This document shows, piece by piece, positions 1-29,511 of a DNA stretch of 29,511 nt; positions within the stretch are counted from its first letter, which is position 1; the number at the start of each line of letters is the position of its first letter. The position numbers and the translations under genes are program-made. Source of the DNA: a virus; IMG/VR virus record IMGVR_UViG_3300032053_002905, positions 1-29,511 of that record, one strand, 5' to 3'. The notes beneath the pieces were generated by a model. The model had not been told where the DNA came from and made no database searches. It saw nothing but the letters and a program-made list of their open reading frames with translations.

Positions 1-681
1 TTCCTTTTCCCACTTGCGTTTGAACAGGGAAAACACACTTGAGGAATACTTCCGTGAGTAGGCCACGTCATTGTGGAACAACTCTCTATAAGAAGCAGAA
101 CCGTAGTGATAGATAAACGATTTGCGGGCTATGACTGTTTTCCACCCGCCCAGCTTAATCCGCATACAGATGTCGTTATCCTCGCCACCACCCATCTTGA
201 ATTGCTCATCGAATAGCCCTATCTGGGTAAGTGCATCTCTCCGAAAGAACATACAAACGCCCGATACCTCATCACACCAACTGTACTCATCGCCCTGGTT
301 ATGGTCGACGTGCTGAAGTCCTTGCGTCTCTGAGAATGTGGGAGCTACCAGCCCAACCTTCTCATCCTTAAACGCCTTGAGCATCTCAGTCATCCAGTTT
401 GGCGTAGCAACGGTGTCCAGGTTTAACACCATGATATACTCGCCCTTAGCCTCTGCGATGCCTCTGTTGACAGTCCTGGGGAATCCTAGAGCTATCTCGT
501 TATGCAGGACGGTTGCCCTGTACTGTTTCAGGAAGTCGAACTCGCCCCTCGCTATGCCATCGCAGACCAGGATTAGCTCGTACTTCTCAGGCGTGTAGGC
601 GGCTATACTGTCAAGGCACACCCTAAGAAGGTCTGGCCTAAACCTGATTGGTATGATTATTGAGACTAAGCCTTCTTGCAT
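1..681 (-). CDS. Family 2 glycosyltransferase, 3' end cut off by the window
   Basis: The frame is open from the ATG at 681 to the window edge, giving 227 residues without a stop, so the C-terminus lies outside. The N-terminus MQEGLVSIIIPIRFRP is the first strand of a GT-A fold, followed by a VCDG motif (residues 39-42) and LNLDTVATP (86-94), the usual nucleotide-sugar and metal-binding region. A later GGGEDNDICMR segment matches the ED region of GT2 enzymes. Such enzymes move a sugar from a nucleotide donor to an acceptor; the acceptor cannot be told from the sequence. The start overlaps the upstream methyltransferase stop by 16 nt, so the two are probably translationally coupled. A role in modifying a host or virion glycan is inferred from the neighbouring deacetylase and methyltransferase. 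Confidence 0.85.
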   Translation of the reverse strand, partial: MQEGLVSIIIPIRFRPDLLRVCLDSIAAYTPEKYELILVCDGIARGEFDFLKQYRATVLHNEIALGFPRTVNRGIAEAKGEYIMVLNLDTVATPNWMTEMLKAFKDEKVGLVAPTFSETQGLQHVDHNQGDEYSWCDEVSGVCMFFRRDALTQIGLFDEQFKMGGGEDNDICMRIKLGGWKTVIARKSFIYHYGSASYRELFHNDVAYSRKYSSSVFSLFKRKWEKE

Positions 682-1211
682 AGAATCACCTTTATGTCCG
701 CAATCACATTCCAGAAGTGCCTCATGGCAAATTCCAGGTCATCTTTAGGGAATCCCCTGAACTCCTCCTCTATGACATAGGACACATCTTCAAGAATGAA
801 ATCGGCGTGTATCGGGTAGTGCTCAAGGTTGTTATCCTTGAGGTACTTCTTTGTGTAATAGAGAAAGGTCGCTTCCGAGATTGTTCTTTTATGAGTGGGG
901 TCTTGCCACGCTCTTACCGATGTATAGTAAGGGGCTACGAAGGTGACCTTGCCGCCGACTTTTAATATCCTATAGACCTCGTTCATAAACATTATCAGGT
1001 CTGAAGTGTGCTCAATATAATGACGGCAAAATATCTCGTCTATGGAGTTATCCTCGAAAGGCCACGGATACTTCTCTAAATCCCAACACACATCTGCTTG
1101 CGTGCCAACCAGGGTGATGTCTACTCCCAGATAGCCTGCGAGCTTATTGTTGCCGCACGCCAAATCCAGTCTCTTAATCGCACCCTCCTGAGATAAAGTT
1201 GAACTCTCCAT
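666..1211 (-). CDS. Class I SAM-dependent methyltransferase
   Basis: This 181-aa protein has a Rossmann-type SAM-binding start, KRLDLACGNN (motif I, about residues 14-23), then YLGVDI with an acidic end to strand 2. FCRHYIEHTSDLIMFMNEVY and RILKVGGKVTFVAPYY follow, typical of the small-molecule Methyltransf_11 type. No DNA-binding target-recognition domain is present, so a sugar or other small acceptor is more likely than DNA. It overlaps the upstream deacetylase by 38 nt and the downstream glycosyltransferase by 16 nt, which makes a coupled three-gene cassette. The fold is clear; the substrate is unknown. Confidence 0.8.
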   Translation of the reverse strand: MESSTLSQEGAIKRLDLACGNNKLAGYLGVDITLVGTQADVCWDLEKYPWPFEDNSIDEIFCRHYIEHTSDLIMFMNEVYRILKVGGKVTFVAPYYTSVRAWQDPTHKRTISEATFLYYTKKYLKDNNLEHYPIHADFILEDVSYVIEEEFRGFPKDDLEFAMRHFWNVIADIKVILCKKA

Positions 1212-1641
1212 TCTCTATCCCCTCCAATGACTTATCGTAGATATGGGTGTTGATAATATCTCTCTGCTGGAATGTACCCTTTAGCGGTTGTATTCTGAAT
1301 TGATGAGCGATAAACCCGAACCCCAATTCCCTCAGTATCGGGTAGGTCGAGGCGGTCATCTGGAATCCAGGTGCTCGGAAGCCGAACCGCTTGGGCAAAT
1401 ACGGTCTGAGAGCTTTCAATCCTTTCAAGATATATTCCCTCTGGTTAGCCCTCTCGCACTCTGGCGGGTAGGTATGCTCCCAGCCGTGGACGCCGACCTC
1501 TATCCAATCCCTCTTGAGGTACTTACCCGCATCCTTGCCCCTGACGAAGCAGTTGACTTTCAAGGCGGGAACCTTCTCCCTTAGTCTTTCCAGCTTGTAG
1601 AACTCCGCCTCGTTCACGTCATCACAAATCAGGAAGGTCAC
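1174..1641 (-). CDS. Polysaccharide deacetylase-like (NodB-fold) protein
   Basis: The protein is 155 aa. Three motifs recall the NodB/CE4 fold: ICDDVNE (Asp7-Asp8, in place of TFDD), VGVHGWEH (His52 and His56, the metal-binding pair) and FRAPGF (88-93, the third motif). The family removes acetyl groups from N-acetylated sugars using a metal ion. It is shorter than the usual roughly 200-residue domain, so it may be a compact or trimmed version. Translation appears to start at a GTG that shares one base with the preceding stop (TAGTG). No signal peptide is seen, so a cytoplasmic sugar intermediate is a more natural target than an outer polymer. Context links it to the following methyltransferase and glycosyltransferase. 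Confidence 0.7.
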   Translation of the reverse strand: MTFLICDDVNEAEFYKLERLREKVPALKVNCFVRGKDAGKYLKRDWIEVGVHGWEHTYPPECERANQREYILKGLKALRPYLPKRFGFRAPGFQMTASTYPILRELGFGFIAHQFRIQPLKGTFQQRDIINTHIYDKSLEGIENGEFNFISGGCD

Positions 1642-2048
1642 TAAACCCCCATCCTGATTTTAACCTTGTCAATAAACCTCACCCTGTACTGTATTCCAGG
1701 CGTGGAGTCTGCGGGATCGAGTGCCTTCAAGTCTACGGAACTTAACGAGATACTAGACTTTGCTTTTATCTCTATCACCCTCAGCATAGCCTCGTCTGTG
1801 ACTTCCGTATTATGTGGGTCATACTTGGTAGTGAATGTCTCTGCGTCGACTACTGTCAATTCCTCGATGTCTTTCTGGTCGGGCATTTTATCCAGTTCCT
1901 TGTCATCCACTAAGACGACCAGCCAGCATATTCCTGTTTCTAACTCGTCACAGTAAATATGCTCTAGGCAATTTACCCCCAAGAATCCTTCGGGGTAAAT
2001 CATCTTGCCCTTCTCATCTGACCTCACCCTGATTTTTAGCAGTTTCAT
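1641..2048 (-). CDS. Hypothetical protein, 135 aa, after the tail genes
   Basis: I do not recognise this family. The protein is acidic and looks globular, with a beta-rich start (MKLLKIRVRSDEKGKMIYPE) and no membrane segment. A strong TAAGGAGGAAAC site lies directly before the ATG at 2048. It sits between the distal tail protein and the sugar-modifying cassette, and its stop shares one base with the deacetylase GTG. A minor tail or host-recognition role would be a guess based only on position. Confidence 0.7.
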   Translation of the reverse strand: MKLLKIRVRSDEKGKMIYPEGFLGVNCLEHIYCDELETGICWLVVLVDDKELDKMPDQKDIEELTVVDAETFTTKYDPHNTEVTDEAMLRVIEIKAKSSISLSSVDLKALDPADSTPGIQYRVRFIDKVKIRMGV

Positions 2049-2057
2049 GTTTCCTCC

Positions 2058-2159
2058 TTAGATATACCGATTTATTTCAGCCTTAAGGACTTTGTATTTA
2101 TTGATAAGTTCAACGTTTGCCTGATAATAGCGTTGGTTATATTCTCTATGAGAGTCCAT
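2058..2159 (-). CDS. Small protein, 33 aa
   Basis: The ATG at 2159 opens a 33-codon frame reading MDSHREYNQRYYQANVELIN and ending KYKVLKAEINRYI. It fills the gap between the distal tail protein (stop 2 nt upstream) and the 135-aa gene, and its TAA is directly followed by the next gene's AAGGAGG site. The sequence is charged, Tyr-rich and probably one helix. The ribosome site is weak, so coupling to the preceding stop is likely. Function is unknown. Confidence 0.5.
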   Translation of the reverse strand: MDSHREYNQRYYQANVELINKYKVLKAEINRYI

Positions 2160-2161
2160 TT

Positions 2162-2908
2162 TCAAATGAACCGGTTCCTATAGGTGATTTTGAGTGTACC
2201 CAGGTTGGTGCCATGCCCCGTCACCTTTATGTCATTTGCGCCGGGGCCTAATCTTGGGAATTTGCCAGTCACGGTAGCCATGCTCGCAGTGCCCGTTTTC
2301 TTGACCAGCCAGGTTGTCGAATCCACTTCCAGCGTATCTGTAATGAGCAATGCCCCAGTCCATACCAGTGCCTCAGCCGATGAGACGTTCTCTATCGTGA
2401 GTGAGGTCGCCACGGTAGCCCCTGAGAATAGGTAGACCGGCTCAATAGTCGCGTTCCCGCCTGTGGTTTCAACCACGGTGCAGGGTGAAGCAGTAATAGG
2501 GGTATGAGAAGTTGCGACCTCTGAGACATCGTAAGCTCGTGCATCCGGGCAGTAGAAACTGAGTAAGCCCCTCCATGCACCGGGCGACACCAATCCCCCA
2601 GACATATCCCGGAAGTGAGCCAGCCAGTAGCGGTCTGTCAACGCGGTAAGGGATAGTTTGCACGGCTCCTCTTCGTTGAGCATACCCCGCACAATGGATA
2701 ACAATGCGTGTATATCTGTATAGACGGCTGTTGTTGCAATCAGGACTTCCAGTTCTATACTGCGAGGCTGTTGCTTCCCCTTCCAGGTATAAGCCTTTTC
2801 CTGTAGTTGCGCGGCATCTATACCATATTGCAGACTATCCTTATCAGCACGTAGGACTGTGACGCCATAGTTGGCTAATGGTATCGAGTTGAAACTAACT
2901 CCGGCCAT
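2162..2908 (-). CDS. Distal tail (Dit)-like siphovirus tail protein
   Basis: This 248-aa protein directly follows the tape measure gene (14-nt overlap), the normal place for the distal tail protein that forms the hub between tail tube and baseplate. The N-terminal half shows the Sipho_tail pattern: a small beta domain with PRSIELEVLI, a long helix-loop with DIHALLSIVRGML, then YWLAHF and SFYCPDARAYD. The C-terminal half is beta-rich and ends KITYRNRFI, as in Dit beta-sandwich domains. The assignment rests on family pattern plus position. Confidence 0.75.
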   Translation of the reverse strand: MAGVSFNSIPLANYGVTVLRADKDSLQYGIDAAQLQEKAYTWKGKQQPRSIELEVLIATTAVYTDIHALLSIVRGMLNEEEPCKLSLTALTDRYWLAHFRDMSGGLVSPGAWRGLLSFYCPDARAYDVSEVATSHTPITASPCTVVETTGGNATIEPVYLFSGATVATSLTIENVSSAEALVWTGALLITDTLEVDSTTWLVKKTGTASMATVTGKFPRLGPGANDIKVTGHGTNLGTLKITYRNRFI

Positions 2909-5558
2909 AAGCGAACCCCCTCAGTCTTTCCAGTCTGTATAATTCCTGGGCAATACGTTCCACATCTGCCTGTTCCCGCACGACCAGGGAGGCTATATTG
3001 AAGTTGTTGGTATTGGTTATGTTGCTTGCTCCTCCGGCACCCACGGGAGTTATTATCTCTCCACCGTGCACCATTGCCAGGGAAGGAATACCGATGGGGC
3101 CAGGGACGATACCGCCTTTTGCGTATGACATGAATCCCCCGCCTATACCTGCCGCTTGATTGACTACCATTTCAACAACATCTGCGGCAGTCATAACGTG
3201 TCCCGACGGCGCTACCATTCCAATCCAGTTTGAATAAGATGCTGCTATAGTGCCAGCATCAGTAGGGGTTACAGATGGCGCATAGGGCGTTCCTAACATT
3301 GCCGCAGTCTGTGTGGCTGCTCCTATTTCCTGCAATACAGATTGCGCAGTTGTACTTAATTGCGCTGGCATTTGGCTCCCTATATCCGCGAGTTGCGCTT
3401 GCGATAGGTTGTTGAGGGAGGCTTGCGCCTCGGCAAGTCCCCAGGTAGCAGTCGTAGCATCAACCAGAGCACCCATAAGAATGGCTAACTGAATAGCACT
3501 TTCCCCGAACATAAGATTCATCGGATCGGTAGTGGCTAATAGATTACCGATTGCGAGATTGATCTGTTCTACTGATAACTTTGCAGCACTCGCAGGCGTT
3601 AGAAATTCCAAAACACTTATCCCGAGTGTATTGATAGCCCCTGTGGTATCCCCGGCCTTAATCCCTGCATCTGCTAACTTTGTACCTACCTCATCTAGCC
3701 CCATGCCCATCGAGTGTGCTTTGAGTATCACGGAATCATAGGTAGTACCGAGTATTCCTAATATGGAATTTTCAAACTGAGATTGTGTGATTATATCAGC
3801 TATACTGGCGCCATACTCTTTCGAGTATTGAGTGAGGTTGCCCAGTTCCCCTGCATAGATTCTAGCTAACCCAATGGCATCGCCTTCGACCACATTGTTT
3901 TCGGCCATCTTCCGGGATATTTCGTCTACGGCGATACCCCTATCCATCAGGGCGTTGAATATATCCTTGTAATCAAGCCCCAGTACCCCGAGTTGGCTAT
4001 GCTCTAAGGTATACGCATCTTTAAGTTTTACGAGACCGGGGATAAGTTTCTCAATAGCCTCCGAGTAATCATCAAGGTTTTCTCCGGTGGTAACTACTGC
4101 GCCCCCAAGTCCCTCAGTGGAATCGGTCAGATTATCTGTTGCCTCTGTTACCTTTTGTGTTTCCTCTTTTAGTGGAGGCATCCCCATCATAAGGCGTCGG
4201 GTATTTTCCTTAGCCCTATCAGTAGCCTTAGCGTTATCGTCAAGCGCCTCTGTGGTATCTTCAACAGCGGTTGTGACTTTTGGCAACTCGGTACGGCCAG
4301 TTTTCAGGGATTCACACCACGCATAAGTATCATCTACAGCCCCGCGTACCTTATCGGCTGCGCCTTTCATGGCGTTGCCCCAATCCTTATTGAAGAAACC
4401 AACAATATCTCCACCCACATCCAGAATAGAGGCAATCACATTGAGGAATGGCCTGATAGCGTAGTCAATTATGGCCTGGATAGATTCGGCAAATGTCTTC
4501 TTAATCTCAAACCAGAGGTCGGAGAAGAAGCCTGCAATATGATCCCAGTTCTTCCAGAGAGCAATACCCGCAGCTACCAGTGCAGTAGCCGCTATCACTG
4601 CTAACCCTATGGGGCCTGTAGCAACAGTCATCGCCAACCCAAAAGCAGCAAACCCGGTCGCCAGCGTGGGTAGCAATAGCCCCAGCGTCCCCAGGATTAG
4701 CAACAGACCGCCTATGGCTACCACGGCTATACCAATGACCTTGGCAAGCTCGGGGTTAGCCTCAATCCATTCTTTGACCTTTGTTATAATAGGCGTGATG
4801 AAGTCTATCAGCCCCTTCATTGCAGGTGCGAGCAAACCCCCTACAGTATCCGCCAGTTCCCCCATGCTAATCTTCAGGGCTTCCATCTGACCTTGTAGTG
4901 TCTTGGAGTAGGCTTCGGATTGACCAGCGAAGGCTTGGCGAGCTAATGCCCACTTTTCCTCTTCGGTTGCGGCGTCCTTAATTGCCGGGACGAATACTTG
5001 TAGCCCACGCCAATTACCAGCCAGCGCCATACTTACTGCTTGAGATGCCGAAGCAAGGTCTACCCCCTTGCCCCTGGCGATGTCCATTGCCATACCCATC
5101 AATTCCTGCGCCTTGGCTACATCATGTGTGCCCAGGATAAGGCGGGATAGAGAGTCGCGCTGTTCCTCATCGGAGAAACCCAGTTTGAGTTGACTGGCAA
5201 TCACACTTTCTATAGATTGCTTCCGGTCATCATAACTGAGCCCCATATTCGCCATAGCCTGACGGAGTTTGGAGATAGACTGTTCTTCTTCGGCGTACGA
5301 TTTTATGGCTAAAGCGGCAGCACCAAGTATGGCTCCGCCTATGGCAACGGCAACGATAGAGACCTTCTTTAATGCCTCGGCTTTTGCTTTGCCCAACTGT
5401 TCGAAATACTTCTCGCAGTCAGCCGCCTCTTGCTTTGCTGTTGCCACCAGCTTGTCAGAGGCGGTTTTCATCTGTGTCTGGGCGTCGCTAAGTCCTTTAG
5501 TAAGTCCAGAAGAATCAACGCCCAGCTTCAGAAGGGCATCGCCGATTGTCAACGCCAT
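2895..5558 (-). CDS. Tail tape measure protein
   Basis: At 887 aa this is the longest gene here. It lies between the tail assembly chaperones and the Dit-like gene, where tape measure genes sit. The start (ALTIGDALLKLGVDSSGLTK followed by a Lys/Gln/Glu-rich helical stretch) is typical. Hydrophobic segments lie near residues 67-85 and about 270-340 (for example IGIAVVAIGGLLLILGTLG); in such proteins these serve channel formation during DNA ejection. The middle holds repeated LGLDYKDIF / LGTTYDSVI-like helical units. The C-terminus has NITNTNNFNIASLVVREQAD, common at tape measure ends. The ATG immediately follows the chaperone TAA. Protein length should scale with tail length. Confidence 0.93.
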   Translation of the reverse strand: MALTIGDALLKLGVDSSGLTKGLSDAQTQMKTASDKLVATAKQEAADCEKYFEQLGKAKAEALKKVSIVAVAIGGAILGAAALAIKSYAEEEQSISKLRQAMANMGLSYDDRKQSIESVIASQLKLGFSDEEQRDSLSRLILGTHDVAKAQELMGMAMDIARGKGVDLASASQAVSMALAGNWRGLQVFVPAIKDAATEEEKWALARQAFAGQSEAYSKTLQGQMEALKISMGELADTVGGLLAPAMKGLIDFITPIITKVKEWIEANPELAKVIGIAVVAIGGLLLILGTLGLLLPTLATGFAAFGLAMTVATGPIGLAVIAATALVAAGIALWKNWDHIAGFFSDLWFEIKKTFAESIQAIIDYAIRPFLNVIASILDVGGDIVGFFNKDWGNAMKGAADKVRGAVDDTYAWCESLKTGRTELPKVTTAVEDTTEALDDNAKATDRAKENTRRLMMGMPPLKEETQKVTEATDNLTDSTEGLGGAVVTTGENLDDYSEAIEKLIPGLVKLKDAYTLEHSQLGVLGLDYKDIFNALMDRGIAVDEISRKMAENNVVEGDAIGLARIYAGELGNLTQYSKEYGASIADIITQSQFENSILGILGTTYDSVILKAHSMGMGLDEVGTKLADAGIKAGDTTGAINTLGISVLEFLTPASAAKLSVEQINLAIGNLLATTDPMNLMFGESAIQLAILMGALVDATTATWGLAEAQASLNNLSQAQLADIGSQMPAQLSTTAQSVLQEIGAATQTAAMLGTPYAPSVTPTDAGTIAASYSNWIGMVAPSGHVMTAADVVEMVVNQAAGIGGGFMSYAKGGIVPGPIGIPSLAMVHGGEIITPVGAGGASNITNTNNFNIASLVVREQADVERIAQELYRLERLRGFAYGRS

Positions 5559-5768
5559 TTACTGTACCACCTTAATTTTATTACCCAGTTGCTCAAATAG
5601 TTGTTTGTCTGTTACCACGGTATCAGTCGTTCTCCCCGTATTCGTCCCATTAGACATGGCCTCGTTGATTGCCTTATGCCGTGTGTTAAGTTTCTCTATC
5701 ATCAAGCCCAGCAATTCGTCAGTCCAGTTCTCCGCTATGTATACCGGGTCAAGCCGCCATTCGGTCAA
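5559..5768 (-). CDS. Downstream frame of the tail assembly chaperone (lambda T-like)
   Basis: Taken alone from the first possible start (TTG at 5768) this is 69 aa, beginning with TEWRLDPVYIAENWTDELLG. The TTG has no convincing ribosome site. The frame is open further upstream, back to 5834 and the CCCTTTA heptamer in the preceding gene, so the real product is probably the -1 frameshift fusion: 113 residues of the upstream protein, two slip-site residues, then 89 residues of this frame, about 204 aa in all. The pattern matches lambda gpG-T, where the fused form binds the tape measure while tail tube polymerises. The tape measure gene starts at the next base. Confidence 0.8.
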   Translation of the reverse strand: MTEWRLDPVYIAENWTDELLGLMIEKLNTRHKAINEAMSNGTNTGRTTDTVVTDKQLFEQLGNKIKVVQ

Positions 5769-5794
5769 GAGAAACTCGAAGGTCTCTCCCAGAC

Positions 5795-6172
5795 TTACCT
5801 TTTCAACGCTCCGGCCAGACTGCCCAATAAAGGGAAGGCCACCGCCATAACCTGTTCTATCGCCTTCGCCAGTTCTACCTCTGTCGCGGTGGACTCTATT
5901 TCCTCCCGGTTCAAAGTCTTGGCATAGGCAAAGAACAGGTCGGTTGTCTGGTCTGGCATATCGACCAGCATAGCTGTGATGGCACGGTCGAACCCCGTGG
6001 CATCGTCTGTTGTGGTTTTAGCGTAGGCGGGCAGCCTACCAAATAGACTAGCTGCCCGCTTGCGCCATTCTCTCGCGTCCTTAATTACCAGCAATGGAAT
6101 GTTGTATTCCTTGCCGGCCAGAATTACCGTGATCGGTGACTTGAACACCTTATCTTCTTCTGTGCGTTCCAC
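5795..6172 (-). CDS. Tail assembly chaperone, upstream frame (lambda G-like)
   Basis: This 125-aa protein lies between the major tail proteins and the tape measure gene, the standard place for tail chaperones. The start is GTG at 6172 with AGGAGG a few bases upstream. It opens with a short beta segment (ITVILAGKEYNIPLL) and continues as helices, as expected for the gpG-like class. Near its 3' end the codons CCT TTA form the C_CCT_TTA slippery site, after which the -1 frame stays open through the next gene. The short form should be the major product and the fused form minor. Confidence 0.82.
   Translation of the reverse strand: MERTEEDKVFKSPITVILAGKEYNIPLLVIKDAREWRKRAASLFGRLPAYAKTTTDDATGFDRAITAMLVDMPDQTTDLFFAYAKTLNREEIESTATEVELAKAIEQVMAVAFPLLGSLAGALKR
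5828..5834 (-). promoter_or_regulatory. Programmed -1 ribosomal frameshift site, C_CCT_TTA
   Basis: On the minus strand the heptamer CCCTTTA sits in the upstream chaperone frame as C CCT TTA (TTA at 5830-5828, CCT at 5833-5831), an exact X_XXY_YYZ slippery heptamer. Slipping back one base gives CCC TTT, and the -1 frame then has no stop until 5559. It lies 31 bases before the zero-frame stop. Fusions of this kind between two tail chaperone frames are well established in siphoviruses. I did not find a clear downstream pseudoknot by eye. Confidence 0.82.
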
Positions 6173-6185
6173 GATCCCTCCTTTT

Positions 6186-7001
6186 TTATCTAGGTACTAC
6201 CACCTGGTCAGCGAAACTTGCCAGCACTCCCGTAGCTGTTGAGGTCACAGAACCCAACGCGTAAAACAGGCGTAGTGCCTTACCAACAGTTATGGCAACT
6301 CCTGTCACCGTTAGGGTTATAGTGGAACCAGCGACTGAGGCACCACTAAAGTATCTGGTTGTAGGAGCAAAATCCGCCTCCGTAAACCAGAACTCGCTCG
6401 CTGTTGTTATACCCCCAACCCCTATTACTGCCGCCATCGGAGTGCTAAAAAGGGCATCAATAGTCAATCCATTTGCCGCACTCTTTGTTGAAGCACCCAC
6501 TACTAATGTGGGAGGGACTGCTCCAGCATCATACTTTGTACCAAACACTCCGGCATCCGAAACGAGTGCAGAGAACGTCATCGGCACTACCGATACATCC
6601 CCTTTCTTATAAGGGGTGGTAACTTCGCCAGTCGGGTTGACGTTGTTCAGGATGATTACACGTTCTTTCCCAGCCGGATTAAGACCTCTTAGGGTTAGTC
6701 GGTGTGCCTGTAATGTTCCGCCGCCGATTGTAGTAATGGCTCCGGTTGTGGCTACAGCACCCGGAATGGCTGCGGTTAAATTAGCCAGTGTGCCTTCTGC
6801 AACATTCAGGGTTACATCAACTTCCTGGTCGGTTAGTCTCCGTATAAGCGTCCCGTTCTGTTCTTCGACCTTAATGTTCGCCATCGTACTACGGACTGAC
6901 ATGGATACCCCATCCACGGTGAACCCAATGACTCTAGCAAGTATGCCAACGCCCAAGGTGATCTCAGCATCACCCACTAATACATTCGCAGTTGTACCCA
7001 T
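6186..7001 (-). CDS. Major tail protein paralogue with extra C-terminal domain
   Basis: The first roughly 160 of 271 residues match the product of the gene just upstream: both start MGTTANVLVG and share MSVRSTMANIKVEE, IRRLTDQEVD, NPTGEV and PYKKG. This is the tail-tube subunit. After KYDAG, about 105 further residues form a Thr/Ala/Val-rich, probably Ig-like or big-domain beta-sandwich (from VPPTLVVGAS to the end ADQVVVPR) that the shorter copy lacks. In other siphoviruses such domains decorate the outside of the tube. It has a GGAGG site before the ATG. Both copies may be built into one tube, or one may act as a minor form. Confidence 0.78.
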   Translation of the reverse strand: MGTTANVLVGDAEITLGVGILARVIGFTVDGVSMSVRSTMANIKVEEQNGTLIRRLTDQEVDVTLNVAEGTLANLTAAIPGAVATTGAITTIGGGTLQAHRLTLRGLNPAGKERVIILNNVNPTGEVTTPYKKGDVSVVPMTFSALVSDAGVFGTKYDAGAVPPTLVVGASTKSAANGLTIDALFSTPMAAVIGVGGITTASEFWFTEADFAPTTRYFSGASVAGSTITLTVTGVAITVGKALRLFYALGSVTSTATGVLASFADQVVVPR

Positions 7002-7022
7002 AATTAACCTCCACTTTTATTA

Positions 7023-7559
7023 CTAGGCATCAGTTACCGTTCCAAATACACCGACACTACTCGCCAGTGCCGAGAACGTGACCGGAAGAACTGATATTTC
7101 TCCCTTTTTGTATGGTATACCAACTTCTCCAGTCGGATTTACAGAAGGGATTGCTATGGTACGAGTACCACCCGCTGGGTCGAGTCCTACAACCGACAGG
7201 GTAAACTCCTGCAATAATGAACTGCCTGCATACCCGCCGCCAATCGTGACTACTGTTCCGCCGACGTTGATTGCACTCCCTGGAATAGCGGCGACCATAT
7301 TCTTTAGTGTACCTTCTGCGAATGTAAAGGTAATGTCAACTTCCTGGTCAGTCAGCCTGCGGATGATAGTCCCCACCACCTCTTCGACCTTGATATTCGC
7401 CATCGTAGACCTCACGGACATTGTTACGCCATCCACTGTGAAGAACGTAGCAATGGTATTCGTGGGCGCTGTCATTTCCTTCAATCCACCTGACATCAGT
7501 GCTTTGGTGGTAATAGTTACCGCTGCCACTCCTACAAGTACATTAGCTGTTGTTCCCAT
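7023..7559 (-). CDS. Major tail protein (tail tube subunit), short copy
   Basis: This 178-aa protein follows the tail terminator gene and precedes a longer paralogue, which suits a major tail protein. It is beta-rich and shares blocks MGTTANVLVG, MSVRSTMANIKVEE, IRRLTDQEVD and PYKKG with the downstream copy. A 12-residue segment with KALMSGGLKEM near the N-terminus is not in the other copy. A strong AGAGGAGG site precedes the ATG. It ends right where the extra domain of the other copy begins, so it is the core tube form. Confidence 0.78.
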   Translation of the reverse strand: MGTTANVLVGVAAVTITTKALMSGGLKEMTAPTNTIATFFTVDGVTMSVRSTMANIKVEEVVGTIIRRLTDQEVDITFTFAEGTLKNMVAAIPGSAINVGGTVVTIGGGYAGSSLLQEFTLSVVGLDPAGGTRTIAIPSVNPTGEVGIPYKKGEISVLPVTFSALASSVGVFGTVTDA

Positions 7560-7574
7560 TTATTAAGCCTCCTC

Positions 7575-8003
7575 TTAAATTTTTACCATGATATTGAAAA
7601 AGGTTAGCACCCTGAAATAGTTTGGAATATCGTTGGCGTTTTGCCCCGGGTTATCCATCAGGTCTTGCCCCTGTACCTCCTCAATGGCGCTTTCGATATA
7701 ATAGGTTATCCCCAAAATGGTTACGGCTATGTGTTGAATCCCCTGGAGCGCATCGTAGAGCTTGCGATATACATTCCGTGCCGTAATGGGGTTGTCCGCC
7801 CAGCAATCGAATTGAACGCTCGGCACTGGTAGGTCGGGGATATACGGCGATGAAGCTCCGCCCCGGGTGAAGAACCCTATAGCAGGCAGGACTGCATTCT
7901 CCGGTAAGCGTGGGGCATATATCCTAGTGCCCACCACAGCCACCAGGCCTGCGTTGGCTGCCAGGTACGCACGGATAATAGAGTTAGTATCGGCTAAACT
8001 CAT
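7575..8003 (-). CDS. Tail terminator / tail completion protein (DUF3168-like)
   Basis: The protein is 142 aa. An N-terminal helix (ADTNSIIRAYLAANAGLVAV) is followed by GTRIYAPRLPENAVLPAIGF, then an FDCWADN segment and VYRKLYDALQGI. This is the gpU/DUF3168-like pattern of tail-terminator proteins that cap the tail tube and dock to the head. It starts with an ATGA overlap on the preceding HK97-gp10-like gene, and the tail tube genes follow directly, as in lambda and HK97 gene order. Confidence 0.75.
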   Translation of the reverse strand: MSLADTNSIIRAYLAANAGLVAVVGTRIYAPRLPENAVLPAIGFFTRGGASSPYIPDLPVPSVQFDCWADNPITARNVYRKLYDALQGIQHIAVTILGITYYIESAIEEVQGQDLMDNPGQNANDIPNYFRVLTFFNIMVKI

Positions 8004-8377
8004 TTCAAGTGCTCCTTGACCTTCTCAGCGAACTTTTCCAGTGTGAAGTTTTTATCTAAGGCTGGTTTGAAGTAGGGGCGTGCTCTCATCTTCCATGTTC
8101 CTGTTTCCAGGTAACCGCCATACCCGCTTGTTGAGTAGACCGCCCCTGACAAATCCTCTTTCGCAAACTCACCACCCGGCCCGACTTCATAAGCGATTGA
8201 CCTCGCATTGTTGCCAGTTAGCCAGGGTGATCCTTTCACGGTGTCACCTGCAACCTCCACCACTGTATCCCGCATGGCTAATCTATTAGCCGCAATCACG
8301 GCATTGGTTAGCTCAGGTATCTTGAGGTTCAGTTTTATGGAAGCCTCAAACCTCACCGAACCGTCCTCATTAAACAT
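8000..8377 (-). CDS. HK97 gp10-like neck/tail completion protein
   Basis: This 125-aa protein carries the typical gp10-like run SPWLTGNNARSI...GAVYSTSGYGGYLETGT and RARPYFKPALD near the C-terminus, which I recognise from the HK97-gp10 family. These proteins act at the head-tail joint. It overlaps the closure gene by 25 nt, lacks a strong ribosome site of its own, and its stop overlaps the next start as ATGA, so translation is likely coupled through the neck module. Confidence 0.82.
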   Translation of the reverse strand: MFNEDGSVRFEASIKLNLKIPELTNAVIAANRLAMRDTVVEVAGDTVKGSPWLTGNNARSIAYEVGPGGEFAKEDLSGAVYSTSGYGGYLETGTWKMRARPYFKPALDKNFTLEKFAEKVKEHLK

Positions 8378-8682
8378 TCGACATGGTGATTCCCTAACGC
8401 GTCTTGTCTGTCTGCGGCGGAAATAACCTCATAGGTTGCCCCGGTGTCCAGGATTACCCTATCCTGTTCGGTAATGTCCACATCGCCCAGGAATAGTTGG
8501 AGGTCAGCCAGTACCACTTCGGCTCCGAGCTTGACCTCACGGTTCTTGGGGGTAGACCATCGACACGGCTCGTCATCGTGAAGCAAATTCCAGGTCTTGA
8601 CGGGATTCCCGTATGCGTCCTGTGCTCCTGCGGCGAACCTATAAATATCGCACTCGTTTATCAGTAGCGAATCATAACTCAC
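8353..8682 (-). CDS. Head closure / head-tail adaptor protein
   Basis: This 109-aa protein shows the phage head-closure pattern: a short start naming a small beta barrel (CDIYRF), AYGNPVKTW, a middle hydrophobic strand VVLADLQLFLGDVDITEQDRV and YEVISAADRQDALGNHHVEC. Such proteins bind the connector and seal the portal after packaging. The likely start is the GTG at 8682, directly after the preceding TAG; no ATG gives a better alignment. Order connector, closure, gp10-like, terminator is the usual one. Confidence 0.75.
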   Translation of the reverse strand: MSYDSLLINECDIYRFAAGAQDAYGNPVKTWNLLHDDEPCRWSTPKNREVKLGAEVVLADLQLFLGDVDITEQDRVILDTGATYEVISAADRQDALGNHHVECLMRTVR

Positions 8683-9009
8683 CTAATCGTCCTCCACCAC
8701 GTTTATCTCTGCCCACGCCATAGCGGGTACATTGACAGCCCCTGCCCTCAGATTAGCAGCCAAAGCAAGCATTTTATTGACGATGCTTTGAGTGTACGCA
8801 TAGTCTCCAATCTTCTCACTATCGGCATTGGCTCCGTACTGGGACGCCCATGCCTCAAGCGCCGCAGCCGCCCCTAGATTCACAGAGCCTTCAGCGGTGA
8901 TAAAATACTGCAATTCCTCATCGGTGAATACGGGGTCGGCTATGGTTTTGTCGCCTATCAAGAGCCGGACTTTGCCCACATCATTTGTAATATCGTAGGT
9001 AACTGTCAT
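8683..9009 (-). CDS. Head-tail connector protein (HK97 gp6-like)
   Basis: I place the start at the ATG at 9009, which overlaps the TGA of the preceding gene (ATGA) and has GAAGAAGG upstream, rather than the longer frame to 9039. That gives 108 aa starting MTVTYDITNDVGKVRLLIGD. The TYDITNDVGKVR.LIGD...FTDEEL sequence is a common opening for these small all-helical connector proteins, and the rest is helical and Ala-rich (AAALEAWASQYG). The protein forms the ring below the portal. Confidence 0.75.
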   Translation of the reverse strand: MTVTYDITNDVGKVRLLIGDKTIADPVFTDEELQYFITAEGSVNLGAAAALEAWASQYGANADSEKIGDYAYTQSIVNKMLALAANLRAGAVNVPAMAWAEINVVEDD

Positions 9010-11153
9010 AGCACCTTCTTCCTCATAATCCGTAGCCATGCCTGCCGTGCTACGCCCAATCTCTTTATACCCATGCGGGCTACTGTCATTCTCTCTACCC
9101 CCATACGGGCAACCCCAACGGCTAACCTAACCAGCCAGGTCATAATTCCCGATAGGCTTCCTGCCATCGCAACAGTACCGCCGCCTACGGCCAACTTCGC
9201 AGTCAGGAATAATGTGTTTAGAACCCCCGCTATAGCGACAGCACCCATGCCTACGGCTATACTGATTTTCCGCCCTAGACTACCGCTCGAAGTAAGAACC
9301 CCGCCGACCCTTATCTTGATTAGCCTGCCGAGTGTTGCGCCAGAGGCTACGGCACCAGCGCCAACAGCCTTGAAGTGAGTCAGTATATTAGAGAGAGTGC
9401 CTGCCATCGTTATAGCACCTGAACCTACGGACACGAAAGCGGTCTTGAGAGTGGATAAAACGCCAGCCATTGTAACCGCGCCCGCACCAACAGCCTTGAA
9501 TTGGGTAAGTAAACGGCTGAGAGTGCCTGCCATCGTAGTTGCACCCTTACCTACACCAATCTTGATTAACCTACCGAGAACACCTGCCATCGTCACCGCA
9601 CCACTACCAACAACCTTGAATTGCTTATATACACGGCTGAGTGTTCCCGCCATTGTCACCGCCCCTGCACCTACACCAATCTTGATTAACCTACCGAGAA
9701 CGCCAGCCATTGTAACCGCGCCCGCACCAACAGCCTTGAAAGCGGTCTTGAGACGAGATAGGATTCCCGCCATAGTAATTGCACCCGCCCCGGTTGTAAT
9801 GTAAATCTTTCGTCCCAGGATACCCGCGGAAGTCAAGGCTCCTGATAGGCTGATTGATATTTTGCGTCCTAAAGTCCCGGCGATGGTTATTGCACCCGTG
9901 CCAACATTCTGAAAGAATAGACCGACGCCAATAAAAACGGTTGACAGTATTCCAGCCGAGGTAAGAGCCCCACCCACAGCAATCTTAGTTAAGCGTCCCA
10001 GGATACCATTTGAGGTTAAGGCACCGCCAACGGTTATTTTAATGAGTCTATCCAGCAAGGCGCTTGAAGTCACTGCCCCGCCGATTGCTAATTTGATTAA
10101 GCGATTTACACTTCCGCTTGAGGTTAGCACACCTCCTATCGACAGAGAGATTTTCCTTCCCACGCTCCCTGCGATAGTTACCGCTCCGAGTCCGACATTC
10201 TGAAAGAACTGCCCGACGCCGACAGGGACACGGGCTAGAGTACCAGCGGAATCAAGTAATCCGCCGATGGCGATTTTGATTAACCTGCCGAGAGTTCCTA
10301 CCGAAGTAACTACGCCGCTCAAGCTGATTTTCGTGAGGCGGTTAAGACTTCCTGCCATGCCAACGGCACCCGCGCCTACAGCAAGGAAAATAAGAAGTAG
10401 AGAAGTGAGCGTTCCTGCTATGCTGACCGCACCACCGATGGCTATTTTAATAACCCGTCCGAGACTTCCGCTAGAAGTTAAAACCCCACCAACCGCTATC
10501 TTGGTTGTGCGACCTAGTGCACCTGCCGAGGTCAGCGCCCCGCCGATGACTAGCTTTGTCAATCTCCCGAGAGTTCCTGCTGAAGTTAGTACCCCACCAA
10601 TGGCGATCTTGATTTTCCGTCCTAGACTCCCTGCCATAGTTACCGCCCCAGTTCCTATAGCGATAAGTGCTTTTCTGCCAAGTACACCCGCCATCGTAGT
10701 TGCACCCACGCCAACAGCTATAAGTGCTTTTCTGCCTAGTGTTCCCGCGGAGGTAAGTACCCCACCAATGGCTATCTTGGTTATCCGCCCTAAAGTACCT
10801 GCTAAAGCCACGGCACCACTACCAACAGCCTTGAATTGCGTGAGTAGGTTACCGAGGATACCAGTCATTGTCACCCCACCACTACCTACGGCCTTGAATT
10901 GCGTTAGTAGGTTACTGAGTACACCAGTCATAGTCACTGCGCCCGAACCTACGGACATGAAGGCAGTCTTAAGGGTAGACAGGACGCCCGCTATAGCAAT
11001 CGTTCCTGCACCAAGAGTTCTAAATGTCTTCCTGCCAAGTGTTCCGGCTGAAGTTAATGCCCCGCCGCAGACTTGGTAAAATGTCCCCGCTTCTATAATA
11101 GGGGTCTTGGTAGGTCGGGGCGGTCGGGGTGGCGGTGGTCTCCAGATAGGCAT
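9006..11153 (-). CDS. 715-aa tandem-repeat virion-associated protein
   Basis: After a Pro-rich start (MPIWRPPPPRPPRPTK) the protein is almost entirely about 33 tandem repeats of 17-25 residues, in two main types: an 18-residue type like KIAIGGVLTSAGTLGRLT and a 21-residue type like TQFKAVGSGAVTMAGVLG. Two repeats (residues about 315-340 and 418-440) carry an FFQNVG insert. The tail ends in a different short repeat around VARMGVERM and VARMGIKRLG, then a basic RIMRKKVL. Regular Gly, small residues and alternating hydrophobics suggest a stacked beta or solenoid fold. There is no signal peptide. It lies among structural genes, with a strong ribosome site, so it is probably a fibre or virion surface part; the function is not known. 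Confidence 0.75.
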   Translation of the reverse strand: MPIWRPPPPRPPRPTKTPIIEAGTFYQVCGGALTSAGTLGRKTFRTLGAGTIAIAGVLSTLKTAFMSVGSGAVTMTGVLSNLLTQFKAVGSGGVTMTGILGNLLTQFKAVGSGAVALAGTLGRITKIAIGGVLTSAGTLGRKALIAVGVGATTMAGVLGRKALIAIGTGAVTMAGSLGRKIKIAIGGVLTSAGTLGRLTKLVIGGALTSAGALGRTTKIAVGGVLTSSGSLGRVIKIAIGGAVSIAGTLTSLLLIFLAVGAGAVGMAGSLNRLTKISLSGVVTSVGTLGRLIKIAIGGLLDSAGTLARVPVGVGQFFQNVGLGAVTIAGSVGRKISLSIGGVLTSSGSVNRLIKLAIGGAVTSSALLDRLIKITVGGALTSNGILGRLTKIAVGGALTSAGILSTVFIGVGLFFQNVGTGAITIAGTLGRKISISLSGALTSAGILGRKIYITTGAGAITMAGILSRLKTAFKAVGAGAVTMAGVLGRLIKIGVGAGAVTMAGTLSRVYKQFKVVGSGAVTMAGVLGRLIKIGVGKGATTMAGTLSRLLTQFKAVGAGAVTMAGVLSTLKTAFVSVGSGAITMAGTLSNILTHFKAVGAGAVASGATLGRLIKIRVGGVLTSSGSLGRKISIAVGMGAVAIAGVLNTLFLTAKLAVGGGTVAMAGSLSGIMTWLVRLAVGVARMGVERMTVARMGIKRLGVARQAWLRIMRKKVL
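9110..11100 (-). repeat. Degenerate 51-66-nt tandem repeat block inside the 715-aa gene
   Basis: The coding block is made of about 33 units. Most differ in sequence, but some adjacent units are close copies at DNA level, for example the stretches near 9481-9520 and 9711-9760 (CCTTGAAT/AAG lead-ins after CGCGCCCGCACCAACAG) and near 10815-10920. Unit length varies by whole codons only, which fits unequal recombination under selection for frame. Confidence 0.8.
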
Positions 11154-11162
11154 TTTATACTC

Positions 11163-11663
11163 CTAGCAAACTTCTTCAAATACGACTGTGCTAGTCCAGC
11201 CTAACAAAGTGGCAGGGTCGGCCAAAAATCTAACCACGAAAGCCATTGCTCCCGCAACAACAGGCCTCTCCTCTGGAGTTGGTATCCAGAGATACCCATT
11301 CAGAGCATTAAAAGCGAAATCGTGGAAATCCACATATGTTGGAGTAGCATCTGCCGAGCCAGTAATACCGCACTTGCCAGCAGCCAATGTACCTGCTACT
11401 CCCGCAATAATTGCAGCTGGTCCTCCAGAGCATAAAGGACTGGGTGTAACAGTGGCTACGGTCAAGTTCCCACCCGTTCTCCACGATAACGCCCCTCTTA
11501 CCATCGCTGATGTTGCATTCTCATCTTGCCCAATCTCTACTCTGTATATCTTGATTAGAGATCCAGCAGCTTGAGGCGCAGCGACAGGGTAAATACCCTG
11601 CAGAACATTGACTGCCGTTATCATTGTTGCGTGTGGTGCTACGATTGAGAACATTTTCCCCAT
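11163..11663 (-). CDS. Hypothetical virion structural protein, 166 aa
   Basis: I do not recognise this family. The protein is Ala/Gly/Val/Thr-rich and probably mostly beta, with an opening MGKMFSIVAPHATMITAVNV and two Cys-containing loops. AAAAGGAGGACAAC precedes the ATG at 11663, so it is well translated. It lies between a repeat protein and the 715-aa repeat protein in the structural operon, which suggests a virion component such as a minor head or fibre protein, but this is inferred from position only. Confidence 0.7.
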   Translation of the reverse strand: MGKMFSIVAPHATMITAVNVLQGIYPVAAPQAAGSLIKIYRVEIGQDENATSAMVRGALSWRTGGNLTVATVTPSPLCSGGPAAIIAGVAGTLAAGKCGITGSADATPTYVDFHDFAFNALNGYLWIPTPEERPVVAGAMAFVVRFLADPATLLGWTSTVVFEEVC

Positions 11664-11675
11664 GTTGTCCTCCTT

Positions 11676-11783
11676 TTAATGCGCTAAGACCGAATGTGTA
11701 GAGCTTAATAAAACATTGATATATCTCTGTGCATGAGACTTCCCTATTTCACTGCCTCTTTTAATCTCACCCAGTTTTGGCAT
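11676..11783 (-). CDS. 35-aa protein resembling the lead-in of a zinc-finger/HNH family
   Basis: The ATG at 11783 with GGAG upstream opens a frame reading MPKLGEIKRGSEIGKSHAQR and ending YINVLLSSTHSVLAH. The KLGEIKRG.EIG start is, as I recall, a common lead-in to CxxCGKxRWV zinc-finger and HNH proteins in phage metagenomes, and it can be aligned loosely with EGDIATSKTLGHKGHGRYQ of the HNH protein at 21457. Here the finger is gone and the frame stops. It may be a decayed fragment or a small gene in its own right. Confidence 0.5.
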   Translation of the reverse strand: MPKLGEIKRGSEIGKSHAQRYINVLLSSTHSVLAH

Positions 11784-11794
11784 AGTTGGTTCTC

Positions 11795-12472
11795 CTAGTG
11801 AGCAAGTATGTGTGGATAATAAGAACCCTTTGGAAACCTTCCGAAAAATACCCTGTCATCCCATTCAACCCCATAAGGGCTAGTTGACGGGCTTGCGAAT
11901 GAGTTGGAGATTGTTGAGCTGAAACCTGTGTGAAGATAGATTTTGTCCGAGGTAGAATCGGCACTTAATACATTAGCACCGTCCCAGGAAATACTCCGAG
12001 GGTAATTTGATGGGCTTGAGAAGGAGTTAGATATTGTCGAACTGAAACCTGTGTGAAGATAGATTTTGTCCGAGGTATTGTCGCAACTTAATACATTAGT
12101 GCCATCCCAGGAGACCCCTGTAGGGTAAGTTGATGGGCTTGAGAAGGAGTTAGAAATTGTTGAGCTGAAACCAGAGTGGCGATAGATTTTGTCCGAGGTA
12201 TAATCGCAACTTAATAAATTAGCTCCATCCCAGGAGACCCCTGTAGGTGTAGTTGACGGGCTTGCGAATGAGTTGGAGATTGTTGAGCTGAAACCTGTGT
12301 GGAGATAGATTTTGATCGAGGTATCATCGTCACTTAATACATTAGTGCCATCCCAGGACAGCCCAGCTGGTAAATCTGACGGACTTGAGAAGGAGTTAGA
12401 TATTGTCGAACTGAAACCTGTGTGAAGATAGATTAGGTCCGAGCCATAATCGCAACTTAATAAGTTAGCCAT
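11795..12472 (-). CDS. Five-unit repeat protein, propeller-like blades
   Basis: The 225-aa product is five tandem 41-residue units plus a 20-residue tail. A unit runs through LLSCDYTSDKIY, L/RHTGFSSTISNSF, SSPS and P.GVSWDG. The alternation of short strands with SDKIY and SWDG turns looks like beta-propeller blades, though a closed propeller from five such units is not certain. The first unit begins two residues after the start, without signal peptide or anchor domain. The last unit departs from the pattern after VEWDD. It lies in the structural operon, so it may be a virion surface or host-binding part. Confidence 0.72.
   Translation of the reverse strand: MANLLSCDYGSDLIYLHTGFSSTISNSFSSPSDLPAGLSWDGTNVLSDDDTSIKIYLHTGFSSTISNSFASPSTTPTGVSWDGANLLSCDYTSDKIYRHSGFSSTISNSFSSPSTYPTGVSWDGTNVLSCDNTSDKIYLHTGFSSTISNSFSSPSNYPRSISWDGANVLSADSTSDKIYLHTGFSSTISNSFASPSTSPYGVEWDDRVFFGRFPKGSYYPHILAH
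11860..12470 (-). repeat. Five direct repeats of exactly 123 nt
   Basis: The GGGCTTG (or GGACTTG) landmark recurs on the plus strand at 11889, 12012, 12135, 12258 and 12381, always 123 nt apart. Each unit encodes one 41-residue module. Core sequences fall into alleles: first and fourth units in coding order share the GAGAAGGAGTTAGATATTGT version, second and fifth share GCGAATGAGTTGGAGATTGT, and the third is mixed. Confidence 0.95.
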
Positions 12473-12523
12473 AGTTCACCATTAGGTCGTTGCAAATTAA
12501 CGATAGTCATAGTGTTACTCACA

Positions 12524-12551
12524 AAGGAGGGGGGAACGATCCCCCCTCCTT
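12524..12551 (-). terminator. Intrinsic terminator-like hairpin, 11-bp perfect stem
   Basis: AAGGAGGGGGG (12524-12534) pairs perfectly with CCCCCCTCCTT (12541-12551) around a 6-nt loop. It lies between the 195-aa gene and the five-unit repeat gene. The minus-strand side has no U-tract; the plus-strand side is followed by ATTTTCTG. It could pause or stop transcription, or protect mRNA ends. Confidence 0.55.
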
Positions 12552-12635
12552 ATTTTCTGTTCTATTCCTTCTGCGGGAACCTACCCACCCGAAGTGAAGG
12601 CTCTAGTAATTTGCTCTACATCATTTGCAACTATA

Positions 12636-13226
12636 TTACCCTCCGCTAGTGAAGGAAATCGTGAACGTAAATTCTATGGCATTAGTAGCTACGACGTTTA
12701 TTGCGGCGAATTTAGTCCTATCCATCAAACGTCCGCCTGTCACCGGAGGGCCGCCAGCGCCTGCCGTGTTGAACAGGCCGTGCTCAGTGATAGCAAAACC
12801 CCCGGTATAGGTGATGGTGGCAACAGACTTATAGACTTTAGCAGTCCCTTCTATCTGTGTACCTACCACACGGGCATCCTCTCTCGGCGTGCCAAGAGCG
12901 TCGTCTGTTGGGTCTTCCGCACCGACTCCCTCGCCCGAATGATGGTACTTATAGGTTGAGAAGGCTGCTACCGAGGACTGTAAGGTGTCTACTATGTCCT
13001 CGCAGAAGTCGTCGGTGACCTGCTTATCATGTACCACCCGTCTGGCTTTTCCATCGGGTATCCATAACCCGGGTCGGGATTTGCTCAATTCCTCTAAGGG
13101 CACGCCCCCGGCCAGCAATAGCCGACCTTCACGATTCAGTACTTTCTTTTGCGCTATCAGCAGCGTGTGGGCGTGTACCGCTCCGCCGCCGAAGGCACTA
13201 GCCAGTTTATCTTTGAACCAACTCAT
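12636..13226 (-). CDS. Phage structural protein of unknown role, 196 aa
   Basis: I choose the ATG at 13226 because GGAGG lies 7 nt upstream of it; an in-frame ATG at 13238 would place that site inside the gene. The protein starts MSWFKDKLASAFGGG and contains KYHHSGEGVGAEDPTDDALG, TQIEGTAKVYKSVATITYTG and FAITEHGLFNTAG, a pattern I associate with uncharacterised phage virion proteins. It is beta-rich toward the C-terminus (VVATNAIEFTFTISFTSGG). It lies just after the capsid gene, which fits a head or head-fibre part. No biochemical role is known to me. Confidence 0.72.
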   Translation of the reverse strand: MSWFKDKLASAFGGGAVHAHTLLIAQKKVLNREGRLLLAGGVPLEELSKSRPGLWIPDGKARRVVHDKQVTDDFCEDIVDTLQSSVAAFSTYKYHHSGEGVGAEDPTDDALGTPREDARVVGTQIEGTAKVYKSVATITYTGGFAITEHGLFNTAGAGGPPVTGGRLMDRTKFAAINVVATNAIEFTFTISFTSGG

Positions 13227-13240
13227 GTTTGCCTCCATTT

Positions 13241-13411
13241 TTATGTAATTACTTGAAACCAGTTTGTTCCGTCAGCCGTTTCAAATCTTTTGCCTGTATT
13301 GCTTTCCATAAAGATGCTTCCGATTGGAACACCTACAGGTTTTACATCTGTCGATAATCCATAATAGTAGTTGTACCAATCTACCGGCCCTTTTCTTTCC
13401 GTTATTGCCAT
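13241..13411 (-). CDS. Small phage protein, 56 aa
   Basis: The ATG at 13411, with AAGAGGTG upstream, opens a 56-codon frame: MAITERKGPVDWYNYYYGL, then DVKPVGVPIGSIFMESNTG and KRFETADGTNWFQV. The GVPIGSIFMESNTGKRFE.DGTNW region resembles short beta-strand modules near phage structural genes. It fills the gap between the capsid gene and the 196-aa gene. Function is unknown. Confidence 0.72.
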   Translation of the reverse strand: MAITERKGPVDWYNYYYGLSTDVKPVGVPIGSIFMESNTGKRFETADGTNWFQVIT

Positions 13412-13426
13412 ATTGCACCTCTTAAT

Positions 13427-13457
13427 AATAGAGAGGGGTGTTTAACCCCTCTCTATT
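13427..13457 (-). terminator. Hairpin after the major capsid gene, 12-bp perfect stem
   Basis: AATAGAGAGGGG (13427-13438) pairs with CCCCTCTCTATT (13446-13457) around a 7-nt loop, starting 10 nt after the capsid stop. On the minus strand it is followed by ATTAAG rather than a pure U-tract, so it may be a partial terminator or a 3'-end stabiliser that raises capsid mRNA relative to downstream genes. Confidence 0.65.
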
Positions 13458-13467
13458 ACTTCGCTAT

Positions 13468-14631
13468 TTAGACTGCGGAAAGTTGTCCATAAGTGGCTCT
13501 CCACTCAAGTTTGCTGCATCCAAAGACCTCTCTCACACGGTAGAACACATTGTCGGTAGCGAAGTCGCCAGCCATCGGGCTGATTTCACCACCACCGATG
13601 TTCACCTTGTCAGACGCCTTCATGCAGATTTCGGGTCTCTCATGCCCAACCAGGTAGTCGCACTCCAGAGCCGCGATGTCCTTCGGGTCTGCAAACAAGA
13701 ACCAGCTCAGAAGTGCATTAGGAGCAAAGACGGGAATGTACGGGTCAACTATGAGTTGTAAGCCGTACTGAGAGATGACGTTGTTCGTTGGCATGGGGAA
13801 GATCGTAGCAGGCCCAGCCGCCGCTAACGTCACATGGTCAAGCCACATCTTTGTTGCCGAGGTCAGGATTTGTCGCGCTGTGAACTCAAGTCCGGGGCCA
13901 ACCACCAGGTACTTTGCCCTGTTCATTATCGGCTCGCCATTGACATCCGTGAAAGCAGCCATAGCCTCGCAGGTGTTCTCAAGGTTCTGGATTGTCAAGG
14001 GCAATGCACCCAGGTTGATTACATCGCCGACGGTTGAGTCATACAGGAAGCCGGCAGCGTGCGTGCTATCAGCAATAGCGTCTGCTACGTAAGTTCCAGT
14101 TACTAGTCGATGCTCTGTCCTTACCGCAGCGCGGGCGAACCTCTCCGGGGTATCCTTCAGTGCGCCCAGGTCGTCGTTGATCAGGGCTTCCCAGGAGATG
14201 TCAAACTGCCTTCCGTACTTTTTAACGGAAACAGGATAACGTTTCTCGTCACGCTCACTAGCCAGGTACTCGCCTTTTTCTCCGACTTCCGCGAGGTGCT
14301 GATCGCCGCCGGTGATGCCGAATCTATACCCGCCCACCTGGGGGAAGATTCTGGGCACCGTGCCCATGCGCACAAACGCCTTCCATACAGGGTCAACGGC
14401 CTTGTAGGACGCTAACACCTGTCTGTCCAGCACGTCGCCGAACAGATAGGGGAAGTCGCTTGTGGTCAGTGCCTCACGCATTAGATACTCATGCTTGTGA
14501 GGCGGGAGTCCCTTCGCGTTGGTTAGCAGGTCGATTGTTTCCTTCAATCTCTGCTCATATCCTTCGGGTCTTTTAATGTCAGATAGGGTGGTATAACCAT
14601 TCCAATCTTCCATGAGTTTCATGAATTCCAT
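13468..14631 (-). CDS. Major capsid protein, Mu gpT-like
   Basis: This 387-aa protein lies downstream of protease and decoration genes and is set off by hairpins on both sides, as expected for the most abundant product. AGGAGG lies 8 nt before the ATG. Typical features of the Mu gpT-like major head family are FPYLFGDVLDRQVLASY, then PQVGGYRFGITGGDQ..LAEVGEKGEY, KKYGRQFDISWEALINDDL and a C-terminal SPMAGDFATDNVFYRVREVFG. It should form the HK97-fold icosahedral shell. I see no long cleavable N-terminal scaffold region, which fits a separate scaffold in the protease gene. Confidence 0.9.
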   Translation of the reverse strand: MEFMKLMEDWNGYTTLSDIKRPEGYEQRLKETIDLLTNAKGLPPHKHEYLMREALTTSDFPYLFGDVLDRQVLASYKAVDPVWKAFVRMGTVPRIFPQVGGYRFGITGGDQHLAEVGEKGEYLASERDEKRYPVSVKKYGRQFDISWEALINDDLGALKDTPERFARAAVRTEHRLVTGTYVADAIADSTHAAGFLYDSTVGDVINLGALPLTIQNLENTCEAMAAFTDVNGEPIMNRAKYLVVGPGLEFTARQILTSATKMWLDHVTLAAAGPATIFPMPTNNVISQYGLQLIVDPYIPVFAPNALLSWFLFADPKDIAALECDYLVGHERPEICMKASDKVNIGGGEISPMAGDFATDNVFYRVREVFGCSKLEWRATYGQLSAV

Positions 14632-14659
14632 TTAGGTTACCTCCTGATTTATTTTGGGT

Positions 14660-14689
14660 AACAAAAAACCCGCTTTTTAGGGCGGGTTT
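14660..14689 (-). terminator. Intrinsic terminator upstream of the major capsid gene
   Basis: On the minus strand AAACCCGC (14689-14682), an 8-nt loop and GCGGGTTT (14673-14666) are followed by further T residues, a classic GC stem plus U-run. It lies 29 nt before the capsid start and after the 112-aa gene. In a one-direction operon it would act as an attenuator unless antitermination is active or a capsid promoter lies just downstream. Confidence 0.75.
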
Positions 14690-14709
14690 CCTGCTATGTC
14701 TTATTTGGT

Positions 14710-15048
14710 TTACTTTCTGGGTTCCACTTCCACCACTGCCGCCTCTGTTAGACGGGTTACAAGTTCAACATCGTTCCGGTTGAACCCCTTAAAGGTGTCC
14801 ACGGCTTTCTTAATCCTCTGGTATTCATCCTCCTCTACTAGGATTTCGTCATCCTTGCAGTTCTCCAGCTTCATAGCCAGCATATTCTGCTTGACCAATT
14901 CAGCACCGGATAGTTGCAGCTCACGATTGAACATCAGATTCAGAATCGAATCCTTGACGTGGTATGGAGCGGTAATGTCAACCAGTTTGCCATCACCGCC
15001 CTTTACTGTACCACTAACCATGTAATCCTTTAGGTTTAACGTGCGCAT
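14710..15048 (-). CDS. Hypothetical phage protein, 112 aa
   Basis: The product starts MRTLNLKDYMVSGTVKGGDG and is acidic and mostly helical, with SGAELVKQNMLAMKLENCKD and VEEDEYQRIKKAVDTFKGFN. I recognise this only as a kind of small protein found next to capsid genes, with a layout reminiscent of head-assembly or tail-chaperone helpers. An AAAAAGGAGAGG site precedes the ATG. A terminator follows 21 nt after its stop. Confidence 0.72.
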   Translation of the reverse strand: MRTLNLKDYMVSGTVKGGDGKLVDITAPYHVKDSILNLMFNRELQLSGAELVKQNMLAMKLENCKDDEILVEEDEYQRIKKAVDTFKGFNRNDVELVTRLTEAAVVEVEPRK

Positions 15049-15069
15049 TGCCTCTCCTTTTTATTTACT

Positions 15070-16128
15070 TTAGTTTCTAAAAGTGTTGACGTAGAGAACG
15101 CCATTGTAGCCTGAACCATTGACAACGATCAGGGCGATGGCGCCGCCAACCACGCCGGACTTATTCCCGATGCTATGGCCGCAGATACTCTCGTCCGCCG
15201 CATAGAATATGGCGGTGTTGCCTGAACCAGCTATGTTCCCGCCAATTCCAAAGGCGTAGACGTTCGCCGGTTGAGCAGTCATGATGCACTCTGCTTTCAG
15301 CCCATAGATCGCGGTTGCCGTTGCATAGTCCACGACGGCCCCAGCGTAGATGCCGTTGTTCTGGGCTACCATTTCGTATTTCCCAGCAGGCGCATCGAAG
15401 GTCGTAGCCAGGTTGAGCCAGATACCGCCGCCGTAGACCCAGTTACCAGTCTGGACACCACCTGCGGTAGCATCGAAGTAGCAGGCAATACCCACATCGT
15501 TAGTGCCCGCTCCGGCTGTGGCCTTAATCTGTAATGCCGAACTGCCAGCCGGAACCGCATCGTTAGTGAGTAGCAGAGTATCAACGCCCGCGTTGATAAT
15601 ACTCGGCCCCCAAACTAAGTTGCAATCCAGGCTGTCACCAAAGTAGAACTCCTCAAGGTCGCGTACCCAGTTGTCAACAGGAGACCAATGCACCTTGACA
15701 GCGATTCTCTCTATGTTGCCCGGGGTAGCAATGATTCCCAGGGCATACCCGAATGGGACTTGAGTAGCTCCGGTAGCGATCTTACTGACTACGGCGGTTA
15801 CGTTGTTAATGTAAAGCACATCTCCGCCGCCTACTGCGATATTGCCTCCATCATCGGCGGCGACAACATCTACAACCCAGATGCCCTCTGTGTCGATGGC
15901 TACCAGGTCGGTTGCAGCCTCGGCGGATGTAAAGGCTATCCCAACTCCGTGCCCTTCCGTAACGTCAAAGACTACGGGATTGCCTTTGTCGACGAACCCG
16001 CCGACATTGCCCGCTTTGTGAATTAACTCACTCTCTAGAAGAGTGACGTGTCTACCCTCATAAGTAGACGAAATCTCGTCGCCTTCTGCTAAGGCGTCTG
16101 CGACTGGGTATACTCCGAATGCTGGCAT
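15070..16128 (-). CDS. Capsid decoration protein (DUF2190-like) with long C-terminal extension
   Basis: The first roughly 155 of 352 residues match the upstream neighbour: EGDEISSTYEGRHVTLLE..LIH, then VAIDTEGIW, FGYALGII and IAVKVHW. This is the beta-barrel decoration fold that sits on capsid symmetry axes (DUF2190-like). After NWVRDLEEFYFGDSLD come about 190 further beta-rich, Gly/Ala-rich residues (for example GNWVYGGGIWLNLATTF) with a jelly-roll look and no match I can name. AGGAGG lies just before the ATG. The extension may project from the capsid surface. Confidence 0.75.
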   Translation of the reverse strand: MPAFGVYPVADALAEGDEISSTYEGRHVTLLESELIHKAGNVGGFVDKGNPVVFDVTEGHGVGIAFTSAEAATDLVAIDTEGIWVVDVVAADDGGNIAVGGGDVLYINNVTAVVSKIATGATQVPFGYALGIIATPGNIERIAVKVHWSPVDNWVRDLEEFYFGDSLDCNLVWGPSIINAGVDTLLLTNDAVPAGSSALQIKATAGAGTNDVGIACYFDATAGGVQTGNWVYGGGIWLNLATTFDAPAGKYEMVAQNNGIYAGAVVDYATATAIYGLKAECIMTAQPANVYAFGIGGNIAGSGNTAIFYAADESICGHSIGNKSGVVGGAIALIVVNGSGYNGVLYVNTFRN

Positions 16129-16160
16129 TTATTTACCTCCTGATTTATTTTCTGTTACCA

Positions 16161-16676
16161 CTACGGCCCGAATATCCACCACATCCACCACGGGCCGCCC
16201 CAATGTACCTTGACGGCAATTATCGCAGGGTTTGGTAATGGATCGCCTCCCCCGTCTACCAACTCGTCAATAGACTGGAGTGCATACCCAAATACCGACC
16301 CAACACTAGGGTCTTCTGTGATAGTACCGTCCCACCAGTCAATAAACAGCGTTTGTCCTACATACACAGGCCCGAATAGGTCGCTCGTGTTTATCACCAT
16401 GAGACGCCAGATGCCTTCTGTATCAATCGGTACGACCTCAGTGACTGCCGTGGCTGTTTTCAGTGCAACCCCAACCCCGTCAAAGAAACACACCGGGTCG
16501 CCCTTGCGAACAAAGTCATCGCCGTTGGCGTCGGTGTTGTCGGGGTGGATTAAGTTTTCCTCCATCACCATTACGTGACGCCCCTCATAGGTTGAGGAGA
16601 TTTCTTCTCCCTCTTGCCCGTAGGGGTTGTAATAGGGTTCTAGAGGGCTTCTGCCTGCTATTGGTCCTCCGTTCAT
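16161..16676 (-). CDS. Capsid decoration protein (DUF2190-like), short paralogue
   Basis: This 171-aa protein shares with the next gene EGEEISSTYEGRHVMVMEENL, VPIDTEGIWR, a FGYALQSI strand and IAVKVHWG. It ends in an unusual Trp/Gly-rich tail, GGPWWMWWIFGP. Its ATG overlaps the stop of the preceding 64-aa gene (ATGA). Tandem decoration genes between protease and capsid suggest a two-component head surface. Confidence 0.75.
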   Translation of the reverse strand: MNGGPIAGRSPLEPYYNPYGQEGEEISSTYEGRHVMVMEENLIHPDNTDANGDDFVRKGDPVCFFDGVGVALKTATAVTEVVPIDTEGIWRLMVINTSDLFGPVYVGQTLFIDWWDGTITEDPSVGSVFGYALQSIDELVDGGGDPLPNPAIIAVKVHWGGPWWMWWIFGP

Positions 16677-16867
16677 CGCACACCTCCGCCCCTGAGTTTC
16701 ATGGCCTGCAATGTCTTTGTTCTATTCTCAGTCAAGGCTGTGCGTTTGTCAGGGTATGGGCATTCCTCAAGAGTACATTCCCTCGGAACGCCAATGTATT
16801 TACTGACCTTCAGGCTGTCGCACCGTATCATGCGGCAAAAGTTCCATTGCCTTGTGGATAGTTTCAT
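16673..16867 (-). CDS. Small Cys-containing hypothetical protein, 64 aa
   Basis: The ATG at 16867 has GGGAGGTAG upstream. The product is basic with Cys at residues 11, 16, 31 and 36 (in FCRMIRCDS and RECTLEECPYPDK), enough for a small zinc site but without a named fold. It fills the gap between protease and decoration genes, with an ATGA overlap into the next. Function is unknown. Confidence 0.6.
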   Translation of the reverse strand: MKLSTRQWNFCRMIRCDSLKVSKYIGVPRECTLEECPYPDKRTALTENRTKTLQAMKLRGGGVR

Positions 16868-16870
16868 AGA

Positions 16871-18505
16871 CTACCTCCCTGCTACCGCCGTCTCAGCCTG
16901 TGCGTCATTCATTCCTAAGCGCATAAATGACTCTTTGAGCGCCTTCCTATCGGCGTCGGGATCGGACTTGGTTGCACCCATGCCCTTGACCTTCCCTGTT
17001 TCTTTCAAGGCGTTCACATAGTCGATCTCAGCCTTGATTGCCTCAGTAATGCCCTCGGCAACCTCAACCCCAGCGAACTTCTCGGCAATCCTCTTCTTGG
17101 CAGCTTCCGGCAGTTCTGATTTGCTTATGGCTTCGTCGATTACAGACTTGGCTTCAGCTATTCTTTGTGCCTTCTCCGCCAGGGTGATCTTACCCTTCAG
17201 CTCGCTTAACTCTGTGGTCAATGTGGCATTGCTGGTTTCAAGTTCCTTAACCTTTTCGTCTTGTTCCATGTGCCTTTTAACCTCCAATTTATATTTTGTC
17301 TCTACTTCACTTTCAATAAGTTTTACCAGGTCGGCACGCCTCTCCTTGAGGGTGTCCAGGTTCACCAAGTCCACATCCAGGGTAGACTCGGCCTCGTATA
17401 GCCGCACGCCGCCTCCGGCCCCGGCCTCGGTCACAAAGTCAACAGACCTTGCCCTCACTATTCTCTCAATTACATTGGTCTTGACACCATCGATAGTGCC
17501 CTTCGAGGCTGTGCCTATTGCATTGATTGATACGCCAATGTCAGCTAACATTCCCTTATCCCTTAATGTGGCAAGCCTTTCCTGCATCCACGGCTCCACC
17601 ACAACCGCCTCTCCTATTACAGTCCCGGCCTTATCGACATGGACATTCTTGAGGGTTGCTACCCAATCCCGTACTGACCTCTCGGGGCGGTTCTTCTCAT
17701 CGGCTTCGCTGGGGTGGTCGGCATACATTTTCACGTTTTCAAATACGCCGAAATCCCTACCCAATATCTCAGCCGGGTAATATCTCTCCTTGCTGGTATT
17801 GAGTCCGGGCTTGATAACCACGATCTGAGCATTGCCTTTACTGCCAATGGTCGCCTCGGTTAAGGGTATGTAATCCGCTATTACAGTCCTTTGCATATTC
17901 GCCTCCATTACCCACTTTGGAATTTCCGTATCTTCAATGCCGAGTTTGCTATACTCGGTTCTTATCTTCCTCTTAACGGCCGGTAAGTCGGCAGAGGTTA
18001 TAGCCACCTTCTGCCCCCGGAATCCGCCGGGTGATAGAGCCGCTGCCGCCCGCCCCAACTGCGCACGGGTGACTTTCTTTTCCGCGTCTTCCCATAAGCG
18101 TAACTTCCAGTCGGAGGGCTTCGAAGCGTCAGGCACATAGGCAAAAGCCTCGGCAGGATATCGCACACCGTCCTCAGTCTTGTAAGCAGCTTGTTCCTTG
18201 AGCCACATGAGTATTGCATCGGCTTCCTGCATGGAGGCCGCTAGTTGCTCATCCTGGGGCGTCCCATCGGCTAACAAGGCGCCGCACTCAGCGATAAAAG
18301 CCTTAACCCTGCTATCCTCGACCTTGTTCCGTTTACCCGCCTCTTGGATTATCCCGGCATACTTCGCCTGTAGGGACTCGTTCCAGCGGGAATAACATAC
18401 TGCCGTGCGTTGCTTCTCGTCCGGGAACTCAGTTGCCAAATCACTCATGCAACGCTGCATGAAGTCTCCCTGCTTCTCGTCGGACGCTGGTTTCGTCAAT
18501 GGCAT
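16871..18505 (-). CDS. Prohead protease with C-terminal scaffold-like region
   Basis: The product is 544 aa. Residues 11-45 (KQGDFMQRCMSDLATEFPD...CYSRW) and 130-185 (KVTRAQLGRAAAALSPGGFR) are conserved lead-in regions seen before phage head proteases. The protease region holds YADHPSEAD (261-269, with a candidate catalytic His264) and GVSINAIG (324-331, candidate Ser326), then RSVDFVTEAGAGG (353-365). Residues about 380-470 are a Lys/Glu-rich coiled coil, and the end is helical and acidic/basic mixed, as in scaffolds. A single chain that first scaffolds the shell and then self-cleaves is the simplest reading. CAGGAGGCAACC precedes the ATG. Confidence 0.85.
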   Translation of the reverse strand: MPLTKPASDEKQGDFMQRCMSDLATEFPDEKQRTAVCYSRWNESLQAKYAGIIQEAGKRNKVEDSRVKAFIAECGALLADGTPQDEQLAASMQEADAILMWLKEQAAYKTEDGVRYPAEAFAYVPDASKPSDWKLRLWEDAEKKVTRAQLGRAAAALSPGGFRGQKVAITSADLPAVKRKIRTEYSKLGIEDTEIPKWVMEANMQRTVIADYIPLTEATIGSKGNAQIVVIKPGLNTSKERYYPAEILGRDFGVFENVKMYADHPSEADEKNRPERSVRDWVATLKNVHVDKAGTVIGEAVVVEPWMQERLATLRDKGMLADIGVSINAIGTASKGTIDGVKTNVIERIVRARSVDFVTEAGAGGGVRLYEAESTLDVDLVNLDTLKERRADLVKLIESEVETKYKLEVKRHMEQDEKVKELETSNATLTTELSELKGKITLAEKAQRIAEAKSVIDEAISKSELPEAAKKRIAEKFAGVEVAEGITEAIKAEIDYVNALKETGKVKGMGATKSDPDADRKALKESFMRLGMNDAQAETAVAGR

Positions 18506-18529
18506 GGTTGCCTCCTGAAATAGGGTAAT

Positions 18530-18578
18530 AAAAAAAGAACGATAGACAAACTGGTTTCCCAGTGTGCCTATCGTTCTT
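18530..18578 (-). terminator. Strong intrinsic terminator, about 20-bp stem with GAAA loop
   Basis: On the minus strand CTATCGTTCTT (18545-18535 read 5'-3') closes a stem opened by AAGAACGATAG (18578-18568); the inner part ACTGG-GAAA-CCAGT continues it to about 20 bp with one mismatch and one G-U pair. A run of T follows. The GAAA tetraloop appears only on the minus strand. It lies 25 nt before the protease start, inside the head operon. Confidence 0.85.
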
Positions 18579-18584
18579 CGATTT

Positions 18585-18667
18585 GGCTAGTATGGCTAGT
18601 GCAGGTCGGGGATTCCTGCTTTTCTATCTTTCGATAGCGTCCAAACCCTTTCTACCAACTAGCCATA
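18585..18667 (-). ncRNA. Predicted three-helix structured RNA upstream of the terminator
   Basis: On the minus strand TATGGCTAGT (18667-18658) pairs perfectly with ACTAGCCATA (18600-18591), a 10-bp outer helix. Inside are CTATC-GAAA-GATAG (18637-18624) and GCAGG, 9-nt loop, CCTGC (18619-18601), the latter stacked directly on the outer helix. A 20-nt single strand (18657-18638) holds GGG, which could pair with CCC in the 9-nt loop. A second ACTAGCC copy (18591-18585) offers an alternative partner for the outer helix. There is no gene here. It could be a leader switch, a small RNA or a packaging-related RNA; no known class fits. Confidence 0.55.
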
Positions 18668-18677
18668 TTAAAATCAT

Positions 18678-18773
18678 CTATTCTGTTTGGCGGCATAAAT
18701 CTGGCGCTATTTGCCGAGCGATTGCAGCAACTTCTGTCGGGCTTGGTATGATCGTCTCATCTTGTGCTTCCAT
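18678..18773 (-). CDS. Small protein, 31 aa
   Basis: The ATG at 18773 has TAAGGAGG seven bases upstream, an excellent site. The frame reads MEAQDETIIPSPTEVAAIAR, then QIAPDLCRQTE and TAG. It follows the 52-aa gene by 12 nt and precedes the structured RNA. The strong ribosome site and tight spacing support a real gene; function is unknown. Confidence 0.6.
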   Translation of the reverse strand: MEAQDETIIPSPTEVAAIARQIAPDLCRQTE

Positions 18774-18785
18774 AAAGGTTCCTCC

Positions 18786-18944
18786 TTAATCTAATTTTAT
18801 CGTTCTCTCCACTGTTACCAATGTAATCTTCCCAGCTCGTAGTTGCAACTTTAACGAGCCGTAGTCAATCGGCCACTTTATGTTATCGAGTTGCCTCTTA
18901 AGTTCGACATCCTGCGGATTGATTATCTCAAGTCTGTCTGTCAT
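18786..18944 (-). CDS. Small phage protein, 52 aa
   Basis: The ATG at 18944 overlaps the stop of the head morphogenesis gene (ATGA). The frame encodes MTDRLEIINPQDVELKRQLD, then NIKWPIDYGSLKLQLRAGK and ITLVTVERTIKLD. The composition is that of a small folded protein with a helix followed by strands. Position next to the gp7-like gene is common for small unnamed head proteins. A strong AAGGAGG for the next small gene overlaps its stop region. Confidence 0.72.
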   Translation of the reverse strand: MTDRLEIINPQDVELKRQLDNIKWPIDYGSLKLQLRAGKITLVTVERTIKLD

Positions 18945-19543
18945 TCCTCACCTTTCAGCATCACCGGCGCTAGGGCGCACCTGCAAGATGGATGAGCGGG
19001 CGGTCTTTCATGCCCGCTTGAGAATATGTGGTCTATCGGCACAATGCCCTCTGCCTCGTTATCTTCGCATATCTCACAAGGATCGTAAGTTACCCATTCC
19101 TTGCCCGTGATCCCCATATCGTCAGCCCTATCCAGAAAGGCTTGCTCGAGGGCGTCGCAAGTCTCTGTGCGGGCTATCATCTCCGACCTAGCCTTGTTCA
19201 TATCGTCAAAACTATTCCGTATGTCCCTTGCCAGTCCTGGAATACCCCGCTTTTCCTCTATCGCATTGCCGATAACCTCTGCCAGCCGCGCCTTTGTTTC
19301 CTCATTCAGCCCTGTAACCAGCGTTGCGCAGTGTTTGGTCGCGTAGTCAATAGCCTCTTGTATGGGCGGGCCCTCGAAGAATATCGGCCTGTTAGTCAGT
19401 TTAGTCCTGCCCCATTGTACCATCTGCGCCGAGCCTCTAAGATACGCCGTGGCAACATAGCCGTTTAGCCGTGCCTGTAGACTGTCAGAGAAGGCGGCAA
19501 GGATAGGGGCTAGGAAGTTGTCAAGGTCGCTTGCTAAAGTCAT
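18941..19543 (-). CDS. Phage head morphogenesis protein (SPP1 gp7 / Mu gpF-like)
   Basis: This 200-aa protein follows the portal, the usual place. The C-terminal region has the family signature: RSEMIARTETCDALEQAF, then WVTYDPCEICEDNEAEGIV and GHERPPAHPSCRCALAPV, with the Cys pair and final HPxCRC motif. The family joins a few copies to the portal and helps DNA ejection or head assembly. Compared with typical members near 250-400 aa it is short and lacks most of the N-terminal portal-binding part. It overlaps the preceding small gene by 23 nt. Confidence 0.85.
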   Translation of the reverse strand: MTLASDLDNFLAPILAAFSDSLQARLNGYVATAYLRGSAQMVQWGRTKLTNRPIFFEGPPIQEAIDYATKHCATLVTGLNEETKARLAEVIGNAIEEKRGIPGLARDIRNSFDDMNKARSEMIARTETCDALEQAFLDRADDMGITGKEWVTYDPCEICEDNEAEGIVPIDHIFSSGHERPPAHPSCRCALAPVMLKGEE

Positions 19544-19706
19544 TCAGTTTACCCTTCTCCCTATAACCTTTGACAGGGTTTCCCCGTTTCTTATTCTTCC
19601 AGTACCCCAGGCTGGATAATTCTCTTTTGAGTACCTTGTAGAGTACCTGGCTTCTGTGTAGGTGTTTTATCTCTCTGGTTAGTTGCTCCAGGTCTACCCT
19701 GCTCAT
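19521..19706 (-). CDS. Small basic helical protein, 61 aa
   Basis: The product, from MSRVDLEQLTREIKHLHRSQ to KLNDFSKRP, is Lys/Arg-rich with one amphipathic helix and a basic tail. Its 3' end overlaps the head morphogenesis start by 23 nt, so it may carry coupled translation into that gene. No strong ribosome site is seen. Function is unknown. Confidence 0.55.
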   Translation of the reverse strand: MSRVDLEQLTREIKHLHRSQVLYKVLKRELSSLGYWKNKKRGNPVKGYREKGKLNDFSKRP

Positions 19707-19712
19707 TTGCCA

Positions 19713-19742
19713 ATGTTATCATTAGGCGGCTCTTAATGTCAA
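19713..19742 (-). promoter_or_regulatory. Possible internal sigma70-like promoter
   Basis: On the minus strand TTGACA (19742-19737), an 18-nt gap and TAACAT (19718-19713; 4 of 6 matches to TATAAT) lie in the 37-nt gap before the 61-aa gene. The -35 is perfect and the -10 weak. It could boost head genes, but the start site would lie at or just inside the next gene's ATG, which weakens the case. Confidence 0.3.
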
Positions 19743-19743
19743 G

Positions 19744-19938
19744 TTACTCCACTTTGACGTTGCTATAATAGATCCTCTCCAGCGTGCCCCAGTCAAGCGC
19801 CTGATCGAGTGCCCGAAAGTACCTTTGCAGCTCCCGCTTTAGCCCTTCCTCTATTTTTTGATTTGCGGGGTTTTTGAGGGACGCTGGCATCTCCGACTCC
19901 AGGAGCTGGACTATCTGGTTCAACTCTTGCAGTATCAA
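19744..19938 (-). CDS. 64-aa helical ORF, possibly the C-terminal part of the zinc-finger protein
   Basis: Starting from a TTG that overlaps the portal stop (TTGA), this frame encodes ILQELNQIVQLLESEMPASL, then a charged helix KIEEGLKRELQRYFRALDQA and IYYSNVKVE. It looks like genuine protein sequence. It overlaps the zinc-finger ORF in the frame one base over. Removing one G from the run at 19942-19946 would join the two as CPVCKGKGTLILQEL, which gives the zinc motif a natural ending. So this may not be an independent gene. Confidence 0.5.
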   Translation of the reverse strand: MILQELNQIVQLLESEMPASLKNPANQKIEEGLKRELQRYFRALDQALDWGTLERIYYSNVKVE

Positions 19939-20047
19939 TGTCCCCCTTTCCCTTGCAGACGGGACACCTTATCTGGATTAGCCCCGCCTGGTATTCCAGT
20001 ATCTTTCTCCCCTTGCAGGTCTCGCACCGCATGATTGCCTCCATCAT
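19793..20047 (-). CDS. DnaJ-like CxxC zinc-finger ORF overlapping the portal 3' end
   Basis: This 84-aa frame opens inside the portal gene and reads MRCETCKGRKILEYQAGLIQ followed by IRCPVCKGKGD, two CxxCxG knuckles spaced as in DnaJ-type zinc fingers. Such a paired motif is unlikely by chance. After residue 36 the sequence becomes Pro/Ala/Lys/Arg-rich and no longer looks like a folded protein, while another frame there does. The true product may therefore switch frame near 19942-19946. The 113-nt overlap with the portal is unusually long. Confidence 0.45.
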   Translation of the reverse strand: MMEAIMRCETCKGRKILEYQAGLIQIRCPVCKGKGDIDTARVEPDSPAPGVGDASVPQKPRKSKNRGRAKAGAAKVLSGTRSGA

Positions 20048-21473
20048 TGGGTGAGAGCGCCGCCCTCAACCCTTTAACTGCTAAGTACAATTTCCCTATT
20101 GATTCCTGTTTCGCTAATTCTTCTGGCTGTGGAGGTGTTCCCGGAGGCATCATAATAACCTTGGGTGGGGGTGCTGGCCTGGGATTCGCCTCTATGTCCT
20201 CAAGTACCTCGTTCACGTCATCTATCCCGATTGACAAGAGCGCCTGCTGCATCACGTCCTGGCTAGACAGGAACTCGGGGAATACTCCCGCAATCAATGA
20301 GATGTTCTGCGCTAAGGCACTTTCGTCCGCGGGTGTAATAGAGGGGAATGCCAGGTCTACATAGCGCCTCTCCTCGGGTATGCCCGCGTGCTCTAGCACC
20401 TTGTCAAGTATGTCAATAAATGCGCCTCTCCAGATAGCCTGGTAGGACTGGCACATCTTCATAACGGGTAACTCTACCGTCTTGGCGGTAGCAAGGTTGC
20501 CGATTGAAATATCCCCATAGTATTGCTCAGGCCAGCCCGTAGCCGAGCACACCTGAAGTTTAAGCATTCGCCCGTCCTGATACGCTTGTGTGGCTCCGGT
20601 CTCTGTTTTTATGGGCTGGGTATCTGAACTGAGGTTCTCCACCAGCCATTGTCCGGCCCCGGCCTCCTCTGCCTCAATCTGCGCCTTTGTAGCATTAACT
20701 GTGGACTGTGTGCCTTGCAGTTTAGTGCGCCATGCGAACTTAGACAGCGCCAGCATAATGGCAAGGCGAGCTTTTAGGAATTCCCTGTATGCCTCCATAT
20801 AGCCGATGGCCGGATAGAGATACGAAATTCCGCGCTGTGTTGCAAAGTCGTTTATGCCCAGATGATAGACTAGAGCTTCTTCGGTTGCTGTGATAGACCT
20901 GTTCGTGCTGTCCAGCGTTGCCTCATTCTTCTCATTGCCGAATGCCCTGTAGTATGCCTGTTTAGCCTGACCCTGCTGGTTAGTCCATTCACGGAGGTAG
21001 TACCGCACATCGTCAACATCATCGGGGTTGCTGATTATCTGAGTTATCTCTAACGGGTCTATGCGCCGGATGGTTGCCTCACCCGCAGAACCCAGGAATA
21101 GGGCAAAGAATATCTCTCCGTCAACCAGTAGTTTCTCGCTCGACTTGTGCTGCCCCCGGGGTGACAATACAACGGCGTTCTGCTGCGCATCCCAGAACAG
21201 CGACATAATATCGTGTGCCGGCTCATCATCACACGTCCACGATACGCCAATACCGAAGGCATAGTCAGTCATCAGGTGAACTGACCGGCATCCCAGCGGG
21301 TCTTTGATGGCATAGTAGCGAGCCTTGGCGATGGTGGTCTTGCGTTCCTGGTCGGTTATGATCTGACCTACCGTAGACAGGTTAATCCAGCCCTTATCTT
21401 CCATGCCCAAAAGAGCCTCAACCTCTGTCTTAGTTTCCCATAGAATCTGATTCCATTTATTCAACATCTGCAT
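19935..21473 (-). CDS. Portal protein
   Basis: The product is 512 aa and follows terminase and HNH genes. Portal-type features are the N-terminal RKTTIAKARYYAIKDPLGCR..HLMTDYAFGIGVSW, the DGEIFFALFLGSAGEATIRRIDP strand-rich middle, YHLGINDFATQRGISYLYPA, the helical SATGWPEQYYGDISIGNLATAK, and a Pro-rich C-terminus (NPRPAPPPKVIMMPPGTPPQP). It should form the 12-subunit ring through which DNA passes. The start overlaps the HNH gene by 17 nt; an internal ATG two codons later is also possible. The last 113 nt also carry a zinc-finger frame. Confidence 0.88.
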   Translation of the reverse strand: MQMLNKWNQILWETKTEVEALLGMEDKGWINLSTVGQIITDQERKTTIAKARYYAIKDPLGCRSVHLMTDYAFGIGVSWTCDDEPAHDIMSLFWDAQQNAVVLSPRGQHKSSEKLLVDGEIFFALFLGSAGEATIRRIDPLEITQIISNPDDVDDVRYYLREWTNQQGQAKQAYYRAFGNEKNEATLDSTNRSITATEEALVYHLGINDFATQRGISYLYPAIGYMEAYREFLKARLAIMLALSKFAWRTKLQGTQSTVNATKAQIEAEEAGAGQWLVENLSSDTQPIKTETGATQAYQDGRMLKLQVCSATGWPEQYYGDISIGNLATAKTVELPVMKMCQSYQAIWRGAFIDILDKVLEHAGIPEERRYVDLAFPSITPADESALAQNISLIAGVFPEFLSSQDVMQQALLSIGIDDVNEVLEDIEANPRPAPPPKVIMMPPGTPPQPEELAKQESIGKLYLAVKGLRAALSPNDGGNHAVRDLQGEKDTGIPGGANPDKVSRLQGKGGH

Positions 21474-22146
21474 TGGTCCTTTGCTTGATCTGCCATTGGA
21501 GTAGTTTAATTTGTTTGGTTTGGGCTTCTACCGAAGATTTGAGTTCGAGTATTTGTCTATCCCTGCCATCAATCAACCCCTTCTTGTAACCATCTTTGTA
21601 ACCTCGTGTGTGTTCTAGCCGATGATCTGAGGCGGTGGTCAGGACTAAATTTTCAATGCGATTATCTGCGCGAACCCCATTTTTGTGATGCACGACTTCC
21701 CAAGTGTGGAGACAACGGCCTAGATGCTTCGCCACCACAAGGCGGTGTTCGCCAACATAGCCACGTTTGGCCATAGGGCGGAAAAAGTCATCAGTCAAAA
21801 CGCGAACCATGACATAGCCGTCTTTTGCTTTATATCTACCACCATTCCAACGGCCATTCTGTTTGCCGCTACGTCCTTTGCTTAGAATAGTTTGGCTAAT
21901 TTTAATTCGTACTGCCTCTGGCATTTTGCGCCCTATATGACCACAATGTGTACACCTTAGACTACGGAGGCCGCCATGTGTTTTTAAAACCCATCTTCCC
22001 TTGCCGCATATTTCACAATGATGATATTGATAGCGGCCATGTCCTTTATGTCCCAATGTCTTAGATGTGGCTATATCCCCTTCTTGAGCCTCAACCTCGC
22101 TGGTAGACTCCCGGAAAGCCCTGCGCAGTTCGCTCATTATCGTCAT
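21457..22146 (-). CDS. HNH endonuclease with N-terminal zinc finger
   Basis: The product is 229 aa. A four-Cys finger (Cys44, Cys47 in HHCEICGKGRWVL; Cys65, Cys68 in LRCTHCG) is followed by a NUMOD3-like segment (KMPEAVRIKISQTILSKGRS, about 74-93) and an HNH domain with GEHRLVVAK (His134), VVHHKNGVRADNRIENLVL (His153, His154, Asn156, Asn166). A Lys/Gln-rich helix ends the chain. Zinc finger plus NUMOD3 plus HNH is the make-up of free-standing homing endonucleases; phage HNH proteins next to terminase can also help packaging. The ATG overlaps the terminase stop (ATGA). Confidence 0.85.
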   Translation of the reverse strand: MTIMSELRRAFRESTSEVEAQEGDIATSKTLGHKGHGRYQYHHCEICGKGRWVLKTHGGLRSLRCTHCGHIGRKMPEAVRIKISQTILSKGRSGKQNGRWNGGRYKAKDGYVMVRVLTDDFFRPMAKRGYVGEHRLVVAKHLGRCLHTWEVVHHKNGVRADNRIENLVLTTASDHRLEHTRGYKDGYKKGLIDGRDRQILELKSSVEAQTKQIKLLQWQIKQRTNADVE

Positions 22147-23363
22147 AAGTTTATCCCTCTTAGCAGTTTCATAGAATCGAAGACCCTGATTTCCTCCCTG
22201 GGTTGGAGTTCAGGTAGCACAATACTGGCTACGGCGTACCTGGTCGCATCCATCGCGTGATCATTGAACTTAACAGGTTCGTCTAGTGTCCGCCCGTTCT
22301 TGTCTTTCTTGCGTTGATAGCCCCGGACTTCCTTAATCGTGTTGACGCTGGACTCCGTGATATTCATGCGGAAGGTGTTGACTGCATCTATCCCGTATTT
22401 CACATCCTTGTTTGCCGGGTAGATGTTGAATCCCGCCCTGTGAATCTCCTCTATCCTCTGCGGCTCGGCGGAGTCAGCGTATATGTCCAGCCTGGGCAAG
22501 GACTTGAGTTGGGTGATTAGGTCACTGTTTGTCATGTGAGTCTGGTATATGGTTTCCTCGACATATAGCTCCTTTGCCACCACAGCCACCTTAACGAGCA
22601 CTGTGGGGTTTTCGTAGCCGAAGTCTAGTCCATATACCCGCCTCTGCCATTCACCCGGCATATCGGGCACTATGCGCCAGTTGTGGTATATCAGGTTCTC
22701 AAGTTTGCCCCATTCCCCCAAGACATAAACACGGTAATAATTCTCATCCTGATTGATAAGGTCTTCGAGCTGTTGGATATAATCCGGGCTGAGGAAAGGG
22801 TTATCATGGTAGGTCGAGTGAATAACCTCCACGTCTTTCTCATTGACTAGCTTCTGCGCTATCCAGCAGTTGCCGTCTGTGGGATTAAGCGAAAGGAATA
22901 TCTGGTTCCGTTCCCCTTCGCTACATGGCCCCGACAACCTGAGCTTGAGAATCATATAGTCGTCGTATGTGAATTCGTCTGCTTCCTCTAGCCAGAGGTA
23001 AGCAAACTCTGTGCTCTTGAGTTTGCTTATCTCGTCAAGTGAGAAGAACCATACTGTGTTATCGCCGTACCTGTAGTTGTGCGGGCTGCTTTTAGTATGG
23101 TTGGCCTCGTTATACCCGCCCATCGCTGACAACTCCTGAATAAACAGCGGGTAGGCAGTCATCCTCAGCGCCGGGAAGGTCTTGCGGGTAATGCCAAACA
23201 CCTTATGGTGCTCAAACATCATCCGGTGTGCAAACAACTCAGCAATCGAGTAGGACTTAGAGCTGCGTGCCCCGCCGATGTTTACTACTGTCTTGGCTTG
23301 GCAGTTGAGGTTGCGTTGAAATATCTGTGTTCTTTTGAGCCGTATTTCCGTTAATGATTTCAT
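22143..23363 (-). CDS. terL: Terminase large subunit
   Basis: This 406-aa packaging motor shows Walker A GGARSSKS (30-37), Walker B AYLWLEEADEF (121-131) with catalytic Glu, and a coupling motif LSLNP (157-161). The nuclease half holds YGLDFGYENP (Asp247), DIYADSAEPQRIEEI (Asp296) and NDHAMDATRYAV (Asp368, Asp372), the three acidic sites of the RNase H-like fold. It pumps DNA into proheads through the portal and cuts concatemers. Its start lies 107 nt inside the preceding gene, an unusually long overlap for the pair. Confidence 0.95.
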   Translation of the reverse strand: MKSLTEIRLKRTQIFQRNLNCQAKTVVNIGGARSSKSYSIAELFAHRMMFEHHKVFGITRKTFPALRMTAYPLFIQELSAMGGYNEANHTKSSPHNYRYGDNTVWFFSLDEISKLKSTEFAYLWLEEADEFTYDDYMILKLRLSGPCSEGERNQIFLSLNPTDGNCWIAQKLVNEKDVEVIHSTYHDNPFLSPDYIQQLEDLINQDENYYRVYVLGEWGKLENLIYHNWRIVPDMPGEWQRRVYGLDFGYENPTVLVKVAVVAKELYVEETIYQTHMTNSDLITQLKSLPRLDIYADSAEPQRIEEIHRAGFNIYPANKDVKYGIDAVNTFRMNITESSVNTIKEVRGYQRKKDKNGRTLDEPVKFNDHAMDATRYAVASIVLPELQPREEIRVFDSMKLLRGINL

Positions 23364-23703
23364 AGACTATTTTAATTGCTCCGCCGTTCTCTCCACTTAT
23401 CTCATGTGTATCCTTGACCTTGCCCTCTACTCTATCAAGTCCCTCTCGGATAGCGGTTATGTCGCCCTTGCCCATCTTAGTAAATAGTGCCTTGGCTATC
23501 AGCATTGCGCCTGTAGGATAGCAGGGCATCTTCTGCCACTTCTTGAGTATCTTCTCGGGGTTATTCTCTACCAGTTCACGAAGTAGCATGGAGACGCTTT
23601 GCGGCTTCTTAGGGCTGCCATTGGGATTGCCACTCTGCCCAGGCACAAATCGCCCCTTTAAGTCTCTGTCTCCCTGTTGTGCAGGATTTCCGTTAGTTAC
23701 CAT
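23257..23703 (-). CDS. Probable terminase small subunit (DUF5681-like N-terminus)
   Basis: The 148-aa product starts with KGRFVPGQSGNPNGSPKK (about 16-33), the DUF5681-type lead-in found in phage proteins before terminase, then a helical central part (VSMLLRELVENNPEKILKKW and GAMLIAKALFTKMGKGD). Its position directly before the large subunit supports a DNA-recognition role in packaging. Its last 35 residues overlap the large-subunit gene and are low in order. It starts 11 nt inside the methyltransferase gene. Confidence 0.72.
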   Translation of the reverse strand: MVTNGNPAQQGDRDLKGRFVPGQSGNPNGSPKKPQSVSMLLRELVENNPEKILKKWQKMPCYPTGAMLIAKALFTKMGKGDITAIREGLDRVEGKVKDTHEISGENGGAIKIVYEIINGNTAQKNTDISTQPQLPSQDSSKHRRGTQL

Positions 23704-24694
23704 GTTCTATCAGTTCGGCTTTCTTGCCCGTGTAATCCAATATATTAGTCCTGATATGTTCTGCTATTGCTTTCATAAGATTCGGGGGTACGCTGTTGCC
23801 GATGCGCTCTTTGCATTCATCCTTAGTACCTTTAAAAATAAAATCAGTAGGGAAGCCCTGTATAATACCTGCCTCTTGAATAGTTAGCAATCTAGGGGTC
23901 TGCCAATGCCAGTTTAAGTGTGATTTAATTTGTGTTGGGCTTGGTTTATTAGGGTCTAGTCTAACTGACTGATATGAACCTACATACCGGCAAGTCTCTC
24001 GGAGAGACTTGCCGGGTTTGCTTTTTTGCCATGCCTCTATAACTTGCTTCTCGTGTTTTTCTGGATTTCCTACGGCTAACTTGCCTATTGCTTCTTTAGC
24101 TGTTACTGGTATTACTTGCGGCTTTGGGTGGCTCGGATCAATCTTTAAATCTTCACGAACACCAATGATAATTACCCGTTCCCTTGACTGAGGGACATTA
24201 AAGTACATGGCATTTAATACTTCACCTTTTGCCTTATAGCCGCATTCCCGCAAAGTCTTAATAATAGCCAGGTAAGCCTGTTTCATACACCCCTTGACCA
24301 TGCCGGTCACGTTCTCCATGACAAATACTTTCGGCTGAAGTTCCTTGACCAGTCGGGCATATTCCTTAAAAAGAGAATTGCGGGGGTCGTCCCATTTTCG
24401 TTTCCCTGCCGTGCTGAATCCCTGACATGGCGGTGAACCATCCAATATATCAAGTTCGCCCTTCTTTATCCCTGCCAACTTCATACACTCTGCGCCTGTC
24501 AGCTTTGCAATATCACCATGATAGACAGGTACGTCCGGGAAGTTAAGCCGGAAGGTTGCAACTGCATTATCATCCCATTCGACAGCTAAAAGTTCCTTGA
24601 ATCCTGCCATCTGATAGCCGAGAGATGAACCTCCACAACCAGCAAATAGACTAATTACTGTCGACTTTACCACTTGAAGCCACACTTGGGGCAT
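23693..24694 (-). CDS. C5-cytosine DNA methyltransferase (second copy)
   Basis: The 333-aa product has SAM motif I ISLFAGCGGSSLGY (14-27), the catalytic DGSPPCQGFSTAGKRK (85-100, Cys90), the ENVTGM motif IV and a C-terminal IGNSVPPNLMKAIAEHI (motif X). The target-recognition region is short. An alternative GTG start at 24672 would remove the long overlap with the ParB-like gene. No restriction enzyme lies next to it, so it is an orphan, likely protecting phage DNA. The extremely short spacing to the terminase small subunit places it inside the packaging operon. Confidence 0.93.
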   Translation of the reverse strand: MPQVWLQVVKSTVISLFAGCGGSSLGYQMAGFKELLAVEWDDNAVATFRLNFPDVPVYHGDIAKLTGAECMKLAGIKKGELDILDGSPPCQGFSTAGKRKWDDPRNSLFKEYARLVKELQPKVFVMENVTGMVKGCMKQAYLAIIKTLRECGYKAKGEVLNAMYFNVPQSRERVIIIGVREDLKIDPSHPKPQVIPVTAKEAIGKLAVGNPEKHEKQVIEAWQKSKPGKSLRETCRYVGSYQSVRLDPNKPSPTQIKSHLNWHWQTPRLLTIQEAGIIQGFPTDFIFKGTKDECKERIGNSVPPNLMKAIAEHIRTNILDYTGKKAELIEHGN

Positions 24695-25170
24695 TCATTC
24701 TTGGTATTCTTCATGGCATCTTCATCAATATCTTTATTGTCTTCTGGTATATGGAACTGAGTCATTAAGTCTTCAATCTCAGATAGGTCAAAACCCGTGA
24801 TGGTTATATCGAGTCCACCCGTGTCAAGTTCCTGCAACAGGTCTTTCAAGGCAGGCAAGTCCCACTCCGTCTCATCCTGTAGTTTGTTATCGGCTATCAT
24901 GTAGGCTTCGGCCTTAGCGCCTTTTAACGGGAGCCGTATGATAGGGACTTCTTTCAGCCCTGCCTTCTGTGCAGCCTTGAGGCGGGCATGGCCGGCCAGT
25001 ATAAAGCCGTCTGCTGATACTAGTATGGGGTTAGTCCAGCCAAACTCCTTGATTGATTTAGCGAGTTTATCAAGTGCCGAATCAGGATGGACACGCGGAT
25101 TGCGAGGATGGGGCTTGAGCGATTTAATAGCAACCTGTTCTACCTGCATGGGTATCTTCACAGTCTTCAA
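24667..25170 (-). CDS. ParB-like N-domain protein
   Basis: The 167-aa product carries the ParB/sulfiredoxin-like core: IKSLKPHPRNPRVHP, then LAKSIKEFGWTNPILVS, GFILAGHARLKAAQKAG with the GxxRxxAA-like motif, and AYMIADNKLQDETEWD. Phage ParB-like proteins of this size often neighbour DNA methyltransferases and have been described as nucleotide-using or nuclease enzymes. It ends in KNECPKCGFKW, half of a zinc site. The start is probably TTG at 25170, overlapping the TGA of a tiny ORF (TTGA); an ATG at 25149 is the alternative. Confidence 0.8.
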   Translation of the reverse strand: MKTVKIPMQVEQVAIKSLKPHPRNPRVHPDSALDKLAKSIKEFGWTNPILVSADGFILAGHARLKAAQKAGLKEVPIIRLPLKGAKAEAYMIADNKLQDETEWDLPALKDLLQELDTGGLDITITGFDLSEIEDLMTQFHIPEDNKDIDEDAMKNTKNECPKCGFKW

Positions 25171-25265
25171 TTCACACTCACCCTAATACTTATCGCTACA
25201 CGGACACGCGAGCATTCCAGAGAAGGTAACAGTATTACCAGGGAGAATAGTTTGGCTGGTTTCAT
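25167..25265 (-). CDS. Possible 32-aa hydrophobic small protein
   Basis: The ATG at 25265 has AGAAGG upstream and opens MKPAKLFSLVILLPSLECSR then VRVAISIRVSVN, ending at a TGA that overlaps the ParB-like TTG start. The first half resembles a short membrane or signal segment and the rest is amphipathic. The interlocked stop-start is the best support. The rest of the interval 25171-25344 shows no other convincing gene. Confidence 0.4.
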   Translation of the reverse strand: MKPAKLFSLVILLPSLECSRVRVAISIRVSVN

Positions 25266-25344
25266 CCCCTTACCTTCTTATCTAGCTCCGGGTAGAAAAT
25301 GTGGTCTTCGGGCACACTCACCCATCCACACCCCCCACACCCAC

Positions 25345-25437
25345 TTATTTATTAAAGATTCCCTTGCACTTCGGACATCGCAGATTCAGGTCGCCGTAAG
25401 TCTCCAGCTTCTTCCCGCACTTGGGACACTTCTTCAT
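25345..25437 (-). CDS. 30-aa zinc-ribbon protein
   Basis: The ATG at 25437 overlaps the preceding stop (ATGA). The product is MKKCPKCGKKLETYGDLNLR then CPKCKGIFNK, with paired CPxC knuckles 17 residues apart, a complete minimal zinc ribbon. Such single-ribbon proteins are common in phages; a role in DNA, RNA or protein contact is likely but unknown. Confidence 0.75.
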   Translation of the reverse strand: MKKCPKCGKKLETYGDLNLRCPKCKGIFNK

Positions 25438-25667
25438 CCCACCCACTCCTCTATCTCATCCTTGAGCTTGAGCAACCCACCCTTTGTCCTTATCATCCCA
25501 CCCTGTTCTATCACCGCCCAGAACGCCGACCAGTATTGACGGTGCTTCTGCGGCGTGCGCTTCGGGGATTGTGTCACCGTGGTCTCGGATTCAGGCTGCG
25601 GCGCTAACGGTAACACCTGGTAATAATCCGTTGAGTGAAATGTCAAACTCATCGGTTCCTCTGGCAT
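25434..25667 (-). CDS. Hypothetical protein, 77 aa
   Basis: I choose the ATG at 25667 because AAGGAGAG lies just upstream; an in-frame start at 25760 would include the terminator hairpin and has no site. The product starts MPEEPMSLTFHSTDYYQV, has a Thr/Pro-rich linker (TVTQSPKRTPQKHRQ) and a C-terminal amphipathic part WSAFWAVIEQGGMIRTKGG. Its stop overlaps the zinc-ribbon start. Function is unknown. Confidence 0.6.
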   Translation of the reverse strand: MPEEPMSLTFHSTDYYQVLPLAPQPESETTVTQSPKRTPQKHRQYWSAFWAVIEQGGMIRTKGGLLKLKDEIEEWVG

Positions 25668-25712
25668 GATTCTTCTCTCCTTTTTGATGATGTACCTATG
25701 CGCGAAATAAGA

Positions 25713-25736
25713 AAGGGGCTGGATAACCAGCCCCTT
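25713..25736 (-). terminator. Intrinsic terminator, 10-bp stem
   Basis: On the minus strand AAGGGGCTGG, a TTAT loop and CCAGCCCCTT are followed by TCTTATTT. It lies 46 nt after the stop of the 60-aa gene and 46 nt before the 77-aa gene. Together with the leader terminator it brackets the 60-aa gene. Confidence 0.75.
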
Positions 25737-25782
25737 ACCCCGGGGTGCGCCAATCGGCAAAGACTCTGTATCATTGGGGGCT

Positions 25783-25965
25783 TTATACCCCGTAAGTATT
25801 CGCCTTCACTGCACCATTGTACCAGTACAACCCGGCATTATTCGCCTCGACATAATCCGGAGGCGGCGACCTTAAAATCCATTGCGCCTTATTCGAGTAT
25901 TCAACAATCTTATTTTTGGGGATTCCTATTTGCTTCAGGTATGCCCTAAACTCTCGTTCGTCCAT
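25783..25965 (-). CDS. Small protein bracketed by terminators, 60 aa
   Basis: The ATG at 25965 has AGGGGGG at good spacing; a GTG two codons earlier is possible but would sit within that site. The product reads MDEREFRAYLKQIGIPKNKI, then VEYSNKAQWILRSPPPDYV and a Tyr/Asn-rich end. The N-terminal half suggests a small helical fold. It is the first gene after the promoter-terminator leader and is followed by another terminator, a place suited to a transcription-control protein, though nothing in its sequence proves that. Confidence 0.6.
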   Translation of the reverse strand: MDEREFRAYLKQIGIPKNKIVEYSNKAQWILRSPPPDYVEANNAGLYWYNGAVKANTYGV

Positions 25966-25993
25966 CCGCACCCCCCTAAATAAATTAAGGGAA

Positions 25994-26025
25994 TAAAAAA
26001 TAGACGGCTTCTTTCCCGTCTATTT
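25994..26025 (-). terminator. Leader terminator just downstream of the promoter
   Basis: On the minus strand AAATAGACGG (26025-26016), an 8-nt loop and CCGTCTATTT (26007-25998) run into a T-tract. The predicted transcription start near 26036 is only about 11 nt upstream of the stem, so most transcripts would end as a roughly 40-nt RNA unless read-through is enabled. Confidence 0.82.
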
Positions 26026-26042
26026 ATACTCCCTCTGACTAT

Positions 26043-26071
26043 ATACTACCACACTTTGAGCATTATGTCAA
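26043..26071 (-). promoter_or_regulatory. Sigma70-like promoter, likely late operon
   Basis: On the minus strand TTGACA (26071-26066), a 17-nt spacer and TAGTAT (26048-26043; 4 of 6 to TATAAT) form a near-consensus promoter. It lies in the 111-nt gap after the helix-turn-helix gene. The start site would be near 26036. It is the best promoter I can see in the window and faces the packaging and structural genes. Confidence 0.7.
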
Positions 26072-26082
26072 GTACCCTCTTT

Positions 26083-26430
26083 TTAATCCGAAATCGAAGC
26101 TAAATAGTCACTCGCATACAGCCTTACAGCTTGACAGTACTCCGATACGGTCATGTGGGAAATGTGCAACTTGCGCCCTGTCTTGCGCAGGCTCATACCA
26201 CCACGCCGGAGGATATACGCCTCGATCTGGATAGGCTCTAGCCCGCAGTGCCGGGTGACGTTCATGGCCTCTAGCATATTCAGGAATAGCGTCTTGAGTT
26301 CCCCGGTCTCGTAATCGGTCATGCGAAGCCAGTCCGGGGGATTACAGGCCATACTCACCAACCAGTCTATGTCCTGGGCTATCTCGGTCACGCTCTTGGT
26401 CTCCTGATACTCCAGGCTCGCTATTTCCAT
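26083..26430 (-). CDS. Helix-turn-helix protein, probable late-transcription regulator
   Basis: The 115-aa product has a C-terminal sigma-region-4-like or ArpU/RinA-like helix-turn-helix: MSLRKTGRKLHISHMTVSEY (about residues 79-98) with SLRKTGRKL as first helix and HMTVSEYCQAV as recognition helix. The N-terminal part is acidic and helical. In phages of Gram-positive hosts, similar small activators lie just upstream of the terminase genes and turn on late transcription. Here the next feature downstream is a strong promoter plus terminator, consistent with that role. AAGGGAGG precedes the ATG as part of a shared linker. Confidence 0.7.
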   Translation of the reverse strand: MEIASLEYQETKSVTEIAQDIDWLVSMACNPPDWLRMTDYETGELKTLFLNMLEAMNVTRHCGLEPIQIEAYILRRGGMSLRKTGRKLHISHMTVSEYCQAVRLYASDYLASISD

Positions 26431-26434
26431 CCTG

Positions 26435-26494
26435 CCTCCCTTATGACGTTTCTATACCAGCTCCCCTTATTGCGCCTTGCTGTCACTGTTTAGA
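26435..26494 (-). repeat. Shared gene-linker repeat, copy A
   Basis: On the minus strand this copy holds AACAGTGACA, an AAGGC block and GTATAGAAACGTCATAAGGG, ending in the ribosome site of the helix-turn-helix gene. Its first part encodes the last residues of the radical-SAM protein (LNSDSKAQ), whereas the matching part of copy B is non-coding. Confidence 0.85.
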
Positions 26495-27366
26495 CATTCA
26501 GCTTCGGTTGTAGGAATGAGCACGGATCGCCTTGAGCCAAATTCCTCAAAGGGTATTCCCATGTAATAATTATGCGACCAATAATCCATAAATCGTACGA
26601 GTTCCTTATGTGTCCAGTTAGGATGAATATAGGAGTTCTTTTTTGATGTATCTTTAGGCTGGTATCGCATGGGGAATTGCAGTAACCCCATTTTCCGTAC
26701 TGTACGAAGACGATACAGTGCATCATCTGGTGTATCATTAAAGCCTATCAAGACATAAACCCTGACCAGGTTTTTAGGTATATGCTTAACTAGAATATCA
26801 ATCCCGTTCATAAAAGGGCTTGCATAATGCACATTGTCCCAAGATAGGCGTAAGCATTTCAGATTGAGTTCGGCTAATCGTGAGGCGTGATAAGAAGTCA
26901 GAAGACGAACATCTAAGCCCTGATTGAAGTCAATGCCCTCTAGGGGTTTCAGTTTATCAATAACCCTATCGAAGTGTGCCCTTGAGCAAGCCAGTAGGTT
27001 GTTATCACAGACGATGGGGCGAGGCACGAAATCAGGGATTTCTTTAATGTCTCCCTCTATATCTGGCACAAGACAAAATGGGCATTTACGGATGCAACCT
27101 CGGCTTGTGAATGTAGCATTAGGATTATGGTGAGACAATGCATCTATATCGCCATTCACTTCGGCAACTTCCTCGAATAAAAGTGGGTTGTACTTAATCG
27201 CTGGCCCCCCAACCTTGACCTTCATCCCCATCTGTCTATACCAAGCCACCTTCCCGTAAGCCTGTTGGATTTGCCACGAGAACACCGCAGAAACAAAGGC
27301 TGTATCCCCTTCCACCCAGTCAACTAACCCATTCTGCCAGCCTTTATGATTCTCGATGATCTTCAT
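26467..27366 (-). CDS. Phage radical-SAM protein
   Basis: The 299-aa product has FTSRGCIRKCPFCLVPDIEG (86-105) with Cys91, Cys95 and Cys98, the CxxxCxxC site for a [4Fe-4S] cluster that cleaves SAM. The N-terminal region (TAFVSAVFSWQIQQAY and VKVGGPAIKYNP, 22-61) recalls B12-dependent radical-SAM proteins, but no DxHxxG cobalamin motif is seen. After the barrel (NQGLDVRLLTSYHASRLAEL, LVRVYVLIGFNDTP) the end has HPNWTHKELVRFMDYWS. I recall related uncharacterised genes in many phages; substrate unknown. AAAGGAGAAGG precedes the ATG. Confidence 0.85.
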   Translation of the reverse strand: MKIIENHKGWQNGLVDWVEGDTAFVSAVFSWQIQQAYGKVAWYRQMGMKVKVGGPAIKYNPLLFEEVAEVNGDIDALSHHNPNATFTSRGCIRKCPFCLVPDIEGDIKEIPDFVPRPIVCDNNLLACSRAHFDRVIDKLKPLEGIDFNQGLDVRLLTSYHASRLAELNLKCLRLSWDNVHYASPFMNGIDILVKHIPKNLVRVYVLIGFNDTPDDALYRLRTVRKMGLLQFPMRYQPKDTSKKNSYIHPNWTHKELVRFMDYWSHNYYMGIPFEEFGSRRSVLIPTTEAECLNSDSKAQ

Positions 27367-27421
27367 TCCTTCTCCTTTCGCCTCTTGGATTCTAATTTGG
27401 TTCTATACCAGCCCCCCCCCT

Positions 27422-28588
27422 TCATAGGGGGAGTACACTTCCGGTTCCCACTATCGCCTTGATAATCTGATAAGCTACCTGTGGCACTATGGCGTTTCCG
27501 AGTGCTTTAAGTCTGTCCACCCTATTGGGAATCCCATCATCCACTCCACAAAAGCGGGTTGCAACTTCATACCAGTTCTCTGACCATCCTGGAATATTAT
27601 TGCATTCGGCAAGGCATCCTCCTGATATTGACCTCTCTGAGATTGCCCCTTGTAGTCCCTGTTCTGTGGAGTTGGCAACATCCCTATCTGTTCGGCAAGG
27701 CAACCTGCTACCCAATGTCTCCCTACACTCGCTCTGTATGCTGTCCGCTTCTCGTATCTGTCCTCTCCCCCCTCGATGTTCACCGTTGAGGGCGTTAGCA
27801 ACATTGCTAATTTTTTGTTGATTTTTGTCTGCCATTCCCCGTTGCTCTTGTTGTGGCAAGCGGGATTGTCCGAGGTTCCCAATACTGTGGGCAACAATCC
27901 AGACTCTATCCCTTCGGTGCGGGGCGTTGACGGCGCAAGCTGGAATAACCAAAGGGGGTGCAACCTCATACCCTGCTTCTTTAAGATTGTCAAGGATTCT
28001 TCCAATGATTGTGGGATAGATTGTAATTTGTTTGATTTTGTCGATTTTATCGTTGAATAGAGAGGTTTGGTTTTCCATTTCAGTCTTACTGTCTGGGAAT
28101 ACCATGCTGAGGATTCCAGCAACATTCTCAAGCAATACCCAATCGGGCTTGACAGCTTCAATAACTGCGAGAGTTTGAGGCCAGAGGTAACGACTGTCTG
28201 CCGAGCCTTTTCTTCGTCCTGCGGCCGAGAAGGGCTGGCAGGGGAATCCTGCGGTGAGGAGAAGTTTATCTGCTGTGTCAATCCTACCTGTGCTAGTCGC
28301 CCTGTCTCCTTGTCGTATGCCCTCTCGCCTATCTTGGCAGGTTCGCCCTCTTTGGTTTGCAATCGCTTCGCTGTAACTCCTGGCTCTTGACTTGAGGGCG
28401 TTCTCAACAATCCCCCTGATTTCTTCGACATTGTTCACATCCTCTACAATCGGCACATCAGGCCAGTGCTCTCTCAAAACCTTCTGGCAGAACTTATCAA
28501 TTTCGCAGAAACAGATAGTTTCAATACCCAGCCAATCACAGGCAAGAGAGAAGCCACCGATGCCACTGAACAAGTCAAGGTGCTTCAC
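27422..28588 (-). CDS. C5-cytosine DNA methyltransferase (first copy)
   Basis: The 388-aa product starts (GTG) MKHLDLFSGIGGFSLACDWL, motif I. The catalytic loop LLTAGFPCQPFSAAGRRKGS has Cys117; LLENVAGIL (152-160) is motif IV; PHRRDRVWIVA is motif VIII; and RVDRLKALGNAIVPQVAYQI is motif X. Between the second SAM motif and the catalytic loop, residues about 54-108 form an Arg/Ser/Thr-rich insertion (ALKSRARSYSEAIANQRGRT) not usual for this family. The same DNA carries a long open second frame. No restriction gene is nearby. GGGAGGGGAA of the shared linker provides the ribosome site. Confidence 0.93.
   Translation of the reverse strand: MKHLDLFSGIGGFSLACDWLGIETICFCEIDKFCQKVLREHWPDVPIVEDVNNVEEIRGIVENALKSRARSYSEAIANQRGRTCQDRREGIRQGDRATSTGRIDTADKLLLTAGFPCQPFSAAGRRKGSADSRYLWPQTLAVIEAVKPDWVLLENVAGILSMVFPDSKTEMENQTSLFNDKIDKIKQITIYPTIIGRILDNLKEAGYEVAPPLVIPACAVNAPHRRDRVWIVAHSIGNLGQSRLPQQEQRGMADKNQQKISNVANALNGEHRGGRGQIREADSIQSECRETLGSRLPCRTDRDVANSTEQGLQGAISERSISGGCLAECNNIPGWSENWYEVATRFCGVDDGIPNRVDRLKALGNAIVPQVAYQIIKAIVGTGSVLPL
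27487..28431 (-). CDS. Candidate overprinted 314-aa ORF inside the methyltransferase gene (+1 frame)
   Basis: This frame has an ATG at 28431 with GAGG nine bases upstream and stays open for 314 codons, wholly inside the methyltransferase gene. It does not look like a random shadow: it contains GLLRTPSSQEPGV, AYDKETGRLAQVGLTQQINF, YCLRMLLESSAWYSQTVRLK, LFQLAPSTPRTEGIESGLLP, MLPTPQNRDYKGQSQRGQYQ and LQPAFVEWMMGFPIGWTDLK. I recognise these as the motif set of many phage proteins labelled methyltransferase-related, in particular the (L/P)xFVEWMMGFPxGWTDL end. Independent expression is not shown; it may be a protein in its own right or a product of frame switching. Confidence 0.5.
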   Translation of the reverse strand: MSKKSGGLLRTPSSQEPGVTAKRLQTKEGEPAKIGERAYDKETGRLAQVGLTQQINFSSPQDSPASPSRPQDEEKARQTVVTSGLKLSQLLKLSSPIGYCLRMLLESSAWYSQTVRLKWKTKPLYSTIKSTKSNKLQSIPQSLEESLTILKKQGMRLHPLWLFQLAPSTPRTEGIESGLLPTVLGTSDNPACHNKSNGEWQTKINKKLAMLLTPSTVNIEGGEDRYEKRTAYRASVGRHWVAGCLAEQIGMLPTPQNRDYKGQSQRGQYQEDALPNAIIFQDGQRTGMKLQPAFVEWMMGFPIGWTDLKHSETP

Positions 28589-28649
28589 TTCCCCTCCCTT
28601 ATGACGTTTCTATACTTGACCCCTCTATGGCCTAAGTGTCACTGTTCAG
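28585..28649 (-). repeat. Shared gene-linker repeat, copy B
   Basis: The 63-nt gap before the methyltransferase holds GAACAGTGACACTTAGGCC and GTATAGAAACGTCATAAGGG, then GGGAGGGGAAGTGAAG covering the GTG start. It is the most complete copy and lies fully between genes apart from the start codon. Confidence 0.85.
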
Positions 28650-28651
28650 TC

Positions 28652-28879
28652 TCAAGCCTTTCTACAATTCCCGGGTAGCTTCTTGCCACAATGCGGGCAG
28701 TAGCCTATGCGATACCCACTAATTACAGGCCAGATTATCTCATCGTTATTTAGATTATTTACCTCACCGTGGAACGCCTCAAACGGCGGCATATTGGCGT
28801 GGCAAAGGTGCGATACCTTGCGTATTACCAGTGCCACTCTTGTCTCCGCTTCTTTCGATTCTGCCTTCACTTTCTTCAC
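28652..28879 (-). CDS. Small protein with C-terminal CPHC motif, 75 aa
   Basis: The start is GTG at 28879 with GGGAGGGGAA upstream (shared linker). The first half is charged and helical (KKVKAESKEAETRVALVIRK). The second half has LCHANMPPFEAFHGE and ends YRIGYCPHCGKKLPGNCRKA. Cys and His in the middle plus the end CPHC could build one zinc site. It precedes the methyltransferase. Function is unknown. Confidence 0.65.
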   Translation of the reverse strand: MKKVKAESKEAETRVALVIRKVSHLCHANMPPFEAFHGEVNNLNNDEIIWPVISGYRIGYCPHCGKKLPGNCRKA

Positions 28880-28914
28880 TTCCCCTCCCTTATGACGTTT
28901 CCCTTACTAGCCCC
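28875..28914 (-). repeat. Shared gene-linker repeat, copy C
   Basis: The sequence GGGAAACGTCATAAGGGAGG followed by GGAAGTGAAG covers the end of the 109-aa gene and the start of the 75-aa gene. Here GAAACGTCATAA encodes the final Glu-Thr-Ser-stop, while in copies A and B the same bases are non-coding. Confidence 0.85.
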
Positions 28915-29219
28915 GATACTTTTATTTGCCCATCTTCTTTGCACCAGCTAACCCTCTCCCAGTCCCAATCATTCGCCAAGACGAGTCCCACTATGTCAGC
29001 GCAATCCCTTACGTTCACAGCAGACTTGAAGCCCCAGCAATCTTCGCCAGGCCCTGGCATATCTCCGTTAGCTAAAACATTTTCTACTGGGTGTTCACAA
29101 TGCGATTCGCCTTCAAAACAAGCCGAGCCCTCGCACCTGAGATACCTACAGAATCCGCATAAATCCCAGTCAATCTCCCCAGCTAAGACAATGTAAATTT
29201 TACGGTCTACCTTCTTCAT
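28890..29219 (-). CDS. Cys-rich small protein, 109 aa
   Basis: The product has eight Cys (21, 24, 29, 34, 41, 61, 73, 93), five of them in DLCGFCRYLRCEGSACFEGE and the following HCEHP. The clustered pattern suggests one or two metal sites, perhaps like phage proteins with a CxxC...C knuckle. The rest is mixed (VRDCADIVGLVLANDWDWER). A CAGGGAGGGGAA site precedes the ATG. Function is unknown. Confidence 0.65.
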   Translation of the reverse strand: MKKVDRKIYIVLAGEIDWDLCGFCRYLRCEGSACFEGESHCEHPVENVLANGDMPGPGEDCWGFKSAVNVRDCADIVGLVLANDWDWERVSWCKEDGQIKVSGLVRETS

Positions 29220-29253
29220 TTCCCCTCCCTGTTATCCCTTCGCCCCTGAACAG

Positions 29254-29511
29254 TTAAGGCAATTTCCCGCTTAGCGGCTTTAGGCGGCAGATAGGGCAAT
29301 CCTTCTCAAGCCCGCTATGACTCCATTCTTCTCCGTGACTGTCTACATAAATGTGCGGTGCAGGGTTGCAGATAGGGCAATCCACCTGTTTGCCCTCGTG
29401 CCTAATCCATGGGTAATCTGCCTCATAGCATTGACGGCCTTTAGTTTCTCTCTTATCACGAGAGTAATGATATGGCTCGCTTATCTTGTCGAACTGGGAT
29501 TGGAGTCGCCA
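29254..29511 (-). CDS. Double CPIC zinc-motif protein, 5' end cut off by the window
   Basis: The frame is open from the right edge, giving 85 residues to the TAA at 29254. It contains QVDCPICNPAPHIYVDSHGE then LEKDCPICRLKPLSGKLP. The two CPIC knuckles 24 residues apart, with His residues between them, look like a zinc-binding module. The N-terminus is outside the window. It belongs to the same run of small Cys-containing genes. Confidence 0.65.
   Translation of the reverse strand, partial: WRLQSQFDKISEPYHYSRDKRETKGRQCYEADYPWIRHEGKQVDCPICNPAPHIYVDSHGEEWSHSGLEKDCPICRLKPLSGKLP

Follow-up and report, generated by a model that had tools for sequence, protein, structure and literature searches.

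The gene for the small polypeptide of the cytosine-C5 methyltransferase M.EcoHK31I is nested out of frame in the gene for the large one, and the multispecific phage C5 methyltransferases of the SPbeta and phi3T type carry tandem short modules between motifs VIII and IX. Previous work established that C5 methyltransferases can consist of two polypeptides. In M.AquI, catalytic motifs I–VIII are on one chain and the distal variable region and motif IX are on the other; in M.EcoHK31I, the small subunit carries motif IX alone, motifs I–VIII and X are on the large polypeptide, and the target-recognition region (TRD) is predicted in the large subunit (PMC3404938). The naturally split M.EcoHK31I has been put to use (PMC3439449). 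An out-of-frame gene is also known from the ShiLan domain, a hidden HNH endonuclease in a phage methylase (PMC11855218). In the literature searched we found no account of the phage family described here as a nested split enzyme, the ShiLan report being the nearest.

The window, i.e., the whole 29,511-nucleotide stretch analysed, is a 29.5 kb virus record whose tail, portal, terminase and capsid-maturation genes identify it as a tailed phage. ORF1, a C5 cytosine methyltransferase gene (27422..28588), starts with GTG at 28588 and encodes 388 aa; it, like every feature of the window given below, is on the minus strand. ORF1 matched PF00145 (4e-35) and phrog_363 (8e-69). ORF2 (27487..28431) is nested in the +1 frame of ORF1 and encodes 314 aa from an ATG at 28431, with GAGG at 28441..28444, 9 nt upstream, read from the sequence as a candidate Shine-Dalgarno element. 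The second frame of 314 codons that the first-pass annotation reported, with its ATG and ribosome site, was thus recovered as described, and the motifs quoted for it were found in ORF2. The window meets the criterion for a nested arrangement, a small-subunit gene out of frame inside the large one. We think it probable that the locus encodes a split cytosine-C5 DNA methyltransferase with ORF1 as its alpha and ORF2 as its beta subunit; translation in vivo, heterodimer formation, the need for ORF2 in methylation and cassette specificity are inferred. A radical SAM domain protein (phrog_9298, 5.8e-38; 26467-27366) adjoins the methyltransferase directly downstream. The window also has a second, canonical C5 methyltransferase (23693-24694; PF00145, 4e-71) with motif IX, RLLTIQEAGIIQGFP, in its own frame; it is without a long +1 frame and was used as a control.

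ORF1 aligned with M.HhaI through motif VIII and again at motif X. Alignment A2 placed motif I, DLFSGIGG, at residues 5-12 (28553..28576), motif IV, GFPCQPFS, with the catalytic Cys, at residues 114-121 (28226..28249), motif VIII, HRRDRVWIVA, at residues 224-233 (27890..27919), and, in ORF1's own frame, motif X, LKALGNAIVPQ, in which GN is invariant, at residues 360-370 (27479..27511). ORF1 therefore satisfies the requirement that a C5 methyltransferase have motifs I–VIII in a single frame. In the AlphaFold2 model the catalytic core had pLDDT values above 90 and motif X lay at a helix (369-385). Residues 245-335 (27584..27856), at the place of the TRD and motif IX, had pLDDT values below 50 and are a predicted disordered linker, with substitutions following the ORF2 frame. 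Neither the M.HhaI alignment nor the AlphaFold model gave a recognisable TRD or motif IX in the ORF1 frame, and ORF1 alone falls short of the criterion that its frame also encode motif IX and a structured TRD. The methyltransferase frame had been called complete from motif I to motif X; that description holds for motifs I–VIII and X, but not for the TRD and motif IX, the latter being read in the ORF2 frame.

Whether ORF2 is a gene was addressed in three ways. In the shuffle test, each ORF1 gene had its synonymous codons permuted 100 times, which leaves its protein as it was, and the +1 translations, real and shuffled, were scored with an ORF2 profile built without the tested locus. The longest +1 open stretch of the window was 315 codons, versus a shuffle mean of 102, and none of the 100 shuffles reached 315; the family score was 224.9 bits, versus a null mean of 59.0 and a maximum of 99.5. 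The real sequence exceeded all 100 shuffles at 82 of 82 loci (mean 145.6 vs 38.8 bits). When only the conserved core of ORF2, at about residues 62-178 opposite ORF1 motifs IV–VIII (27898..28248; alignment A1), was scored, the means were 57 and 27 bits, and 69 of 122 loci were above all shuffles. The second test was a survey of +1 stops in 182 non-redundant loci, counted per 1000 codons along the methyltransferase profile columns. Values were 28-107 before column 60, 6-7 in columns 61-84, 0 in columns 85-204, no more than 0.6 up to column 264, and 38-114 beyond, i.e., the +1 frame is nearly stop-free exactly across ORF2. Frequent +1 stops in homologous methyltransferase genes, which would have refuted the dual-coding proposal, were absent from columns 85-264.

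In the third test, mismatches in pairwise ungapped DNA alignments were sorted by methyltransferase codon position 1/2/3; constraint was gauged by this position-specific substitution in place of a codon-model dN/dS. The pairs are not phylogenetically independent, so the rates are descriptive and the test is the contrast among regions of the same genes. Mismatch rates showed the usual wobble pattern upstream (.22/.14/.52) and downstream (.24/.12/.45) of ORF2, and in the motif IV–VIII part (.28/.18/.43) the methyltransferase frame was dominant. In the TRD region between motifs VIII and IX the rates were.33/.19/.18, and in the motif IX stretch just after it,.39/.12/.19. Because position 1 of the methyltransferase frame is the wobble position of ORF2, ORF2 is the dominant selected frame in these two stretches. 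Control canonical C5 methyltransferases, kin of the window's second methyltransferase, kept position 3 highest throughout and had no long +1 frame. Shine-Dalgarno-like words were enriched ahead of +1 starts in the relatives (150/233 vs 61/233), which argues for independent initiation of ORF2; 83 of the 233 loci had no such word at a +1 start. All three tests favor the dual coding proposed from the first reading of the sequence, the constraint on the +1 frame resting on the shuffles and the mismatch pattern together, and the criterion for an overlapping gene, that the second frame be constrained beyond what the ORF1 frame forces, is met. ORF2 is a genuine, conserved gene under protein-level selection, and in its C-terminal half the methyltransferase frame is the passenger.

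The family of ORF2 is large. A profile search matched residues 50-308 to phrog_1008, 'DNA methyltransferase' (E 7e-22), and tblastn found relatives in 54 phage records, bearing out the likeness to phage proteins labelled methyltransferase that had been noted at first reading. By tblastn, ORF2 was 27-34% identical over most of its length to sequences in Paenibacillus phages and a few others, and in Paenibacillus phage Shelly the relative had already been annotated by the depositors as 'g55 internal gene'. No family match was found in Pfam, NCBIfam or PADLOC, and a sequence search of the PDB gave nothing significant. A profile comparison of ORF1 and ORF2 revealed no similarity, as one would expect of distinct parts of an enzyme; this adds no support. 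For a pairing test, the ORF1 alignment was the sole query against phage contigs, and the best 80 loci were kept. ORF2 was in the +1 frame in 80/80, that frame being typically open for 200-330 codons and the third frame mostly for fewer than 80; the split-enzyme criterion that the two genes always occur together is met for these loci. Conversely, nearly all relatives found by ORF2 overlap an open methyltransferase frame of which ORF2 is the +1 frame. ORF2 is conserved across hundreds of phages. Among cultured phages, the nested form is found in those of Klebsiella, Escherichia (for instance E. coli phage Hrm2), Rhodobacter, Salmonella and Lacticaseibacillus; a Bacteroides plasmid record that contains phage genes has it as well. 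One locus (L026, 2011-3776) has a tandem pair of methyltransferase genes with a nested +1 ORF2 in each. In three others (L015, 2273-3046; L193, 675-1284; L152, 2519-3332) ORF2 is broken by a stop or has its parts in different frames, which may reflect decay or sequencing error.

The C-terminal end of ORF2, LQPAFVEWMMGFPIGW, is the equivalent of motif IX of M.HhaI. The motif itself, LQPAFVEWMMGFPIGWT, is at residues 290-306 (27514..27564), and the pattern L-x-P-x-[FW]-V-E-W-[ML]-M-G-[FY]-P-x-x-W-T describes this end in 123 sequences, with L, P, M, G and P nearly invariant. The assignment was made through relatives, L157, L163, L166 and L169 from a mostly actinobacterial group and the viral L076, in which the ORF2-type C-terminal peptide stands in the methyltransferase frame just before motif X. 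A profile of these in-frame relatives aligned the peptide with M.HhaI motif IX, RKLHPRECARVMGYPDSY, and then motif X with motif X. The motif IX alignment is short and weak alone (domain score 2.4 bits), but position and order fit, and in L157 the PF00145 match extends to the end of the profile. Against the window's canonical methyltransferase the profile alignment of the in-frame relatives ended at motif VIII; motif IX was aligned only against M.HhaI. The split-enzyme criterion of motif IX on a second, cognate polypeptide is met. The model of ORF2 was of low confidence (mean pLDDT 60.7, pTM 0.28), better only in parts of the core and in the motif IX helix, and a fold search with it gave no PDB match, so that a TRD fold is not shown; the alignment used for structure prediction left out three rows from the phages collection. 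Sequence comparison makes the C-terminal half of ORF2 a homologue of the half of C5 methyltransferases that holds the TRD and motif IX.

Between the core and motif IX, ORF2 usually has 1-4 blocks opening with LPTP-like words. These cassettes, 30-50 residues long and shuffled among relatives, stand ahead of motif IX where a TRD belongs; in the window they occupy residues 178-288 (27568..27900), as delimited by the codon-position pattern and by cassettes common to relatives. ORF2s whose cores are only about 30-47% identical have in common blocks of 25 residues or more that are 60-80% identical, and the positions of these blocks in the arrays differ. A further cassette is N-terminal (codons 7-56, 28264..28413) and coincides with the Arg/Ser/Thr-rich insertion at ORF1 residues 54-108, which the first-pass annotation had noticed and had suggested might be forced by the second frame. 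The insertion is real. At 75% DNA identity, codons 7-56 matched recognition-region cassettes of L089 and L010, with mismatches by ORF2 codon position of 9/3/26 and 10/5/22, respectively. Given this ORF2-codon pattern, the insertion is a displaced ORF2 cassette that has been kept in the ORF2 frame, and the suggested forcing of the insertion by the second frame is supported. From position, modularity and analogy with the multispecific phage C5 methyltransferases we infer that the LPTP cassettes may be target-recognition modules, and there are no functional data on a role in specificity. A broader proposal is possible, and we rate its chances a little short of even: a phage-wide class of methyltransferases with a DNA-recognition code in a shifted frame, in which interchangeable LPTP modules in the nested beta subunit, one for each target, would be shuffled regardless of the alpha frame, there only a passenger linker, and could also move to other sites, as in the window. 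In two Streptomyces loci (L156, 2152-3189; L170, 2182-3348) the cassettes are partly in the methyltransferase frame and partly in the +1 frame, as if the array can switch frame. Two Bifidobacterium loci (L165 and L168, about 1031-3130) are methyltransferase-like with an unusually long span from motif VIII to FVEWMMG and LPTP-like words in more than one frame; their layout was not resolved.

Other natural versions of the pair are known from annotated phages. In mycobacteriophages RedBird, LHTSCC, Rebeuca, JangDynasty and Bumblebee11 and in Arthrobacter phage Juno112, alpha ends immediately past motif VIII, and LPTP cassettes and motifs IX and X are on a +1 gene that overlaps it in part; the beta genes of these six phages are also labelled DNA methyltransferase or methylase. 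The alpha/beta pairs are gp71/gp72 in RedBird and gp41/gp42 in Juno112. RedBird gp72 matched phrog_1008 (6.5e-75) and also the C-terminal part of complete-methyltransferase families. PHappiness gp71 is a single polypeptide that joins alpha to LPTP cassettes and motifs IX and X; it matched phrog_116 over the full length and phrog_1008 at the C-terminal end. Since beta is found nested in, partly overlapping or fused with the same partner, it is best read as a subunit of that partner. The database matches are not merely mistranslated methyltransferase genes, an outcome that would have told against dual coding; in some phages they are real separate genes.

In the split enzyme proposed here, alpha would be the AdoMet-binding catalytic domain with motifs I–VIII and X. 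Translation of beta would begin within alpha, in the +1 frame, from a ribosome site of its own; beta would supply motif IX and the target-recognition region, a chain of swappable LPTP cassettes. The two polypeptides would assemble into one enzyme methylating phage DNA, presumably to counter host restriction. Along the recognition-region stretch, beta would be the selected reading and the alpha frame an open, disordered linker leading to motif X. The suggestion that ORF2 is a conserved overprinted partner of the methyltransferase is supported as to the partner, but ORF2 is not a novel overprint along its whole length, its C-terminal half being the TRD/motif IX homologue. The evidence is from computation only, with no direct sign of translation or of a complex.

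The other readings differ in how they account for ORF2. It might be a conserved overprinted protein with another role, as a regulator or inhibitor or in anti-restriction or repair, and have nothing but its DNA in common with a methyltransferase that needs no partner. Selection as a protein and the lack of a Pfam, NCBIfam or PDB match are what such a protein would show. We nevertheless consider this unlikely, given that the motif IX and TRD region is missing from ORF1 and present in ORF2, that members of the beta family have motifs IX and X in the split phages, and that one member is joined to alpha in PHappiness. Programmed ribosomal frameshifting could instead join the catalytic part of ORF1 and the recognition part of ORF2 in one polypeptide, as the change of selected frame just past motif VIII and the one-frame fusion in relatives such as PHappiness would allow. 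Against this, the upstream core of ORF2 is constrained and stop-free back to near a start codon, ribosome sites are enriched at +1 starts, and two shifts would be needed in the window, where motif X is back in the ORF1 frame. The constrained core, the absence of +1 stops and the ribosome-site enrichment leave frameshifting disfavored, and we regard it as quite improbable.

The similarity of +1 translations might also be a passive echo of methyltransferase conservation, with ORF2 no gene at all. Conserved ORF1 motifs do limit the +1 translation, and shuffled genes still averaged about 39 bits, but the real sequence was above all shuffles at every one of the 82 loci, the codon-position pattern is reversed in the TRD region, beta is a separate gene in other phages, and the canonical methyltransferase control was negative. 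On the shuffles, the codon positions and that control we rejected the echo, to which we give hardly any credence. There is precedent for an out-of-frame homing endonuclease insertion like the ShiLan domain, an HNH gene in a phage methylase (PMC11855218), but ORF2 is without an HNH or other nuclease match, is present in every close relative rather than sporadically, and overlaps conserved catalytic motifs instead of forming one dispensable insertion. A hidden HNH element was rejected for the lack of a nuclease match and the universality in relatives, and we see next to no prospect of its being correct.

The split-enzyme reading, if true, means that many phage genes labelled as complete methyltransferases encode catalytic subunits only. 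A clone of the annotated ORF with recoded codons would then lack an intact partner and test falsely negative. Should the cassettes be recognition modules, they would be parts at hand for work on how methylation targets are diversified by phages. The locus is also an unusually clean test case for dual coding, as different parts of the gene are selected in different frames, and split, nested and fused forms exist in nature for comparison. To our knowledge, long same-strand gene nesting with strong selection on both frames is rare outside small viruses; here, one stretch of DNA appears to encode, as nested products, both halves of an enzyme.

Among known systems, the window resembles M.EcoHK31I, and M.EaeI, in dividing the motifs between a small chain with motif IX and a large chain with motifs I–VIII and X. 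Unlike in that enzyme, selection on the recognition-region stretch acts in the nested frame, and the stretch is made up of shuffled cassettes; the TRD of M.EcoHK31I is predicted in the large subunit (PMC3404938), a prediction that counts against a split enzyme with its TRD on beta. Further differences are that the window showed no restriction enzyme partner and that its family occurs in many phages. With M.AquI the window has in common motifs I–VIII on one chain and the distal variable region and motif IX on the other. The gp71/gp72 type of the mycobacteriophages is M.AquI-like, with motif X also on beta, whereas the window keeps motif X on alpha and has the whole of beta inside the alpha gene. 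By profile match (7e-22) ORF2 belongs to phrog_1008, which includes RedBird gp72; some members have motif X and reach past alpha, and the family has had only a general label so far. The modules of the multispecific SPbeta and phi3T enzymes are in the catalytic frame, whereas those of the window are in the +1 frame and their role is unproven. The ShiLan domain is a sporadic homing insertion that encodes a nuclease, not a methyltransferase part, and only its out-of-frame position is like that of ORF2. In sum, the window works like the known split C5 methyltransferases, and what is new is the recognition-region cassettes in a nested frame, their modularity and their breadth among phages.
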